A DNA stretch of 64,000 bases, from assembly GCF_014843005.1 (NCBI RefSeq), contig NZ_JACYXM010000004.1, forward strand, positions 126,530 to 190,529, in the 5' to 3' direction. A program made the translations under genes and the position numbers. The DNA comes from Rhodanobacter sp. DHG33 (GTDB lineage Bacteria; Pseudomonadota; Gammaproteobacteria; Xanthomonadales; Rhodanobacteraceae). Positions within the stretch are counted from its first letter, which is position 1. Each line of letters starts with the position of its first letter. This document shows, piece after piece, positions 1-64,000 of the stretch. Under the pieces are notes generated by a model. That model saw nothing but the letters and a program-made list of their open reading frames with translations, searched no databases and was not told the origin of the DNA.

Positions 1-807
1 ACCGATCCCGAGCTGGCGCGTACTATCGGGCGTGATGAGGCAGAAGCTGGCCATGCAGTTCGACCAGCGGAAAAAGTCGTCCGCGGTCAATGACGTCCAG
101 CCACTGATGTCCAGCGTCATCGGATCCTGCTTGAAATTCGCATCGAAACTCTTGGCGATGCGCGGCGTGGCGTTCGTCGGGTCGATTGCGGCGTCGCGGA
201 TGCCGGCCTTCGGAAATTCCTTCTTCGTGATGAACTCATCGAAGCTCATGCCGCTGATTTTCTCTATCACCTGTCGGCGCAGGAACGTGTTGTTATTGTT
301 GTAGGCGTAATGCGTACCGGCCGGATGGTCGAGCTGCTTGAGCGCGCGGAGGTTGCGGTAGGCGTCCGCGTCACTGTGCACGGTGTCCCAATCGATGTCG
401 GGCAATCCGCTCGTGCAGTGCATCAGGTCGTCGATCGTCACCGTTGCCGCCCAGGGCGGCAGATCAGGCAAGAACTTCGACACGGGATCGGTCAGCGAAA
501 GCTTCCCTTCTTGCGCAAGCATCAAGATACCGACGGCATCGAATTCCTTCGAGATCGACCCGATGTCGAACCGGTCCGAAAGCTTCAGGGGAACCGTGCG
601 GGATGCGTCCGCGTAGCCGATTGCGCGGCGAAGAACGACCTTTCCGTGATCCGCAATCAGGATGTTTCCGTTCAACAGGCCCGCTTGGTGGGCCTGGTCA
701 AGGTAGCTGTTAAGTTGGTCAATCGTTGCCGACTGTGCGTGCGCCGCGCACGGTCCGATGATGGTCCAGAAAATGGCGGCAAGAATACCCTTACGAACAA
801 ACGTCAT
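1..807 (-). CDS. Serine hydrolase, beta-lactamase/penicillin-binding class C family, 3' end cut by window edge
   Basis: The minus strand is open from an ATG at 807 to the window edge (269 codons, no stop seen). The first 25 residues form a signal peptide ending around AHAQS, so the enzyme is probably periplasmic or secreted. The SxxK catalytic motif is SISK at residues 84-87 and the YxN motif is YNN at 169-171, in the order and spacing of class C beta-lactamase-like hydrolases (esterases, DD-peptidases and EstB-like enzymes). A GAGGTGA ribosome-binding site lies just upstream. The third active-site motif (KTG/HxG) would lie beyond the window. Substrate cannot be told from the sequence; esterase or peptidase is as likely as lactamase. 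Confidence 0.9.
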   Translation of the reverse strand, partial: MTFVRKGILAAIFWTIIGPCAAHAQSATIDQLNSYLDQAHQAGLLNGNILIADHGKVVLRRAIGYADASRTVPLKLSDRFDIGSISKEFDAVGILMLAQEGKLSLTDPVSKFLPDLPPWAATVTIDDLMHCTSGLPDIDWDTVHSDADAYRNLRALKQLDHPAGTHYAYNNNNTFLRRQVIEKISGMSFDEFITKKEFPKAGIRDAAIDPTNATPRIAKSFDANFKQDPMTLDISGWTSLTADDFFRWSNCMASFCLITPDSTRQLGIG

Positions 808-1183
808 GGTTCACCTCGGAATGGATTTCCAGGAATCTGCTGGGTCTCGCAAAAACCGCAAAGCCGCCGCGTGGCCACGACATGGCGCCACACTCGACTG
901 CGTATCGAGCGTCTGATGCACACCGCCGTGAAAGGGTTTAATCCGGGCGATGGGGCGATGGTGGTTGCGACAACGCCGTTCGCCATAGGCGAAAGCAATC
1001 TTCCATCGCGGAAGGCGGCGATTGCTGGGACGACACTGGACTCTCCAGTGGAGGAGGAGATCAGCCAATACCGAGCCTGTGGCGATAGGATTGGCTGATC
1101 TGAACTGTCCGCTTTCGACCCGAAGCAGACCTTGTTCGATGGCTCCATGAAACAGTTACTTGGAGGAGGCGAAAGCAAACGCT
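808..1183. other. Intergenic region with one hairpin repeat
   Basis: No convincing gene. Several open frames cross it on both strands but none has a ribosome-binding site or normal composition. It holds the promoter side of the serine hydrolase on the left and the first copy of the TGTCCGCTTT-type hairpin repeat at 1106-1130. Confidence 0.6.
1106..1130 (+). repeat. TGTCCGCTTT hairpin repeat, copy 1
   Basis: The consensus is TGTCCGCTTT, six bases (CGACCC), then AAAGCGGACA, an almost perfect 10-bp inverted repeat. This copy has a degenerate right arm (GAAGCAGAC). It is the first of six same-oriented copies between 1.1 and 5.2 kb. Confidence 0.8.
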
Positions 1184-1714
1184 ATGAGGTTTCCAACGCG
1201 TGGGGTCTTCCTTGTGGCTTGTATGGCGCTTATGAATAGTTCCTGGGCCGCTTCGGTTACGCCAAACGCGGCTGACACGGTGAAACGGCTCTATCATGAC
1301 TACTCATGGGAGGCGGTCATGATCGCTGGGCCTGACCCTTGGATCGGCGATGCGCCAAAGGCCACGCTTGATCATTATTTCAACGGTGATCTGGTCGCCA
1401 TATGGCTTAAATCCCGGAAGTGTGGGGGCGATTGTGCCGTCGGCTGGATTGGCTACGATCCGCTCTGGGATAGCATGGATCCTTCGGGGTTTTCCGACGT
1501 GAGCGTTTGGGGCACGGATGATCCGCACATCGTTAAGGTCGAAATGACTGGGCCTTGCGTGCCGGGGAAGGCATGCAAGCCCGAGGGTAGCGGACGAGTT
1601 CGTCTGATCTATTTTTTGCGACCAACAGCGCTTGGTTGGCGCATCTCAGATATTCGGAGTGAGGTACACGGCTCATTGAAGGCCGCTCTCCTGAAGGTAT
1701 CGAGCGAGCATTGA
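1184..1714 (+). CDS. Exported protein of unknown function
   Basis: 176 residues. The start is taken at ATG 1184 behind a GGAGGAGG stretch; an in-frame TTG at 1160 would overlap that ribosome-binding site. Residues 1-23 form a signal peptide (basic MRFPTR, hydrophobic GVFLVACMALM, cleavage near WAASV). The mature part has two cysteine pairs (KCGGDC and CVPGKAC) that could form disulfides, fitting a periplasmic location. The size and C-terminal pattern recall small DUF3828-like periplasmic proteins, but I cannot confirm that. The stop codon is followed after two bases by a hairpin repeat, as in the next gene. Confidence 0.7.
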   Translation: MRFPTRGVFLVACMALMNSSWAASVTPNAADTVKRLYHDYSWEAVMIAGPDPWIGDAPKATLDHYFNGDLVAIWLKSRKCGGDCAVGWIGYDPLWDSMDPSGFSDVSVWGTDDPHIVKVEMTGPCVPGKACKPEGSGRVRLIYFLRPTALGWRISDIRSEVHGSLKAALLKVSSEH

Positions 1715-1716
1715 AC

Positions 1717-1742
1717 TGTCCGCTTTCGACCCATAGCGGACA
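1717..1742 (+). repeat. TGTCCGCTTT hairpin repeat, copy 2
   Basis: TGTCCGCTTT, CGACCC, ATAGCGGACA: a 10-bp inverted repeat with one mismatch, starting two bases after the stop codon of the preceding gene. It could act as a 3'-end stabilising hairpin, although no T-run follows. Confidence 0.85.
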
Positions 1743-1790
1743 CGGATAGCGGCACCTGAGGAGTTCTTTGTGGCTGCCTTCGGGGGAGAT

Positions 1791-2195
1791 ATGAAGTTAA
1801 CTTGTCTTCTGTTGCTGACGACAGTATTGGCGTACGGATGTAGTGGCACTATCAGCACGCAAGTGCCTGCGCGAGTTCAGTTCTGCGATCTTGTAAGCCA
1901 GCCTGCTAGATACGACACGGCCCTGGTCAGGTTCCACGCACACATTGTGAGCGACGGAATCGAGCGCTCGGGGCTTATGGACCCAACTTGCCCAAGACGA
2001 GGCCTGGATTTTGACCTATCTCGAGACGAGGGTGCTTTATCAGATATCGACAACATCCTTTATGGACAAGGCGTGCCAGGAACCACGGATAAAGTTGTCG
2101 AAGCAGATTTCGTTGGTGTTCTTAAGGTGAGCAGGTCTCAACGTATCATTTACGTCACATCCGTTAGCAACATCTCCTTCCATATGATCAAGTAG
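1791..2195 (+). CDS. Small lipoprotein of unknown function
   Basis: 134 residues. ATG 1791 is preceded by GGGGGAGAT; an upstream in-frame GTG at 1770 would destroy the signal peptide layout. Residues 1-17 are a lipoprotein signal ending in the lipobox LAYGC, so the protein should be lipid-anchored at Cys17. The mature part (about 117 residues) looks like a small beta-rich domain with two cysteines (FCDLV and DPTCP). I do not recognise the family. A hairpin repeat begins at the base after the stop codon. The gene sits in a run of same-strand orphan genes and has more A/T than the core genes further right. Confidence 0.7.
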   Translation: MKLTCLLLLTTVLAYGCSGTISTQVPARVQFCDLVSQPARYDTALVRFHAHIVSDGIERSGLMDPTCPRRGLDFDLSRDEGALSDIDNILYGQGVPGTTDKVVEADFVGVLKVSRSQRIIYVTSVSNISFHMIK

Positions 2196-2221
2196 TGTCC
2201 GCTTTCGACCCAAAGCAGACA
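2196..2221 (+). repeat. TGTCCGCTTT hairpin repeat, copy 3
   Basis: TGTCCGCTTT, CGACCC, AAAGCAGACA: inverted repeat with one mismatch, abutting the stop codon of the lipoprotein gene. Confidence 0.85.
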
Positions 2222-2357
2222 TTGCCTGGTGGTCGCGCTGACGGGGTGTCGCGTACGGGAACGGGTACGTTTGCGGGTATTTTCGCAATGCCAACTCTGG
2301 AAATCGTTGTAGGACAATGCTTGCAGCGGATTGTTAGATAGACGCCGCCCCAACACG

Positions 2358-2397
2358 GCCACCTAAGCGATTGATTCGCTTAGGTGGCTTTTTCTTT
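2358..2397 (+). terminator. Rho-independent terminator
   Basis: A perfect 13-bp stem (GCCACCTAAGCGA with TCGCTTAGGTGGC, loop TTGAT) followed by a T-rich run. It stops plus-strand transcription, but no gene ends just before it: the nearest upstream gene ends at 2195, and the 160 bases between hold only a short open reading frame tail ending TAG at about 2340. It may end a lost gene or an unrecognised small RNA. Confidence 0.8.
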
Positions 2398-2461
2398 TCT
2401 GGTGCGGATCGCCTGCGGTACCCGCAGAGCCTGGCGAGCCGAGTTCTGGGCTGTACCCGCC

Positions 2462-2780
2462 GAGCTTTGAGCTCGGTGGGTGGAGCAAAAAGCTCGGCCG
2501 GTGGAGAAAAAAGCTCGGCGCCTCGAGTTATTTGCTCGGCGCATGTAGCTCTGGACTCGGTGCGCCGAGTTATTTGCTCGGCCGGTGGAGCTCTGGACTC
2601 GGCGTGTCGAGCTTTTTGCTCGGCTGGCCGAGCTCAGAACTCGGCGGTTCGAGCTTTTTGCTCGGGCATCCGAGCTGTTGAACTCGGCACGCCGGGCTTT
2701 TTTCTCGGGCCGCCGAGCTTTTTGCTCGACAGCCCGAGTTCGGAGGCTGGCTGGTGGAGCTGTGAGCTCCGCCGGTCAGT
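2462..2780. repeat. Tandem array of 21-bp palindromic units (array 1)
   Basis: About fifteen units in a nearly strict 21-bp period, each a 13-bp inverted repeat of the form GAGC-N5-GCTC followed by an 8-bp spacer beginning GG. The core appears as GAGCTTTTTGCTC, as its reverse complement GAGCAAAAAGCTC, and in variants such as GAGCTCTGGACTC and GAGTTATTTGCTC. Unit starts are at 2462, 2483, 2504, 2525, 2546, 2567, 2588, 2609, 2630, 2651, 2672, 2694, 2715, 2736 and 2757; only one step is 22. Because 21 is a multiple of three and the units lack stops, long frames stay open on both strands, but no conserved protein is apparent. A second array is at 34287-34557. Confidence 0.9.
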
Positions 2781-3132
2781 ACGGCAGATCGCCCGGGTGG
2801 GTTTGCGGGGGCAGGAGTGGCTGGCTGAGTTGTTCGGCTTGTTCGCTGAGGAAGTACAAGGCGGCGAAGAGGCCTTCGGTGGTGGGGGCGTCGAGGGGGT
2901 TGCAGCCGGGGTCGAGGGTGTCGCTTTGGCTGTTGGCGTGCTGGTCGCGGAACGCTTCGCTGTTGGTCAGCACACGGGCGAGGGCGTGGATGGCGATGGT
3001 GAGGCCGGCCAGGGTGGCGGCGTCGTGCTCGTCGGGAGTGGCCTCGGCGCGGGTCCAGTAGGGGCGTGAGAGCGGGTTGGTGGGGCGGGGCGCAGCGGCG
3101 TGTGCGGCTGCCGTATGATCGGGCTTAGCCAT
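2776..3132 (-). CDS. Conserved-looking small soluble protein of unknown function
   Basis: 118 residues. The ATG at 3132 is preceded by GGAG at a six-base spacing. No signal peptide or membrane segment. The N-terminus is Ala/Pro/His-rich (MAKPDHTAAAHAAAPRP), and the rest is helical, ending with a proline-rich tail. The middle (TLAGLTIAIHALARVL) and the motif NPLDAPTTEGLFAAL look like a compact helical domain. I do not recognise the family. The gene ends within the last unit of the 21-bp hairpin array, on the opposite strand to its neighbours, so it may have entered separately from the repeat-punctuated genes around it. Confidence 0.65.
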   Translation of the reverse strand: MAKPDHTAAAHAAAPRPTNPLSRPYWTRAEATPDEHDAATLAGLTIAIHALARVLTNSEAFRDQHANSQSDTLDPGCNPLDAPTTEGLFAALYFLSEQAEQLSQPLLPPQTHPGDLPY

Positions 3133-3429
3133 GATCAACTCCTATCTAGTTGGTTGTGGTCAGCGGGTCGTATGGGTGACAGCCCATGCGGCCCGCGTTG
3201 GTTTGAGGGTGCGGGTTTTCTCCAGCCAGGACGAGGGTACCTTGGCGGTTTCATAGTAAGTGGGGAGAAAAAGAAAATCTGTCAGATAATGGAATAAATC
3301 TGTAGGAATGAGACTTTATTTTGTCATCTTCCAATCGACTATTAATGGGAATATGTTAATCGTGTTTTGGTGGAATCAAAGGGATGATCAAAGAGCACTT
3401 TCGTTTGATGTTTTGAAAATCCAATCTAA

Positions 3430-3600
3430 CCTGGATTTCGTTTGCTTCGAGCGTCCGGCCTAAGCGTTGTCCATCGTCGTGCGTACAGGTGGCTGGCCGA
3501 CGAAGAGCTGGAGCGAGAGGCAACGAAGGACTCCACGGTCACCCTCGAAGGTGCGGCCGAGCATGCCATGACTGTCTTGGCGTATGAGAAGCTAGAGTAG
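3430..3600 (+). pseudogene. Possible 3' remnant of an unknown gene
   Basis: 56 codons open between an in-frame TAA (3427-3429) and a TAG (3598-3600). The translation has normal coding character (for example RRAYRWLADEELERE and VTLEGAAEHAMTVLAYE) but no ATG start; the only candidate is a TTG at 3442 with no clear ribosome-binding site. It ends directly against a hairpin repeat, like the complete genes nearby. It is most likely the tail of a gene whose 5' part was lost; a short real gene is possible. Confidence 0.35.
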
Positions 3601-3624
3601 GTCCGCTTTCGACCCAAAGCAGAC
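3600..3624 (+). repeat. TGTCCGCTTT hairpin repeat, copy 4
   Basis: GGTCCGCTTT, CGACCC, AAAGCAGAC, directly after the TAG of the preceding open frame. Confidence 0.8.
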
Positions 3625-3664
3625 GTTTCTGTAATCAGGCTCTCATTTGGCCAGGAGGGGCAAT

Positions 3665-4147
3665 ATGGTTCCGAGAGGCGGGCTGCCGGATCGTCAGCCA
3701 TCTCCAGTTAGAACGGTCGTTGCGGCACTGCTGGCGCCAGCGGCTGCTCCGCTCCTGAGCTGGTTCTGGATGGCCGTCTACTACCGGTTCTTCGACAGCG
3801 GGCGTGGGCTCGCTCGCTGGTTGCCCTTGGATGATCTCTGGTCGATATATCTCTTTGAATTCTTGATCGCGAGTGTCGCCACATGGGTGATTGGCTACCC
3901 CTTCTATCGCTCGGCCCGCGCTCGCCGCACGGTGAGTGGCACAGGGCTCTGTGTAGTTGGAGGTATAGCCAGCGGCCTCGTCTGGTTGTTGTCCCTATTG
4001 ATTCTTGCCGTCGGCAGTCACCTTTACGCCCCATTTCTGCTCTCATTGATAGGAGCATTCAAGGGCGTGGTGATAGCAGGGGTGTTCTCTGTGTTGGCTG
4101 GTGTTCCGTGGTCTTCAGGGCGCTCGATGTTGTTACAGAACGAGTAG
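3665..4147 (+). CDS. Four-helix integral membrane protein of unknown function
   Basis: 160 residues. ATG 3665 follows AGGAGGGG at an ideal distance; the in-frame TTG at 3647 lies before that site. Four hydrophobic segments are visible at about residues 17-40, 59-80, 92-118 and 122-147, with short basic loops (RSARARR around 82-88). No catalytic motif or known domain is recognised. It is one of several small same-strand genes in this accessory stretch and is followed 40 bases later by a hairpin repeat. Small four-helix membrane proteins of this type are common in mobile gene cassettes, but no attC site follows this one. Confidence 0.7.
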   Translation: MVPRGGLPDRQPSPVRTVVAALLAPAAAPLLSWFWMAVYYRFFDSGRGLARWLPLDDLWSIYLFEFLIASVATWVIGYPFYRSARARRTVSGTGLCVVGGIASGLVWLLSLLILAVGSHLYAPFLLSLIGAFKGVVIAGVFSVLAGVPWSSGRSMLLQNE

Positions 4148-4187
4148 GTTGAAGCTCGGCGACCGGCATGATTCGAGCGACACGTAA

Positions 4188-4213
4188 TGTCCGCTTCCGA
4201 CCCAAAGCGGACA
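4188..4213 (+). repeat. TGTCCGCTTT hairpin repeat, copy 5 (perfect palindrome)
   Basis: TGTCCGCTTC, CGACCC, AAAGCGGACA: the most symmetrical copy; nine of ten arm positions pair. It lies inside an extended frame of the following gene (reading VRFRPKAD there), which is one reason to place that gene's start further downstream. Confidence 0.85.
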
Positions 4214-4272
4214 CTTTCAGTTGCGGCGCGATGCACGCCAGAATCACGAAACAAGGTATCGGGGACTCAAGG

Positions 4273-4647
4273 ATGCGGCCAGGCAAAATCCTCAAAGTGA
4301 TCTTGTTCGTTGTCGGGTTGGCTCTCGCCTTCGTTGGCGCAGGCGCTCTGGCTATGGCAGTTTCGGGCTCGGTGGTTGTAGGCCGATCCAGTGTGTATGC
4401 CCTCGGTGGTGCCCTTCTACTGCTCGCAGCTCCATGCCTCGTCTTGCTCTTCTCTGTTCGGGCTGCCCAAGTCCTGGGCTCATTCGTTCTCATAGCGTTC
4501 TCTCTCGGCACCCTATGGCTGGCGTTTGGGGCGACACCACCAGAACATCCTTGGTTTTTCCAAGCTGCCTCTATCGCCTTTGCGGTGCTGGCAATCTCTC
4601 GTGCCAGGTTGTTCCTGCGCAGCAAAGCTTCTGCGCGGAGCACCTAA
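4273..4647 (+). CDS. Small four-helix membrane protein in an integron-type gene cassette
   Basis: 124 residues from ATG 4273. Upstream in-frame ATGs at 4231 and 4168 are possible, but the frame there runs through a dispersed repeat. Hydrophobic segments lie at about residues 8-30, 41-62, 66-86 and 95-112, and the C-terminus is basic (RARLFLRSKASARST). The TAA stop at 4645-4647 is part of the inverse core site of an attC (4642-4698), as is usual for integron cassette genes whose stop falls in the recombination site. No function is recognised. Expression would depend on an upstream promoter because cassettes rarely carry one. Confidence 0.7.
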   Translation: MRPGKILKVILFVVGLALAFVGAGALAMAVSGSVVVGRSSVYALGGALLLLAAPCLVLLFSVRAAQVLGSFVLIAFSLGTLWLAFGATPPEHPWFFQAASIAFAVLAISRARLFLRSKASARST

Positions 4648-4698
4648 CACCTCGTTCAAAGCGGATGGCTTCGCCGCCGCTCAACCCGGACGTTAAGC
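4642..4698 (+). other. Integron attC recombination site
   Basis: It starts with the inverse core ACCTAAC (consensus RYYYAAC) at 4642-4648 and ends with the core GTTAAGC (consensus GTTRRRY) at 4692-4698. The two cores can pair, and inner arms CGTTCAAAGCGG and CCGCTCAACCCG pair around GGCTTCGCC with an unpaired base in the left arm, as in known attC hairpins. The length of 57 bp is at the short end of the attC range. It overlaps the stop of the upstream membrane-protein gene and precedes the DUF4259 gene by 16 bp. Confidence 0.8.
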
Positions 4699-4714
4699 CC
4701 GTAGGAGAAATTGC

Positions 4715-5122
4715 ATGGGTACTTGGGCACTCCATTCTTTTGCCAACGACGATGCTGGTGACCTCATCGGTAATCTTGTCGAAGGGGCCGACTTGTCACC
4801 CGTCAAAGACGCCATTGAGCGTGTACAAGACACAGCAGGGTACTTGGAAGCACCAGAGGCGCAACAAGGTATCGCAGCTTGCGAGGTAGTAGCGCTTGTG
4901 TTGGGTCACGCATCTGCCGCGTCGCAATCTGAAGAAGAGCTCACAGCGTGGGTGACCCGCGTTAAGCCGTGCGTGGACGTGGCGGTCGTGACTCAAGCAG
5001 TCCAAGTCATCGATCGCGTGCTCGCTCCGGACTCAGAGCTTCGGGAGTTGTGGGAGGAGTCAGATGAGTTCAATGATTGGCGGGCAGAAGTCGGGGCTTT
5101 GCGTGCAAGGCTACAAGCCTAA
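4715..5122 (+). CDS. DUF4259 domain-containing protein, integron cassette gene
   Basis: 135 residues. ATG 4715 is preceded by a TAGGAGA ribosome-binding site. The N-terminus MGTWALHSFANDDAGDL matches the DUF4259 signature (MGTWG-x-x-x-FDND-x-A-x-DF), and the length is typical for the family, whose function is unknown. It is a soluble, acidic helical protein. It begins 16 bases after the core site of one attC and its TAA stop (5120-5122) lies in the inverse core of a second, degenerate attC, so the gene and that site together form a complete cassette. This family is, to my knowledge, frequent in bacterial integron arrays. Confidence 0.85.
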   Translation: MGTWALHSFANDDAGDLIGNLVEGADLSPVKDAIERVQDTAGYLEAPEAQQGIAACEVVALVLGHASAASQSEEELTAWVTRVKPCVDVAVVTQAVQVIDRVLAPDSELRELWEESDEFNDWRAEVGALRARLQA

Positions 5123-5160
5123 CAACTCATTCAAGACGGACGGCTTCGCCGCCGCTTATC
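5117..5160 (+). other. Degenerate attC site closing the DUF4259 cassette
   Basis: The inverse core GCCTAAC is intact at 5117-5123, and the next 36 bases closely match the first attC (CATTCAAGACGGACGGCTTC then GCCGCCGCTTA). The expected core GTTRRRY is missing: the sequence continues as TCTCCGCTCTGACC. The site has probably lost its 3' core, which would freeze the cassette in place. Confidence 0.65.
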
Positions 5161-5216
5161 TCCGCTCTGACCGCGACGACGCTTGTGAGGTGAACGGCTG
5201 AGCGGCGTATCGAAAG

Positions 5217-5240
5217 GTCCGCTTTCGACCCAAAGCAGAC
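5217..5240 (+). repeat. TGTCCGCTTT hairpin repeat, copy 6
   Basis: GTCCGCTTT, CGACCC, AAAGCAGAC, about 60 bases after the degenerate attC and 105 before the permease start. It is the last copy of the dense cluster. Confidence 0.8.
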
Positions 5241-5344
5241 GTGACCGTTCGTAGTAGTAGCCTTGACCATGATGTCAGCGCCCTGATCGAAGCCCATGGG
5301 TTCAGGCGATCAACTTCATTGGTGTGCGCAAACAGGGGGCAACC

Positions 5345-6745
5345 ATGGAGCCGCACAGTTTCGAAGTCATTGCCGAACGAGAGAAAGGCTTGCGACGCAG
5401 CCTTTCGACGGCACAGCTCTCGATGATTGCCATTGGTGGCGCGATCGGTACCGGGTTGTTCCTTGGCAGTGGCTTTGCGATCAGCTTCGCAGGCCCGAGT
5501 GTGCTTGTGAGCTACGCAATCGGCGCGCTGATCGCGCTGTTGCTGATGGGATGCCTTGCGGAGATGACGGTTGCGCATCCCACTTCCGGATCTTTTGGCG
5601 CGTACGCCGAGTACTACATAGGGCCGTGGGCCGGGTTCATGGTGCGCTACGCGTACTGGTCGTCGATCGTGATCGCCGTAGGCACCGAGGCGACCGCCAT
5701 TGCCGTCTATATGAAATATTGGTTACCCGACATTCCGGGCTGGTACTGGATCGTCGGTTTTTCGGGTGCGCTCGTTGGCGTCAACGCTGTGAGCGTCAAG
5801 GTGTTCGGCTCGGTCGAATACGTGTTCTCCATGCTCAAGATCGCGGCGATCGTGGCCTTCATCGTCCTAGGTGCATGGATGGTGGCTGGCGCGCCCTCGG
5901 GTTCAGGCATCGGGCTGGCGAACTACACCGTGCATGGCGGCTTCTTTCCGAAAGGCGTCTGGGGCATGTGGGTGGCCGTGATCGTCGCGATCTTCAGCTA
6001 TCTGAGCATCGAGATGATTGCCGTCGCGGCCGGCGAGGCCAGCGAGCCCCGACAAGCCGTTATTCGAGCGTTCCGGGCAACGGTGTTGCGCCTGGTGTTG
6101 TTCTATCTGCTGACCCTGGCGTTGATGCTGGCCATTGTGCCTTGGACGGCAGCCGGAACCGGACAAAGTCCCTTCGTGAGAGTCATGGTTGCGACGCATA
6201 TACCGGGCGCTCCCGGCGTCATCAACTTCGTGATACTCGTGGCCGCACTCTCGGCGATGAACAGCCAGCTCTACACCTCGACACGCATGATGTTCAGCCT
6301 TGCGCGAGCGGGCTACGCTCCGCGGCGCTTTGGCCAACTCAACAGACATGGCGTGCCGGTGGCGGCACTCCTGCTCTCGGCCACCGGTATCGCGCTGGCT
6401 ACGGTAGTGAATGCACTGCATCCGGACACGTCCTTCATCCTGATGCTGGCGATCTCGATGGTGGCCCCGATGTTTACCTGGTTCATGATCTTCGTCACCC
6501 ACCTATTCTTCCGTCGCCGCCATCGCGACGAAGCTCTTGGATTTCGCATGTGGGGTTACCCGGCAACGCCGCTTCTGGGCGCGGGGCTCATGCTTGGCGC
6601 ACTCCTGACGACGATCTTCACGCGCGAGTTCCGCATGACCTTGTTGTTCGGCGTACCGTTCCTTGCGCTGCTTGCGCTCGCTTACCGCTTTTGGCGTCGT
6701 GGATGGTTGCGGGAGCGAGGGGTTGAGAGCGAGGTGCTTGGCTGA
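5345..6745 (+). CDS. Amino acid permease, APC superfamily (AAT type)
   Basis: 466 residues. ATG 5345 follows AGGGGGC; an in-frame GTG at 5324 is less likely. The protein has about twelve hydrophobic segments and the family hallmark GGAIGTGLFLGSG at residues 31-43 in the first helix, which contributes to the substrate site in this superfamily. It is expected to take up amino acids across the inner membrane by proton symport. The overall pattern resembles proline, GABA or aromatic amino acid permeases of the AAT family; substrate cannot be fixed. It is a single transcription unit ending before a long inverted repeat. Confidence 0.92.
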   Translation: MEPHSFEVIAEREKGLRRSLSTAQLSMIAIGGAIGTGLFLGSGFAISFAGPSVLVSYAIGALIALLLMGCLAEMTVAHPTSGSFGAYAEYYIGPWAGFMVRYAYWSSIVIAVGTEATAIAVYMKYWLPDIPGWYWIVGFSGALVGVNAVSVKVFGSVEYVFSMLKIAAIVAFIVLGAWMVAGAPSGSGIGLANYTVHGGFFPKGVWGMWVAVIVAIFSYLSIEMIAVAAGEASEPRQAVIRAFRATVLRLVLFYLLTLALMLAIVPWTAAGTGQSPFVRVMVATHIPGAPGVINFVILVAALSAMNSQLYTSTRMMFSLARAGYAPRRFGQLNRHGVPVAALLLSATGIALATVVNALHPDTSFILMLAISMVAPMFTWFMIFVTHLFFRRRHRDEALGFRMWGYPATPLLGAGLMLGALLTTIFTREFRMTLLFGVPFLALLALAYRFWRRGWLRERGVESEVLG

Positions 6746-6761
6746 TCGAATAAATCGAGAG

Positions 6762-6798
6762 CAGAGTGCACTTTCCAACTCCTGAAAAGTGCACTCTG
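6762..6798. repeat. CACTCTGACCCC-type inverted repeat, possible bidirectional terminator
   Basis: A perfect 13-bp stem (CAGAGTGCACTTT with AAAGTGCACTCTG, 11-base loop) followed by ACCCCAGTTTTCC. It lies between two convergent genes and could terminate both. The right arm plus GACCCCAGTTTT is shared with dispersed copies near 39.6, 41.5, 42.3 and 42.4 kb. Similar elements are frequent in Xanthomonadales genomes as far as I recall. Confidence 0.8.
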
Positions 6799-6818
6799 AC
6801 CCCAGTTTTCCGGTTGGA

Positions 6819-7805
6819 CTAAAGACGAACAACGAACTTGCCGAGCGCGCGGTCGCTTTCAATCAGGCTGTGTGCGTGACGGACGTCGTCGAAACGGAAC
6901 GTGGCAGTGCGCAGCGAGGGCATGCGGCCAGCAGCAATCTGTTGGGCAACCCACTTCAACGGTGAATCTTGCAGAGGCATGGCTGATGTACCCAGCAGAC
7001 CACTGGGAAAGAAATTTAGACGTACGGCGTGGGGCAAGTCCTGCATCAGATGCAACTGTTCGACCACGGGCGGACCACCCAACAGGCCGATCACCGAAAC
7101 TCCGCCGAATGGCCGCACCGTCTTCACTGAGTCGCGAAGGGTCGAGGCGCCTACCACCTCCAGCACGGCGTCGACACCGGACGGGACGATTTCCCGCACT
7201 GTGGATGCAATCTCGCCGCTGTCGATGACAACCTCGTCGGCGCCCATGTCTTGCAGACGAAACTTGTTCGCCGATGAGCGTGTCGTCGCGATGACGCGCA
7301 GGCCCCGCGCTTTGGCGTACGTCACAGCGGCAAGGCCCACTGAAGACGTAGCACCCCGGACCAATAGAGTTTGGCCGGCCTCAATGGCAAGGCTTCGGTC
7401 CAGAGCACCCCAGACGGTGAGGTAAGCCTCGGGTAGCGCGGCGAGTTCCTCCCACGACAGACTGGCCTGGTCCAGCGACACGACATTCTGGCGCAGCACG
7501 GTGACCTGTTCTGCGTAGCTGCCGTTGCGACTGAACTGTAGGCCTCCCATCGCCGTTGCTACGCATTCGCCAGTGCGGAACACTCCTGCGGGATCGTGGA
7601 TCACTTCACCTACGGCCTCGATTCCTGGCACCACCGGGCTTGAGATCGGGCCCATGCGGCCAAGGCGACGATAGATCTCGGCGCGGTTAAGGCCGAAGGC
7701 TCGCACGCGAATTTGCAGTTCGTCTTTACCGGGCTCTTGCGAATCAATGTCACGCAGCTCAAGTACTTCAGGGCCGCCCGCTCGTTCGATCACATAGGCT
7801 TGCAT
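6819..7805 (-). CDS. Zinc-independent MDR alcohol dehydrogenase / quinone oxidoreductase
   Basis: 328 residues. The ATG at 7805 follows a GAGG ribosome-binding site that overlaps the end of the upstream gene. The N-terminal GroES-like domain (MQAYVIERAGGPEVLEL, FGLNRAEIYRRLG, PGIEAVGEV) and the Rossmann NAD(P)H-binding segment LVRGATSSVGLAAVTYAKARG are typical of the quinone oxidoreductase branch; the zinc-ligand cysteine cluster of classical alcohol dehydrogenases is absent. It likely reduces quinones or enones in the cytosol. It lies 11 bp after the SnoaL-like gene in the same operon, divergent from a LysR regulator that probably controls both. Confidence 0.9.
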   Translation of the reverse strand: MQAYVIERAGGPEVLELRDIDSQEPGKDELQIRVRAFGLNRAEIYRRLGRMGPISSPVVPGIEAVGEVIHDPAGVFRTGECVATAMGGLQFSRNGSYAEQVTVLRQNVVSLDQASLSWEELAALPEAYLTVWGALDRSLAIEAGQTLLVRGATSSVGLAAVTYAKARGLRVIATTRSSANKFRLQDMGADEVVIDSGEIASTVREIVPSGVDAVLEVVGASTLRDSVKTVRPFGGVSVIGLLGGPPVVEQLHLMQDLPHAVRLNFFPSGLLGTSAMPLQDSPLKWVAQQIAAGRMPSLRTATFRFDDVRHAHSLIESDRALGKFVVRL

Positions 7806-7816
7806 GATCGTTGACC

Positions 7817-8194
7817 TCAGGCGCGCGGTTGGTTGGTGGCGAACAGGTAACGGTGAATCTTCCAAACCCCTTTCTCGCGGCGGAAGACGAACAGCTCGTT
7901 GTTGCCTTCCGATACCTCTGCGTTCATCGCAAGGATGGTTGTGCGGCCGGCGGAGCTTGTGCGTGCCCACGCCCAGTCACCTGTCTCCTGGATTTCATGA
8001 ATCTCGAATCGGATGTCGAGCTTGATCGTGGCGAACACGTGCTCGTACCCAGCACGCACGGCGTCGCGACCGACAAGTGCCGAGGCATGCTGTGGCATGA
8101 AAATCGGCTCGCTTCCGTAAAGGTCGAGAATGGCATCGGTGTCGTTTGCGTTGAGCGCCTTCTCGTAGGACTGCAGAACAGACTGGATAGACAT
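7817..8194 (-). CDS. SnoaL-like / NTF2-family protein
   Basis: 125 residues. It starts with MSIQSVLQSYEKALNANDTDAILDLYGS, the standard opening helix of NTF2-like small proteins, and ends with the curved sheet pattern VWKIHRYLFATNQ. The family (SgcJ/YybH-like) includes small hydrolases, isomerases and accessory proteins; no specific activity is evident. It is the first gene of a two-gene unit with the quinone oxidoreductase and is transcribed away from the LysR gene, with 117 bp between. Confidence 0.85.
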   Translation of the reverse strand: MSIQSVLQSYEKALNANDTDAILDLYGSEPIFMPQHASALVGRDAVRAGYEHVFATIKLDIRFEIHEIQETGDWAWARTSSAGRTTILAMNAEVSEGNNELFVFRREKGVWKIHRYLFATNQPRA

Positions 8195-8272
8195 GCTGGT
8201 GACTCCGGTTGATGCCGTCGGAATGAGCGGCTGGAGCGCACTTTGAACCTATCGTTTAAGCAAGAGAATGCG

Positions 8273-8301
8273 CATATTTGATATGATTTCTATCAAATAT
8301 G
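8273..8301. promoter_or_regulatory. Palindromic operator in the LysR divergent promoter
   Basis: A perfect 11-bp inverted repeat, CATATTTGATA and TATCAAATATG, separated by TGATTTC. It lies between the divergent lysR-type gene and the SnoaL/oxidoreductase operon and reaches the ribosome-binding site (GAGAGG) of the regulator gene, so binding there should repress the regulator's own expression. The spacing is compatible with a LysR recognition site (T-N11-A). Confidence 0.7.
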
Positions 8302-8311
8302 AGAGGACTTT

Positions 8312-9196
8312 ATGGACCTCAATGCTGTCCAAATGTTTGTCGGCGTAGTCCAGGCCGGCAGTCTGTCGGCCGGGGCGGCAAGGCTCGGATTGCCGCTACC
8401 AACGGTAAGCCGGCGTATCCGTGATTTGGAGCGGCAGTTGAATGTTCAATTGCTGGAGCGATCGGTGCGCGGCACGCGCCTTACCGATGCGGGCACGCGG
8501 CTGTACGAACACGCCGGCCGCGGCATTGAAGCATTGCAGGAGGCTGAGCAGGCGTTGGTCAGCGACGAGGCGCGGCTCAAGGGTCGCCTTCGCTTGTCCT
8601 TGCCGCCGACATTCGAGCCATGGTGGGAACTTCTCTCGCTGTTTCAGCAGCGCTATCCGGATATCGAGCTGTGCGTCTATACGACGGAACGTCGCGTCGA
8701 CCTCATCGAAGACGGCATTGACGTTGCGTTGCGCGTTGGTTCGATCGTGCATGAAGCCATGGTGGCCCGGCGCATGCTTTCCTATCGTCATGTGCTGGTG
8801 GCTGGTCGCGCGCTCGTCGAACGCTTGGGTATGCCGGAATCGGTGGATGCACTCCACCGATTCCCATGTGCGGTCTGGTCGCCGGGAGGCAATGCCACCA
8901 ACAGCTGGCGCCTGGGCGATACCACAATCTCGCCACGCGGCATCCTAACGACCAACGACTATGCGCATTTGCGGAGTCGTGCACTTGCCGGGGAGGTCGT
9001 CACCGAGTTGCCACCATTCTTGGCGGATGGAGCGCTTCGCACAGGTGAATTGATCGCCCTATTGCCGGGGCAGCCGATGCCTGAGCAGAATTTGCAGTTG
9101 CTTTATCCATCACATCGGCATCCATCTGCCATCGTCCGCGCGTACCTAGACTTCTCTCAGGAGCAAGTACGCGTGTTGATGAACGCCGCACCGTAG
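8312..9196 (+). CDS. LysR-type transcriptional regulator
   Basis: 294 residues. The N-terminal winged helix is clear: MDLNAVQMFVGVVQAGSLSAGAARLGLPLPTVS at 1-33, followed by the linker helix and a periplasmic-binding-like effector domain from about residue 90 (LRLSLPPTFEP...). It belongs to the CrgA-like branch with the short effector domain. The ATG is preceded by GAGAGG. It is divergent from the SnoaL/quinone oxidoreductase pair, the usual layout for a LysR protein and its target, with a strong palindrome between. The inducer is unknown. Confidence 0.92.
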   Translation: MDLNAVQMFVGVVQAGSLSAGAARLGLPLPTVSRRIRDLERQLNVQLLERSVRGTRLTDAGTRLYEHAGRGIEALQEAEQALVSDEARLKGRLRLSLPPTFEPWWELLSLFQQRYPDIELCVYTTERRVDLIEDGIDVALRVGSIVHEAMVARRMLSYRHVLVAGRALVERLGMPESVDALHRFPCAVWSPGGNATNSWRLGDTTISPRGILTTNDYAHLRSRALAGEVVTELPPFLADGALRTGELIALLPGQPMPEQNLQLLYPSHRHPSAIVRAYLDFSQEQVRVLMNAAP

Positions 9197-9635
9197 TCCG
9201 TGCTTCGGGCGGCCCCGTCCGCGCCCAACTCGCGAGCGCAGGACTTCGACGGGTGCGCGACGGCGACATTCTTGAAGTAGCGGCCGGGCTCAGCGGCCAG
9301 TTCGTCGCGCATGCTGAGGACGTCCGCTTTCGACCCATGGCAGACCTTATGCGCGCAAGGGCGCCGAAGCGTGCCGAGCGCGATCGGAGTGCGTCCGATC
9401 TTCTTCGCGCCGGACCCGCAACGAGCCGCGGAAGGGTCGGACCGCGGCCATCGCATCGGATAGCGCGACTGCTAGCCGGCGCCGCGTGGTGGCATCTTCG
9501 AAACGCGGTCTCCGTGAACGTCTCCGCTTTCGATCTAAGCCGCACTAGCCGCCCATGGAAATGACGATGCCATGGCCGGTCCGTTCAAAGGCGACCATGG
9601 CATTCCGGAAGTAGTCGTACCGGCGAAGCGCCGAT
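9197..9635. other. Intergenic region with decayed coding fragments and two hairpin repeats
   Basis: No intact gene. The minus strand of 9198-9310 reads like a coding fragment (MRDELAAEPGRYFKNVAVAH) and that of about 9542-9620 reads RYDYFRNAMVAFERTGHGIV up to a stop, but neither has a start or a full domain. Copies of the TGTCCGCTTT repeat are at 9322-9344 (good) and 9520-9543 (degenerate). It looks like a graveyard of one or two lost minus-strand genes. Confidence 0.45.
9322..9344 (+). repeat. TGTCCGCTTT hairpin repeat, copy 7
   Basis: GTCCGCTTT, CGACCC, ATGGCAGAC; same family as the cluster at 1.1-5.2 kb. A more degenerate copy (TCTCCGCTTTCGATCTAAGC) follows at 9521. Confidence 0.7.
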
Positions 9636-10331
9636 TTAAGAGGCTGTCCCCAATGCCGCATCGTTGATCAGCGCGGCCACTTCGCGCGGCTGCGACGCCA
9701 GCGACGCATGGCTCGCGTCGAGGTGGATGATCTTCCGGGCCTTCATCCGCTCGGACATCTTCTTCTGGTTTTCGGGGTTGATCATCCGGTCGTGGTTGGA
9801 AACCTGGTACCACGAAGGCTTGTGCCGCCAAGCCGGGTCGGTCACCGGGTTGCCGAACGTGGCCGCCAGCGGCGCCTTCTGCGTCACCGCCATGACCAGG
9901 CCTTCATCGGCGGTCAGATCCTGGCAAAAGCTTTCGTGGAACTTGTCCGGCTTCAGCCAGAGATAGCCGTCGCTGTCCGGGGCAAGATTCGGCGCGGCTT
10001 CCGGCAGCTTTTCCTGCGTGATGCCACCGGGGCTTTCGCCGGCATCCGGGGCAAACGCGGCGATGTAGACCAGCGCGCGCACATTGGGCTGGTTGCCGGC
10101 TTCGCTGATCACTGCGCCGCCGTACGAATGGCCCACCAGCACCACGGGGCCCTGGATCTGGGCGAGCATCTTGCGCGTGCGCTCCGCGTCGTCGGGCAGC
10201 GACGTCAGCGGTATCTCGACCGCATGCAGGTCGTCGTAACCCAGGCGCTTGAGTTCGACTATGACTTTGGCCCAGTGCGCGGCGCCGCCCCAGAATCCGT
10301 GAACCAGCACGACAGCAGGTTTGTTGCTCAT
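9636..10331 (-). CDS. Alpha/beta hydrolase (esterase family)
   Basis: 231 residues. The ATG at 10331 has GGAGAAG upstream. The oxyanion motif HGFWGG is at 11-16, the nucleophile elbow GHSYGG puts the catalytic serine at residue 69, and the C-terminal histidine is in LDASHASL. The fold and length fit small cytosolic esterases related to methylesterase/hydroxynitrile-lyase-like hydrolases. No signal peptide is present. The gene stands alone with a decayed region downstream. Substrate unknown. Confidence 0.9.
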   Translation of the reverse strand: MSNKPAVVLVHGFWGGAAHWAKVIVELKRLGYDDLHAVEIPLTSLPDDAERTRKMLAQIQGPVVLVGHSYGGAVISEAGNQPNVRALVYIAAFAPDAGESPGGITQEKLPEAAPNLAPDSDGYLWLKPDKFHESFCQDLTADEGLVMAVTQKAPLAATFGNPVTDPAWRHKPSWYQVSNHDRMINPENQKKMSERMKARKIIHLDASHASLASQPREVAALINDAALGTAS

Positions 10332-10623
10332 GGTCTTCTCCGCGTCTCGATAAGGTGGAAGGGAGGTCGATGGCCGATCGGCTTGCTGCTTTGTCACGCC
10401 CTGCCCGTACAACGCACTGAAGGCCGGCTCCAAAGCAGGCGTACTCTCCGCTCGTCCGGGTAAATGGGCAGTGACGGGCGGTACCCATCTAGGCGTGGCG
10501 CCTTACACCGGATTGACCGGAACACCGGAGTCCTATGCTGAAACGCCAGGCTGGGAAACCCTCCGCCTACCGCAGCGGGCCCGCCGGAAAATCTTTCCTG
10601 CGCCGATCTCGACCTCCGGCCGA

Positions 10624-11127
10624 TCACACCGGCGACGACAGCGCCTGCCTGGCTGCCGCCACCGTGGCCGCCAGATCGGGACCGGCCTCCAGCACGACGG
10701 CATGTTCGTCGGCAGCCGGTTCCTCCAGCGTCGCCAGCTGGCTGTCGAGCAAGGCAGGCGGCATGAAGTGTCGGCGCTCGCGCATGCGGCGCGCCAGCTC
10801 GTCGCGCGGCACGCCCAGGTAGAGCAGTCGCAGCGCCGGATCCGCCCGGCGCAAACGATCGCGATAGGTGCGGCGCAAGGCCGAGCAGGCCACCACCACG
10901 CCCTGCCCGCTATGCGCCACGATCGCCGCGGCAATCGCATCCAGCCACGGCTGGCGATCCGCATCGTCCAGCGGCGTGCCGGCACGCATCTTCTCGATGT
11001 TCGCGGGTGGGTGCAGGTCGTCGCCTTCCACGAAGTCCACGCCGCAGGCACGCGCCAGGCCAGCACCGAGATGGCTCTTGCCGCTGCCGGAAACACCCAT
11101 CACCACAACGGTCGGCACCGCTGGCAT
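10624..11127 (-). CDS. gntK: Gluconokinase
   Basis: 167 residues. The Walker A motif GVSGSGKS is near the N-terminus, followed by the gluconokinase signatures EGDDLHPPANIEKM, GTPLDDADRQPWLDAI and VVACSALRRTYRDRLR, and RRHFMPPALLDSQLATLE. The enzyme phosphorylates gluconate to 6-phosphogluconate in the cytosol, feeding the pentose phosphate or Entner-Doudoroff route. The ATG at 11127 lies 7 bp after the stop of the DUF3455 gene, so the two are probably co-transcribed. The ribosome-binding site is weak, suggesting coupling. Confidence 0.95.
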   Translation of the reverse strand: MPAVPTVVVMGVSGSGKSHLGAGLARACGVDFVEGDDLHPPANIEKMRAGTPLDDADRQPWLDAIAAAIVAHSGQGVVVACSALRRTYRDRLRRADPALRLLYLGVPRDELARRMRERRHFMPPALLDSQLATLEEPAADEHAVVLEAGPDLAATVAAARQALSSPV

Positions 11128-11134
11128 CAAGGGC

Positions 11135-11617
11135 TCACCGCCGGAAGAACACATACACCGCGTTGTAGGGCACGCGCACTTCGGCGCCCTCGTGGCCCGC
11201 GTCGCAACCCGAGACCGGCGCCACGCCGCCTTCGGTGTGCGTGCGAAGGATGTATTGCACGGACGCCATCACGCCGTTGCCGGTATGCGAGGTGGCCCGC
11301 AGCACCAGCCAGGGGATGGCGCCGGGACCGGGCGAAGGCGACGCGTTCAGCAGCTCGCCCACTACGGTGCTGCCGTCACTGGCCTGCCAGGTGGGGCCGG
11401 CGAAGTGCTTGCCCAGCACTTTGCCCTTGGCGTCGGACAAGGTGGCGTCGGGTGCCTTCAGCGTCCACGCATAGGTGGTGCCGGACGCTTTGCAGGCATA
11501 GATCTGCACGCCCTTGCCGAACGCTTCGATGGCGGATGCCCGGGACACGCCCTGGGCATGCACGGCGGCGGCAAGCATCGCCGCGATCAGGACACAGCAC
11601 TTCAACGGATTCCGCAT
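11135..11617 (-). CDS. DUF3455 domain-containing exported protein
   Basis: 160 residues. ATG 11617 is preceded by GGAGA. Residues 1-20 form a signal peptide ending AAAVHAQ. The body has the DUF3455 pattern: GVQIYACKASG, WTLKAPDATLSDAKGKVLGKHFAGPTWQ, DGSTVVGELL, AIPWLVLRA and TEGGVAPVSGC. The family is of unknown function, secreted or periplasmic, and often found in soil bacteria and fungi. It is transcribed just ahead of gluconokinase, a link I cannot explain from known biology. Confidence 0.88.
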   Translation of the reverse strand: MRNPLKCCVLIAAMLAAAVHAQGVSRASAIEAFGKGVQIYACKASGTTYAWTLKAPDATLSDAKGKVLGKHFAGPTWQASDGSTVVGELLNASPSPGPGAIPWLVLRATSHTGNGVMASVQYILRTHTEGGVAPVSGCDAGHEGAEVRVPYNAVYVFFRR

Positions 11618-11781
11618 GGCAAGTCTCCGGTGGCCTTTCGATGTCTTCGTCGCACCCGCGAGGCACATTCGATGGCGAAGCATGCACCCGGCCGGCCATC
11701 AATGAAACAGCCCTCCCGAAAATGCTCCCCTCACGACCGTGCGGGCTAGACTGACCGCCACCTCCCGCGCGGGCAGTCTCC

Positions 11782-12162
11782 ATGATCCCCCACTTCAGCG
11801 ACCTCTCCGCCAACGAACGCACCTACCTCGCCTGGATCCGCACGGCGGTGTCGCTGATGGGCTTCGGCTTCCTGATCGAACGCTTCGACGTGTTCCTCGT
11901 CTACACCACGCGCGGCGCCGTGTTGAACAACGGCCTGCACATGCGCGCCTCGGAATGGCTGGGCCTGGGCATGATCCTGCTCGGCGCCGTGCTGATCCTG
12001 CTCGCCACCCGCAGCTTCTACCGCAACGGCCGGCTGATCCAGGCCGACGCCGAAGCGCCCTACCACGGCACCGCGGTCGAGCGCGTGCTGACGGCGCTGC
12101 TGGTCGCGTTGGCGCTGTTCCTGGTGCTGTACGTGGGGTACCAGCTCACCAGCCTGAGCTGA
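11782..12162 (+). CDS. DUF202 (YidH-type) membrane protein
   Basis: 126 residues. The N-terminal motif LSANERTYLAWIRTAVSLMGFGFLIERF is the DUF202 signature. Three hydrophobic segments (about 21-40, 59-77 and 97-120) make it an inner-membrane protein like E. coli YidH, of unknown function. There is no strong ribosome-binding site; the ATG at 11782 matches the family start. Divergent from the DUF3455/gntK unit. Confidence 0.88.
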   Translation: MIPHFSDLSANERTYLAWIRTAVSLMGFGFLIERFDVFLVYTTRGAVLNNGLHMRASEWLGLGMILLGAVLILLATRSFYRNGRLIQADAEAPYHGTAVERVLTALLVALALFLVLYVGYQLTSLS

Positions 12163-12515
12163 CTACCGGTTTGCGATCTCCCATCGTCTATGCCGGGGTG
12201 GGGGCCCTCGGTTTCCAGATACGGCACAGCGAACCCGATACGCCACCGATTGAGCGCTTCGCACCATCGGGCAGGATGCGTACGCCAGCCTGATCGCGCC
12301 CCCGACGATCAAATCGCCGACTGCAAGGCAGCCGCGACTGCGCACCCACAAAGAACGGTTTGCCGCGGCCACGCTCGACGGGGTAGCGGCAGATGCGGCA
12401 AGGGGCAGGCTTCCGCCCTTAAGTCGGCATTCCATTGCCAGCCGGCATCGTCATACTTCCTTCGACGTAGTTCCGGTTTGCCTATAACCAGCGGATATGC
12501 AACGGAGGGGAGCGT
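12163..12515. other. Intergenic region without recognisable features
   Basis: About 350 bases with no supported gene; open frames crossing it lack ribosome-binding sites and family resemblance. Only the promoter and ribosome-binding site (GGAGGGGAG) of the LprI-like gene are expected at its right end. Confidence 0.5.
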
Positions 12516-12920
12516 ATGCGCAAACGTGTGGTCATTCTTTTATGGGGCGTCACGGCCAGCGGCCTTGTTTCCGCACAGCAGGTTTGCGACAGCCAAAGCT
12601 TCAACAGCCACGCTGACCAAATCGCCTGCGAGGTCAAGCAAACGCAGCTCAAGTCACTCGAAGTCAAGCGCGTATTCGATGATGTGATGGCGGCGAACGC
12701 GCGCTTCGGGAAGGCTCCCGGAACGGCCCCCAACTTGTTCACCGTGCGCTTGAGAGATGATCAAAAGCAGTGGCGCGCCTGGGTTGCGGAGGACTGCAAG
12801 CTGCAAGGGGATCTCACGATGGGTACGGCTGGCGCAGACGTTGAACAGGATTGTCTGCAAGACGCCTATTCGCGGCGCATCAAGGTGCTGCAACAAATGA
12901 TCCAGACGCTTGGGTTCTGA
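12516..12920 (+). CDS. Exported LprI/DUF1311-like protein
   Basis: 134 residues. GGAGGGGAG precedes the ATG. Residues 1-20 are a signal peptide (MRKRVVILLWGVTASGLVSA). The mature protein has four spaced cysteines (VCDSQSF, IACEVKQ, EDCKLQG, QDCLQDA) and the helical pattern QKQWRAWVAEDCKLQ and CLQDAYSRRIKVLQQM seen in DUF1311 (LprI) proteins, some of which inhibit lysozyme in the periplasm. The N-terminal half is less typical, so the exact subfamily is uncertain. Confidence 0.78.
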   Translation: MRKRVVILLWGVTASGLVSAQQVCDSQSFNSHADQIACEVKQTQLKSLEVKRVFDDVMAANARFGKAPGTAPNLFTVRLRDDQKQWRAWVAEDCKLQGDLTMGTAGADVEQDCLQDAYSRRIKVLQQMIQTLGF

Positions 12921-13016
12921 GCCCTCCGGGCCATTGCGCGAAACCAATAGTGACGGCGGGTCGTCCGACCGTGGTAGGTTGCTCAGCGCGATCATCACCA
13001 AGAGGGTTTCACGCAC

Positions 13017-14948
13017 ATGAAGACTGCCGCTCTGCGTCCGGCGCTGCTTTCGCTTGCCTGCCTGCTGTCAGCCGCCGCGTTCGCCACACCCTCGATGGGC
13101 CAGGACGCGTCCAAGGTCACGCCCGACATGATCCAGACCGCGTCGGACATCCCGGCCAACTGGCAGACGCCGCAGGGCGACTTCGACTACATCAAGCGCG
13201 ACGTGATGATCCCGATGCGCGACGGCGTGAAGCTGCACACGGTGATCGTGATTCCGAAGAACGCACACGACCGGCCGATGCTGCTGGAGCGCACGCCCTA
13301 CAACGCCAGCGGCTTCCTGGAAGGCAACAGCCTGCACATGGCCGACGCGGTGTGGTCGGGCGACAAGGACTGGGCCAACGCCGGCTACATCCTGGTGTGG
13401 CAGGACGTGCGCGGCAAGTACGGCTCGGAAGGCAAGTACATCATGACGCGCCCGCCGATGGGGCCGCTCAACCCCACCACCACCGACGACACCACCGACG
13501 CCTGGGACACCATCGACTGGCTGGTGAAGAACGTCCAGGAGTCCAACGGCAAGGTCGGCATGATCGGCTCGTCCTACGACGGCTGGACCGTGGCCATGGC
13601 CCTGCTCCACCCGAACCCCGCGCTCAAGGTCGCCGCGCCGGAAAGCCCGATGATCGACGGCTGGATGGGCGACGACTGGTACCACTACGGCGCCCTGCGC
13701 CAGATCAACCTCGACTACTTCACCGAGCAGATGAGCGCCAAGGGCTCGGGCGAGCCGGTGCCGCGCGAGAGCGGCGACGACTACACCAACTTCCTGCAAG
13801 GCGGCTCGGCCGGCGACTACGCCGTCGCCAACGGCTTCAAGCAGCTGCCCTGGTGGAACCGCTTCTCCGCCCACCCCGCCTACGACACCTTCTGGCAGTT
13901 GCAGGCGCTGGACAAGCTGCTGCCCGCGCACCCTTCCGACGTGCCCACGATGTGGCTGCAGGGCCTGTGGGACCAGGAGGACATCTACGGCGCCGTGCAT
14001 GCGTGGGAGGCGCTGGACAAGGCCGGCCACGGCAGCAACAACCACCTGGTGATGGGCCCGTGGTGGCACAGCCAGATCAACCGCTCGGGCTGGAACATGG
14101 GGCCGCTCAAGTGGCCGGGCGACACCACGGCCGAGTTCCGCCAGCAGGTGATGATCCCCTGGTTCAACCACTACCTGCGCGGCACGCCGCTGGCCACGCC
14201 GCTGCCTGCGGCGATGATCTATAACCCGGTGGAGAAACACTGGGACAGCTTCGCGAACTGGAAGCCCGCCAGCGAGCAGCGGCTGACCCCGCTCTACCTG
14301 CAGGGGAACATGGGGCTGGGCTTCGATAAGCCGGACAGCGGCAGCGACAGCTACGTTTCCGACCCGGCCAAGCCCGTGCCCTACCTGCCGCGCCCGATCA
14401 AGGCCAACGACGAAGACCGCTGGCGCACCTGGCTGGTGCACGACCAGCGCTTCGCGGTCGATCGCTCCGACGTGCTGTCCTACACCACGCCCGTGCTGAC
14501 CGAGACGGTGACCGTGCAGGGCGCGCCGATCGCCGACCTGTTCGCCAGCACCACCGGCACCGACGGCGATTTCGTGGTCAAGCTGATCGACGTCTACCCC
14601 GGCACCGATGCCATCGATCCCGACATGAGCGGCTACGAGCTGCCGGTGTCGCTGGACATCTTCCGCGGCCGCTACCGCAAGAGTTTCGCCGAGCCGGAGG
14701 CCATCCCGGCAAACACGGTGCAGGAATACAAGTTCCGCCTGCCCACCGTGAACTACGAGTTCAAGCCCGGCCACCGCATCATGGTGCAGATCCAGTCCAG
14801 CCTGTTCCCGCTCTACGACCGCAACCCGCAGACCTATGTGCCCAACATCCTGTTCGCCAAGCCGTCCGACTACCAGAAGGCCACGGTGACCATCGAACAC
14901 GGTGCGGATGGACGCAGCGCGGTGCTGCTGCCGGTGACCAGCCGCTGA
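13017..14948 (+). CDS. CocE/NonD family hydrolase (X-Pro dipeptidyl-peptidase S15 class)
   Basis: 643 residues, normal for the family. Residues 1-24 are a signal peptide. The alpha/beta hydrolase core has the nucleophile elbow GSSYDG with Ser186, preceded by DVRGKYGSEG, and the C-terminal jelly-roll domain (from about 440) carries TPVLTETVTVQGAPIADL and FKPGHRIMVQIQSS, as in cocaine esterase and glutaryl-7-ACA acylases. It acts on ester or amide bonds outside the cytoplasm. The ATG follows GAGGG. The unit is closed by a strong terminator 40 bp after the stop. Confidence 0.93.
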   Translation: MKTAALRPALLSLACLLSAAAFATPSMGQDASKVTPDMIQTASDIPANWQTPQGDFDYIKRDVMIPMRDGVKLHTVIVIPKNAHDRPMLLERTPYNASGFLEGNSLHMADAVWSGDKDWANAGYILVWQDVRGKYGSEGKYIMTRPPMGPLNPTTTDDTTDAWDTIDWLVKNVQESNGKVGMIGSSYDGWTVAMALLHPNPALKVAAPESPMIDGWMGDDWYHYGALRQINLDYFTEQMSAKGSGEPVPRESGDDYTNFLQGGSAGDYAVANGFKQLPWWNRFSAHPAYDTFWQLQALDKLLPAHPSDVPTMWLQGLWDQEDIYGAVHAWEALDKAGHGSNNHLVMGPWWHSQINRSGWNMGPLKWPGDTTAEFRQQVMIPWFNHYLRGTPLATPLPAAMIYNPVEKHWDSFANWKPASEQRLTPLYLQGNMGLGFDKPDSGSDSYVSDPAKPVPYLPRPIKANDEDRWRTWLVHDQRFAVDRSDVLSYTTPVLTETVTVQGAPIADLFASTTGTDGDFVVKLIDVYPGTDAIDPDMSGYELPVSLDIFRGRYRKSFAEPEAIPANTVQEYKFRLPTVNYEFKPGHRIMVQIQSSLFPLYDRNPQTYVPNILFAKPSDYQKATVTIEHGADGRSAVLLPVTSR

Positions 14949-14985
14949 TCTAGATTCCGGTCCGCATCGCACAAGCCTGCAAAAC

Positions 14986-15025
14986 AAGAAAGCCCGGCCC
15001 ACACTTCGCGGGCCGGGCTTTCTTT
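14986..15025 (+). terminator. Rho-independent terminator after the CocE gene
   Basis: A perfect 15-bp stem (AAGAAAGCCCGGCCC with GGGCCGGGCTTTCTT), nine-base loop, with T-rich flanks on both strands. It can serve both the plus-strand hydrolase gene and the convergent cyclase gene. Confidence 0.92.
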
Positions 15026-15102
15026 ATGGGTCTCTTGCGGAAAGACCCGCCACCTCTTCGCTGTGCGCGCCGGCAACGCAACGGCGCGCGCAACCAGCGC
15101 TT

Positions 15103-16137
15103 TCAGTGCATGCGCCCGCTCTTGCGCTGGCGCTTCACCGCATACATCGCGGCATCGGCGCGGGCGAGCAATGCTTCGATATCGGCTTCGCGCTTTTCCG
15201 TCACCACCACGCCGATGCTGGGGCCGGCGTAGTCGAGCGCCAGGCCATCCAGCGCATAGTGGCCGCTGGTCGCCACCTGCAGGCGTATGGCGACCGCGCC
15301 GGCCGCTTCCGACGCCACGTTACGTCGCGTGCCGGACAGCACGACGAATTCGTCGCCGCCCAGCCGCGCCACGAAATCGCCCTCGCGCAGGGCACCCTGC
15401 AGACGCCCGCCGATGGCGATCAGGAAACGGTCGCCGGCATCGTGCCCGTGGGTATCGTTGATCGCCTTGAAGCCGTCCAGGTCGATGAAGGCCACCAGCA
15501 GCGCGTCGTCATCCGATGCGGCAGCAAGGCGATGCTGCATCTCGTCGAGCAGCGCGCGACGGTTGGGCAAACGCGTCGTGGCATCCGTGTGCGCGCTCAC
15601 CGTCAGCGCGTCGTTGGCCTGGCGCAGGGAATGCACCATGCGTTCGCGGTCGATCTGCTGCGCGATCAGGCGCGAGAACATTTCCAGCACCGGTGCGGCA
15701 GCCGGCGTCTGCGGCCGGCGCTCGTCGCTGGCCGCGCACAGGGTGCCATACAGGCCGCCATCGCCGGTGCGCACCGGCGTGCTCACGTAGGTGGCGATGC
15801 CCAGCTCGCGCGCCGCTGCGGAATCGCCCCAGCGCGTGCTCACGTCGTCGGCATACGGTTGCCGTTCTTCCAGCGCACGGCGGCACAAGGTATCGCCCCA
15901 CGGCACGACCAGGCCCTCGGCGATCTGCAGCTGCCGCGAATTGCGCGCATACAGCACGTGCTGCAGGCCGGCCTCGCTGTCGATGGTGGTGAGGTAGGTC
16001 GACTCCAGACCGGTCACCGTTTCCAGCAGTTCCAGCAACGGCCGCACCAGTTCCTCCAGCGTGCCCGCGCGCGCCAGCGATTCGGCCATCTTGCCGACGA
16101 AATCGTGGAGGCCTGCCTCCGCCATCGTGGTATTCAT
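15103..16137 (-). CDS. GAF-GGDEF diguanylate cyclase
   Basis: 344 residues. ATG 16137 has GGAGGGG upstream. A GAF sensor domain occupies about residues 15-165 (ATYVSTPVRTGDGGLYGTLCAAS), then a short linker and a GGDEF domain. The active site GGDEF is intact (RLGGDEFVVLSG), and an inhibitory RxxD motif (REGD) lies exactly five residues before it, so the enzyme should make cyclic di-GMP and be product-inhibited. No membrane segment is present; it is a soluble cytosolic sensor, ligand unknown. It stands alone, divergent from a membrane protein gene. Confidence 0.93.
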   Translation of the reverse strand: MNTTMAEAGLHDFVGKMAESLARAGTLEELVRPLLELLETVTGLESTYLTTIDSEAGLQHVLYARNSRQLQIAEGLVVPWGDTLCRRALEERQPYADDVSTRWGDSAAARELGIATYVSTPVRTGDGGLYGTLCAASDERRPQTPAAAPVLEMFSRLIAQQIDRERMVHSLRQANDALTVSAHTDATTRLPNRRALLDEMQHRLAAASDDDALLVAFIDLDGFKAINDTHGHDAGDRFLIAIGGRLQGALREGDFVARLGGDEFVVLSGTRRNVASEAAGAVAIRLQVATSGHYALDGLALDYAGPSIGVVVTEKREADIEALLARADAAMYAVKRQRKSGRMH

Positions 16138-16362
16138 CGCCGCCCCTCCGCCCGGAAACCTCGCACCACCCTGCCTTCCCCCTGCAACGGGGGAAACAGG
16201 ACCAGCACACTCATCAGTTACGTCCCCTTCCTTGGGGCGCATCCTACAGCGCCGCGGGGCGGCCACCCCTTACCGTCCCTAAATGCTTGGCTGAATGCCG
16301 CGGCCAGCCGCTATGCTCTGTCCACACGGCGCGGGGGCGCCGATCACCGGGGAAGCGACACC

Positions 16363-17259
16363 ATGACGACACGAGCGAGAGGGCCGGGCGCGGGGTTCGG
16401 CTGGCTGATGGATGGCATCCGCCTGGTTTTCAGCCAACCCAAGCCCTTTTTCGGTGGCGCTGCGTGGATGGTGGCGGCGTGCCTGCTCCCGTCGCTGATC
16501 ACGCTTCCGATGCAGTTCTTTGCGACGAAAGCGGGTGTCCCGAATACAACCATCACTATCGTCGGGATGGCGATCTCCATCCCGCTCGGGCTTCTGATCG
16601 TTCCGCTCTACGCGGGCTACCTGCAGATGCTCGACGCGGCCCAGCGGAAACAGGCGGTTCGCACATCCGATATCTTCGAGCTCTATCGACAAGGCGAAGC
16701 GTTGCGGTTGATCGGATTCGGGTTGTTGACCCATGTGATCTACATCGCTGGAACCGCCGCCATTGTCCTAGCAACGGGAAGAGGCCTTATCCACTGGTAC
16801 ACGCAGGTGATGGCGTCACAGGCCAGTCACCAGTTGCCGCCAGCGCTACCCGGTGGTCTCTGGACCACCCTGACACTGATCACGACGTTCTGCTTTCTGA
16901 TGATGGGTTGCTACGCAGTCAGCCTGGGCCAGGTCGTACTGAACCAGCGTCGCGTGTTCAGCGCCATCGGTGAGGGACTCATCGGCGCATTGAAGAATGT
17001 GCTTCCGCTGCTCGTGCTTGCGTTGAATTTCCTTATTGCCTCGGTCGTACTGATCATCGTCCTTGCCATCGGGATGATGGTGCTTGCCCTGCTCGCTCAG
17101 CTCCTGGGCCTCTGGCTGATGATCGTGGGGGCGATTCTGATCTATGCCGTATTCTTCCTGCTGATGTTCGCCGGAATGTTCGGGCTGTCGTACTTCCTGT
17201 GGCGCGACGTATGCGGCGGCGATGGCGAAGTCGCCATGCCGCCACCGCTGATCGCCTGA
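16363..17259 (+). CDS. BPSS1780-type integral membrane protein
   Basis: 298 residues. ATG 16363 follows GGGGAAG. It opens with GFGWLMDGIRLVFSQPKPFFGGAAWM, the typical amphipathic entry of the BPSS1780 family, and has about six hydrophobic segments (near 38-58, 66-88, 118-140, 165-190, 215-245, 250-280), with a very Leu/Ile/Val-rich C-terminal half. Function unknown; inner membrane. The frame is open far upstream through the antisense of the cyclase gene, but only the ATG at 16363 has a ribosome-binding site. Confidence 0.82.
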   Translation: MTTRARGPGAGFGWLMDGIRLVFSQPKPFFGGAAWMVAACLLPSLITLPMQFFATKAGVPNTTITIVGMAISIPLGLLIVPLYAGYLQMLDAAQRKQAVRTSDIFELYRQGEALRLIGFGLLTHVIYIAGTAAIVLATGRGLIHWYTQVMASQASHQLPPALPGGLWTTLTLITTFCFLMMGCYAVSLGQVVLNQRRVFSAIGEGLIGALKNVLPLLVLALNFLIASVVLIIVLAIGMMVLALLAQLLGLWLMIVGAILIYAVFFLLMFAGMFGLSYFLWRDVCGGDGEVAMPPPLIA

Positions 17260-17295
17260 CCCGCACCATCACGCCCGCGCAAGAGCGGCTGTGAA

Positions 17296-17325
17296 AAAGG
17301 GCGCGACCGAATGGCCGCGCCCTTT
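17296..17325. terminator. Bidirectional terminator between convergent genes
   Basis: A 10-bp stem (AAAGGGCGCG with CGCGCCCTTT) flanked by A-rich and T-rich runs, six bases before the stop codon side of the RidA gene and 37 after the membrane protein gene. Confidence 0.8.
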
Positions 17326-17330
17326 CCGTT

Positions 17331-17675
17331 TCAGATCGCCGCCGTCACCACGATCTCCACCTTCCACTCCGGCCGGGCCAGCTTGGCCTCCACCGTGGCG
17401 CGCGCGGGGCCCTGGCCGGGCACCACCCAGGTGTCCCACACGCGGTTCATGCCCGGGAAATCGGCGATGTCGGCCAGGTAGATCTGCGCACGCAGGATGC
17501 GCGTCTTGTCGCTGCCCGCCTGCGCCAGCAACGCGTCGATGGCCGCCAGCACCTGGCGCGTCTGCCCCTCGATGTCCGCCGTGTCGTCATCGGCAATCTG
17601 GCCGGCGAGATAGACGATGCCGTTGTGGAGGGTGGCCTCGGACATGCGCGGGCCGGCGTCGATGCGGTGGATCAT
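17331..17675 (-). CDS. RidA family protein (reactive enamine/imine deaminase)
   Basis: 114 residues. ATG 17675 has GGAG upstream. The family core is visible: LHNGIVYLAGQIADD, QVLAAIDALLAQAGSDKTRILRAQIYLADIADFPGMN, WDTWV and the conserved arginine in GPARATVEAKLA (Arg92), which binds the carboxylate in deaminase-active members. It likely hydrolyses 2-aminoacrylate-type intermediates in the cytosol. The subfamily is not the archetypal RidA, so substrate range may differ. Confidence 0.92.
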   Translation of the reverse strand: MIHRIDAGPRMSEATLHNGIVYLAGQIADDDTADIEGQTRQVLAAIDALLAQAGSDKTRILRAQIYLADIADFPGMNRVWDTWVVPGQGPARATVEAKLARPEWKVEIVVTAAI

Positions 17676-17812
17676 GCGGGAAGCTCCGTCAGGGAATGGG
17701 CAAGCGCCGGCGCGTATCCGCCGGCGCCCCCACGGAGCATCGGTCACCGCGCACTGGCCGGCAAGCGCAGCCGGAAGGCTGCGCTGCGGGGCCACGCACT
17801 ACTGGGGGCTTC

Positions 17813-18532
17813 CTACATCGCCGGCGCGGGCGTGCCGTCGGACCACTGGCCGGCCGGGACCATGTACACGGTGATCGGCTCCGGCACGCCATGGAACTGC
17901 GGGTTCAGCATGACCGGCGAGCCGTGCAGGTCGGCGCCCCAGTCCGTACCGAATGGGACGTAGAACATCAGGTGCGGCATCCAGTGGCCCGCGTCGTCGT
18001 TCAGATAGGCCTGCTTCGACATCATGTAGCACATTGCCCCCGGCTCCAGCGGCGGGAACGCCTTGCTGGCGAGCGCGGCCTTGATGCCCGCCATGATCTG
18101 CTCCCTGGACTGCCCGGCCAGCGCCAGCTCCGTCCGCTTGTAGACGATGGGCAGGATCGAGCGCGCCGCCTGCGGGTTGAAGCAGGTGGGCCCGCGCAGC
18201 TTGGGGTTCCAGAACTCCGTGAAATCGAACTGCGCCGACCAGCCGCGGTCGACCATGCACACAAAGCCGTTGCTGCCCTTGACCGCCGTGATATAGCCAT
18301 GCGGCCCGAGCACCAGCACCGTGGCCTTCCCGGAAATGGACACGGGCGCCGCGCTGCGCGCCAGGGCGATTTCCGCGTTGCGGTCGGCGATCAGGTATTG
18401 CGACAGGGGCGCCATGCTCGGATAGGCGTGTGGCGGTTTCTCGGCCGACGCGCCCTGGGCCAAAGTCGCGGCCATGGCCAACAGCGCACCCAGTGTCACG
18501 CCGAACTTCCAGCGACCGGTAGCTTGCTTCAT
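17813..18532 (-). CDS. Exported protein of unknown function
   Basis: 239 residues. GGGGAG lies before the ATG. Residues 1-30 form a signal peptide (hydrophobic FGVTLGALLAMAATLAQ, cleavage near ASAEK). The mature part has cysteines in GFVCMVDRGW, GPTCFNPQAA and GAMCYMMSK and a C-terminal segment HGVPEPITVYMVPAGQWSDG. The pattern suggests a secreted single-domain protein. I recall similar hypothetical proteins in soil bacteria but no function. It lies between RidA and a glutathione S-transferase on the same strand. Confidence 0.8.
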   Translation of the reverse strand: MKQATGRWKFGVTLGALLAMAATLAQGASAEKPPHAYPSMAPLSQYLIADRNAEIALARSAAPVSISGKATVLVLGPHGYITAVKGSNGFVCMVDRGWSAQFDFTEFWNPKLRGPTCFNPQAARSILPIVYKRTELALAGQSREQIMAGIKAALASKAFPPLEPGAMCYMMSKQAYLNDDAGHWMPHLMFYVPFGTDWGADLHGSPVMLNPQFHGVPEPITVYMVPAGQWSDGTPAPAM

Positions 18533-18758
18533 CGCAGTTCTCCCCTTCGGATGGTTGAGCTTGGACTCGATCCGGATCGCACCCTACGGCGGCCCAACCC
18601 AAGGCGCCAGTGCGCGATCCTCGTCCACGACGAACGGGGTGGCGGGAAATCGACAGGCCGGCGCAGGGGGCTCCGCGGCCACGACCAACACCCGTTCGAC
18701 GGCCGAGGCCACCGTCCCCGGTTCCAGCCCGAAAGGTACGGCTATCGAACCGACACTA

Positions 18759-19427
18759 TCAGCCCAGCGCGTAAGGGCCGCCACGTTCCAACGCGCGACG
18801 GTACGCCGGCCGCTGCTGGATGCGCTGCACGAACGCGGCGACATGCGGCAGCCTGTCGGCCAACCCGCTGCGCGCCATGGCCGCCTCCATGGGGAAGCTC
18901 ATCTGGATGTCCGCCGCGCCGAACGCGTCACCCACGAACCAGCCCGTCTTCGCCAGCGCGTCGTTGGCGTAACCCAGGTGCAATGCCAGCTGCGGATCGA
19001 CGAAGGTCGACTGCAGCTTGCCGGCGATCTTCCGCGCAATCGGCTTGGCGAAGAACGACATCGGCGCGTTGGCGATGCGCAACGCCACCAGCTTGAGCAG
19101 CAGCGGCGGCATGGCCGAGCCCTCGGCGTAATGCAGCCAGTAGTTGAAACGCAGCCTTTCCGGCGTGCCGCGCGGCGGCGCCAGCCGCCCCGTGTCATAG
19201 CGGTCGACCAGGTAGTCGATGATCGCCCCCGACTCCGCGATCACCTGCCCGTCGTCCTCGATCACCGGCGACTTGCCCAGCGGGTGAATGGCGCGCAGCT
19301 CCGGCGGCGCCAGCAATGTCTTCGGATCGCGCTCGTACTTGCGGATCTCGTAGGGGACGTCCAATTCCTCCAGCAGCCACAGCACACGCTGGGAGCGGGA
19401 GTTGTTGAGGTGGTGGACGGTCAGCAT
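18759..19427 (-). CDS. Glutathione S-transferase
   Basis: 222 residues. The thioredoxin-like N-domain begins MLTVHHLNNSRSQRVLWLLEELDVPYEI, with the glutathione-binding HPLGKSPVIEDDGQVIAESGAIIDYL; the helical C-domain ends PHVAAFVQRIQQRPAYRRALE. It is a cytosolic GST of the bacterial class close to yeast Gtt1-like enzymes, conjugating or reducing electrophiles. The ribosome-binding site is weak (CGGCGA). Single gene; the 226 bases after it hold nothing recognisable. Confidence 0.93.
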   Translation of the reverse strand: MLTVHHLNNSRSQRVLWLLEELDVPYEIRKYERDPKTLLAPPELRAIHPLGKSPVIEDDGQVIAESGAIIDYLVDRYDTGRLAPPRGTPERLRFNYWLHYAEGSAMPPLLLKLVALRIANAPMSFFAKPIARKIAGKLQSTFVDPQLALHLGYANDALAKTGWFVGDAFGAADIQMSFPMEAAMARSGLADRLPHVAAFVQRIQQRPAYRRALERGGPYALG

Positions 19428-19721
19428 GGCGTGTCGCCGGCGGGGTGGATGACGGAGGCTAGCATGGGGTGACGGGCGACTCCGTGACGGGCGGCGAAGG
19501 CACCTGCCGCCGCCGTGGACACGACTGGCGCGGCTGGTCCCGTTCCTGCTAGAAATGGCGCGCGGTCACGCCATGGGGGAGTGGCCCGCCGCGGTCCGGG
19601 GGCGGCCGCAAGGCATCGAATGCATGCTGGCATCGCGCACGAACCGTCGATCTCTACCGGCGCCGTTTCCGTTGCGCGCCATACCGCCATGGCCATGCTT
19701 TGAATCGCGGAGCGGACGGCG

Positions 19722-21365
19722 ATGAATACCCTGGACGGCCAAGCTGACGGCAGCATCCCCTCGGCGGCTCCGAGCCAGCATGTACCGCCGCCGCTGCCCC
19801 CTCCGCTCCGACCGCCATCGCCCTACCCGCCGACCAGGCCGGCAACGCCGATTCGACGCGGCTACATAGCGGCGCACTGGCATGGCGATCTCTCGCTAGC
19901 GCTGAGCTATTGGGTCAACTTGGTGCTGGTGACGATCGTCGTCCGCATCCTGTTTGTCGGGTTGAGCGGCTTCGACTGGCAGCGCCATCCGTTGACCTGG
20001 GCTTTCGCCTGCACCGCGATCTCCGTGCTGGTCAGCCTGCTGATCGCAGCGTGGCAATACGTCGGTGTCTGGCGTGCTGCCGAACGCAGCGGCAGCGGCT
20101 GGGGTGTGGTCGCGCGCATCCTCGTGGTGATCGGCTGCCTCGGCAGCTGCTTCGCCACGCTCAACAACGCCCGGGTCCTGACCGACATGGCGCACGCGGT
20201 CGCCATACAGCGGACCTGGGATGACTTCCATGTCGGCGTGTCGCCGGACGGCCGCGCCATCGCCGCCACCGGCACCATGGGCGTGGGCTTCACCGATCAG
20301 ATCGAACAAGCCTTCGCCGACCATGCCGGCATCCACATGCTGCGCATCACCAGCCGCGGCGGCAGCGTCAACGAAGGCGCCGCACTTTACGAATTCCTGC
20401 ACACCCATCCGGACATCACGATCGAGGCCGATGGCCTGTGCGCCAGCTCGTGCACGCGCGCCTTCATCGGCGCCGCCCGACGCTGGGCCACGCCGCGGTC
20501 GTGGTTCGGTTTCCACCAGATGCGTTCGCTGTTGGCCAACGCCTTCTCGACCGACTACGTGACCACGCAGCAGGATGACTTCAAGCAGGAATTGCGCGAG
20601 CTCGGGGCCAGCCCCGACTTCATCCGGCTGGCGTTCGCCAAACAGGGGGGCGACGTATTCGTCCCCGACAGCGACGAGCTTTTCAAGAACCACATCATCG
20701 ATGCGGTCGATGCCGACGGACAACGCTGGCAAGCCGATGCCTGGCAGAGCGAACAGTTCCTGGACGCACTGCGCCGCGATCCGCAAAGCCGTGGTCTGGC
20801 GCAGGCATTCGACCGGATTGCCGTAGTGCAGCCGACGATCTACCAGCAATGGCTGCAAAACGACCTGGCCGTGCCGCGGCATCCGCTCGACGCGGCGGCA
20901 AAACAGCGCAACACCAACTTCTGGCATGCCCTCGACAACGCACGCAGGCACCAGCTCGAGCGCGCATCGACGCAGGACGTGCGCGGCTATGCAGTGAGCG
21001 AGCGGCAGGCCCTGGCGATGCTGCGCCAGCGACTTTCCCCGTCGGCCTGCGGCCGTTACGCCAGCGGCGTCGCCATCAGCCTCGGCAACCAGGCGAGCGC
21101 ATTCAAGGGCACCCTCGCCCCCGGCTACCTCGCCCTGTTCTCCGGCAACGACACCGTCCAGTTGCCGGACCAGGCATGGCGCACCAGCTTGATCGATGCC
21201 TTGCGCAAGCATCAGGCGGAGCATTGGTCCTCGCAAGGCGAGCTGGCCGACGAGGCGCATTGGTCGGCCATGTGCACCCAGCAAATGGCCACGCTGGATC
21301 AGCTGCTCGATGCGCCTGGTGCCGCCGGCGACTTGGCGTTGCGCGCTTATCTGCGGGTGCGTTGA
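19722..21365 (+). CDS. Membrane-anchored ClpP/crotonase-like serine protease homologue
   Basis: 547 residues. A proline-rich cytosolic N-terminus (residues 20-45) is followed by three membrane segments (about 61-82, 92-112, 128-150). Residues 170-300 form a ClpP-like domain: MLRITSRGGSVNEGAALYEFL matches the conserved substrate-strand loop, ADGLCASSCTRAFIGA carries the candidate nucleophile Ser242 or Ser243, and FGFHQMR gives His265. The rest is helical and unknown. It resembles COG3904-type periplasmic Clp-like proteins. GCGGAGCG precedes the ATG. Whether it is an active protease is not known. Confidence 0.8.
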   Translation: MNTLDGQADGSIPSAAPSQHVPPPLPPPLRPPSPYPPTRPATPIRRGYIAAHWHGDLSLALSYWVNLVLVTIVVRILFVGLSGFDWQRHPLTWAFACTAISVLVSLLIAAWQYVGVWRAAERSGSGWGVVARILVVIGCLGSCFATLNNARVLTDMAHAVAIQRTWDDFHVGVSPDGRAIAATGTMGVGFTDQIEQAFADHAGIHMLRITSRGGSVNEGAALYEFLHTHPDITIEADGLCASSCTRAFIGAARRWATPRSWFGFHQMRSLLANAFSTDYVTTQQDDFKQELRELGASPDFIRLAFAKQGGDVFVPDSDELFKNHIIDAVDADGQRWQADAWQSEQFLDALRRDPQSRGLAQAFDRIAVVQPTIYQQWLQNDLAVPRHPLDAAAKQRNTNFWHALDNARRHQLERASTQDVRGYAVSERQALAMLRQRLSPSACGRYASGVAISLGNQASAFKGTLAPGYLALFSGNDTVQLPDQAWRTSLIDALRKHQAEHWSSQGELADEAHWSAMCTQQMATLDQLLDAPGAAGDLALRAYLRVR

Positions 21366-21505
21366 GGTGTACAAGTTGCGGCAAAGCGCGAAATGATCGC
21401 TACGGTCGGTCGCAGCCAGGATCCTGCGTTTCGCCAACATCCAAGCGGCCACTGATCGCCACCCATCAAAAGAATGGTGTGACAGCGCCCTTTCGGACGG
21501 CCTCG

Positions 21506-21529
21506 GTACGCTTCGGATCGGAAGCGGAT
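21506..21529 (-). repeat. TGTCCGCTTT hairpin repeat, degenerate inverted copy
   Basis: On the minus strand it reads ATCCGCTTCCGATCCGAAGC then GTAC, matching the repeat consensus with several changes. It is the only copy seen in this orientation. Confidence 0.6.
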
Positions 21530-21693
21530 CTTCAAATTGCCGGCGCGCCCACGAGAAATGAGTGATCAGCCCTGAGTCCACGGGCGGATTGAGATGGCGT
21601 CAGCAGTAAACCCCCATCGCACCAACGGGTCACTGCGATCCGAAAAGCTGACCGCATACCCGCCTGGAACCGGCTTCACAAAGGCCTCGGCGA

Positions 21694-21948
21694 TCAGCCC
21701 GCGACGGGACTGGCAAGCTCGGGACGGTCGTTCCATCGGGAACACGAAGAGTCCCACTCCGCTGCCCGTGCGCCGCGAGGCGCCGCGAAGCTTATGACAT
21801 AAGAGCCTTCCACGCCCGCCAAGACAACGCGTGTCAAAACCAACTCCAAGCGCTGCGGGTCACGCAGTACAACGTGAAGCTCGCTGTTCAACGAGCGGAT
21901 GACCCCCAACAAATCGTCTGGAATAATCGGCTCACCAATATACGACAC
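21694..21948 (-). CDS. Possible small protein or gene remnant downstream of the methyltransferase
   Basis: 84 residues from a GTG at 21948. The first 60 residues read like a real protein (SYIGEPIIPDDLLGVIRSLN and VLRDPQRLELVLTRVVLAGV), and the frame stays open upstream to 22000 without an ATG, so the true start is unclear. It follows the methyltransferase gene on the same strand. The last 25 residues look like read-through into non-coding sequence. It may be the 5' part of a truncated gene. Function unknown. Confidence 0.35.
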   Translation of the reverse strand: MSYIGEPIIPDDLLGVIRSLNSELHVVLRDPQRLELVLTRVVLAGVEGSYVISFAAPRGARAAEWDSSCSRWNDRPELASPVAG

Positions 21949-22008
21949 GAGAATAAACTCAATGCAATTTTCGAATGACGACGCATGTACTCTCTGTCAT
22001 TCCACGAT

Positions 22009-22665
22009 TCATTTCGGACGACGAAAAAAAGTTGTCGAGAAAATTTCAAGGCCACTATTTGACTTCAAGCCACTAAACGTCAAACACTTCCACCCTTTAA
22101 AAGTCTCCGGACGGGGAAGTAGAAATTTCCAGTTCGTATCGTCAACGATTACGAAGCCATCCGGCTTCACTTTCTTGGCAGCGCGGCGGGCGCACTCGAC
22201 CCTGCAAATTCCATCAACTACGACAATGTCGAGACTGTCATCGGGGAACTCATCGATAGCTGCAATATAATCATCGAAGAAGTGCTGACCTTTATCCCGC
22301 AATTGTGGCTCAGAACGATATTCACCAACAGCCATACCTGGAATGAAACGAACATCTGCAGTGGGGCACCGCCCCTTTACCCTATCGGCCCATTCGCGTT
22401 CAGATTCGATGGCAGTCACCGTGAGCCCCCTGTTCGAAAACCAAACAGTTGAGCCACCAGATCCCCACTCGAAGACATTTCCTGACAACGGCAAGTTTCG
22501 CTTAAGGTATTTAATGGCACGCGGATTCCACCATGGCATGCCAACATCCCAATTCGATTGTTTAGGATGCAAAGCGAACGATGGGATCGTCATTGCCACA
22601 CCTGGCTCGTGGAGCACCCCCAAAGCGAGTTGCTCAAGCTTTCGGATTTTTGCTTTTATATTCAT
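22009..22665 (-). CDS. Class I SAM-dependent methyltransferase-like protein
   Basis: 218 residues. Motif I is FEWGSGGSTVWFS (about 65-77), followed by VTAIESEREWADRV, which gives the acidic ribose-binding residue, then SLDIVVVDGICRVECARRAAKKVKPDGFVIVDDT, a typical motif IV to VI run. No signal peptide. The substrate is unknown; relatives occur in surface-polysaccharide and glycan gene clusters. The gene is clearly more AT-rich than the flanking core genes and has no obvious partner, which suggests horizontal acquisition. Confidence 0.8.
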   Translation of the reverse strand: MNIKAKIRKLEQLALGVLHEPGVAMTIPSFALHPKQSNWDVGMPWWNPRAIKYLKRNLPLSGNVFEWGSGGSTVWFSNRGLTVTAIESEREWADRVKGRCPTADVRFIPGMAVGEYRSEPQLRDKGQHFFDDYIAAIDEFPDDSLDIVVVDGICRVECARRAAKKVKPDGFVIVDDTNWKFLLPRPETFKGWKCLTFSGLKSNSGLEIFSTTFFRRPK

Positions 22666-23362
22666 GATTAAAATATCTCAGATGAGGCGCAGGGCATCGG
22701 TTTGCGCTTTATACAAAAGAAGTGCCAATTGAAACAGCGAGAAACGCACGGTCACACTAGATTTTTCTATCCGAAGCAATCGCCTGCGACTGGCAATTAT
22801 CTTCACAGATACGAATGCGTCATGAACTGCTCATCCATTTCGACGCACCATATCAGATGAAACACAAGGAAGCAGATCAAGAACGAAGCCATCACAATGG
22901 TTGCTGCAGCCACAAGATAATTTCCCCTATCGAAAATACTCAGCCTTGTCCAAATGAACAAAATTCGCGCAGAAAGAAAGCATAAGATCACTTAGAACCG
23001 CAAACACGCTGAAGATTGGAAAATTTTGATAACTAGATCTCGCAACCGACAACCCATAGAGCCCTTTTGGAGTTGAAAGCTGATGCTTCCGATCCCTCTC
23101 GAAAGGTAGCAGGTTGGTATTGCAGAGCCTACCTCCAAGTGAACCGCCCCTCGTTCGTCGTCCTGCTTCCAGGGAACCCTTGATGAAAGAACCTGTCTAC
23201 GCGCGGTTGGCGCACAACGCGTGCTGACGGCATGCGCAAGTTTGCGCGGATCATGGGTTTGAATGAGGCAGGGTCATCGAACGTTTCGGGCAGGATCGAC
23301 ATCAACAGGAAGAGGACCGTGCGCGCGGCCTGGCGTGGCTCGACAGCGACACGCGCGAGAGC
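22666..23362. other. AT-rich region with at most one tiny open frame
   Basis: Nearly 700 bases. The left half is AT-rich and holds a weak 62-codon membrane-type frame (22803-22991). The right half (23050-23360) is GC-rich and leads into an open frame, without an ATG, that continues into the proline-rich protein at 23363. Confidence 0.45.
22803..22991 (-). CDS. Possible small membrane peptide
   Basis: 62 residues from a GTG at 22991, with two hydrophobic stretches (ILCFLSARILFIW and LVAAATIVMASFLICFLVFHLIW). The composition is AT-rich like the neighbouring methyltransferase. No clear ribosome-binding site and no family match, so it may be chance. Confidence 0.3.
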   Translation of the reverse strand: MILCFLSARILFIWTRLSIFDRGNYLVAAATIVMASFLICFLVFHLIWCVEMDEQFMTHSYL

Positions 23363-24349
23363 TTGAGCCTCCGGCGCTGGCGACAGCCCGCGCTGACGCG
23401 CGGGGCGCGGGTGCTCGTGCTGGCCTTGGTATTGGCACTGCACGTGCTGTTCGCGCTGATGCTGTGGTCTGCGATGCAGCCCAAGCCGCAAGATCTGGCG
23501 ACGGCGTCTGGCAAGGAGGACCAGATGCTGGTCGTGCGCCTGCTGGATGACGCCAGCACGCCGCACACCGCACCGCCGCCTGCGCCACCCACGTTGCCCG
23601 CCTTGGTATCGCCGCAACCGGCGGCGCCCCCGCGCGTTCGCCCCGTGTCGCACGAGAAGCCGCGGCGCGACGCCATGGTCGTGCAGAATCATGAAGCGCA
23701 CCCTGCGACGGCGGCCTCCGCAACCACGCCAGCCGCCAGCAGCGTGTTCGCCAAGGACGGCTCGATACGGCTGCCGCCCTCGCTGACCAACATCCCGGTG
23801 GCGACGAGCGCCGCGGCCAAACCGGCCAAGCCTGCGGACGATCGGCAGATCATGCAGCACGACAGCAACCACATGCACTACAAGCCCACTCGCTTCGAAA
23901 AGTATTTCCCGCCACCGAACGAGACCGCCGGTGGCGCGGTGGGTCGCCATATCGGCGATGCGATCCATGCGATCGCCAACAGCGTGTGCGACCCCACCAA
24001 GCGCAGCACGGCCACCAACCTGCTGTGCGGCGTGACTCCCCCGCCGCCCTCGCCCAAGGATCGCGACGAGCGCCTCAACCTGCCGCCGCCACCGCTGGCC
24101 GGCGATACGCACGCGATCAAGGCACCGCCGCTTGCGAGCTGCATTGCCGAATACAACGACGGCAAGCCGTTGTCGGATGGCTGCCCGATCAATACGCCCG
24201 ACCTGGCCTTCCAGGCCGAGATGCGCGTATGCATCGACCTGTTCCGCGCCGGCAAGCGCCTCAAGACCTGGTGTCCGGCGGATACGGCCAAGCGCGCGGC
24301 CGCCGAGTCGGCAGCGCCGGCGGCTGCCGCGAGCGCAAGTTCGCACTGA
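23363..24349 (+). CDS. Proline-rich inner-membrane-anchored periplasmic protein, start uncertain
   Basis: 328 residues from a TTG at 23363. One N-terminal membrane helix (VLVLALVLALHVLFALMLW, about 17-36) is followed by a long Pro/Ala-rich linker (residues 65-200), with PPPPSPKDRDERLNLPPPPL later, and a C-terminal segment with four cysteines (SCIAEYNDGK, GCPINTP, VCIDLFRAGKRLKTWC). The layout recalls TonB-like or cell-envelope spanning proteins but without a TonB C-terminal domain. The same frame is open and protein-like back to 23267, but no ATG or GTG is present there; a CTG at 23330 or an early frameshift after the ATG at 23263 are alternatives. Confidence 0.65.
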   Translation: MSLRRWRQPALTRGARVLVLALVLALHVLFALMLWSAMQPKPQDLATASGKEDQMLVVRLLDDASTPHTAPPPAPPTLPALVSPQPAAPPRVRPVSHEKPRRDAMVVQNHEAHPATAASATTPAASSVFAKDGSIRLPPSLTNIPVATSAAAKPAKPADDRQIMQHDSNHMHYKPTRFEKYFPPPNETAGGAVGRHIGDAIHAIANSVCDPTKRSTATNLLCGVTPPPPSPKDRDERLNLPPPPLAGDTHAIKAPPLASCIAEYNDGKPLSDGCPINTPDLAFQAEMRVCIDLFRAGKRLKTWCPADTAKRAAAESAAPAAAASASSH

Positions 24350-24409
24350 TGCACTTCCCTGCGTTTTCCATGCGGGAACCACGGCGCGTCTTGGCAGTCA
24401 TAGATACCC

Positions 24410-24511
24410 GTGTGAGATCAGGAAGGCTTGCAGCCGGGTAGCCGCAGGTCGGGGGTGCGGGCAGCAACCCTGTACCTGCGGCACCGGTTGCAAACCTTCC
24501 TGATTTCGCAC
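24410..24511 (+). ncRNA. Long intergenic RNA hairpin with wobble pairs
   Basis: Two arms of about 38-40 bases, GTGTGAGATCAGGAAGG... (24410-24449) and ACCTGCGGCACCGGTTGCAA... (24474-24511), are reverse complements except for a two-base bulge and four differences. Three of the four differences form G-U pairs if the plus strand is transcribed, while they would be A-C mismatches on the other strand. This favours a plus-strand RNA structure between two plus-strand genes. No T-run follows, so it is not a standard terminator. It could be a processing site, attenuator or dispersed repeat. Confidence 0.45.
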
Positions 24512-24554
24512 AGGGTCATGTCTCACTGGCTGCCAAAGCTCGGGGGGGGGAGAC

Positions 24555-25250
24555 ATGGCCACGGACAAGGAAGGCGAAGACGCCGGTGCGGCGGTGCATT
24601 ACGACGTGGCGGATTCTCCGACGCTCACGTTCGCTGCGTTGAACGCAAAGATCGACGCACTGCCCCAATTTCCAGAAACGCCCACGATCCTACCGATCAA
24701 CCCCAAATGGGGATTCATAGCTGCAGCCACCGGCGCACTGGTTGGCTTGCTCAGCGTCAAGTTGCTTCCGAGCAATGCAATCTACACATTCATTCTCGCC
24801 TCTATAGGCATACTCGTAGAGATTGTAGGCGTCGTTGTAGCCATCCTTTCCGATCTGCCAAAGAAGTGGCCGACATTCGCCAGGCAACGGCGCGAGTTCG
24901 CCGAGCAGCTGGATTTCGATCTGCCCCATCATATGGAGCTGGTCACGTGGTTGCGCACCTTCCCAGTCGACCAACGGAAGACATTGGGCGAGTTCGTCAC
25001 CTACCGGCATGCGCGCATGAAAGAGAAGCTCCCTCTATTCACCGGCAGCATCGAAAAGCTGGGTGCCCTACCCGTCCTTATCGCGCTCTATCTGCAGTTC
25101 AAGGATATGCATTGGCCGCCCCACCCCAGCTGGATAGAGATCGTCCTGATTTTTGCGCTGGTTTATGGCTACTACTCGAGCGTGCGGCTAATCAGCGAAA
25201 GGCTGCGGCTTCAGCTTTACGAGACTTTGCTCAGCAAGGCGCTTACATAG
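24555..25250 (+). CDS. Membrane protein of unknown function
   Basis: 231 residues. GGGGGAGA precedes the ATG. A hydrophilic N-terminus of about 48 residues is followed by two adjacent helices (WGFIAAATGALVGLLSVKLL and TFILASIGILVEIVGVVVAI, about 52-95), a charged domain (96-170) and two further hydrophobic stretches near the C-terminus (ALPVLIALYLQF and IEIVLIFALVYGYY). No known domain is recognised. It may be under the control of the long hairpin 45 bases upstream. Confidence 0.75.
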   Translation: MATDKEGEDAGAAVHYDVADSPTLTFAALNAKIDALPQFPETPTILPINPKWGFIAAATGALVGLLSVKLLPSNAIYTFILASIGILVEIVGVVVAILSDLPKKWPTFARQRREFAEQLDFDLPHHMELVTWLRTFPVDQRKTLGEFVTYRHARMKEKLPLFTGSIEKLGALPVLIALYLQFKDMHWPPHPSWIEIVLIFALVYGYYSSVRLISERLRLQLYETLLSKALT

Positions 25251-25323
25251 GCGGCCCGACGAGGCTTGGGCCACCAAGGAAGCCGGGGCGGTGAGCGGGA
25301 GACGGCCTGCCCTCCTCAAACTC

Positions 25324-25421
25324 TTCAAAAGACTGCCCCGCCTCTTGTTTTGTTTAATTCCCTCCCGCCCCTATACCCGCTGTTCAAAAAGCCTCGTTGC
25401 CCCCTGTTCTGTTTAATCCCC
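25324..25421 (+). repeat. Imperfect 59-bp-spaced direct repeat
   Basis: Two 39-bp segments, starting TTCAAAAGACTGCCCC at 25324 and TTCAAAAAGCCTCGTTGCCCC at 25383, each end in a TGTT(T/C)TGTTTAATYCCC block. They lie in a pyrimidine-rich 275-bp gap before the GST gene. Origin unknown. Confidence 0.55.
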
Positions 25422-25525
25422 CTACCGCAGGGCAGCAGACGAACAGCCCATGTCGATTTCCGAAGGCCCCGTTCGTCTTCCTGTCACAGGGCCGATAGGG
25501 CCGAACCACAGGAGGATGGCTGACG

Positions 25526-26170
25526 ATGATCACGGTCTATGGCGAAGGTAGAGGCTTTCGGGTCATCTGGCTGCTGGAAGAGATGGGGCTAGCGCACCGG
25601 TTGAGGCCGGTGGACCTCATAGCCGGCGTCGAGAAAGACCCGGAGTTCCTGGCGATCAACCCTGCCGGTTTCATCCCCGCGATCCGGGACGGCGACGTCA
25701 CCATGGTCGAGTCCATCGCGATCATGGAGTATCTGATGGCCCGCTACGGGCCCACGCCGCTGGCGCCCGCCCCGCACGACCCTGCGTTCCCCGCCTACCA
25801 GCAGTTCCTCCACCTTGGCGAAGCCGGCCTCGCGGCCTCCATCTACTTCGTCGTGGGTGCACGCAATTTTGCGCCGGAGTCCGAACGGCAGAACTGGAGT
25901 GCCGACCAAGCCATGGACGTCTTCCAGACCCGGCTCGGTCTGGTGACGCGACAGGTGGCACGCACGCCCTATCTCGCCGGCGAGCGGTTCACGGCCGCCG
26001 ACATTTCGGTCACCTACGCGCTGGAACTGGCGCAGCACGGCGCCGGTGTCGTCCTTGGCGAAATAGAGCGATCCTATATGGCTCGCACCACCGCGCGCGA
26101 AGGCTACCGGCGCGCCATGGAAACCTGCCAATCCAGAAAGGCATGGTTTGCCAGAACACCTGTTCCATGA
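25526..26170 (+). CDS. Glutathione S-transferase
   Basis: 214 residues. AGGAGG lies ten bases before the ATG. The N-domain MITVYGEGRGFRVIWLLEEMGL and FLAINPAGFIPAIRDGDVTMVESIAIMEYL has the glutathione-binding ES dipeptide in its usual place, and the C-domain carries PYLAGERFTAADISVTYALELA with the N-capping box of GSTs. A second GST (18759-19427) is only distantly similar. Likely detoxification of electrophiles or glutathione-dependent catabolism; substrate unknown. Confidence 0.93.
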   Translation: MITVYGEGRGFRVIWLLEEMGLAHRLRPVDLIAGVEKDPEFLAINPAGFIPAIRDGDVTMVESIAIMEYLMARYGPTPLAPAPHDPAFPAYQQFLHLGEAGLAASIYFVVGARNFAPESERQNWSADQAMDVFQTRLGLVTRQVARTPYLAGERFTAADISVTYALELAQHGAGVVLGEIERSYMARTTAREGYRRAMETCQSRKAWFARTPVP

Positions 26171-26267
26171 CTCCGCTTCTTCAGTCCCGACACGCCGTTT
26201 CGAGTACCAGGCCAAGCCGTGAACGTGACTCCGTTCGGGAGTCGAACCTTGCGATGAGGTGAGTGCG

Positions 26268-27113
26268 ATGCTGAGCTGGCAAGTAGGTCGCGTGAAGATC
26301 ACCCGCGTTGTCGAGATGGATCTGCCGGTGCCGGCCGCGTGCTTGCCGCAGGCCACGGCGGCAGAGCTGCGCAAGTTGCCGTGGCTGTATCCGCATTTCG
26401 TCAGCGAGGACGACAGCACGCTGCATCTCAGCGTCCATGCGCTGCTGGTCGAGGCACCCGGGCTGAAGCTGGTCGTCGATACCTGCGTCGGCAACGACCG
26501 GCCGCGCGAGATCACCGGCGACGAGCCGCTGTCGACGCCGTTTCTGCAACACCTGGCCGAGGCAGGCTGGTCGCGCGAAGGCGTCGATGCCGTGGTATGC
26601 ACGCACCTGCACGTCGACCACGTGGGCTGGAACACGATGCTGGAGAACGGCCAGTGGGTGCCCACCTTCCCGAAGGCGCGCTACCTCATCGGCCGGCAGG
26701 AATACGACTACTGGCGCAACCACGACGACGAAGAGCAGCAGGCGATGATGGGCGACAGCATCCAGCCGGTCTTCGATGCCGGGCTCGTGCAACTGGTGGA
26801 GCTGGACCATGGGATATCGCCGGAGATCCGGCTCGTGCCTTCCCTCGGCCACACGCCGGGGCACGTCAGCGTGATGATCGAATCCGAGGGCGCGCGTGCG
26901 GTGATCACCGGCGACATGACCCACCACCCTTGCCAGCTGGGGCATCCGGACTGGCGGTTCGGCGACAGCGACCCGGAAGCGGCCATTCACACCCGCTGGC
27001 GCCTCTTCGCCGAATGGGCCGACCAGCCCGTGCTGGTCATCGGCACCCATTTCGCTGCCCCAACCGCTGGCCGCGTGGTTCGCGATGGCGCAGCTTTCCG
27101 GTTTGTGGTGTAA
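26268..27113 (+). CDS. MBL-fold metallo-hydrolase
   Basis: 281 residues. The ATG at 26268 follows AGGTGAG; an in-frame GTG at 26259 is an alternative. The zinc-binding motif HLHVDH is at residues 113-118, with further ligands in LGHTPGHVSV (His), ITGDMTHH (Asp) and IGTHF (His). The order fits the AHL-lactonase/hydrolase branch of the metallo-beta-lactamase superfamily. No signal peptide. The substrate could be a lactone or ester; quorum-quenching activity is possible but not shown by sequence. Confidence 0.92.
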   Translation: MLSWQVGRVKITRVVEMDLPVPAACLPQATAAELRKLPWLYPHFVSEDDSTLHLSVHALLVEAPGLKLVVDTCVGNDRPREITGDEPLSTPFLQHLAEAGWSREGVDAVVCTHLHVDHVGWNTMLENGQWVPTFPKARYLIGRQEYDYWRNHDDEEQQAMMGDSIQPVFDAGLVQLVELDHGISPEIRLVPSLGHTPGHVSVMIESEGARAVITGDMTHHPCQLGHPDWRFGDSDPEAAIHTRWRLFAEWADQPVLVIGTHFAAPTAGRVVRDGAAFRFVV

Positions 27114-27345
27114 GGGCGGGATCACCGCTCCGTGCGGGTGGCCGTCAACAGGGGAGCAACGCATGGGGGCGGAACAAGGCACCAGGCAAAGGGCACGAGA
27201 CCCCTGAACCTGCCCCTGTTACGGCGGTTTAATGGCCGCCACCCCCTGCTGCTCTTGCTCCAAGCCCCAGCCGTCATCAAAAATTGTCATGGCCGCCTTT
27301 CCCCGGTTTGATCACCGCATACCCAACGACTCGAGGATTCCACCC

Positions 27346-28203
27346 ATGTCACGCTCCCCTTTTCTCCGCAGCACCGCCCTAAGCGTGGGCCTCGGCATGG
27401 CCGCTGCCTGCATGGCGCTGCCGGCCTTTGCCGCCACGCCGGACACGGTGACCTTTCCGGCAAACAGCGTCTGGGCGCAGGAAATCGGCAAACTCGACCA
27501 TGACGGCAGCTCGTACGATTACGCGGTGGCGGTCGCGACGGGCAAGACCTTGCAGATCAAGCTCATCAGCAACAACGCGAACGCGTATTTCAAGGTGACC
27601 GACCAGGGCAGCAGCCAGGAAATGGTCGACTCCCATAAGACGGGTGCCTCCAACTGGTCGACGCCCATTGCGGCGGCCGGCACGTACACGATCCAGGTCT
27701 ACCTGGACCCTGATGCGGTAAAGCGCGAGGAGACCGCGAAATACGCGCTGCAGATCGGGGAATACGGCGCTGAAGACCTGCGCCCCCCGACGACCGCCGT
27801 GACCTTCCAGCCCAACAAGCCCTGGGCGGAACAGGACGGTAGCCTGGCGGCCGGCGCCGCCGCACACGACTTCACCGTTTCCATTGCGGCGGGCATGACG
27901 GTCTCGGTCAATCTCGTCTCGAAGAATCCGCAGGTGCATTTCAAGGTGCAGGACGCGACGCCGAAGCAGTTGGTCGACAGCAGCACGACCGGCTCGAACA
28001 CCTGGTCCGCGCCAGCGTCGACCGCGGCGACGACCTATACGATTGAGGTGTACGCCGACCCCACGGCGCTGCCGTCCGGGCAACAGGCACCGTTCGCCCT
28101 GCAGGTCGGTCAATTCCCCGCAGGCGCACAGCCTGCCGGCGCGACCACGGCCGCGCCGCCCGCGGCGGCAGGCTCGGCCGTGCAGCCTTCGGCCTCCAAA
28201 TAA
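27346..28203 (+). CDS. Exported protein with two tandem pre-peptidase-like domains
   Basis: 285 residues. ATG 27346 has GAGGA upstream. Residues 1-29 form a signal peptide ending ALPAFA. The mature protein is an internal duplication of about 105 residues: VTFPANSVWAQEIGKLDHDG...KYALQIGEYG and VTFQPNKPWAEQDGSLAAGA...PFALQVGQFP, each with a GASNWSTP or GSNTWSAP motif followed by TYTIQVYLDP or TYTIEVYADP, resembling bacterial pre-peptidase C-terminal (PPC) beta-sandwich domains. The C-terminus is Ala/Pro-rich. It is probably a secreted or surface adhesion/binding protein. Confidence 0.82.
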   Translation: MSRSPFLRSTALSVGLGMAAACMALPAFAATPDTVTFPANSVWAQEIGKLDHDGSSYDYAVAVATGKTLQIKLISNNANAYFKVTDQGSSQEMVDSHKTGASNWSTPIAAAGTYTIQVYLDPDAVKREETAKYALQIGEYGAEDLRPPTTAVTFQPNKPWAEQDGSLAAGAAAHDFTVSIAAGMTVSVNLVSKNPQVHFKVQDATPKQLVDSSTTGSNTWSAPASTAATTYTIEVYADPTALPSGQQAPFALQVGQFPAGAQPAGATTAAPPAAAGSAVQPSASK

Positions 28204-28533
28204 GCGACAGCACCCGCCGCCAGTCGGGATCAAAACGGGCCAGGATCACTTCCGGCGGCAAACCGGGAGCCCTGGCTCAACTCGCTAGCCGGTGGATGGA
28301 GCTGCTGCCATCACGGCGACAATAGGGACGGGGTCATCAAGCGCTTTTGATGGCCCCGTCCCTTTTTCAGTTCGGTGCACCCATGCGTGTGCCCTTCGGT
28401 CCCAAAGAGGACTCGGGGAATCAAGAAACCCAATTGTCGTACTATTATCGCTCCGTCGATAAGCGCTTCATGGCGATGACAGGCGCTCTCCTCACGCGCC
28501 GCAGAATCGTCAGATTCAGCACGGAGACCCTGC
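28204..28533. other. Intergenic region with terminator
   Basis: Holds the terminator at 28324-28367 and the presumed promoter of the GH127 gene. A 54-codon frame starting at 28383 overlaps the next gene's start and is not supported. Confidence 0.5.
28324..28367 (+). terminator. Rho-independent terminator
   Basis: A 17-bp stem with one mismatch (AGGGACGGGGTCATCAA with TTGATGGCCCCGTCCCT), short loop, then five T residues. It ends the transcript of the duplicated-domain exported protein gene, 120 bp after its stop. Confidence 0.9.
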
Positions 28534-30615
28534 ATGACCCAGCGTGATCCGCTACAAGGCAGACGCGATTTTCTGCGCGCATCGGGCGCACTGGGGCTGG
28601 CGGCGATGCTGCCCGGCGCCGTGCGTGCGGCGAGCTCCACACCCGGCCTGGCACCGCAGGCTAATGCCGGCGTCGCTGCGGGTGCGCCCTTACCCTCACG
28701 CGCGCCGCTGGCGCAGCAACCTTTCCGTCGATTGCCCGCCGGTGCCATCAAGCCTGCCGGCTGGTTGCGTCGCCAGCTCGAAATTCAGGCGTCCGGGCTC
28801 GGCGGCCACCTGGACGAAACCTGGGCCGACGTGGGCCCCAACAGCGGCTGGCTGGGCGGCACCGGCGAATCCTGGGAACGCGGACCCTACTTCCTCGACG
28901 GCTTGCTGCCGCTGGCCTGGCAGTTGGATTCGCCCGTGCTCAAGGCGAAAGCGCAGAAGTTCATCGACTGGACGCTGGAGCATCCGTGGCCCAACGGCAT
29001 GTTCGGCCCGCGCAGCAACGACGACTGGTGGCCGCGCATGGTCATGCTCAAGGTGCTCACGCAGTACCACGAGCTCACCGGCGATGCGCGGGTGATACCG
29101 CTGATGACGAACTACTTCGCCTACCAGCTGGGCGCGCTGCCGCAGCGGCCGCTGCGCGACTGGGGCCGCTCGCGCTGGCAGGACGAACTGCTCTCCGTGC
29201 TGTGGCTCTACGACCGCACCGGCGATGCGCGCCTGCTGCAACTGGCAAACCTGCTGCACCAACAGGGCTTCGACTGGCAGGGCATGTTCGCCGACTTCCG
29301 CTTCAAGGAAAAAGTCGATGTGGCCGCGCTCGAAGCCAAGGGCGGCGACGCGGTCTTCATGAAAGACCTCGGCCAGCGCGTGCATGGCGTCAACATCGGC
29401 ATGTCGATCAAGTCTTCGCCCGTGTGGTCGCTGGTCTCGGGCAGCGCGCAGGATCGCGAAGCCGTGCATCACCAACTGGCAATGCTCGACACCTACCACG
29501 GCATGCCGAACGGCATGTTCTCGGCCGACGAGCACCTCGCCGGCCGCAACCCATCGCAGGGCACCGAACTGTGCACGGTGGTGGAGACGATGTTTTCGCT
29601 GGAAGTGGCGCTGGCCATCACCGGCGACGCGGCCCTGGCTGACCGGCTGGAGACGATTGCCTACAACGCACTGCCCGGCACCTTCACCGACGACATGTGG
29701 GCGCATCAGTACGACCAGGAATCCAACCAGGTGGAATGCAGCCTGCATCGGCGCCCGTGGACCAGCAACGGCCCGGAGGCCAACCTGTTCGGGCTGGAGC
29801 CGCACTTCGGCTGCTGCACCGCCAACTTCCACCAGGGCTGGCCCAAGCTCACCGCCAGCCTGTGGATGGCAACGGCGGACGGCGGCATCGCTGCGATGGT
29901 CTATGCGCCCTGCACCGTGCAGACCGCCGTGCAGAGCGTGCCACTGCGCATCGAGCAGAACACCGACTACCCGTTCCGCTCGCGTGTGGAAATCACCCTG
30001 CATCCGGCGCAAGCCACCGCCTTCGCGCTGAAGCTGCGCATCCCGGGTTGGGCCACCGCATCGACCCTGACCGTGAATGGCCATGCGCAAGCAACAGAGC
30101 AAGCCGGGCGTTTCGTCACGCTGCACCGCGCGTGGCAGCCGGGCGACACGATCGCGCTGACGTTTGCGAGCAAGCCGACAACGGTGCCGGGCTTCAACGA
30201 CTCGGTCAGCGTGCGCGACGGTGCGCTGGTGTTCGCGCTGCCCATCGCGGAGTCGTGGATCAAGTGGCGCCAGCGCGGGCTGACCGCCGACTGGCAGGTG
30301 TATCCAGCCTCGCGCTGGAACATGGGCCTGCCGGAAAACGCGAGCTTCCACCGAACCGAGCAACCGGTCGGCGCCATACCGTTCTCGCGCCACCAACCGC
30401 CGGTGACGCTCAGCGTGCAAGGTCGCGCAGTGGCCAGTTGGAAAGCCGAAGAAGGTGCTGCCGATCCGGTGCCGCGACGCCCTCAGGCCGATGCGGCCGA
30501 CACGCCGGAGATGCTCACCCTGTTGCCCTATGCCGCGCCCAAGCTCCGTATCACCGCCTTCCCGCTGCTAGCGCCGGGCAGCGACGAGCATCCCAAGGAT
30601 GACCATGTGAGCTGA
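28534..30615 (+). CDS. Beta-L-arabinofuranosidase-type glycoside hydrolase (GH127/DUF1680), Tat-exported
   Basis: 693 residues. The N-terminus has a twin-arginine signal (GRRDFLRASGALGLAAMLPG), so the folded enzyme is exported. The (alpha/alpha)6 barrel carries the GH127 zinc site: Glu345 and Cys347 in GTELCTVVE and the adjacent pair Cys427-Cys428 in HFGCCTANFHQGWPKL, matching the E, C and CC zinc-binding/nucleophile residues known for HypBA1. The C-terminal beta domains follow from about 460. It probably removes arabinofuranosyl or related sugars from plant-derived glycans or glycoproteins. The substrate is uncertain because GH127 relatives vary. Confidence 0.9.
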   Translation: MTQRDPLQGRRDFLRASGALGLAAMLPGAVRAASSTPGLAPQANAGVAAGAPLPSRAPLAQQPFRRLPAGAIKPAGWLRRQLEIQASGLGGHLDETWADVGPNSGWLGGTGESWERGPYFLDGLLPLAWQLDSPVLKAKAQKFIDWTLEHPWPNGMFGPRSNDDWWPRMVMLKVLTQYHELTGDARVIPLMTNYFAYQLGALPQRPLRDWGRSRWQDELLSVLWLYDRTGDARLLQLANLLHQQGFDWQGMFADFRFKEKVDVAALEAKGGDAVFMKDLGQRVHGVNIGMSIKSSPVWSLVSGSAQDREAVHHQLAMLDTYHGMPNGMFSADEHLAGRNPSQGTELCTVVETMFSLEVALAITGDAALADRLETIAYNALPGTFTDDMWAHQYDQESNQVECSLHRRPWTSNGPEANLFGLEPHFGCCTANFHQGWPKLTASLWMATADGGIAAMVYAPCTVQTAVQSVPLRIEQNTDYPFRSRVEITLHPAQATAFALKLRIPGWATASTLTVNGHAQATEQAGRFVTLHRAWQPGDTIALTFASKPTTVPGFNDSVSVRDGALVFALPIAESWIKWRQRGLTADWQVYPASRWNMGLPENASFHRTEQPVGAIPFSRHQPPVTLSVQGRAVASWKAEEGAADPVPRRPQADAADTPEMLTLLPYAAPKLRITAFPLLAPGSDEHPKDDHVS

Positions 30616-30878
30616 GGCATGCAGCGGCGTCTCAGGTTCAAGAACTTCCCATCGCGTCCGCAAGCCCAAATGCGCTTGCCTGTGTCAGCGAGTATTTGCC
30701 TGCTTCCTCCTGCGGGCGACCCACGGGCTTTTTCGCTCTAGGACGAAGGATGCGTGCGCATTGGCTTCATAAGCATCGCGCGTGCTGCTTTTAATCAGGT
30801 GACGCCGCCTTTCACTAGCGAGTGACGCCACCCACACATGGAAGCGTCGATCCTGCTTTTTTTGAGCAGGAGAATGCT

Positions 30879-31454
30879 ATGTCCTCGACCAACTTGGCGC
30901 GTTGTTGGATCGCGATCCTTGCTACAGACGGATTCGAACATTCCGAACTGACGGAACCAAAACGACTGCTGGAGCAGGCAGGAGCGCAGACAAGCGTAGT
31001 CGCACCTGGCAACGCGAATGAGATCCGTGGGTGGCGCGACGGAAACTGGTACGGCCGCGTGCCAGTGGATGTGGTGCTGGGGAGCGAGAAAGACCCCGAA
31101 CTCATAAATACCATGATGGATCGCTATGACGCACTGGTGTTGCCTGGTGGCGTGATGAATCCCGACAGGCTGCGGCTCGAGCCGAACGTCATCGCTTTGA
31201 TCAAGGCATTTGGCAACACCCGCAAACCGATCGCGGCGATCTGCCACGGCCCCTGGACACTGATCGATGCAGGCTTGGTCCGCGGGCACAAGGTGACTTC
31301 GTGGCCATCGCTGCGCGCGGATCTGGAAAACGCAGGCGCGCAGTGGCAGGACACCGAAGTGGTCCGCGATGGCCAGTTGATAACCAGCCGCAAACCAGCG
31401 GATATCCCGGCGTTCACCGATGCCGTCATCGGCGCGCTTGCCAAGGCAGCCTAG
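30879..31454 (+). CDS. DJ-1/PfpI family protein (YhbO-like)
   Basis: 191 residues. ATG 30879 follows AGGAGA; the frame is open upstream, but that ATG fits the family. The Glu20 in TDGFEHSEL and the nucleophilic Cys122 in AAICHGPW form the catalytic elbow of PfpI/YhbO enzymes. The third family block TSWPSLRADLENAGAQW is intact. Such proteins are described as proteases or as glyoxal/methylglyoxal deglycases in stress defence; the sequence cannot decide. Cytosolic, single gene. Confidence 0.93.
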   Translation: MSSTNLARCWIAILATDGFEHSELTEPKRLLEQAGAQTSVVAPGNANEIRGWRDGNWYGRVPVDVVLGSEKDPELINTMMDRYDALVLPGGVMNPDRLRLEPNVIALIKAFGNTRKPIAAICHGPWTLIDAGLVRGHKVTSWPSLRADLENAGAQWQDTEVVRDGQLITSRKPADIPAFTDAVIGALAKAA

Positions 31455-31522
31455 GTCTTCAGGCCTGCTATCTCTTCAAAGCCAACTCAAGCCTCAGGCA
31501 TGGCGATGCCATTTGTTCAACA

Positions 31523-32359
31523 TCAGAAGCGTGCACGCAGATAGAGCGCAGGGCCGTCGGACTGCAGATCCAGCTTGGCGGTGGCGTTCTGGTAGCGCTT
31601 GTTCAAGTACAGGTGGGATGCCGAGTATTCCAGCGCCAGGCCAAGGTGCTGCCACGGGAACCATTCGACGCCGAGCGCGCCATTCCAGATGTGTCCGCTG
31701 AGATCGCCGCCGTTCTTCTTCACGCCGGACACGTCGGCATACATGCGCCACTGGTCGTTGAACGCATGGCGCCAGCCCAGCGAGAGCATCGGCGCCCATT
31801 CGCTCTTGTCGTAGCCCGCCGAGGCCGAGCCGCTCAGGTCGCCAAGGTACGCCGAGCCGTTCACCCTGAAATCCACCTTGTAGTAGGCCGCGCCCACGCC
31901 CAGGCCGAACACGTCGTTCTGGTGGCCGAACCACCACTTGTACGACGCCGAACCGAAGTCGTAATCGGCGATGCCCTTGAGGTGTGCGCCCACGTCCGTA
32001 TTCAGCACAGGGATGGGCTCGTTGTAATCGGCAGTGCGGCTGCGGTGGATCTGGTAATAGTCGAACGAAAAGCCCTGGCTGTCGCCGAGCAGGAAATCCG
32101 CACGTATGCGCGGGTCCAGGCTGCGCTTCTTCAGCCCCAGGTCGTTCTCGAAGTTGAGCTTGCCTTCGAGACCCGTGAACGCATTGCGCCCCTGGGCCGT
32201 GAGCGTGGTGTCGTTGTTGGAGTAGTAACCGCCCAGCCACAGACTGACGCGATCGAGTGCGGGAGACTGCTGGGCCGATGCGGCAGTGGATGCCACACCG
32301 AGCGCCACGGCCGTGGCCAGCAGGGAGAAAGTGCGTGCGTTGTGTTGGGGAAGCGCCAC
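31523..32359 (-). CDS. Outer-membrane beta-barrel protein
   Basis: 278 residues from a GTG at 32359 with AGAGGA upstream; a longer frame runs to 32464 but lacks a ribosome-binding site. Residues 8-30 form a signal peptide (LLATAVALGVASTAASAQQ). The rest is alternating hydrophobic/polar strands with many aromatic residues (VSLWLGGYYSNNDTTL, YKWWFGHQNDVFGLGVGAAYYKV, HLGLALEYSASHLYL), and the C-terminus ends in phenylalanine (ALYLRARF), the usual outer-membrane insertion signal. A small to medium porin or OmpW/OprG-like barrel is likely. Confidence 0.8.
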   Translation of the reverse strand: MALPQHNARTFSLLATAVALGVASTAASAQQSPALDRVSLWLGGYYSNNDTTLTAQGRNAFTGLEGKLNFENDLGLKKRSLDPRIRADFLLGDSQGFSFDYYQIHRSRTADYNEPIPVLNTDVGAHLKGIADYDFGSASYKWWFGHQNDVFGLGVGAAYYKVDFRVNGSAYLGDLSGSASAGYDKSEWAPMLSLGWRHAFNDQWRMYADVSGVKKNGGDLSGHIWNGALGVEWFPWQHLGLALEYSASHLYLNKRYQNATAKLDLQSDGPALYLRARF

Positions 32360-32651
32360 GATCCATCCTCTGTCGTCGGGAAACACATGGACCCGACTAT
32401 CGCGATCAGGGAGTCGCCTCGCAGTGAACTGGAAGTTGATGGGGCGTGAAGTGGCGTCGCGCAATGCAGTTCCGAAGAGCGCGCGACACGCGACCTGTTG
32501 CGATGATTTTTCGTGCCGTGGTCGAAGCCTAGGCCCGACGTTTCGTCAGTGTCCGGCCTACCCATCGAACGTTGCGTGACGTACACGCGGGAAGAAAGCG
32601 AACCTTCCCCTACCCGTCCTTCCCCTACCCTTCGTCCCGCGTGACCTTGCC

Positions 32652-33053
32652 TCAGTCGAACGTACCGCGGTATTCCGGCGCCGCATCCGCACGGGTGTTC
32701 AACTCGAACATCACTCCGCCGGGTGCACGGCAGAAAAAGCGTGAGCCGCGTTCGTGGTCGATGACCGCCGTTTCCATCGGCACGCCATCGGCCAGCATCC
32801 TTGTGTACAGCGACTCGACATCGGCGCGCGACGGCAGCTCGAAGCCCACGTGGAAACTGCTCGGCCACTGCGGCGCCTCCGCTTCCACATCCTCGATGAC
32901 CACGTCGAAACCGGGGCGCTTCAGGATCCAGTGCCCCGACATCGGCGCTATCGTGAATCCGAGGTAGGTCTTGAAGAAATCGGCCGTGCGCGCCGGGTCG
33001 CTGGAAGGGAAACTGAGATGGTTGAGCTTCATGGGGGAAAGTGCGTCAGACAT
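32652..33053 (-). CDS. VOC (glyoxalase/dioxygenase) superfamily protein
   Basis: 133 residues. The family pattern is clear: MKLNHLSFPSSDPARTADFFKTYLGFTI at the start and GSRFFCRAPGGVMFELNT at the end, with the metal ligands expected at His (NHLSF), His (SFHVGFEL) and Glu (MFELN). It may isomerise, cleave or sequester small molecules. The start is taken at ATG 33053; an internal ATG at 33032 is possible. It lies 178 bp after a TetR regulator on the same strand and may be its target. Confidence 0.88.
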   Translation of the reverse strand: MSDALSPMKLNHLSFPSSDPARTADFFKTYLGFTIAPMSGHWILKRPGFDVVIEDVEAEAPQWPSSFHVGFELPSRADVESLYTRMLADGVPMETAVIDHERGSRFFCRAPGGVMFELNTRADAAPEYRGTFD

Positions 33054-33231
33054 GGGATTTCCGGGCGTGACGAATCGGGTGATTCGGGAGGTTTCATGAT
33101 GTCGAACGCCTCCGCGTCGGCCAACTCGCATACACCCCATCGCGCGCAACCCGCGCCAGCACAGGCGCGAAGCCGCACCGCACGCCTGCGCGCAACGCCA
33201 TTGCTCACATTTCGTCGCGCGCCATGCCGGG

Positions 33232-33831
33232 CTACGCGTTGAGGTAACCCAGCATCGCGCCCAGCACGCGCCGTTCAAGGCGTGCCGTGTCCGACTCGCC
33301 CCGCGCACCGGCGTCGTCGACCAGCAGACGTACCAGCGCAGCGAGATGGTCGGTGGCGACTTCCGGATCCGGCTGGGGCGGCAGATCCGGGCGATCCAGC
33401 GTGGCGCGCAGCAGCTCGCGATAGTTGCTGGCCGCCTTCACCTCGCGCTCCGCTTCGGGCCGCGCCTCTTCCACGTCCAGCAGGCGTGCCAGCTCCGGAC
33501 GCTCGAACTGGTGGCGAACAGCTGCGCCCACCAAATGCACCAGTGCGGCGCGGCCATCGGATGCCTCCAGCGCCGCCGCAGCGTCTTTGCCGAAGCGCTC
33601 CTTTTCGCGCCGCATCAGCGCGATCAGCAACGCATCCTTGCCGGGGAAATACTGGTAGAGCGAACCGATGCTCACGCCCGCCCGCTCGGCCACCACGTTG
33701 GTGTTGAAAGCCCCTACCCCATACTGCTCGATGACCTGCGCCGCCGCCTCGAGCATGCAGGCATAGGTTTCGACCGCACGTGGCTGCACGGGTTTCTTGC
33801 GCGGATGCAGCGAGGGCGGCGATTCACTCAT
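33232..33831 (-). CDS. TetR/AcrR family transcriptional regulator
   Basis: 199 residues. The N-terminal helix-turn-helix spans about residues 20-70 (AAQVIEQYGVGAFNTNVVAERAGVSIGSLYQYFPGKDALL, given here in part), with the canonical YQYF recognition helix end. The C-terminal ligand domain is divergent. It starts at ATG 33831. It probably represses its own transcription and the VOC gene downstream. Confidence 0.92.
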   Translation of the reverse strand: MSESPPSLHPRKKPVQPRAVETYACMLEAAAQVIEQYGVGAFNTNVVAERAGVSIGSLYQYFPGKDALLIALMRREKERFGKDAAAALEASDGRAALVHLVGAAVRHQFERPELARLLDVEEARPEAEREVKAASNYRELLRATLDRPDLPPQPDPEVATDHLAALVRLLVDDAGARGESDTARLERRVLGAMLGYLNA

Positions 33832-33989
33832 ACCCGTGAAATTCTACGAGCGAAGCGGATCAAAACCCACAACACCCGCATCCGTTGCGCATCACGGACA
33901 CCGCGCGGAGAGGCCACTCCCTTGCCGTCACGCAGACAACCGTTTGAGAGTATGGTGGCTGGACATTCCTCTTCCACCGTGTGGCCAGC

Positions 33990-34175
33990 ATGAGCAAAGC
34001 ACCCCAGGCTATGACTATCGCGGACATCCACGCGGTGTACTCCAGCAAGAAGGTCAATGCTGTGACCGAGGATGCGGGGCAGTTTCACTCGACGAAGCGG
34101 TTTGCGCGCGACCCCGCGCATACGGGCCAGGCGCCGCAGAACCCCAAGGATAAGAAGCGCAGCCCGCACCGCTGA
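33990..34175 (+). CDS. Small basic protein of unknown function
   Basis: 61 residues from ATG 33990 (GTG 33981 also possible). Hydrophilic, with a basic C-terminal half (FHSTKRFARDPAHTGQA then KDKKRSPHR), predicted partly disordered. No clear ribosome-binding site. The amino acid usage is protein-like, which the antisense frames are not. It ends about 110 bp before the second 21-bp hairpin array. Confidence 0.5.
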   Translation: MSKAPQAMTIADIHAVYSSKKVNAVTEDAGQFHSTKRFARDPAHTGQAPQNPKDKKRSPHR

Positions 34176-34770
34176 TCGGCGGGCAGCGGCTCACCGGCCG
34201 CGGGCTATTGAAGAGCGACGGTGTGCCGGTAAGCGGCAGCGTTTGCCCAGGACCCGCGATCGCTGGGGATTCGAGCGGCGTTGGCCGAGTTCGCAGCTCG
34301 GGCGGTGGAGTCATGAGCTCGGGCCACCGAGATCATCTGCTCCGCGAGCCGAGCTTTTTGCTCGGTACATGCAGCCATTTGCTCGGGCCGCCGAGCTCCG
34401 AGCCTGGGCGCCCGAGCTTTTTGCTCGGCGGTTGCTGAAAATTTGTCCAACGGCCGAGCTCTGGAACTCGGGCCGCCGAGCTTTTTGCTCGGCGCGTGGA
34501 GCAAAAAGCTCGGTCGTTGGAGAAAAAAGCTCGGCACGTGGAGCTCAGAGCTCGGAGAAGCCGGATCAAGGGGGCCCTTTCGAGGTAGGAAAGTTCACGC
34601 TGACCCTGGTTCTCGCTTTGACCGAAGTTTCGCGGGTCAACTGCACGAAGTGCCGCTCGCTTTGTCCAAGTGGCCCGAAGCCCCTGAACTTCCTGCGCCG
34701 CCTCCAGTCGATGAAAAAGCCTGCCCGGCACTCTCTCCGGGCCATCAGCGGGAGACATGCCTTGAACACG
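34176..34770. other. Intergenic region dominated by hairpin array 2
   Basis: The array fills 34287-34557. The 200 bases after it lead to the hydrolase start and contain its GGGAGA ribosome-binding site; nothing else is recognised. Confidence 0.6.
34287..34557. repeat. Tandem array of 21-bp palindromic units (array 2)
   Basis: About thirteen units of the same type as array 1, GAGC-N5-GCTC cores plus an 8-bp spacer. Unit starts are near 34287, 34308, 34329, 34351, 34372, 34393, 34414, 34435, 34456, 34478, 34499, 34520 and 34541; all steps are 21 except two of 22, even across degenerate units. Both orientations of the core occur (GAGCTTTTTGCTC at 34351, 34414, 34478 and GAGCAAAAAGCTC at 34499). 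The array again keeps frames open on both strands, and one runs on into the downstream hydrolase. Confidence 0.9.
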
Positions 34771-35787
34771 ATGCACCTGAAAGCGGGCAGCGCCCTTTTG
34801 CTGGTCATGCTGTTCGGCCAGGCCCAGGCTACCGATGCCAGCCACGCCGCCAAGCAGCAGCGCATGCCGGACAGCTATGCGCAAGCAGCGAAGTTGATCG
34901 ACCTTGGCCAGGGCCGCGTCCTCAACCTGCGTTGTTCGGGCAGCGGCCCGCAGACAGTCTTGCTGGAGGCTGGCGCGCTTGCCGATTCCTCCACGTGGTT
35001 CAAGGTGCAGCCGCTCCTGGCCACCCACGCGCGCGTCTGCGCATACGACCGGGCCGGCTTCGGCTTCAGCAGCGAGGGGCCGTTGCCGCGCGACCTCGAC
35101 GCCGACGTGGCGGATCTGCACGCGCTGATCCAGCACGCCGCCCTGGCGACCCCGCTGGTGATGGTGGGGCATTCGCTGGGCAGCAACATCGTTCGGCAGT
35201 ACGCGAGCCGCTACCCGGCGGACGTGAGCGCGATGGTGCTGCTCGATCCGCCCGCGCAGGACATCGGCCGGTTTGCCCCCGCCTGGCAGAAGGATGAGGA
35301 CACGCTCTCGGGACAGCGGTTCGCGTTTCTTCACCAGTGCGAGGCTGCCGCCGAAAAGCACGAGCTGACGACCACCAACAAAGAACTGAGCCAATGTCTC
35401 GGCGGCCCCGATCCGAATGCCAGCGCCAAGCTCAATGCAGTGAATCTGGCTCTGATGTCGAAGCCTGCGTACTGGCGCACCGTGGTGTCGGTGCTGCAAA
35501 ACAATCTCGCGGTGTTCAAGCCGCCGGTGTCAAAGCAGGAGACGCACGGCTCGACGCCGCTGATCGTGCTGTCCGCCGCCAATACCTATGCCGATGCGCT
35601 GCCGCGCGACCGCAAAGGGCTGGAAGAAGCTCGGGCCCACACGCAAGCGCAGATCGTCGCCACCTCCTCCCGTGGCACGCTGGTGCATGTTGCGGATACC
35701 TCGCATGAGATCCAGATCGATCAGCCGAATGCGGTGGTCAAGGCGGTCGTGCAGGCACTGGAGATGGTGCAGCCCGCATCGAAGTAA
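34771..35787 (+). CDS. Exported alpha/beta hydrolase
   Basis: 338 residues from ATG 34771. A TTG at 34762 is better placed relative to GGGAGA and may be the real start; the frame is open far upstream through the 21-bp array. Residues 1-18 form a signal peptide (MHLKAGSALLLVMLFGQAQA). The hydrolase core has AYDRAGFGFSSEG, the nucleophile elbow GHSLGS and a C-terminal DTSHEIQIDQP histidine. It probably cleaves an ester in the periplasm or medium. A decayed copy of its last 15 codons appears at 41501-41548. Confidence 0.88.
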   Translation: MHLKAGSALLLVMLFGQAQATDASHAAKQQRMPDSYAQAAKLIDLGQGRVLNLRCSGSGPQTVLLEAGALADSSTWFKVQPLLATHARVCAYDRAGFGFSSEGPLPRDLDADVADLHALIQHAALATPLVMVGHSLGSNIVRQYASRYPADVSAMVLLDPPAQDIGRFAPAWQKDEDTLSGQRFAFLHQCEAAAEKHELTTTNKELSQCLGGPDPNASAKLNAVNLALMSKPAYWRTVVSVLQNNLAVFKPPVSKQETHGSTPLIVLSAANTYADALPRDRKGLEEARAHTQAQIVATSSRGTLVHVADTSHEIQIDQPNAVVKAVVQALEMVQPASK

Positions 35788-35828
35788 TGCGGGCAACCGA
35801 GACCATGCGCCATTAATCCTTCTCCACC

Positions 35829-36272
35829 TTAATGTTGAGGTGGAGGTGGAGGCGGCGTGGTGGAGTTCGGAAAGTACTGAAGTATTGGACGATTAGCCGC
35901 ATTCAATTGAATTTGTTTCCTTTGCACGCCGAAATCGAACCTGACCGGGATTCGTGCGTAAGATTGGGTTGGCACACCGTCGACCGTCTCTGGCCTGAAC
36001 ACCCACTCGTGCACACAAGCAAGGGCGGCTCTATCAAGTTCACGATATCCGCTGCTCTTGTCTATTCGCATGTCCATGTTCTGCCCATTCGCACCAACCA
36101 GAACAAGAACAACAGCCGTCCCCTCATGAGCTTCCCGAATCGCCAGGATCGGGTAATGCACCTGTGTGCGACTAACAATGGTTACTGGAACCATCACAGG
36201 GTCATGCTTCACCGGCGCACAACCAGCCAATAGCATTAGCGCCCCCGCAATGCCGATGCGTCGCAATAACAT
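35829..36272 (-). CDS. Lipoprotein with TonB C-terminal-like domain
   Basis: 147 residues. The lipobox LLAGC places the lipid anchor at Cys18. The rest has the TonB C-terminal pattern: VHYPILAIREAHEGTAVVLVLVGANG, then DRAALACVHEWVFRPETVDGVP, and a proline-rich end (TTPPPPPPQH). Such stand-alone TonB-like domains in lipoproteins are common in Xanthomonadales; unlike TonB there is no inner-membrane helix, so a role in energy transfer is doubtful. Moderate A/T content. Confidence 0.85.
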   Translation of the reverse strand: MLLRRIGIAGALMLLAGCAPVKHDPVMVPVTIVSRTQVHYPILAIREAHEGTAVVLVLVGANGQNMDMRIDKSSGYRELDRAALACVHEWVFRPETVDGVPTQSYARIPVRFDFGVQRKQIQLNAANRPILQYFPNSTTPPPPPPQH

Positions 36273-36440
36273 AGCTCCCTCGCGTTGAATTATCCAAATC
36301 CAGGCTGTAGTCGAGGTGTGGTTTGCACACCCAACTCACCGGAAAGCACACTCACCTAATCTTGTGCTTGAGTTTCTGGCAAAAAGGCCAAAGGCCGTTA
36401 AGCCATCTTCAAACTCGCCTCCCCTAACACTGATGTTTCC

Positions 36441-37442
36441 TTAAGTACCAGTCCCACTACTCCCCACATCCAGCAACTCTTTCGGCTTGTACGAATAGAT
36501 CTGCTTGCTCGACCACGATGCGATGCCGAGGTTGTAGCCATAGATCAGGGTCACCGTGACCATGTCTTCCTGAGCCAGATGCGGATCGCCCTTGGCCAGT
36601 ATCTCCGCGACTCCGCGGGCATAGCCGGCATCGTGAATCATCGGAGCATTGATGCGCAGTTGTGCCGTCAGGTAACGGAAAGTTGAACGGCCGTAGCCAG
36701 AGGGCGCGATGAACCGCGTCTCACGTATCACTTGTACGTCCATAGCATGCGGTTGGGCCTGGAGCGTTCGTTCCAACGGCAGCAACTCTGCATACTCGTT
36801 CTGGGCGAACCGCTTGATGGCGAAGGGCGTGCCCAGGAAGAGCAGCGCGATCAGGGCCGCCACCACGAAGTGACCACGCCAGACATGCGCGAAATGCGCC
36901 TCCCCCGTCTGCGGCTGCGCACGCACCACGTAGGAGCCCACCACCAGGTCATGCAGGGACTGTCGCGTGCGGCAGTTGAAGATGGCGAGATAGACGATGA
37001 CGAAGCTGCCACCCATCACCAGTGCTGCGAGCAGCGCTTGGACAATGAGCACCCCGATACTGGCTGGCTGCACTACCGCAGACTGGATCGGCAGAAGGTT
37101 CAAGAGGAACAGTCCGTCCAACACGATGTAGCGAAGCAGGGCACGCGGTAGCGACAGTGGCTGCCCCTGCGCATTCACCACACGGATACCAAGCCAGCGG
37201 TTGGCCAGCGTCTGCCCATTGCCGAGGCGACTGTTGAGTACACCGAAATACGCCAGCGCAATGGCGAAACCGATCAGTTGTGCCGTCGGCGTGCCCATGC
37301 GCGCGAGTGGATCGAAGCACAGAGCGCCAAGGGTCAGCCCGATGGCGGCGAGAATAAGGTTATCGATGACGAAGGCGCCAAGGCGGCGCCAAAAGCCGGC
37401 AATGACGAGATCCTGCCTGCCTTCCGTTACAGACGTATCCAT
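36441..37442 (-). CDS. RDD family membrane protein
   Basis: 333 residues. ATG 37442 is preceded by AGGGGAG. The RDD domain starts FWRRLGAFVIDNLILAAIGLTL (Arg, Asp and the first helix), continues NGQTLANRWLGIRVVNAQGQPLS and ends RQSLHDLVVGSYVV, all family signatures. A fourth membrane segment (VVAALIALLFLGTPF, about 205-222) and a soluble C-terminal domain of about 110 residues follow. Function unknown; some relatives are ion exchangers. It lies 169 bp after the DUF2339 gene on the same strand. Confidence 0.9.
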   Translation of the reverse strand: MDTSVTEGRQDLVIAGFWRRLGAFVIDNLILAAIGLTLGALCFDPLARMGTPTAQLIGFAIALAYFGVLNSRLGNGQTLANRWLGIRVVNAQGQPLSLPRALLRYIVLDGLFLLNLLPIQSAVVQPASIGVLIVQALLAALVMGGSFVIVYLAIFNCRTRQSLHDLVVGSYVVRAQPQTGEAHFAHVWRGHFVVAALIALLFLGTPFAIKRFAQNEYAELLPLERTLQAQPHAMDVQVIRETRFIAPSGYGRSTFRYLTAQLRINAPMIHDAGYARGVAEILAKGDPHLAQEDMVTVTLIYGYNLGIASWSSKQIYSYKPKELLDVGSSGTGT

Positions 37443-37611
37443 AGTTGTCTCCCCTATTCCGGGGGCATAGTGCCGCAAAGACGGGGCGCGCGGCGAGTGG
37501 CCTGTATCAGCGCCACTCCTGACTGCGACCGCGTTACTGCGCGATGGCCGCTCTGATCAAGGCAGGGGCTTGCCCTGTTCGGACACCATTGGGCAAGCCG
37601 CTCCAACCCGC

Positions 37612-39378
37612 TCAGCGGGCTCCCGCCAATCGCTGATAGAACATCCCGCCGATGTAGAACGTCGCGCCCAACACCACCAGGCTGATGATGCGTGCCAGGG
37701 GCTGTGCACCGCTCAGGTCATAGAGCAGCACCTTGCCCGCGGTGGCGCCGAACACCAGCAGCGAAGACTGGCCGAGCATCCGGTCGCTCCGCCACATCGA
37801 GATGCCCAGGCATGCCAGCGCCAGCAATCCCCAGGCGGTGGAAACGATGATGGGCGCATCGAGCAAGTGCACGGCTGCCGCCATCGCACTGACATGGCCG
37901 GCGTAGACCAGCAGCATGCGTGTTTCGCGGCCGCCCTCTCTACGCGAAACCATGGCGTACCCGAGGTAGAGCATCGCTGCATTGGCGATGGCCAGGATCT
38001 GGTGTCCCGGCACGGCGTCGAGTTTGAAACCGACGACGACGCGGACATAGTTGAGCAGGAAGATGGCGCCCACCGCCGCCCACAACGCCCACAGCGGCCC
38101 TACTCTGCCCGCGCGCCTGAGCGTGAGCCAGAACGCCACGGGCACCAGGATGAAGCTGGCCCATGGCGCCCAGTCGCTCGGCCATGCTTCCAGGTAGCCG
38201 GCATGCAGCAGCGCCACGGAGAGATAGCACCACAGCAGCAACTCGCCGCCCGGAAGCGGCTCCTGCGTCAGCCGGCGCGCGATCAGGTAGAGCAACCCCA
38301 CCGCCGCCACGCTGGCGAACGAAATCCATGGCGCCAGGGCGGGCACGTGCTGGGCCAGCACGACGTATTGCAGCGCGTAGAACAGCAGCAGCGGCGGCAA
38401 GTGCAGCATCGCCACGGTCTCGTCCAGCGGTTGCTGCCGGCGCACCGAGAACACCACCGTGGCGATACCGAAAATCACGAACTGTGCTGTCTGGAACGCA
38501 AGCGCCGCGATCCATTCCTTCGAGGCGTGTATCTGCCAGATCGCGTCGAACCCGATCAGCGCCAGGTAAAGCGCGAGCAGGTAGATCAAGCGCCGCCCGC
38601 ACCACACGGCGTAGATGCTGAACACCACGCTCCAGGCCGAGTAATAGATCACCAGGTCGGTTATGGAAGCCTCGACGCCGGAAAGAAGGAACGGCGCGGA
38701 ATACGACCCCGCCACCGCGAACAAGGCATACAGGTCGCTTTCGAAGACCCGGCACAGCCATAGCGACAAACCACATACACCTATGACAAGCAACGCCGCC
38801 GTCTTCACCGAAATCAACGCGTAGAAAAGGTGGCCGCCATAGATCGCGAGGAACAGAATCACGATGCCGCACGCCGGCAGGTAGCCTGCGTAACGCGGGT
38901 GGGAGCCGCGCAACCGAAAGCCCGCGATGATCAGCAGCAGGCCACCCGCCACGGCCGCGGCGATCTGCACCAGCGGCGTCAGCCACCCGCTGTCGACCCC
39001 CAGGCGGATCAGGTACGCCGCCGCCAGCACGAAGGCCGCTGCACCGCCCCAGCCCAGGATGCTCGTGGCGAACGAAGGGCTGTCGGGGGCCGCGTGTGCG
39101 CGCGTCGGCGCACCCTGGGCAGATGCGCTTCTTGCCGCAACGGCCGCTCGGGCAGTCGGCGATGGCGCGACAGACGCCTGTGGATCGGCTGGCTGGGCCC
39201 GCGGCGGCTGCAGGGGCGGCGGTGATGCCTGCCGGGCCTGCACTGACGGCGATTCCGACTGGGGCGGCATCGTGCGCGACGATTCCGGCCAGACGAAGCG
39301 CACATCAAGGCGCTCCTCGATCTGAGCCAGACGTCTTTCCAATGCCGCAAGCCGTTCTTCCACACTCTCGGTCGACAT
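37612..39378 (-). CDS. DUF2339 polytopic membrane protein
   Basis: 588 residues. ATG 39378 has AGGGGAG upstream. An N-terminal coiled coil (VEERLAALERRLAQIEERL, about 5-23) and a Pro/Ala/Ser-rich linker are followed by some seventeen closely packed hydrophobic segments from residue 110 to the end. This layout is the hallmark of DUF2339 proteins, large inner-membrane proteins of unknown function proposed to act in envelope biology. The C-terminal motif ARIISLVVLGATFYIGGMFYQRL is typical. Confidence 0.9.
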   Translation of the reverse strand: MSTESVEERLAALERRLAQIEERLDVRFVWPESSRTMPPQSESPSVQARQASPPPLQPPRAQPADPQASVAPSPTARAAVAARSASAQGAPTRAHAAPDSPSFATSILGWGGAAAFVLAAAYLIRLGVDSGWLTPLVQIAAAVAGGLLLIIAGFRLRGSHPRYAGYLPACGIVILFLAIYGGHLFYALISVKTAALLVIGVCGLSLWLCRVFESDLYALFAVAGSYSAPFLLSGVEASITDLVIYYSAWSVVFSIYAVWCGRRLIYLLALYLALIGFDAIWQIHASKEWIAALAFQTAQFVIFGIATVVFSVRRQQPLDETVAMLHLPPLLLFYALQYVVLAQHVPALAPWISFASVAAVGLLYLIARRLTQEPLPGGELLLWCYLSVALLHAGYLEAWPSDWAPWASFILVPVAFWLTLRRAGRVGPLWALWAAVGAIFLLNYVRVVVGFKLDAVPGHQILAIANAAMLYLGYAMVSRREGGRETRMLLVYAGHVSAMAAAVHLLDAPIIVSTAWGLLALACLGISMWRSDRMLGQSSLLVFGATAGKVLLYDLSGAQPLARIISLVVLGATFYIGGMFYQRLAGAR

Positions 39379-39630
39379 GGCATCTCCCCTGTTCCACAAC
39401 GATAGTGCCGATCAAGCTGCCGCAAACAGAGCCTGCGTGCAGCACACTGTAGAGGCTTCGCCCCCACGGTTGCCTATGCTCCTCGCCATGAATCCCCCCC
39501 GGCGATGGCGATCCGGCCGGCAACGTCGGATTATCCAGCGATGCACGCGATCGACATGAAAATTACACTCTGACCCCAGTTTTGTTCGTAAACGTCCAAG
39601 TGCCTCCTCTTCAAGGAACAGGACATCGCC
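39379..39630. other. Intergenic region with a CACTCTGACCCC repeat
   Basis: No gene. Contains the repeat at 39559-39584 and, at its right end, the ribosome-binding site of a 58-residue membrane peptide gene. Confidence 0.5.
39559..39584 (+). repeat. CACTCTGACCCC-type dispersed repeat, copy
   Basis: Reads AAAATTACACTCTGACCCC then AGTTTTG, matching the right arm and tail of the inverted repeat at 6762-6800. A related degenerate stretch (AAATAAACCTGACCTCGTTT) lies at 39870. Confidence 0.65.
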
Positions 39631-39807
39631 ATGAGTCGCTACAGCTATAACTACAGCTACACCGGCACCGGCATCACCCTGGGCAGCCTGCTGGCCGTGC
39701 TGATCAGTTGGTCACATAACCACTCGATCTTCTGGGCGATCATCGATTTCTTCCTGTCGTGGATTTACGTGATCTATGCCTTGATCGGATTCCCATCGCT
39801 TCGGTGA
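39631..39807 (+). CDS. 58-residue membrane peptide
   Basis: Starts at ATG 39631 behind AAGGAACAGGA. The N-terminus is tyrosine-rich (MSRYSYNYSYTGTG), then one or two hydrophobic stretches (ITLGSLLAVLISW and IFWAIIDFFLSWIYVIYALIG, the latter given in part) and a short basic tail. Small conserved membrane peptides with this arrangement are known from several proteobacteria; function unknown. Codon use looks normal for the genome. Confidence 0.7.
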   Translation: MSRYSYNYSYTGTGITLGSLLAVLISWSHNHSIFWAIIDFFLSWIYVIYALIGFPSLR

Positions 39808-39916
39808 TCGCGGCAAGCACGCTTCGCGCACCTCGCCTTATGAAACGGAATCGGATTCGTTTTTGGGTCAAATAAACCTGACCTCGTTTTTGGCGCTACC
39901 TGACTGAGGGAACCCC

Positions 39917-41422
39917 ATGCGACGTATGACGGCCGTTGCGGCAGTCTTGTCGATCTGTGCGGGTGCGGCGTGCGCCGCGACGCGCGATCTTGCCCCCATC
40001 GTGTTGCCGCCGGCAGCGGCGCCTGGAAAAGCGACGCAGCCCTTCGTCCAGGTGAGTGCACCCGTGATCGCGCTGATCCACGCGCGCGTGATCGACGGCA
40101 CCGGCGCCCCCGCGCGTGCCGACCAGACCCTGCTGATCGAGCACGGCGAGATCACCGCCGTGGGCGCCGATGGCATGCCGATACCCGCCGACGCCAAGCG
40201 CATCGATCTTTCCGGCCACACCGTGTTGCCGGGGCTGGTGGGCATGCACGACCACCTGTTCTACGTGGCGCGGCCCAACCTCGGCATGCAGAACGGCAAA
40301 CTGCACGCCGACAAACCGCTGATCGTGCCGGAAATGGCGTTCTCCGCCCCCCGGCTCTATCTCGCCATGGGTGTCACCACCTTGCGCACCACCGGCAGCG
40401 TGGAGCCGTACACCGACATCAACCTCAAGCATGCGATCGATGCCGGCGACCTGCCCGGCCCGCACATGGATGTGACCGGGCCGTACCTGGAAGGCCCGGG
40501 TTCGTACTTCATCCAGATGCATCCCCTCCGCGATTCCGAAGACGCGAAGGAAACCGTGGCGTTCTGGGCCAAGCAGGGCGTGACCTCGTTCAAGGCCTAC
40601 ATGAACATCACGCGCGCCGAACTGAAGGCCGCGGTGGACGAGGCGCACAGCCTGGGGCTGAAGATCACGGGCCACCTGTGCGCGGTGACCTATCGCGAAG
40701 CCGCCGAGGCCGGCATCGACGACCTCGAACATGGCTTCTTCGTCAACACCGAGCACGACCCCGGCAAGGCGCCGGACAAGTGCACCGACTCCGACGGCAT
40801 GGCCACGTTGCAGGCGATGGATCCGCAGGGCAGCGATGCCAAGAGCCTGATCCGCGACCTCGTGGCGCACCATGTGGCCGTTACCTCGACGCTGCCGGTG
40901 TTCGAGCAGGACGTGCCGCACCACTCGCCGCTGTGGCCGCAGGCCATGGCCACGCTGAGCCCGCAGGCCAAGCAGGACTACCTGCTGCTGCGCGCGTATA
41001 CCGACGCGCTGCCGGCCGACCGCGCGCAGACCAACGCCCTCACGTTTCAGCACGGCATGGCGATGGAACGCGAGTTCGTCGCCGCGGGCGGCCTGCTGCT
41101 GGCCGGCCCCGACCCCACCGGCAACGGCGGCGTGGTGCCCGGTTTCGGTGACCTGCGCGAAGTGGAGCTGCTGGTGGAGGAAGGCTTCACGCCCGAGCAG
41201 GCGATCCACATCGCCAGCTACAACGGCGCGCTGTATCTCGGGCTGCAGAACCGCATCGGCTCGATCGCCGCAGGCAAGGATGCCGACCTGGTGGTCGTGA
41301 AAGGCGACCCTTCGCAACACATCGACGACATCGAACAGGTCGAAACCGTGTTCAAGGACGGCGTTGGCTACGACACGCAGGCGCTGCTGAAATCGGTGCA
41401 GGGGCGGTACGGCGAGTATTGA
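39917..41422 (+). CDS. Exported amidohydrolase
   Basis: 501 residues. GAGGGA precedes the ATG. Residues 1-20 form a signal peptide (MTAVAAVLSICAGAACA). The amidohydrolase metal motif HDH is at GMHDHLF, with a lysine in SFKAYM as likely carbamylated bridge, histidines in KITGHLCAVTYREA and DLEHGFF, and the catalytic Asp in LAGPDPTG. The C-terminal block GSIAAGKDADLVVVKGDP is the usual beta-sandwich closing. It probably acts on amide or dipeptide-like substrates in the periplasm. Confidence 0.93.
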   Translation: MRRMTAVAAVLSICAGAACAATRDLAPIVLPPAAAPGKATQPFVQVSAPVIALIHARVIDGTGAPARADQTLLIEHGEITAVGADGMPIPADAKRIDLSGHTVLPGLVGMHDHLFYVARPNLGMQNGKLHADKPLIVPEMAFSAPRLYLAMGVTTLRTTGSVEPYTDINLKHAIDAGDLPGPHMDVTGPYLEGPGSYFIQMHPLRDSEDAKETVAFWAKQGVTSFKAYMNITRAELKAAVDEAHSLGLKITGHLCAVTYREAAEAGIDDLEHGFFVNTEHDPGKAPDKCTDSDGMATLQAMDPQGSDAKSLIRDLVAHHVAVTSTLPVFEQDVPHHSPLWPQAMATLSPQAKQDYLLLRAYTDALPADRAQTNALTFQHGMAMEREFVAAGGLLLAGPDPTGNGGVVPGFGDLREVELLVEEGFTPEQAIHIASYNGALYLGLQNRIGSIAAGKDADLVVVKGDPSQHIDDIEQVETVFKDGVGYDTQALLKSVQGRYGEY

Positions 41423-41473
41423 CGGCACCCGCGCAGAAGCAAGAACCGGCGTCAGGGCGTCCCTGTTGAGAGT

Positions 41474-41548
41474 AAAATGCACCCCGCCCCCGGTTTCTTG
41501 AAGGCGGCCATACAGGCGCTGGGGATGGCACAGCACACACCGAAGTAA
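41474..41548 (+). pseudogene. Repeat plus decayed 3' end of an alpha/beta hydrolase gene
   Basis: Bases 41501-41548 read KAAIQALGMAQHTPK and a TAA stop, closely matching the last codons of the hydrolase at 34771-35787 (KAVVQALEMVQPASK), also at the nucleotide level beyond the stop (GAAGTAATG). Immediately upstream (41474-41500) lies a CACTCTGACCCC-type repeat (AAAATGCACCCCGCCCCCGG). The rest of the hydrolase gene is gone, so the repeat marks the breakpoint. Confidence 0.65.
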
Positions 41549-41597
41549 TGCTGCTCACGGGTGGCAACGGAAGACATCACCGCCAACCCGTTGCTAT

Positions 41598-41813
41598 TCA
41601 GAGCTTCTGCTCGTCGACCTGATCGAGGATATCTTGCACGGCGAGAGCCGCGTCAAAGATGGCCTCCCCCAGCGTCGACACGCTTTGGGGTTGCAGGTGC
41701 TCCGTGTCGCAGAACGTGATTGCATCTCCATTGGCTGTGATCGTGCGGAGCAGTGCGTTGAGCCGGTCGATCTGGTCGACGGTGACTCCGAAAATAAGGT
41801 GATCGTGTGTCAT
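41598..41813 (-). CDS. 71-residue protein divergent from an XRE regulator
   Basis: 71 residues, ATG 41813 behind AGGACG. Acidic and helical (VTVDQIDRLNALLRTITANG, LGEAIFDAALAVQDILDQVDEQ). No known family is recognised. It is divergent from the small XRE-type regulator with a palindrome between, so the two are probably co-regulated; an antitoxin-like or regulator-partner role is conceivable but not shown. Confidence 0.65.
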   Translation of the reverse strand: MTHDHLIFGVTVDQIDRLNALLRTITANGDAITFCDTEHLQPQSVSTLGEAIFDAALAVQDILDQVDEQKL

Positions 41814-41863
41814 GGCGTCCGTCCTTTGGCGATCTCGCGGGCTCGGTCATCCGCGCATCAAGA

Positions 41864-41897
41864 ATATCCGTTTTTCAGATATTTGAAAAGCAGATAT
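41864..41897. promoter_or_regulatory. Imperfect palindrome, probable XRE operator
   Basis: ATATCCGTTTTTCA and TGAAAAGCAGATAT (12 of 14 positions complementary, spacer GATATT) lie 31 bp before the XRE gene start and 50 bp before the divergent 71-residue gene. The position suggests autoregulation of both. Confidence 0.6.
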
Positions 41898-41928
41898 AGC
41901 GTCGTGACGATCTCCACGGATCGTCACC

Positions 41929-42219
41929 ATGCCCGCGAAGTCCATACATAAGAGCGAGTACTTGGTGCTGCTGAGTCACCTACGTGCACTACGCACAGCA
42001 GCCGGCCTGACCCAAGCTGAGTTAAGCGCAGCATTGCAGCGCCCTCAATCCTATGTCAGCGATGTCGAGCGAGGCTCACGCCGAATGGATCTGCTGCAGC
42101 TGCAGGAATTCTGCAGTGCATGTGGCAAATCACTGACCAAGTTCGTCGATGAATTCGAACAAGAGTTGGAACAAGCGAAACCTACTCGAAGCTACCGAAA
42201 CGGCCGTCTCATCAAGTGA
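41929..42219 (+). CDS. XRE-family helix-turn-helix regulator
   Basis: 96 residues. The helix-turn-helix is at about 13-66: LVLLSHLRALRTAAGLTQAELSAAL, then RPQSYVSDVERGSRRMDLLQLQEFCSACG (both quoted only to show the spacing of the Q-x-x-x-S/Y-V-S-x-x-E-x-G pattern). It has no ligand domain, and a basic tail (RSYRNGRLIK). It probably dimerises and represses at the palindrome upstream. Such small regulators accompany toxin-antitoxin and phage-related loci. Confidence 0.88.
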   Translation: MPAKSIHKSEYLVLLSHLRALRTAAGLTQAELSAALQRPQSYVSDVERGSRRMDLLQLQEFCSACGKSLTKFVDEFEQELEQAKPTRSYRNGRLIK

Positions 42220-42498
42220 ATCAGCTCTATTCCAACATCAGTCGAAATGCGGCTAAGAGTGCCTTGGGTCAGCCTGCAACTCACCATTCGCGGGGCACTA
42301 ACATACATAAAATCCACTCTGGCCCCGGTTTTGCGCGACAGAGTTCAGCTTTCTGAGTTACAGAATACCCCTGCCCGTGTCTTTCAACGAAAACGTGCCG
42401 GGGTAATCCGGTGCGCGTTGCTATGAATCAAGAAGTGAATCCGACCCCGTTTTGGTAGAAGCCAGGCCCTGACGCTTCGCTACCGCCTCCAATTCTTA
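42220..42498. other. Intergenic region with two CACTCTGACCCC-type repeats
   Basis: Copies at 42309-42334 (AAAATCCACTCTGGCCCC then GGTTTTGC) and 42432-42455 (GAAGTGAATCCGACCCCG then TTTTGG). No gene. The composition changes sharply to AT-rich after about 42480. Confidence 0.6.
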
Positions 42499-42975
42499 TT
42501 AAGATGCGCACAATGCTATGCCGAGTTGAACGCCATGTAAGTAGAAGCCAAATAAAATTGCTACCACCACAACGACCAGTAAAATATAAGTCTCATACCA
42601 CCGAAACATATCGCGAAAACGCGGCAACGGCTTACTTGCAACGCCAACAGCCGACTCCAGATCAGACTCGTCCCGACGATACCCCAGCCAAGCCAAAATT
42701 CCGCACGAAATCATTAAAATAGAGAAAATCGTTAAAATTATAAATAATAGAAACAAACCACGAAGAAAAAGGTCAGCAGACTCACAACTCAATGAGCCGC
42801 CCCGCGTAGCGACGACAATCTTATAACACCCCCCAAGGAGCAGCGCCATGCCCGCTTGATAAATCGACACAATCTTAAAACTCACTCCATTTAAGTACTT
42901 CTTTTGTTCCAGTACATACTTATAACGCTCCAGCGCAAAATCGCCACCTTGATCAACACATTGCTTCTTATTCAT
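42499..42975 (-). CDS. Small membrane protein coupled to the HD/Hsp90-like protein
   Basis: 158 residues. The ATG at 42975 shares one base with the TAA stop of the upstream gene (TAATG), so translation is coupled. The first 35 residues are hydrophilic (MNKKQCVDQGGDFALERYKYV), then come hydrophobic segments at about 38-58 (FKIVSIYQAGMALLLGG), 70-97 (LFLRGLFLLFIILTIFSILM) and 128-150 (YILLVVVVVAILFGFYLHG). No known family. Strongly AT-rich. In a two-gene unit with a large sensor-like ATPase it could be the membrane effector, by analogy with other conflict systems; this is inference. Confidence 0.75.
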   Translation of the reverse strand: MNKKQCVDQGGDFALERYKYVLEQKKYLNGVSFKIVSIYQAGMALLLGGCYKIVVATRGGSLSCESADLFLRGLFLLFIILTIFSILMISCGILAWLGYRRDESDLESAVGVASKPLPRFRDMFRWYETYILLVVVVVAILFGFYLHGVQLGIALCAS

Positions 42976-45900
42976 TAGGCACTCTTCCGATCCCAAGCGT
43001 AAGGATTAAAGAAAGTGACATCACTTCCCCGCGCAGCCGCCAGAAAACCTGACATCTTCTGGAGATAGGGAGCGAAGTGCTGATATACGGCCACGTCAAA
43101 GGTACGTTTTATATTATCTTCATCCATACCCTTAAGTTTCCAACCACTACCAAGCCATACCTCCAACATCATAAAGTAAAGCGCCAAACCTCTCAGATTA
43201 TCATCGTTTTGTTCTGACCATAGATCATTGAAGAAAGCCGCGACAGGCTCTTCTGATTTAAAATAAAAACCCTGGTTGAAAGAAAATCCCGTCGCCGCAT
43301 CTAAGCCTGCGGTCTTAATATTACCAATTGGAATAAAAGCGCGCGCCGTGCCGGCTCGCAAACGCCCTACTCTTGTAGCCTCTCGCGCATCAGCCAGCAA
43401 CGCCACAAACCTTCTATCGAATTGCGATACCGCGCGTAAAATATCCGCCGAGCGCAACCATCTCGATGACTCCCCTTTCTTATTCCATCGCAAACTGATT
43501 CGCCTAGAAGCTTCAGAAGCCACGACCTCCGAAATTTCAAACCCACCATCAAGCATTTCGGATATATATCCTGATGCTCCGAAATTTAAAACAGTCAGTC
43601 CGTCAGGGTAAGAATCTTGACGCCCAATTACGCCAAGCAGCGTACGCGCAGTCACATTTTCTGGCGCCTCTCTAACAAGGTATTCAATCGATCTCGACAG
43701 GGGCGACTCGACTGTCCAAAATTCCTCAGCGCGCTCGACATCTCTAAAGGAAACTTTGCTTCTTCCAGTTCCCCCTGACTCAGCCACCAGCATCGGAATC
43801 TCTGCAATAGCCTCCTGCAACGCAGACGAACGCACTGGTGGCACGTTGCTAGGAATCAAACTCGACGCAATGAATGGCGCCTCACCAACTGCCCTCGTGA
43901 GTGAATAGCCCTCCTGGCTAGAAAGCCTTTCTATCTCATTTGTAACGTGCCTAGCATAGAGGCGATAAATACAGGAAATCATCTCCCGCTGTTCAATTGT
44001 ATCCTCTAAAGCCGATCGCGCCACGTTAGTTTTTGGAGCATTCGGCCCAGTCGCGTTAGCTATGGCCAAAATGCTGGCCCCCTTAAATCCAGGAGTCGCA
44101 AACTCCACTCCGACACCCTCAATGCAAGTAGCGATAGGCGGACGCTCATTTCGCAATGTAGATCGCGATGTAGATCGCGAATCGCTATCGGCCTGTACGA
44201 AACTCCAATCTCGGAACAATTTATTCTTTGAAACTGCAAATGCCAGAGTAACTCCATTTTCCTCCACTTCCCGAACCTCATACTCCCCCCCAGCGCGAGC
44301 GCGAGCCGCCATTGAGGTAGACAAGTAAGATTGGATTGCATCCTTCGGTGAAGCGTAGCCAATTATCTGGGGGGGATTCTCATCTATCTGAACCGTCACA
44401 CGACATCTTGGAAACATGAGCCACATCCTAGCTATATCCAAGACATCCCCAATTGCCGCCGTGGGCCGAACAACTAACCGCACCAATGTTCCGTGCGGAA
44501 AAACTTGAATTTCCCCCTTATCTTTAATCTTATCCAGCAATTTAATTAAATACTTTCCGTGAACAGAGCGCAGCGCAATTCGACGCGCCTGATCATCGTC
44601 GGGGCTGCAAGTCGTGATTTCGACATCGTCGGAAACCATAAACGCAGATAACACTCCGATGCCAAAGCGACTGATAGAACTAAAGCCCGGGTGCTTTTCC
44701 TTGAATTGCGGATCTTGATAGCGCGACGAGCCCACCTTTAAGAGGTGATTAACAATAACTTCCTGGGACATTCCCGTTCCGTTATCCTTAACAATCAGCT
44801 CTCTACTAGCAGAGCGCCAAACTATATTAATTTCGCCCTCATCACAGAGTTCGCTCGCTTCAGAATTTTTTTGCAAGCGAACTGCGTCTAGAGCATTCTG
44901 AGTTAACTCCCGCAGAACGACCGTCGTATCGTTATAAAGGGTGTGTCCAGTGAGAAGATCAAGTATCTTCTGCTGATCTAAAGTGAAGCCGAAGGACTGG
45001 GTGAGAAAGCCGACAGCCTCCACATTGGAAGAATCAATAAATCGCCAAGGATAAACGAGCGGGCGCGCAATCTTGCCTGCGGACTTAGCGATTGCATTGA
45101 AGCAGCTTAGAATTTCACGCTGAGCATACGCCAAATATGTAGTCAATCCGAAAAATCCATCGGCATGTTCAAATTCCGCGTGCACTTCAATCGTGTCCGG
45201 CTGAACTTCCAAGGAAGCGTTGCCGTCACGATCACTGCCCGGCCTTGCCCTTACGGTTCTTACGGCGTTCTGCTTTTGCCATTCCACCTGACTAAGCGGG
45301 TCAGTGGGATTGATGATCTGATAAAGAACTGACGGAGCCCGTTTCTTTGTTATTTGCAGAAGGTCTACGGTACGAAGAATCGCTGCGACGTACTGCAGGT
45401 TGACTGACTCTTGCTCGAGATCGCCGTATGGCTGAGACAGCTTGTATTTAGCTGTGTCATTTATGTCATCACGCGTATGACTCTCACAAAGAAGAGCCAA
45501 ATCCCTTCTGAAAGTAATTCCTAATTTTTCAAATAAGCCAAATATAATTTTTCGAATCGGAGCCGATGAATCATTTGAATCTTTTGCTCCCCCTTCTACC
45601 CATATTCGAATTCGTTGACCATGATGAAACCTAACAAATTCTTGATACCAAATTCTATCAGCCTCCTTGGGATCGAGAAGTTCTAAACGAGCACGCAACT
45701 CTGCTTGCTGAGTCGCCGATATGACAGGCTCATTCTTAAATTTCTGAAAATCAGCATTAGAAGCGCGCGCAGAAAACTCATCGCGACTTATCAAGAGTCC
45801 GACGTCATGAAAATAAATTCCAAGTACCAGCATAAGGTAATCCGCAGGCGTCATTAGCAACCTGGCATCGCTCGGAATTAACCACTCAGCCGTACGAAGC

Positions 45901-46079
45901 ATACCTTCTACGTGAGCGAAGCTATGATCAGTATATTCATCAAAGAAACCATACCGCCGCACTTCATTCAACAATAAAGCGACAGTCTCACGAACCTCAC
46001 GCAGATTGAGTGGAAAACTTGGAAGCTCAGTTGCTCCCAACGCCATCTTCTCCAAGTGCCCCCAAGCAATATCTGACAT
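42975..46079 (-). CDS. HD-domain / Hsp90-like GHKL ATPase fusion protein
   Basis: 1034 residues. GGGGGAGGAAGGG precedes the ATG. The N-terminal third is an HD-type phosphohydrolase: His52/His56 (HSFAHVEG), the HD pair His91-Asp92 (IYFHDVGLL), histidines at 152-153 (FHHGQR), His201 and Asp239. A GHKL ATPase follows with all Hsp90-type boxes: Glu391-Asn395-Asp398 in RELTQNALDAV, DNGTGM at 432-437, and SRFGIGVLSAFMVSDDVEI at about 470-488. The remaining 500 residues resemble the Hsp90 middle region and then an unknown tail. AT-rich, operonic with a membrane protein. HD-Hsp90 fusions have been predicted as conflict proteins; function here is inferred. Confidence 0.88.
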   Translation of the reverse strand: MSDIAWGHLEKMALGATELPSFPLNLREVRETVALLLNEVRRYGFFDEYTDHSFAHVEGMLRTAEWLIPSDARLLMTPADYLMLVLGIYFHDVGLLISRDEFSARASNADFQKFKNEPVISATQQAELRARLELLDPKEADRIWYQEFVRFHHGQRIRIWVEGGAKDSNDSSAPIRKIIFGLFEKLGITFRRDLALLCESHTRDDINDTAKYKLSQPYGDLEQESVNLQYVAAILRTVDLLQITKKRAPSVLYQIINPTDPLSQVEWQKQNAVRTVRARPGSDRDGNASLEVQPDTIEVHAEFEHADGFFGLTTYLAYAQREILSCFNAIAKSAGKIARPLVYPWRFIDSSNVEAVGFLTQSFGFTLDQQKILDLLTGHTLYNDTTVVLRELTQNALDAVRLQKNSEASELCDEGEINIVWRSASRELIVKDNGTGMSQEVIVNHLLKVGSSRYQDPQFKEKHPGFSSISRFGIGVLSAFMVSDDVEITTCSPDDDQARRIALRSVHGKYLIKLLDKIKDKGEIQVFPHGTLVRLVVRPTAAIGDVLDIARMWLMFPRCRVTVQIDENPPQIIGYASPKDAIQSYLSTSMAARARAGGEYEVREVEENGVTLAFAVSKNKLFRDWSFVQADSDSRSTSRSTLRNERPPIATCIEGVGVEFATPGFKGASILAIANATGPNAPKTNVARSALEDTIEQREMISCIYRLYARHVTNEIERLSSQEGYSLTRAVGEAPFIASSLIPSNVPPVRSSALQEAIAEIPMLVAESGGTGRSKVSFRDVERAEEFWTVESPLSRSIEYLVREAPENVTARTLLGVIGRQDSYPDGLTVLNFGASGYISEMLDGGFEISEVVASEASRRISLRWNKKGESSRWLRSADILRAVSQFDRRFVALLADAREATRVGRLRAGTARAFIPIGNIKTAGLDAATGFSFNQGFYFKSEEPVAAFFNDLWSEQNDDNLRGLALYFMMLEVWLGSGWKLKGMDEDNIKRTFDVAVYQHFAPYLQKMSGFLAAARGSDVTFFNPYAWDRKSA

Positions 46080-46110
46080 CCCTTCCTCCCCCTATTTAAC
46101 TGCAAAGTTA

Positions 46111-46129
46111 GCTCAATCCATACTTGAGC
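46111..46129. promoter_or_regulatory. Short palindrome in the promoter of the HD/Hsp90 operon
   Basis: GCTCAA, TCCATAC, TTGAGC: a 6-bp inverted repeat 32 bp upstream of the ATG, within the only 67 bp separating the operon from icmF. It could bind a regulator. Confidence 0.4.
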
Positions 46130-46146
46130 GCTTGAAAGCATGAGCA

Positions 46147-49100
46147 TTACATATTCCGCCGGTACTCCCCACCCACGTCATACAACGCATGGCTGATCTG
46201 CCCCAGCGAATGCGTCTTCACCGCCTCCATCAGCGCATTGAACACATTCTTGCGATCACGCGCGGTGTTTTGCAGGTAGGCCAGCCCATGGTTGTCGTGC
46301 ACCTGCGTCACAGGCGCGTCGGTGGAGTCGGTGCCGTGCGCGTGTGAGGTCTCGCCAGCAGGCGCCAGCGCGTTGCGCGCCTTCTGGTAGGCCTGCACAT
46401 TGGCAATCTGCTGCCCCTTCTCCTCCTCGGTCGAGCGGATCAGCTCGATCTCGGTGGCGATCTCGCCGCCGTGGTTCTTGGGCAGGAAGGTGTTGACGCC
46501 GATCAGCGGCAGCGAGCCGTCGTGCTTCTTGTGCTCGTAGTACAGGCTCTCTTCCTGGATCTTGCCGCGCTGGTACATGGTGTCCATGGCGCCGAGCACG
46601 CCGCCGCGCTCGCTGATGGCTTCGAACTCCTTGTACACGGCCTCTTCCACCAGGTCGGTGAGCTCTTCGACGATGTAGCTCCCCTGCCAGGGGTTTTCGT
46701 TGAAGTTGAGGCCCAGCTCTTTGTTGATGATCATCTGGATCGCCACGGCGCGGCGCACGCTTTCTTCCGTGGGCGTGGTGATGGCTTCGTCGTAGGCGTT
46801 GGTGTGCAGGCTGTTGCAGTTGTCGAACAGCGCGTACAGGGCCTGCAGCGTGGTGCGGATGTCGTTGAACTGGATTTCCTGCGCGTGCAGGGAGCGGCCG
46901 CTGGTCTGGATGTGGTACTTCATCATCTGACTGCGGCTGCTGGCGCCGTAGCGCTCGCGCATGGCGCGGGCCCAGATGCGGCGGGCCACGCGGCCGATCA
47001 CGGTGTACTCCGGGTCCATGCCGTTGGAGAAGAAGAACGACAGGTTGGGCGCGAAGTCGTCGATCTTCATGCCGCGCGCGAGGTAGTACTCCACGATGGT
47101 GAAGCCATTGCTCAGGGTGAAGGCGAGCTGGCTGATCGGGTTGGCCCCGGCTTCGGCGATGTGGTAGCCGGAGATGGAGACGGAGTAGAAGTTGCGAACC
47201 TTGTGCTCCACGAAGTACTGCTGGATGTCGCCCATCATGCGCAGGGCGAATTCGGTGGAGAAGATGCAGGTGTTCTGCGCCTGGTCCTCTTTGAGGATGT
47301 CAGCCTGCACGGTGCCGCGCACGGTGTTGAGGGTTTCGGCCTTGATGCGGGCGTAGGTGTCCGCGTCCACCAGCTGGTCGCCGGTGACGCCGAGCAGGCC
47401 GAGGCCGAGACCTTCGTTGCCCTTGGGCAGCTCGCCGGAGTACTGCGGGCGGCCATTCGGGAACATGGCGGCGATCTGCTTTTCCGCCGCGGCCCAGCGG
47501 GCGGGGTCTTCCTTAAGGTGTTTCTCGATGTTCTGGTCGATCGCGGTGTTCATGAACATCGCGAGGATGATGGGCGCGGGGCCGTTGATGGTCATCGACA
47601 CGGAGCTGGTGGGCGCGCTGAGGTCGAAGCCGGAGTACAGCTTCTTCATGTCGTCCAGCGTGGCGATGTTGACGCCGGAGTTGCCGATCTTGCCGTAGAT
47701 GTCGGGGCGCGGCGCCGGGTCTTCACCGTACAGGGTGACGGAGTCGAACGCGGTGGAGAGGCGCGTGGCCGCGCCGCCCTGGCTGAGGTAGTGGAAGCGG
47801 CGGTTGGTGCGCTCGGGCGTGCCCTCGCCCGCGAACATGCGGGTGGGATCCTCACCGCTGCGGCGATACGGGTACACGCCGCCGGTGTAGGGGTAGTAGC
47901 CGGGCAGGTTTTCCTTGCCGAGGAACACGAGCTGGTCGCCCCAGCTTTCGGTCTTGGGCGGAGCCACCTTGGGGATCTTCTGGTGGCTGAGCGAGACGCG
48001 GTAGTTCTCGACGCGGATGGTCTTGTCGCGCACTTTGTATTCGTTGACGTCCGTGGTCACGGACTCACGCAGCTTGGGCCAGTCGCGCAGCAGGTGGATG
48101 GACTCGTGGCTGAGTTCCTTGAGCGCGGTGTTGTAGCGCTGGCGGAGCAGCAGCAGGGTGCGGTCGGCGGCGTGCGTGTCCTGCGGGTGCAGGTCGTCGG
48201 CGTGGTAGAGCTCCAGCGGCTTGGGCAGCTTGTCGTCGCCGAGTTCCTTGAGCGATTCGTAATAGTGCTGCGCCTTGCTGGCGGCTTCGGCCTGGTGGAG
48301 CACGGCGGCGTTGATGCCGCGGCCCTGCTCGGCGATCTCGGCGAGGTAGCGCACGCGGCTGCCGGGGATCAGCACGGTGGCGCGCGGCTCCTTGAGCGTG
48401 GTGTCGATCTGCGGTGTCCACTTGTCCACCGGCAGGTGCAGCTTGTCGCGCATCAGCCGGCACAGGTTGGCGAACATCCAGGTGACGCCGGGGTCGTTGA
48501 ACTGGCTGGCGATGGAGGGGTACACCGGCACGTCTTCGTCCTTGACGGCGAAGGCGGTGTGGTTGCGCTTCCACTGCTTGCGCACATCGCGCAGGGCGTC
48601 TTCCGCGCCGCGCTTGTCGAACTTGTTGAGCACCACCAGGTCGGCGAAGTCGATCATGTCGATCTTCTCCAGCTGGCTGGCCGCGCCGTAGTCGCTGGTC
48701 ATCACGTAGACCGGGAAATCCACCAGGTCGACGATCTCGGAGTCACTTTGGCCGATACCGGCGGTTTCCACGATCACCAGGTCGTAGGGCTGCGCCTTGA
48801 GGAAGTCGATGCAGTCGTGCAGCACTTCGTTGGTGGCGGCGTGCTGGCGGCGCGTGGCCATGGAGCGCATGTAGACGCGGTGGCTGCGCAGCGCATTCAT
48901 GCGGATACGGTCGCCGAGCAGCGCGCCACCGGAACGGCGGCGGGTGGGGTCGATGGCGAGCACGGCGATGCGCATGTGCGGGAAGGCGTGCAGGAAGCGC
49001 AGCAGCAGCTCGTCCACCACGCTGGATTTGCCCGCGCCGCCGGTGCCGGTGAGGCCGAGCACAGGGGTGGCCTTGCCGGCCAGCTTCCACTGCTTGCGCA

Positions 49101-49680
49101 GGTGGTCGAGGTCGGTGGCGGAGAGCTTGCCCTCTTCGATGGCGCTGAGCATGTGGCCGATGGAGATCTCGTCGTCCACGTCCACCTTGGATTCGGCGGT
49201 GTCGGGCGCGCGCTGCGCGGCGGCGCGGCCGGCGCGCTGCATCACGTCCTCGATCATCTCGGTGAGGCCGAGCTTCATGCCGTCGTTGGGGTGGTAGATG
49301 CGCTCCACGCCGTAGGCCTGCAGCTCCTTGATCTCCTCCGGCGTGATGGTGCCGCCACCGCCGCCGAACACGCGGACGTGGGCGGCGCCGCGCTCCTTGA
49401 GCATGTCGACCATGTACTTGAAGTACTCGACGTGGCCGCCCTGGTAGGACGACAGCGCGATGGCGTCGGCGTCCTCTTGCAGCGCGGCGCGCACCACGTC
49501 CTCCACCGAGCGGTTGTGGCCCAGGTGGATCACCTCGGCGCCCTGGCTCTGGATGATGCGGCGCATGATGTTGATGGCCGCGTCGTGGCCATCGAACAGG
49601 CTGGCCGCGGTGACAAAGCGCAGCGGGGTGGTCTCGGCCTGGGGGGAACCGACGGGGACGTGCTTGGCGGGGGAACTCAT
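46147..49680 (-). CDS. icmF: Fused isobutyryl-CoA mutase
   Basis: 1177 residues. ATG 49680 follows GGAG. The domain order is that of IcmF: a B12-binding domain first (DGHDAAIN with His32, then ALSSYQGGH and VFGGGGGT), a MeaB-like GTPase chaperone domain (Walker [10 protein letters not shown] at 212-220, [21 protein letters not shown]) and a C-terminal mutase TIM barrel ([68 protein letters not shown]). It interconverts isobutyryl-CoA and n-butyryl-CoA using adenosylcobalamin. It runs alone; the accessory HD/Hsp90 operon follows it on the same strand. Confidence 0.96.
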
Positions 49681-50009
49681 GGCGACTCCGACATCGTGTG
49701 CGATGAACCGGACGATTTTAATGGGGATCGGTCGCAAGAGCTTGCTGCAGCGCGTGTACCGGGGCGTATGGGGCGATGGCCTCGGACCGTATTTGGCCCC
49801 CGAACCGGCTTACGCCGGCCATGAATTGCCTACATACTGCGGCAACGGCATGGCGCCATCCGGGGCCGGCCAAGGGGACAAACCATCCGAAAGCAGGACA
49901 TGGCCGCCATGCCAGACACGATGCCATCGAGCGTGGCGCGTGCGAACAGCTGGTTCTCTGCCTGCCTCGGTGGGGTTGATGGACTTCAACGCAACTCAGG
50001 GGAAATCGC
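49681..50009. other. Intergenic region without recognisable features
   Basis: About 330 bases between icmF and the first TonB-like gene. It should hold both divergent promoters. The frame antisense and in phase with icmF continues through it but is not supported. The last bases (CAGGGGAAATCGC) are the ribosome-binding site of the next gene. Confidence 0.5.
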
Positions 50010-50858
50010 ATGAAGAAAGCAATGCTTGGCGCCCTGCTCGCCATGGCAGCGATGGGCGCCCAAGCCGCGACCTACCAGGCCGTCGAGTCGTCCGCAGTCG
50101 TGAACGGCACCATCGTGCTGGCCAAGGACGGCACGGTGCAGACCGCGGTCGTCGATGACCCGGCCAAGTACGGCCAGCCCATCGCGGACATGGTGCACAA
50201 CGCGGCGCTGCAGTGGCACTTCCAGCCCGTGCTGCAGGATGGCCAGCCCGTGGTCGCCAAGGCCCGCATGCATGCCCGCGTGGTGCTTTCGCAGAAACCC
50301 GACGGCAACTACAGCGCGCGCATCAAGGGCGTCACGTTCGGCGACGACGACCCGAGCGACACCGGCACGCTGCATGAGGCCGAGCGCGACAAGAAGATTC
50401 GGCCGGGGTACCCCGCGGTCGCGGCCATTGCCCACGTGCAGGCAACGGTCTACGTGTCGCTGCGCGTGGATCGCAGTGGCCGTGTGGTCGACGCCGCCGC
50501 CGAGCAGGTGAACCTCCACGCTGATGGCATCGATGGTACGGAGGGGATGCTCGAGCATTACCGTCAGCTCATGGCACGCCCGGCGCTTGCGGCAGCACGC
50601 AAGATGACGTTCGTGGTCCCCACGACTGGCAAGCTGGCCAAGGAAGACAGCTGGACGGTCCATGTCCCGTTCGTATTCTTGTCTGGGGCAAACCCGGACG
50701 CGCTGCCCGTATGGACAACCTATGTCCCCGGGCCGTACACGCCAGCCCCTTGGGTCGACAAGCCTGACGCGGATGCGGTCGACGCCCTCGCCGACGATGG
50801 CCTGCGGATAGATGGCGCGGGGCCGACCCTGATCCCCACCGCATCCGACCACGGCTAA
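50010..50858 (+). CDS. TonB-like exported protein, tandem paralogue 1
   Basis: 282 residues. AGGGGAA precedes the ATG. Residues 1-20 form a signal peptide (MLGALLAMAAMGAQAAT). Two TonB C-terminal-like modules are visible: VNGTIVLAKDGTVQTAVVDD with NAALQWHFQPVLQDGQPV, and YPAVAAIAHVQATVYVSLRV with MTFVVPTTGKLAKED. The C-terminal 45 residues (YVPGPYTPAPWVDKPDADAV) are shared with the next gene. No inner-membrane anchor remains after cleavage, so it is probably a free periplasmic protein. The next gene is a direct duplicate. Confidence 0.85.
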   Translation: MKKAMLGALLAMAAMGAQAATYQAVESSAVVNGTIVLAKDGTVQTAVVDDPAKYGQPIADMVHNAALQWHFQPVLQDGQPVVAKARMHARVVLSQKPDGNYSARIKGVTFGDDDPSDTGTLHEAERDKKIRPGYPAVAAIAHVQATVYVSLRVDRSGRVVDAAAEQVNLHADGIDGTEGMLEHYRQLMARPALAAARKMTFVVPTTGKLAKEDSWTVHVPFVFLSGANPDALPVWTTYVPGPYTPAPWVDKPDADAVDALADDGLRIDGAGPTLIPTASDHG

Positions 50859-50916
50859 CACACTAAGCAGCATTACCGTCGAATCGACTGACTGCAATGC
50901 CAACCAAGGAAATCGC

Positions 50917-51741
50917 ATGAAGAAGGTCATGCTCAGCGCCCTACTCGCCATGGCAGCGATGGGCACCCAGGCTGCTACCAAACCGGCCGTCGAGTCGTCC
51001 GCGGTCGTGAACGGCACCATCGTGCTGGCCAAGGACGGCACGGTGCAGACCGCGGTCGTCGACGACCCGGCCAAGTACGGCCAGCCCATCGCGGACATGG
51101 TGCGCAACGCGGCGCTGCAGTGGCACTTCCAGCCCGTGCTGCAGGATGGCCAGCCCGTGGTCGCCAAGGCCAGCATGCATGCCCGCGTGGTGCTGACGCA
51201 GAAGCCCGACGGCAACTACAGCGCGCGCATCAAGGGCGTCACGTTCGGCGACCCCGACCCGAACGACACCAGCACGCTGCGCGCGGACAAGAAGATCATT
51301 CCGCACTACCCGCAGGACGCGATACGTGCCCGCGTGCAGGGCACGGTATACGTGGCCTTGCACGTTGATCGCAGTGGCCACGTGACTCAGGCCGTCGCCG
51401 AACAGGTCAACCTCGGCGTGCAGGGCCAGGAAGGTGTGCTCGCCCATTACCGCGAAGTCTTGGCGCACTCGGCGCTCTCGACGATTCAGAAGTGGACCTT
51501 CCTGCCTCCCACGACGGGAAAGCTGTCCAAGGACGACAGCTGGACGGTGCATGTGCCCGTTACCTACAACTTGAATGTCGTGGGGGCTCCCAAGTCCAAC
51601 CACGTGTGGCAAACCTACGTCCCCGGTCCTTACACACCCGCCCCTTGGGTCGACAGGCCCGACGTGGATGCGGCCGACGCCCTGGCCGACGACGGCCTGC
51701 GGACGGATGGTGCGGGACCGACCCTGCTCAACCATGGCTGA
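50917..51741 (+). CDS. TonB-like exported protein, tandem paralogue 2
   Basis: 274 residues, AAGGAAA before the ATG, 58 bp after the first copy. Signal peptide and first module are nearly identical to paralogue 1 (VNGTIVLAKDGTVQTAVVDD conserved also at the base level), while the second module has diverged (YPQDAIRARVQGTVYVALHV, and SAL in place of PAL near the end), and some residues are lost in the loop after GTLHEAERDKK. Here the TonB-type YPxxA...G pattern is better preserved than in paralogue 1. Same operon; function unknown. Confidence 0.85.
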   Translation: MKKVMLSALLAMAAMGTQAATKPAVESSAVVNGTIVLAKDGTVQTAVVDDPAKYGQPIADMVRNAALQWHFQPVLQDGQPVVAKASMHARVVLTQKPDGNYSARIKGVTFGDPDPNDTSTLRADKKIIPHYPQDAIRARVQGTVYVALHVDRSGHVTQAVAEQVNLGVQGQEGVLAHYREVLAHSALSTIQKWTFLPPTTGKLSKDDSWTVHVPVTYNLNVVGAPKSNHVWQTYVPGPYTPAPWVDRPDVDAADALADDGLRTDGAGPTLLNHG

Positions 51742-51755
51742 CAAGCGGTGAAGTC

Positions 51756-51780
51756 CTCTGCAGGCGTCATGCCTGCAGAG
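51756..51780 (+). terminator. Hairpin after the TonB-like pair
   Basis: A perfect 10-bp stem (CTCTGCAGGC with GCCTGCAGAG, loop GTCAT) 15 bp after the stop. No T-run follows, so it may be an RNA-stabilising or factor-dependent end rather than an intrinsic terminator. Confidence 0.5.
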
Positions 51781-51836
51781 CTACGCCGTACTCGATTCGC
51801 TTGAGTACCTAGGCAGACACGGCAGCGCCGGCCGGT

Positions 51837-52064
51837 CTATTTCGCGTGCCAGTGTTCGTCGCCGCCCTTGGCGTAGCCATGTTTCACCGCCGACCAGGCC
51901 ATTTTGCGGGCGGTTTCTTCGCGGGATTCGTCGCCGCGGCGCTTGTCCTCGTCGGCGTATTCATCCCAGGCGTGGTTGAAGGCTTCCTTGTAGATCTCCT
52001 GGGCGTGCTTCGGCAGGTTGTCGCGTACCGCATGAGGTAGTTGGCTGAGGCTCTGATAGGGCAT
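51837..52064 (-). CDS. chaB: ChaB family protein
   Basis: 75 residues. ATG 52064 is preceded by GGAG. The sequence MPYQSLSQLPHAVRDNLPKH, then AQEIYKEAFNHAWDEYAD and the C-terminal ETARKMAWSAVKHGYAKGGD, is a textbook ChaB domain. The protein is named after a putative cation-transport regulator of E. coli, but ChaB domains are small helical folds of unclear role. The gene lies 135 bp after the SRPBCC gene on the same strand. Confidence 0.92.
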   Translation of the reverse strand: MPYQSLSQLPHAVRDNLPKHAQEIYKEAFNHAWDEYADEDKRRGDESREETARKMAWSAVKHGYAKGGDEHWHAK

Positions 52065-52199
52065 GACAGGCTCCGCGGGGACGGCACTGTCAGCCTGGGA
52101 GGTGCGTGATAAAGGGGCCGTCAAGCGGGCGCGATGGCTCTGTACACATGGGTGACGATGGTGTCGTTTGCGCGACAGCGGCGCAGACCGTGGCCGACT

Positions 52200-52607
52200 T
52201 CATGAGGCGCCGGGCTTTCTTTCCAGCGTCTGCTTGATGGCGGCGATGCCCAGTTCCACGTTCTGGCCGATGGGACCGGCCAGTTCGTCCGGCAAAACAT
52301 CGGTGATCCAGACCAGACGCGTGCGTTGCGCGCCGTCCGCAAACACCTGGAAGGATGCGTTGTGGTGCGTGGCCCGACCGCCGACGGAGGCATAGACGAA
52401 GCGGCGCGCATCGTGGTCGAGCGTGACGATCAGCTCGCGCACCACCAGGCCGTTGGCGAACGTGACGACCCTGGCGTCGCCGTCCATCTGTGTGTCCACC
52501 AGAACGCCAGGCACAAGGCGTTCGTGGGGCGCGCCGATGGCGCTGATGGCGGCCCACACGTCCGCGGGGTCTGCATCCAGCCGTATTTCCCGGTGTATCG
52601 AAGCCAT
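52200..52607 (-). CDS. SRPBCC (START-like) family protein
   Basis: 135 residues. ATG 52607 has GAGGAAA upstream. The N-terminal IHREIRLDADPADVWAAISAI and the C-terminal helix IGQNVELGIAAIKQTLER frame the typical SRPBCC beta-grip (VVTFANGLVVRELIVTLDHD, THHNASFQVFAD). These proteins bind hydrophobic ligands in a deep cavity; polyketide cyclase-like or lipid-binding roles are known in the family. It starts 32 bp after the DUF1579-type gene, so the two are probably one operon. Confidence 0.9.
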   Translation of the reverse strand: MASIHREIRLDADPADVWAAISAIGAPHERLVPGVLVDTQMDGDARVVTFANGLVVRELIVTLDHDARRFVYASVGGRATHHNASFQVFADGAQRTRLVWITDVLPDELAGPIGQNVELGIAAIKQTLERKPGAS

Positions 52608-52639
52608 CGTGTTTCCTCGTCGAAGGCGACGTCTCGTAA

Positions 52640-53701
52640 TCAGCCGCCCAGCGTGTCGGTGGATGTCCAGGTGGGTATCCAGGTCTTGCCGCCATCGGTC
52701 GAGATGGCCCAATCCTGCCGGCAGGTTTTCGCGCCGATGCCCGACCAGACGTTGCGGTTCAGCACGGTCTTGCCGTCGACTTCGTCCATGCCGACGAAGG
52801 TGCCCGCGCCGTTCTCGAACGTGCCGATCATCGGCTCAGCCAGCGTGCCGGTCTTGCTGTTGGCGAAGTAGACGCGCCATTGCTGCGTCTTGCGGTCGTA
52901 CAAGCGAAGCGCCAGGTCTTCGATGCGGCCGCCGGGTCCGTCGACTTCGAGCTGCCCGACGTTGGCCCAGTCCTCCCACAGGCGATACACCGCATGCGTG
53001 CCGTTCAAGTTGCTCCATGCGTTGGGTGAGGACAGCGGATTCAGCACGGCGCGTATGCGCGTCGTCCACTGCCCCATGTTGAAGTCGAAGCCGTGCTCCG
53101 GCCCGCTGCCCTGAGTGTGGTGCACGTCGTAGTCCGGCGCTTGCTTCACTCGGGTGAGCTGCGCGACGAAGTCCGCGGTCCAGGTCTTGCCGCCGTCGAG
53201 CGAGACGGCGATTTCGTAATGGTAGGAGTCCGGCGTGATGTTCGACCATATGTCGCGCTGGAGAACTTTCTTGCCGCCGGACTCGGTCCAGGCGTGGAAC
53301 ACACCGACCCCGTCCTTGAACTCGCCGTACGAAGGCTCCTGCATGGTGCCGTCATCGCTGCCTGCGAACTGCTCGCTCCATTGCTGCGACTTAGGGTTGT
53401 AGAGAAAAAGCGTGACGCCCTGGAAGTGGCCGCCAGAGCCGGAGGCTTCGATCTTCTCGATGTTGGCGTGCCCGTTCCACAGGGGCTGGTCGATCACGGT
53501 GCCGGTAAATTTGCCCCAGGCACCGACGCCCGACGCCGTGACGTCGCGGCTCATGATCTCGGTCTTCCACGTACCGAAGTGGAAATCGAAGGCGTGCTGC
53601 TGATCGCCGGCCTGCGCCGTGCCTGCGAGCGATGGCGACGGCCACCCGATCACCGACACCAGGGCAAGCAGGCTGGCTCGCAGAAGGATCTTTGTATGCA
53701 T
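52640..53701 (-). CDS. Exported protein with two DUF1579-like repeats
   Basis: 353 residues. ATG 53701 follows AGGAGAG. Residues 1-25 form a signal peptide (LLRASLLALVSVIGWPSPSLA). The mature protein is an internal duplication: HAFDFHFGTWKTEIMSRDVT and, from about residue 200, HGFDFNMGQWTTRIRAVLNP, each followed by a beta-rich module ending GGKTWTADF or GGKTWIPTW. The pattern resembles DUF1579 lipocalin-like domains. Probably a periplasmic protein; upstream of the SRPBCC gene in one operon. Confidence 0.82.
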   Translation of the reverse strand: MHTKILLRASLLALVSVIGWPSPSLAGTAQAGDQQHAFDFHFGTWKTEIMSRDVTASGVGAWGKFTGTVIDQPLWNGHANIEKIEASGSGGHFQGVTLFLYNPKSQQWSEQFAGSDDGTMQEPSYGEFKDGVGVFHAWTESGGKKVLQRDIWSNITPDSYHYEIAVSLDGGKTWTADFVAQLTRVKQAPDYDVHHTQGSGPEHGFDFNMGQWTTRIRAVLNPLSSPNAWSNLNGTHAVYRLWEDWANVGQLEVDGPGGRIEDLALRLYDRKTQQWRVYFANSKTGTLAEPMIGTFENGAGTFVGMDEVDGKTVLNRNVWSGIGAKTCRQDWAISTDGGKTWIPTWTSTDTLGG

Positions 53702-53851
53702 CGTGGTCGCTCTCCTGGATGGGAAGACATGCCGGCGCGCGGTGCCGTCCCTGCGCCATAGCCGAAACTCCAAGGGCTGCCGCGATCGCACGCCGCCCTG
53801 CATTTGTCATCAGCTCTCAGCCGGAAGGTTTCCGGTCTTGCGCGACACGCA

Positions 53852-54829
53852 TCAGTGGACGTAGTTGATCGCGATGGCCGGCGTCACCGAACGCGTCGCG
53901 TTGTGCCCGCCCACGATCACGCGCGCGCCGAGCAACACGCCGAGGCTCGAGTTGAAGCTGTACTCGACCGCAGGCGCGTAGCCGTAGACGTCGCTGGAAC
54001 CGGCCTGCAGGTGCGTCGGCACGGGCAAGGCATCGACCGGGTCCGTGCTGCCGTCGACGCGGGTGGCCGCGCCGTAGCTGCGGAACAGGTCGAGTGCCAG
54101 CACCCAGCGGCGGGTGACGCTGTATTCGAACGAGGTGCCCATGTAGAACGCGTCGCCCGGCCGCGCCGTGCCGCGGAAGCCGGGCGCGGTGCCGTAGACG
54201 CTGGCGCCGGTCACGTCGGCATCGCCGTTGAAGGTGCGGGTGAGGTTGAGCCGCACGCGCAGCAGGCGGCCGTTCGGCAACCAGAAATAGCTCTGCCCGT
54301 TGAGGCCCAACGTGGTGGCCCAGGCACCGCCGCCCATGCCGTCGCTGGCGCGCGCGAGCCGGTCGTAGCGGCCGGTGGGCAAGGTTTCCTGCAGTTGAAC
54401 GGCGAGCGTGGGCAGCCAGCTGCCTTCGTGGAAACGGGTGAGCCGGTATTGCGCCTGCAGAATCTGGTCGCCGAAGCCGATGCCCGAGCTGCTCGGCCCG
54501 TTGCTCACGCGGTTGTAGCCGATGATCGGGATCAGGCCCACGGTGAGCCGGTCGGTCAGCCCGTAGAGCACGTAGGCGCGCGAGCCGAAGGCGTCCGAGC
54601 CCTTCGAGGTGACGTCGTAGAAATAGGGTTCGACCAGCATGTGCCCTTGCGGCAGCGTCTCGGCGGAATTCGCCAGCATCGGGCCGGTCCACCAGGCGTC
54701 GTCCAGCGATTGCCGCGCGGGTTCGGCGTCCTGCGCCGCAGCCGCGCCGGCGCCCGCCAGCAGGGCAAGCAGCAGCGCGAGGCCATGCCCCAGCCGCCGT
54801 ACCTTGGTCGCCCGCCCGTGTGTGACCAC
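53852..54829 (-). CDS. Outer-membrane transporter-like barrel protein
   Basis: 325 residues from a GTG at 54829, preceded by GGGGG; a second GTG at 54841 is possible. The signal peptide (LGHGLALLLALLAGAGAAAA) is followed by strand-rich sequence with many aromatic residues (HMLVEPYFYDVTS, LTVGLIPIIGYNRVSNG, LRVRLNLTRTFNGDADV) and a C-terminal strand ending in AINYVH. It resembles the MetA-pathway phenol-degradation class of putative outer-membrane transporters. It is divergent from the MocR regulator, its most likely controller. Confidence 0.8.
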   Translation of the reverse strand: MVTHGRATKVRRLGHGLALLLALLAGAGAAAAQDAEPARQSLDDAWWTGPMLANSAETLPQGHMLVEPYFYDVTSKGSDAFGSRAYVLYGLTDRLTVGLIPIIGYNRVSNGPSSSGIGFGDQILQAQYRLTRFHEGSWLPTLAVQLQETLPTGRYDRLARASDGMGGGAWATTLGLNGQSYFWLPNGRLLRVRLNLTRTFNGDADVTGASVYGTAPGFRGTARPGDAFYMGTSFEYSVTRRWVLALDLFRSYGAATRVDGSTDPVDALPVPTHLQAGSSDVYGYAPAVEYSFNSSLGVLLGARVIVGGHNATRSVTPAIAINYVH

Positions 54830-54874
54830 CGATACCCCCACCGTTCATTCGTCGGGCGCAGACTAGGCAGCCAA

Positions 54875-54895
54875 GTGGCTTGAACAAATAGCCAC
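54875..54895. promoter_or_regulatory. Possible MocR operator between divergent genes
   Basis: GTGGCT, TGAACAAAT, AGCCAC: a perfect 6-bp inverted repeat in the 100-bp gap between the outer-membrane protein gene and the MocR gene. A related direct block (AATGGCA) lies nearby at 54906. MocR proteins usually bind repeats of this kind. Confidence 0.5.
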
Positions 54896-54932
54896 CTTGC
54901 GACTAAATGGCATGACCACTCGGGAGATCGTC

Positions 54933-56405
54933 ATGAAGCGCGTTTCCGCCAGCCTGGTACCGTCGATCGCACTCGAAGGCGGCGGTCCGATCTACCTGCA
55001 ACTGGCGGAGTGGTTCCGCCGCGCCATCGCCGAGGGCCAGCTGCGCCCCGGCCAACGCGTGCCTTCCACCCGGGCGCTGGCCGGCGAGCTCGGCGTGTCG
55101 CGCCTGCCGGTGCTGGGCGCCTACGAACAGCTGCATGCCGAGGGCTATCTGGAGAGCTTCACCGGCGCCGGCACCTGCGTGGCCGCAGCGATTCCCCACG
55201 AAGGCGCGGCTGCCCCGCGCCGCCGTGCGCAGCGCACACCGGCGGCATCCGTCGCACCCGCGCCGCGCCGGGTCGCCGCGCGGGTGGCGGCGATGGCCTC
55301 GCCGCCGCAGACCTGGCTGGAAAGCCAGGCCGCGTTCCGCGTGGGCGTGCCCGCGCTCGACCACTTTCCGCACGGCGTGTGGTCGCGCCTGCTGAGCCGG
55401 CATGCGCGCCACGTCGGCACCGATGCATTGGTCTACGGCGACACCATGGGCCACGCGCCGTTGCGCGCGGCGATCGCCGAATATCTGTCGACGGTGCGCG
55501 CGGTGCATGCCGATGCCGAACAGATCCTGGTCACCAGCGGCTCGCAGCATGGCCTGCAGATCTGCGCACATGCCCTGCTCGATCCCGGCGACCACGCGTG
55601 GGTGGAGGAGCCCGGATACCCCGGCGCACACCAGGCACTGGGCGCCGTGGGCGCGTTGCCCGTGCTGGTGCCGGTGGACGGCGATGGCATGGATGTGGCC
55701 GCAGGCATCCATCGTGCGCCGGCGGCGCGACTGGCCTACGTCACACCCTCGCATCAGTTTCCGCTGGGCGCCACGATGAGCGCGGCGCGGCGCATCGAAC
55801 TGCTGCAATGGGCGACGCGCACGGGCAGCTGGATCGTGGAGGACGACTACGACAGCGAGTACCGCTACGGCAGCAAGCCGATCGCCGCGTTGCAAGGGCT
55901 GGATGCGGACGCGCGGGTGATCTACGTGGGCACCTTCAGCAAGGTGCTGTTCCCTGCGCTGCGGCTCGGCTATCTGGTGGTGCCGAAGGATCTGCTGCCC
56001 GCCTTTCGCGCCGCGCGCGATGCGCTGGACACCTGCTCGCCGATGCTGCCGCAACGCGCGTTGCACGACTTCATCCGCGAGGGACATTTCGCGCGGCACA
56101 TCCGCCGCATGCGCATGCTGTACGCGACGCGGCGCGCGACGCTGCAGGCGGCGATCCAGCGGCATGTTTCCGACACGCTGCAGGTGGTGGGCGCGGAGGC
56201 GGGCATGCAGCTGACCGCACTGCTGCCTGAGGGAACGGACGATGTCGCCGTGTCGCTGCGCGCGGCGCAGGCCGGTGTGTCGGTGCGGCCGCTGTCGCCG
56301 TGCTATCGCGGTGCGGTGAAGTGCAGCGGGCTGATCCTGGGCTACGGCAGCGTGGATGCGCAGGCCATCGACGAAGGGGTGCGTCGACTACGGGATTGCT
56401 TGTGA
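54933..56405 (+). CDS. MocR-type regulator: GntR helix-turn-helix fused to an aminotransferase-like domain
   Basis: 490 residues. GGGAGAT lies six bases before the ATG at 54933; ATGs at 54912 and an earlier TTG are weaker. The GntR winged helix spans about 17-85 (YLQLAEWFRRAIAEGQLRPG, STRALAGELGVSRLPVLGAY). A flexible linker precedes a fold-type I aminotransferase domain with TSGSQHGLQ, the cofactor Asp in VEDDYDSEYRY and the PLP lysine Lys337 in GTFSKVLF. MocR proteins sense amino acid or PLP-linked signals; here the target is probably the divergent outer-membrane protein. Confidence 0.93.
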   Translation: MKRVSASLVPSIALEGGGPIYLQLAEWFRRAIAEGQLRPGQRVPSTRALAGELGVSRLPVLGAYEQLHAEGYLESFTGAGTCVAAAIPHEGAAAPRRRAQRTPAASVAPAPRRVAARVAAMASPPQTWLESQAAFRVGVPALDHFPHGVWSRLLSRHARHVGTDALVYGDTMGHAPLRAAIAEYLSTVRAVHADAEQILVTSGSQHGLQICAHALLDPGDHAWVEEPGYPGAHQALGAVGALPVLVPVDGDGMDVAAGIHRAPAARLAYVTPSHQFPLGATMSAARRIELLQWATRTGSWIVEDDYDSEYRYGSKPIAALQGLDADARVIYVGTFSKVLFPALRLGYLVVPKDLLPAFRAARDALDTCSPMLPQRALHDFIREGHFARHIRRMRMLYATRRATLQAAIQRHVSDTLQVVGAEAGMQLTALLPEGTDDVAVSLRAAQAGVSVRPLSPCYRGAVKCSGLILGYGSVDAQAIDEGVRRLRDCL

Positions 56406-56726
56406 CGACCTAGGTCTGCTCACGACCCCTCGCCTACTGCTCACATTTGTGATGGGTGGGCGCTCTGCGTTTTCGCAAGGAGCAGAGCGGTTTCGGTCGC
56501 CTGCCGGCGCCCGAGTTACTTCTCTTTGCTGGCCCAAAGAGAAGTAACCCAGAGAAAGGGCCTGGTGTGATCCGCCGGGACTACGAGCAGGCGGTGTTGA
56601 GGATGTTGGAACTACGTTCGGCGACACGTCCTGCACAGCGGCCACACCTCGCCGTATCTGGAAACTGAGGGATTTCGAGTTCGCTATCTCTCTCTGTGTG
56701 GCGGCGCGGAGATTTTGAACAGGTAC
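56406..56726. other. Intergenic region with a GTTACTTCTC hairpin repeat
   Basis: Convergent gap between MocR and an alpha/beta hydrolase gene. Contains the perfect hairpin at 56515-56548; no gene. A 70-codon frame running through the repeat is not supported. Confidence 0.55.
56515..56548. repeat. GTTACTTCTCTTTG hairpin, dispersed-repeat type
   Basis: A perfect 14-bp stem (GTTACTTCTCTTTG with CAAAGAGAAGTAAC, loop CTGGCC). I recall closely similar GTTACTTCTCTTTG hairpins scattered in intergenic regions of Xanthomonadales. It lies between convergent genes and may also help terminate them. Confidence 0.75.
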
Positions 56727-57644
56727 TCAGGCCACGCCAAATGGCAGGTTGGGTGTGCCGATCACGCGCTCGCCCACGCGCTCGCCGCGCAGGAAGGCCA
56801 GGGACGCGGCGATGACCGCGGGTGCGTCCAGTACGCGGCGGTGCCCCAGTCCCTGCGTGCTGAGCAGTCGCGCGCCGGGCAGGTAGCGTGCGTAGCGTTC
56901 GCCTTCGCTCCACGGCACGTCGGCATCGTCGAGGTCGTGCACGACCAGCGCGGGCTGGCCCAGCGCCGGCAGGTAGCGATGCACTTCGAGCTGTTCGACG
57001 CTGATGCCGGTACGGCGCAGCAGCCAGTCGTAGAAGGCCTGGCGCAGATGTTCGCCCAGGCGCACGAAACGGAAGTAGCGGCTGGCCGCGTCGCGCATGT
57101 CCGCGGCGGGTGCCACCAGGACCAGGCGCTGCGCATGCCAGTCTTCGTCCTGCGCCAGCACCAGCGCGGCGCCGCCCAGCGAATGCCCCACCGCCAGCGC
57201 CGCTTCGCCGTAATGACGGCCCACGGCACGGATGGTGGCGGCGAACTCGGGCAGCGTGCACAGCCGGCCGCTGCTGCGTCCGTGACCGGGCTGGTCGAAG
57301 GTCACCACCGCATAGCCTTGTGCACGCAATCCTTCCACCCATGGCTGGTAGCGCAGGCCGAAGCTGGACCAGCCATGCGCGAGCAAGACATATGGCTGCG
57401 TGGCGGGATCGCCCCAGACATAGGTGGCGATGCGCTCGCCGCCGATGTGCAGTTCGCCGCGCTGCATCGCCGCGTCGTCCGGCGTCGCCAGCGCACGGCT
57501 GCGGCTGCTGGCGAACGGTGTGGCGAACAGGCGCGCGGCGCGGTCGGCGGTGTGCTTCGGCGCCAGCCGGCCGCCCAGCACGAAGCCGGCGCGCAAGGCA
57601 TTGAGGCGCAGACGGGCGGAAACGGAAACGGCATGCGTGGACAT
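56727..57644 (-). CDS. Alpha/beta hydrolase
   Basis: 305 residues. ATG 57644 has GAGGAA upstream. The nucleophile elbow is GHSLGG, the oxyanion segment LAHGWSSFG, and further motifs are VTFDQPGHGRSSGR, an acid in HDLDDADVPW and the histidine in TQGLGHRRVL. No signal peptide is clear (the N-terminus is arginine-rich), so it is probably cytosolic. A TetR regulator lies upstream on the same strand, separated by a 208-bp mobile-type element that must be transcribed with them or interrupts the unit. Confidence 0.9.
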   Translation of the reverse strand: MSTHAVSVSARLRLNALRAGFVLGGRLAPKHTADRAARLFATPFASSRSRALATPDDAAMQRGELHIGGERIATYVWGDPATQPYVLLAHGWSSFGLRYQPWVEGLRAQGYAVVTFDQPGHGRSSGRLCTLPEFAATIRAVGRHYGEAALAVGHSLGGAALVLAQDEDWHAQRLVLVAPAADMRDAASRYFRFVRLGEHLRQAFYDWLLRRTGISVEQLEVHRYLPALGQPALVVHDLDDADVPWSEGERYARYLPGARLLSTQGLGHRRVLDAPAVIAASLAFLRGERVGERVIGTPNLPFGVA

Positions 57645-57657
57645 GGGGGAATTCCTC

Positions 57658-57865
57658 AGAGCCTGTTTCATGCCTTCGCGTGGCTCGCGCCGGGAATGGT
57701 TTGCGCGCTGGCCAAGGAAGAACGAAGGAGTGGACGTCCGTCCACGACCGAGTGATGACGCGGGCCAGCACGCAAACAAACCCGGCCCGCAGGGTTGCCA
57801 GTGGATGGCCGCAGTACGGCCATCCACTGGCAACGCGAGCTGAGCAAAGGCATGAAGCAGGCTCT
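57658..57865. mobile_element. 208-bp MITE-like element with terminal and central inverted repeats
   Basis: Terminal repeats AGAGCCTGTTTCATGCCTT (57658-57676) and AAGGCATGAAGCAGGCTCT (57847-57865) are complementary at 18 of 19 positions. In the centre is a perfect 18-bp hairpin, GTTGCCAGTGGATGGCCG and its complement (57794-57834). It codes for nothing. One terminal repeat overlaps the stop codon of the TetR gene. Non-autonomous mobile element is the simplest reading; no transposase is nearby. Confidence 0.65.
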
Positions 57866-58467
57866 CATGATTGCCAGCTGCGCCACAGGCGCTCGAACGC
57901 GGCCGCGGTGTGGCGCTCGGCTTCGTCGTAACCGAACAGGCCGCCGTCGTGATGCAGGCCGAGCAGCAATGCGTAGACCTCGAAGGCAAGCTGGTCGGCA
58001 TCGGTGTCGGCGCGCAGGTGGCCTTCGCCCACGGCCTGCGTGATCGCCTTCTCCAGTTCGCCGCGCCAGCCCGCCTGCTGCGCCACCACGGCGTCGTGCA
58101 GCGCACCGTCGCGACCGTCGTACTCGCTGGCGGCGGAGAGCAGCACGCAGCCGCTCTTGTGCTTGCGCGCCCAGACGAACCAGTTCGCCACGATCGCGCG
58201 CAGGCGCGGCAGGCCGCGTGGCTGCTTCAGCGCCGGCAGCAACACGTTGGCCATGAAGCGCTGTGCGCCCAGCTCGAGCACGGCCAGCTGCAACTCCTCG
58301 CGCGAACCGAAGTGCGCGAACACGCCGCTCTTGGACATGCCCACGCCGGTCGCCAGCGCGCCGATGGACAGGCCTTCCAGCCCGTCGCGGCGCGCCAGCA
58401 CATAGGCGTGATCGAGGATGGTGCCGCGCGTGGCGGCGCGCTTGCCGGTGGATTCGAGGGTTTCCAT
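57865..58467 (-). CDS. TetR/AcrR family transcriptional regulator
   Basis: 200 residues. The helix-turn-helix is at about 15-60 (AATRGTILDHAYVLARRDGL, LATGVGMSKSGVFAHFGSREEL); the C-terminal domain ends AAAFERLWRSWQS. The SKSGVFAHF block is characteristic of the YcdC/TetR_C subgroup sensing small molecules. The stop codon lies within the terminal repeat of the MITE-like element. It may regulate the hydrolase downstream or the WXXGXW genes it is divergent from. Confidence 0.92.
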   Translation of the reverse strand: METLESTGKRAATRGTILDHAYVLARRDGLEGLSIGALATGVGMSKSGVFAHFGSREELQLAVLELGAQRFMANVLLPALKQPRGLPRLRAIVANWFVWARKHKSGCVLLSAASEYDGRDGALHDAVVAQQAGWRGELEKAITQAVGEGHLRADTDADQLAFEVYALLLGLHHDGGLFGYDEAERHTAAAFERLWRSWQS

Positions 58468-58672
58468 GGGCAGAAAATAGCACGATCGTTCGTTCTTTTA
58501 CAAACACTTTTCGCGCGCCGTTACCGGTGGCTCTTCCGCGCCATCGCACCCTCGTCAAAGACGAAGTCCCACCCATTCCTGAATGCATCGTCGACCTTGC
58601 GTCAACACGCTTTCGCCAAGCGGCGTTTTCCGTACTGCACGCCGCCACTCGCGGCGACCATGGAGAGCACTG

Positions 58673-59011
58673 ATGAGCCGCAAGTCTTCTGCCCTGATTC
58701 TTTCCGCCACCCTGGCGCTGGCCGGCATCGGTTTCGTCGCCACGCCCGCCGCACAGGCGCAGGTATCGGTCGGCGTCGGCGTGGGCATCGGCGTAGCTCC
58801 GCCGGCGCCGCGCTTCGAACGTGTGCCGCCGCCGCGCTACGGCTACGTGTGGGCACCCGGCTACTGGGTGTGGAGCCCGCGCATGCACCGCCACGTGTGG
58901 GTGTCCGGCCGCTGGATGCATTCGCGTCCGGGCTGGCGCTACCTGCCGCCGCGCTGGTCGCAGGGACCGCGCGGAAACTGGCATTTCAACAACGGCTACT
59001 GGGCGCGCTGA
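58673..59011 (+). CDS. YXWXGXW repeat-containing exported protein
   Basis: 112 residues. GGAGAG precedes the ATG. Residues 1-30 form a signal peptide ending AAQAQ. The mature protein is built from aromatic repeats: YGYVWAPGYWVW, HVWVSGRWMH and GNWHFNNGYW, the (Y/W)xWxxGxW repeats known from small secreted or outer-membrane-associated proteobacterial proteins (BcpO-related). The Val/Gly segment VSVGVGVGIGV lies between. Function unknown. A second repeat protein follows 138 bp downstream. Confidence 0.88.
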   Translation: MSRKSSALILSATLALAGIGFVATPAAQAQVSVGVGVGIGVAPPAPRFERVPPPRYGYVWAPGYWVWSPRMHRHVWVSGRWMHSRPGWRYLPPRWSQGPRGNWHFNNGYWAR

Positions 59012-59149
59012 ACATGCAACAACCTGCGACGAGAGCGGCGACACAGCGCCACTTTCCGCCGTACTGATCGCCTCTAGACTCCAGCCACCTCGCGGTACGG
59101 CAACGCCGCGCAATCTTGATCCATCACACCAAACAGAGGGAGGAACCTC

Positions 59150-59518
59150 ATGTCATTACGTCGCCTTGCGGGTTTGTTGATCGTCACCGCAGCCGCCGCT
59201 ACCGCCGCAGGCTGCGTGGTCGAACCGCCGCCGCGTCCGCACCGGGTGGTCTACTACGCGCCACCGCCGCCGCCGCAACCGGAAGTGGTGGAAGTGGTCG
59301 CGCCGCAGCCCCCGCCGCCGCCCGTGGTGGAAGTGATACCGGCGCCGCGTCCCGGTTACGTCTGGGCGCGTGGCTACTGGCGCTGGTACGGCGGCCGCTA
59401 TGTCACGGTGCCCGGTCATTGGGAAGTGGTGCGCCCCGGCTATCACTATGTGCATCCGCGCTGGGTGCAGCGCAACGACGGTTGGCATTTCAGCGCCGGC
59501 GTGTGGGTGACCGGCTGA
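59150..59518 (+). CDS. YXWXGXW repeat-containing lipoprotein
   Basis: 122 residues. GAGGGAGGAA precedes the ATG. The lipobox (ATAAGC) anchors the protein at Cys22. A proline-rich spacer (YYAPPPPPQPEVVEVVAPQP) is followed by repeats YVWARGYWRWYGGRYV, VPGHWEVVRPGYHYV and GWHFSAGVWV. It is a relative of the preceding gene in repeat type but lipid-anchored. Probably an envelope protein. Confidence 0.88.
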   Translation: MSLRRLAGLLIVTAAAATAAGCVVEPPPRPHRVVYYAPPPPPQPEVVEVVAPQPPPPPVVEVIPAPRPGYVWARGYWRWYGGRYVTVPGHWEVVRPGYHYVHPRWVQRNDGWHFSAGVWVTG

Positions 59519-59591
59519 GGCTGTCTTTTTGCGATCATCCCTGATCGCGAAGATCACGCGGGCGGCCATCCATGGCCGCATGGTTCAAGGA

Positions 59592-59624
59592 AACGGCCCG
59601 GGCATTCCGGGCCGTTTCGTTTTC
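59592..59624 (+). terminator. Rho-independent terminator before recC
   Basis: A perfect 10-bp stem (AACGGCCCGG with CCGGGCCGTT, loop GCATT) followed by TCGTTTTCG. It closes the repeat-protein unit. Confidence 0.85.
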
Positions 59625-59698
59625 GCGATCGCCGGCTTTTCGTGCCCGCTCTCCAGGCCATCGCAGACGGCGAGACCAAAGGACGGCAAAATCGACGG

Positions 59699-62600
59699 AT
59701 GCCGACACCCCCGCCCATCACGGAAGACATCCAGCCCGGCCTGATGGTCGTGCACGGCAACCGCCTGGAAGACCTGCGCGACCTCTTGGTCGAATGGCTG
59801 GCGCGCGCGCCGCTGGCGCCACTGGAAGACGAGTTGATGCTGGTGCAGAGCAACGGCATCGCGCAGTGGCTGAAGCTGGCGCTGGCGCGGCCGCGCGACG
59901 CGGGCGGCATGGGCATCAGCGCGGCGGTGGACATGCAACTGCCCGGCCGCTTCCTGTGGCGTGCGTACCGCGCCGTGCTGGGCCGCGAAGCCGTGCCGGC
60001 GGATTCGCCGTTCGACAAGTCGCGCCTCGCATGGCGCCTGATGCGTCTGCTGCCCGCGCAGTTGGGCGATGAGGCCTTTGCGCCTTTGCGCCATTTTCTC
60101 GGCGAAGGCCGCGTCGACCCGGCCAGGCTGTTCCAGCTGGCGCAGCAGATCGCCGATCTGTTCGACCAGTACCAGGTCTACCGCGCCGACTGGTTGGAGG
60201 ACTGGGAACACGGCCGGGACGTGCTGCGCGACGACCCGCGCGGACGACGCTTGCCGTTGCCCGCCACGCAGCGCTGGCAGGCGCAACTGTGGCGCGCGCT
60301 GCTGCGCGACGTGGGCACCGCGCAACGCGACAGCCATCGCGCCGGCGTGCATCGCGCCTTCCTTGCGCGTGCCTCGGCGCTGGAAACTCGACCTGCCGCG
60401 TTGCCTCGGCGCATCGTGGTGTTCGGTATTTCTTCGCTGCCGCAGCAGACGCTGGAAGCGCTCACCGCGCTGGGCCGCGTGTGCCAGGTGTTCCTGCTGG
60501 TGGCCAACCCGTGCCGGCACTACTGGGCCGACATCATCGAGGACCGCGAACTGCTCAAGGCCGAGCGGCACCGACAGACGGCCAAACCCGGCGCACCCGA
60601 AACGCCGCAGTACGAAGAACTGCACCTGCACGCCAACCCGTTGCTCGCCGCGTGGGGCAAGCAGGGTCGCGACTACATCCGCCTGCTCGACGGCTTCGAC
60701 GCGCCGGAGATCTACCGCGCGCGTTTCGCCGCGCTGAACCGCGACATCGATCTGTTCGCCGACCCCGGTCGCGACAGCCTGTTGCACCAGGTGCAGCAGG
60801 CCATCCTCGATCTCGAACCGCTGCCTGCCGATCCCGCGCAGCGCCAGCCGTGGAAGGACGGCGACGAATCGCTGCGCTTCCACGTGGCGCACAACCCGCA
60901 GCGCGAAGTGGAGATCCTGCACGACGAGCTGCTGGCTTTGTTCGAGCGCGCCGCACGCGAAGGCCGATCGCTGGCGCCGCGCGACGTGATGGTGATGGTG
61001 CCGGACATCCAGACCTACGCGCCGCATGTGCAGGCAGTGTTCGGCCGTATTTCGCCCGACGATCCGCGCTACCTGCCGTGCAGCATCGCCGACCGCCCCG
61101 CGCGCGGCAGCGCGCCGCTGCTGGTGGCGCTGGAACAGCTGCTGCGTCTGCCCGAATCGCGCTTCGCCGCGGGCGACATCCTCGACCTGCTCGACGCACC
61201 CGCGCTGCGCCGCCGCTTCCACCTGGATGAAGCCGACTTGCCGGTGCTGCGCCGCTGGATCGAAGGTGCCGGCATCCGCTGGGGCCTGGACGGGGCGCAG
61301 AAAGAAACCCTGGGCCTGCCCCCCGAGGAACAGAACAGCTGGCGCTTCGGCCTGCGCCGCATGCTGCTGGGCTATGCCGTGGGTGACGGCACATCGCTGG
61401 ACGGCATCGCGCCCTACGCCGAGGTCGGCGGCCTCGACGCCGCACTGGTCGGCCCGCTCGCCGCCCTGCTCGAACGGCTGGAACACTGGTGGCGCCTGCT
61501 TGCCACGCCGACTGCGCCCGCGCCATGGATCGAACGCCTGCGCCACTTGCTTGCCGACATGTTCGACGCCGGTCGCGACGACGACGATGCGCTGGCCTTA
61601 CAGCGCCTCGACGATGCGCTGGCCGAGTGGGGACAGTCCTGCCTCGAGGCCGGCTTCGACGGTACGCTGCCGCTGAGCGTGGTGCGCGAGCACTGGCTCG
61701 CCGCCATCGACCAAAGCCGCCTGTCGCAGCGCTTCCTCGGCGGCGCGGTGAGCTTCGGCACCCTGCTGCCGATGCGCGCGATTCCGTTCCGCGTGGTCTG
61801 CCTGCTCGGCATGAACGACGGCGACTACCCGCGCCGCCACGACGCGCCCGACTTCGACCTGATGGCCCTGCCGAAACAGCAGCGACCCGGCGACCGCTCG
61901 CGCCGCGAGGACGACCGCTACCTGTTCCTCGAAGCCCTGCTCTCCGCCCGCGACACGCTGCACGTGAGCTGGGTGGGCCGCAGCGCGCGCGACAACGCCG
62001 AGCTGCCGCCCTCGGTGCTGGTGGGCCAACTGCGCGACTACCTTGCCGCCGGCTGGCGCCGCGCGGACGACGATGCCCACGACCCGAAATCCGCCGAAAA
62101 GCTGCTCGCTGCGCTCACCACCGAATACCCGTTGCAGGCCTTCAGCCAGCGCTATTTCGATGCCACCGGCGACGCGCGCCTGTTCACCTATGCCGGCGAA
62201 TGGCAGCGTGCGCGCCAGTCCCTCTCTCTAGGTAAGAAGGTTTCGTTGTCCGCGTGGCAACCGGAGGGCGCGCTCGACACCGGCCTGCTGCAACGATTCC
62301 TCAAGTCGCCCGCGAAAACCTTCTATGCCGAACGCCTGGGCGTGCGCTTCGACGCGCTCGACGACGCCGACGCGGAACAGGAGGCCTTCGCGCTCGACGG
62401 TCTCCAACGCCACCTCGCCACCGATGCCCTGCTGCGCACCGCCATCGCCGCCGGCACGGATACGCTCGGCCCTGCTGCACAACGCCTGCGCGAACAAGGC
62501 AGCTTGCCGCCCGGCAGCTTCGGCACGCTGGCGCTGGAGCCGGTCGAACAGGCCGCACGCGACGCCGGCACCGCATGGCATTCGCTGGATGCGCGTTGGC

Positions 62601-63205
62601 CGCACGCCACCGGCATGCGCGAACTGCGCCACGAGGCGCACGGTCTCTGCATCGAGGACTGGCTAGGCGACCTGCGCGACGACGGCGAAGGCGGCCACGT
62701 GCGCCTGATCCCCACGGCCAGCACGCTGGCCAGGGACGACGGCATCCATCACGACAAGCTGCTCGACGCCTGGGTGGTGCACCTGCTCGCGAATGCCAAT
62801 GCGTTGCGGCTCACCAGCCGCATCGTCGGTCCGGATGCCACGCTGGTGCTTCCGTCGCTGGCCACGGCCGAGGCTTCCGTTCTGCTCGACGAGCTGTGCG
62901 CCGCGCTGCGCGCCGGCATGCAGTCGCCGCTGCCCGTCGCGCGCAAGACCGCCTTCGCCTGGCTGCGGGTCGAGGCCGCGAACCAGAACCTGCCGGACGA
63001 CAAACGGAAGCATCCCGCCAACGCCGCACGCCAGAACTACGACCAGGCCGGGCATCAGCATGGCCACGGCGAAGTGCAGGACGACCTTTGCCTGCAGCGC
63101 GAATGGCCGGATTTCGATGCGCTGCTCAGCGCGGGTTTCGAACACTGGCTGCACCTGTACCGGCCGCTGCTCGCCGCCGCACGAAAAGACGAGGACGCCG
63201 CATGA
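59699..63205 (+). CDS. recC: RecBCD exonuclease V, gamma subunit RecC
   Basis: 1168 residues, normal for RecC. The N-terminus has LMVVHGNRLEDLRDLLVEWL and VQSNGIAQWLKLALA, the degenerate helicase-like start, then DLFDQYQVYRADWLEDWEHG, FGISSLPQQTLEAL, and the second helicase-like half with RVVCLLGMNDGDYPRR and LFLEALLSARDTLHVSWVGRS; the C-terminal part has FLKSPAKTFYAERLGV. RecC recognises Chi sites and couples RecB and RecD. The recB start overlaps its stop by four bases (ATGA). Confidence 0.97.
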   Translation: MPTPPPITEDIQPGLMVVHGNRLEDLRDLLVEWLARAPLAPLEDELMLVQSNGIAQWLKLALARPRDAGGMGISAAVDMQLPGRFLWRAYRAVLGREAVPADSPFDKSRLAWRLMRLLPAQLGDEAFAPLRHFLGEGRVDPARLFQLAQQIADLFDQYQVYRADWLEDWEHGRDVLRDDPRGRRLPLPATQRWQAQLWRALLRDVGTAQRDSHRAGVHRAFLARASALETRPAALPRRIVVFGISSLPQQTLEALTALGRVCQVFLLVANPCRHYWADIIEDRELLKAERHRQTAKPGAPETPQYEELHLHANPLLAAWGKQGRDYIRLLDGFDAPEIYRARFAALNRDIDLFADPGRDSLLHQVQQAILDLEPLPADPAQRQPWKDGDESLRFHVAHNPQREVEILHDELLALFERAAREGRSLAPRDVMVMVPDIQTYAPHVQAVFGRISPDDPRYLPCSIADRPARGSAPLLVALEQLLRLPESRFAAGDILDLLDAPALRRRFHLDEADLPVLRRWIEGAGIRWGLDGAQKETLGLPPEEQNSWRFGLRRMLLGYAVGDGTSLDGIAPYAEVGGLDAALVGPLAALLERLEHWWRLLATPTAPAPWIERLRHLLADMFDAGRDDDDALALQRLDDALAEWGQSCLEAGFDGTLPLSVVREHWLAAIDQSRLSQRFLGGAVSFGTLLPMRAIPFRVVCLLGMNDGDYPRRHDAPDFDLMALPKQQRPGDRSRREDDRYLFLEALLSARDTLHVSWVGRSARDNAELPPSVLVGQLRDYLAAGWRRADDDAHDPKSAEKLLAALTTEYPLQAFSQRYFDATGDARLFTYAGEWQRARQSLSLGKKVSLSAWQPEGALDTGLLQRFLKSPAKTFYAERLGVRFDALDDADAEQEAFALDGLQRHLATDALLRTAIAAGTDTLGPAAQRLREQGSLPPGSFGTLALEPVEQAARDAGTAWHSLDARWPHATGMRELRHEAHGLCIEDWLGDLRDDGEGGHVRLIPTASTLARDDGIHHDKLLDAWVVHLLANANALRLTSRIVGPDATLVLPSLATAEASVLLDELCAALRAGMQSPLPVARKTAFAWLRVEAANQNLPDDKRKHPANAARQNYDQAGHQHGHGEVQDDLCLQREWPDFDALLSAGFEHWLHLYRPLLAAARKDEDAA

Positions 63206-64000
63206 GCGCGCCCGAGCCGCTGTCTCCGCTGCGCCTGCCGCTGGCCGGCACGCAGCTCATCGAAGCCAGCGCCGGCACCGGCAAGACCTGGACCATCGCC
63301 GCGCTCTATCTGCGCCTGGTGCTTGGCCACGGCCGCGCCGAGCCGCTGCTGCCCGCGCAGATCCTGGTGATGACCTTCACCAAGGCCGCCACCGCGGAAC
63401 TGCGCGAGCGCATCCGCGAGCGGCTTGCCGAGGCTGCTGGTGCCTTCCGCGGCCAGCGCATGGCCGACGATTTCCTGCACGCGCTGATCGCCGAATACCC
63501 GGACGACGAGGCGCGCACGGCCGCCGCGCGCAAGCTGGAACTCGCCTCGCAATGGATGGACGAGGCCGCGGTATTCACCATCCACAGCTGGTGCCAGCGC
63601 ATGCTCGTCCAGCACGCCTTCGACAGCGGCGAGGCAGCCAGCGAGGACGGCATCGCCGACGAAAACGAACTGCTTGCCGAGGCCGTGCGCGACTACTGGC
63701 GGCGGTTCTTCTTTCCGCTGGATCGCGAGGCCGCCGGACTGGTCGCGCAACTGTGGAAGGAACCCGACGCCCTGCGCCGCGCGGTCAAACCGCTGCTTGC
63801 CGGCTCACCCGACACGCTGCGACTGGGCGGCCAGCCGGTGCCGGTCATCGCCGATCCTGCCGACATGCTGGATGCGGCTACCGCATCGCTGCGCGACGCC
63901 GAAATGCAGGCGCGCACACTGTGGCGCGAGCACGGCACGGAAATCGCGCAATTGATGCGCGATGCGGTGGAGGGCGGCGCGCTCAATGCCGCCAGCTACA
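63202..64000 (+). CDS. recB: RecBCD exonuclease V, beta subunit RecB, 3' end cut by window edge
   Basis: Only the first 266 residues are present. The Walker A motif IEASAGTGKTWTIAALYLRL and helicase motif Ia (ILVMTFTKAATAELRERI) are clear, followed by the motif FTIHSWCQRML around residue 130. RecB is the 3'-5' helicase and nuclease subunit of the double-strand-break repair complex. The ATG at 63202 overlaps the recC stop (ATGA), the common recC-recB arrangement; recD would be expected just outside the window. Confidence 0.97.
   Translation, partial: MSAPEPLSPLRLPLAGTQLIEASAGTGKTWTIAALYLRLVLGHGRAEPLLPAQILVMTFTKAATAELRERIRERLAEAAGAFRGQRMADDFLHALIAEYPDDEARTAAARKLELASQWMDEAAVFTIHSWCQRMLVQHAFDSGEAASEDGIADENELLAEAVRDYWRRFFFPLDREAAGLVAQLWKEPDALRRAVKPLLAGSPDTLRLGGQPVPVIADPADMLDAATASLRDAEMQARTLWREHGTEIAQLMRDAVEGGALNAASY

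Follow-up and report, generated by a model that had tools for sequence, protein, structure and literature searches.

Two attC sites lie 475 bp apart near the start of the window, which is the whole 64-kb stretch of Rhodanobacter sp. DHG33 DNA analyzed here (Table 1), and each of them takes in the end of a gene. The stop codon of the upstream gene (TAA, 4645-4647) falls within the R'' box of attC site 1, and that of the DUF4259 gene between the sites (TAA, 5120-5122) falls within the R'' box of attC site 2, so both have the form of cassette genes, i.e., a single ORF with its stop within the attC. An earlier note on this DNA had claimed a complete attC (ACCTAAC, GTTAAGC and pairing inner arms) and a second one with intact inverse core and lost 3' core, the two bracketing a DUF4259 gene, with a preceding gene that ends inside the first site; each of these points is borne out, and its span of 4642-5160 is correct to within ~12 bases. 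The genes around the attC pair are delimited by a second, non-attC repeat, the palindrome aatGTCCGCTTTCGACCCAAAGCGGACat, which is absent from that note. Six copies lie in the first 5.3 kb of the window and a seventh at 9322, all on the plus strand, and 100 shuffles produced none.

Table 1. Coordinates of the attC sites, cassette genes and palindromic repeats (positions without a prefix are those of the window)
Feature	Position	Strand	Details
attC site 1	4642-4698	+	R'' ACCTAAC (4642-4648), R' GTTAAGC (4692-4698); R2 46.9 bits, E 1.6e-9
attC site 2, decayed	5117-5171	+	R'' GCCTAAC (5117-5123) and inner arms kept, R' lost; R2 36.8 bits, E 6e-7
Upstream cassette gene	4273-4647	+	124 aa from ATG 4273, 159 aa from ATG 4168; no Pfam match
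DUF4259 cassette gene	4715-5122	+	135 aa; PF14078, E 1.3e-28
Palindromic repeat copy 1	1107-1130	+	GTCCGCTTTCGACCCAAAGCGGAC family
Palindromic repeat copy 2	1718-1741	+	
Palindromic repeat copy 3	2197-2220	+	
Palindromic repeat copy 4	3601-3624	+	
Palindromic repeat copy 5	4189-4212	+	upstream of attC site 1 cassette gene
Palindromic repeat copy 6	5217-5240	+	45 bases past broken attC site 2
Palindromic repeat copy 7	9322-9345	+	3 mismatches, outlying
Repeat-to-repeat unit	1107-1741	+	one ORF, 1160-1714; recurs in C3 island (L178 8091-8725)
Palindrome island C3	C3:12888-25673	all +	12 copies
Palindrome island C11	C11:581533-584795	all -	6 copies
Palindrome island C38 (window)	C38:113550-135874	all +	11 copies
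Palindrome island C41	C41:86513-103941	all -	13 copies
Genomic attC clusters			C38 (window), 2 sites; C40, 6; C41, 3; C43, 4 (one 6 kb from the rest)

Both core boxes of attC site 1 fit the pattern RYYYAAC/GTTRRRY, and five of the seven R pairs are standard. Four of its 20 model pairs are non-standard (two in the R stem and two in the inner arms), and it is identical to the regional consensus at 47 of 57 positions; the 21 model sites with a length of 57 nt agree with that consensus at a median of 54 positions, and at no fewer than 48. In attC site 2, CTGACCG stands where R' is expected, so that R'' has no R' to pair with and the site is classed as a decayed attC. Both sites have inner L''/L' arms and score significantly with R2, the attC covariance model built here, and they are its two matches at E ≤1 in the window, both on the plus strand. 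An Rfam scan of the window returned no family at gathering score, and relaxed E-values over positions 1-9000 brought out nothing attC-like. Searching the genome for the core-box pattern (core first) was uninformative, with 17 matches per strand against 21 in the reversed control. No sigma-70-like site was found between 3500 and 5400, which is a weak indicator as to a Pc promoter.

The model comprises 57 positions and 20 pairs and was made from 34 distinct sites of related genomes; these training sites were core-box plus hairpin matches in the relatives' loci, the loci of Rhodanobacter sp. DHG33 having been excluded beforehand. Because the source loci were mostly found by similarity to the window stretch, R2 is independent of it in sequence but not in search path, and its E-values, coming from a model made for this analysis, are rough. 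RNAalifold recovered the R stem alone from the attC alignment, and the inner arms were set by hand and checked by pair counting. Paired cells make up 91.3% of the hairpin as compared to 87.7% in shuffles, and double-changed cells number 20 as compared to 7.1, with none of 500 shuffles as high in either case; on two stricter covariation measures, 45 and 81 of the 500 shuffles came up to the observed value. Versions of the pairing slid along the alignment score worse.

Since palindromes of another family abound at this locus, we considered whether the two sites might not be attC at all, being either chance palindromes or a local palindromic repeat misread as attC. We regard this as highly improbable. 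R2 scores both sites significantly (E 1.6e-9 and 6e-7) and a stop codon lies in each R'' box, whereas in palindrome islands C3 and C11 the best R2 match has an E of 0.4, so that the unit borders there carry no attC signal. Among 18 stretches scanned, the R2 matches at E ≤0.001 were the three attC sites of C41 and nothing else.

The product of the upstream gene is, judged by eye, a putative membrane protein. The DUF4259 protein is predicted to be all-helical (mean pLDDT 91.4), and its model has no fold match in the PDB at E ≤0.001. NCBIfam gave no match for either cassette product, and PADLOC found nothing for the three genes tested. The DUF4259 protein occurs in 4 of the 99 genomes searched, including Rhodanobacter sp. 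DHG33 itself, and in none of the 14 other genomes of the genus; among the matches listed, the similarity of positions 4600-5220 to relatives is confined to attC parts and a few adjacent bases, except for one 27-base match. The arrangement is thus not ordinary sequence fixed in the relatives, the circumstance that the earlier note had named as speaking against it. Three DUF4259 homologs elsewhere (L065-L067) have no attC at E ≤0.5 within their 3.4-kb loci, and a plasmid homolog in Acaryochloris shares 36% identity. A contig scan that used a single DUF4259 protein as its query, with a reach of close relatives only, found none. The closest match of the downstream permease is in genome G008, and the contig compared shares no upstream neighborhood with the window, so it does not supply a before/after pair.

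The earlier note had reported the window to be free of integrase genes, and this extends to the whole genome assembly: the search for IntI gave no match over the TIGR02249 cut-off, and the tyrosine recombinases that the IntI searches found (a congener IntI served as one query) are XerC and XerD, each over its own curated cut-off. The attC pair is not alone in this genome, in which R2 identified 15 attC at E ≤0.1, 13 of them reaching E ≤0.001, grouped in four clusters with one strand per cluster (Table 1), and a weak extra site on C22 (18.7 bits, E 0.057). The scores of these sites run from 28.9 to 50.1 bits with one exception at 73.3, and of 11 sites inspected, only attC site 1 and the site at C43:100114 keep both core boxes.

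One alternative is that the pair belongs to a still active integron, with an integrase gene that fell into a gap of the assembly or is carried by a replicon that was not assembled. The assembly consists of 43 contigs, so an unassembled intI is conceivable, and among the nine congeners with intI, five have it within ~2.2 kb of a contig end, which indicates that integrons break assemblies; the retention of both core boxes in two sites also points this way. Against it stand an estimated completeness of 99.99%, the low scores, and the 9 of 11 inspected sites that lack a core box. In addition, all 15 own attC are at least 25 kb away from the nearest contig end, which makes an unassembled integron unlikely. 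We judge an active integron to be quite improbable.

Other members of the genus do possess the enzyme. An intI gene over the family cut-off is present in 9 of 15 genus genomes, i.e., in 9 of 14 congeners and not in Rhodanobacter sp. DHG33. The genus genomes with intI have 25, 40, 16, 17, 31, 24, 2, 16 and 16 attC at E ≤0.001, as compared to 13, 4, 2, 0, 1 and 0 in those that lack it, three of these six being under 90% complete. Among 25 loci examined, intI adjoins ubiA in six (one a duplicate), representing five genomes of three genera (the congeners G012, G004 and G005, Fulvimonas soli, and Frateuria sp. Soil773); these three congeners are among the nine with intI, and in the remaining loci, those of the other six congeners included, ubiA is absent from the stretch examined. 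The intI beside ubiA is broken in two congeners, with an internal stop in G004 (L062) and in pieces in G005 (L063), the latter having 2 attC at E ≤0.001. In Rhodanobacter sp. DHG33, the 1.5 kb upstream of ubiA contain no intI, and it is possible that intI was lost from beside this gene. None of the ORFs around the relatives' intI has a homolog next to the attC clusters of Rhodanobacter sp. DHG33, and the cassettes may therefore owe their insertion here to an integrase acting from elsewhere.

We conclude, with a probability of roughly 0.92, that the attC pair is a CALIN, i.e., what remains, in a Rhodanobacter lineage without detectable intI, of a sedentary chromosomal integron of the Xanthomonadales type. 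A CALIN is a cluster of attC sites lacking an integron integrase (IntegronFinder 2, PMC9024848), and here two attC in series on one strand, one of them decayed, are accompanied by no intI, the gene that a complete integron would have. Where the earlier note left a choice between an orphan cassette cluster and the relic of a chromosomal integron, a relic fits better than a lone orphan cassette, given the three other attC clusters in the genome, the decay of most of the sites inspected and the negative search for an integrase. CALINs are already known biology, and absence of the integrase is ordinary: the IntegronFinder 2 survey counts 2961 CALINs and 2760 complete integrons. Compared with CALINs as described there (PMC9024848), the present one differs in that one of its two sites lacks R' and that the cluster is embedded in an array of another palindrome.

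As for how the locus came about, a past integron integrase, acting by recombination on the folded strand of attC sites, would have set the two cassettes in series; the integrase would later have been lost, and the attC sites would then have decayed. If the known mechanism of the integrase is any guide, the DUF4259 cassette would now be locked in place, since its exit needs the R' of attC site 2, which is lost, whereas attC site 1 may still be able to recombine should the cell acquire an integrase.

This picture resembles the inactivated integrons of Xanthomonas, a genus of the same order, in which intI is truncated or absent in most strains and CALINs lie elsewhere in the chromosome, away from the integrase site (PMC12444791). 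The location of the integrase differs, as the Xanthomonas intI lies mostly downstream of ilvD (PMC12444791), whereas the intI of the relatives examined here is beside ubiA in five places and beside something else in the others. The sites also seem similar to the short attC of the order, the Xanthomonadales-like attC clade (PMC8352920). Environmental integrase classes nearest to Rhodanobacteraceae have been reported (PMC9176274), and the name Rhodanobacter does not occur in PMC12444791 or, among the matches listed, in PMC8352920.

Less ordinary than the CALIN itself is its position inside a row of genes separated by a uniformly oriented palindrome, which looks like a second cassette-style array. 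At ≤3 mismatches the palindrome has 45 copies genome-wide and the reversed control none; 42 of the 45 fall into four islands, each with all its copies on one strand (Table 1), and three are single. The loop is asymmetric and gives the repeat a direction. Packing within the islands is uneven, and of the 49 intervals at ≤5 mismatches, seven exceed 1600 bp (up to 7270) and one measures 68 bp. In 37 of the remaining 41 intervals (one tie counted), the longest ORF is on the strand of the repeat, and in 25 its stop lies ≤30 bp from the next repeat. Viewed from the repeats, a same-strand ORF of at least 60 aa stops ≤30 bp upstream of 26 of 43 copies, as compared to 11% of random positions, and the opposite-strand mirror of this arrangement occurs twice. 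Most of the cargo lacks a Pfam match at E ≤0.01: the 15 families found each occur in one of 35 proteins, at least 20 of which have no match. Three of five attC loci have a palindrome island or a single copy no more than 3.5 kb away, for which the random probability is ~2e-4, calculated post hoc and with the weak C22 site included.

One whole unit is shared between two islands. The unit at 1107-1741 and its copy in the C3 island are 98.9% identical over 635 bp, and their flanks differ: of the 20 bases just outside, only 4 agree on the side of the first repeat and 12 on that of the second, which places the limits of the identity at the repeats. Another unit of the C3 island (L178 3285-3912) resembles part of a C41 unit, with 89% identity over 620 bp; the likeness runs from one repeat to near the next, and the border repeat on C41 is worn. 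The unit that holds the attC site 1 gene has its first 80 bases in common with a C41 unit that also contains attC.

Other features were observed in and around the islands. The window segment 2411-3348 (~0.9 kb) has many short internal repeats and recurs at 84-86% identity within or next to the C11 and C41 islands, and a sub-threshold Rfam match to symR (49.3 bits) lies inside this segment at 3127-3199. The C11 island (L179 1-8796, i.e., C11:576000-584795) is ~4 kb from a gene for an ILVD/EDD-family dehydratase, either ilvD or edd; ilvD is the gene downstream of which the Xanthomonas integron is located (PMC12444791).

Beyond this genome the palindrome is sparse. In an even draw of 398 Pseudomonadota genomes, Rhodanobacter sp. 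DHG33 has its 45 copies, while 35 of the other 397 have any and the richest has 7; the reversed control matched 7 genomes, once each, so some of the single matches elsewhere are due to chance. At ≤4 mismatches it was absent from 1.23 Mb of loci, of which almost all come from other genomes (~26 kb being own loci that lack the repeat) and most lie around attC or intI, and it was likewise absent from 60 evenly spaced 20-kb stretches of the congener G012 (1.2 of 3.72 Mb). Some other genomes have similar palindromes, either as single copies or with copies on both strands (L204, L195, L202 and L203). Plasmids of Pantoea and Klebsiella carry a similar one with ~4 mismatches and weak E-values (175 records at E ≤10); in a single Pantoea record, one of four places was examined, and there the palindrome lies between ordinary genes. 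Viral contigs contribute eight stretches with the palindrome, of which L185 and L190 carry four one-strand copies each at ≤5 mismatches, with a same-strand stop ≤30 bp upstream of 2 of 3 and 3 of 3 copies, respectively, at ≤3 mismatches. The genes beside these palindromes include those for an ADP-ribosylglycohydrolase and phage morphogenesis. In L190, an IMG/VR contig, each of the four copies (114-2622) lies just after a gene, and the run, which starts past a phage morphogenesis (tail) gene, has the look of cargo inserted into a prophage. In genome G396 (L192, L193 and L200), short runs on one strand are made up of a palindrome that is related but not the same, often with a GTCCGC-type motif just upstream.

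The palindrome may be a REP-like intergenic element or gene-end element that is frequent in these islands by coincidence and has nothing to do with gene movement, perhaps spread by a TnpA-REP (RAYT) enzyme or else retained behind genes because it terminates transcription or stabilizes the messenger, and we consider this moderately probable. It is short, present in many copies (45) and located between genes, with 26 of 43 copies within 30 bp after a stop, as REP are, and its occurrence elsewhere as single or both-stranded copies, including the plasmid copy between ordinary genes, agrees with such an element. A simple terminator pattern matches the copy at 4188-4213, although such matches are at chance level there (2 as compared to 2.3 expected). 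REP elements have a GTAG/GGAG foot, whereas no such guide foot is conserved in the palindrome flanks, where the consensus is weak (aAt before and aT after). A gene-end element would also be expected genome-wide rather than with 42 of 45 copies in four one-strand islands, nor would one expect a whole unit common to two islands with its breakpoints at the repeats. Short hairpin repeats between genes (REP) and HuH transposases (TnpA-REP and IS200/IS605) are well known (PMC6006769), and the palindrome is like the former in form. It is unlike REP (PMC6006769) in that its islands are one-stranded, have mostly one gene per interval and share a whole unit. A scan of 53 distinct proteins from the islands and their surroundings, with the C38 flanks little covered, found neither a recombinase nor a transposase, TnpA-REP included.

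A more tentative reading is that the islands constitute a second, attC-free cassette system of single genes and directly oriented 28-bp hairpin repeats, with exchange of units between chromosomal islands. The stop codon would then lie at the edge of the repeat and genes would be exchanged as repeat-to-repeat units, perhaps by an enzyme acting on single-strand hairpins, e.g., an HuH (Y1) transposase, or by recombination between repeats, and attC cassettes and hairpin cassettes might use common landing places. Because the palindrome is single or both-stranded elsewhere, occurs in an ordinary plasmid context, is absent from the sampled part of G012, and is accompanied by no recombinase among the 53 proteins scanned, we hold a cassette system to be possible but rather doubtful. 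We found no description of palindrome islands or palindrome-bounded arrays in the open-licence literature, as judged from titles and abstract openings, and the letters of the repeat and its peptide readings led to no paper other than an unrelated one on cancer.

If the palindrome islands were a cassette system of their own, they would be a second bacterial way to stockpile single genes, one that uses a much simpler site than attC and holds cargo mostly of unassigned kind. The attC pair, read as the relic of an integron, documents in Rhodanobacter the course described for Xanthomonas, in which the integrase is lost and cassettes are left stranded.
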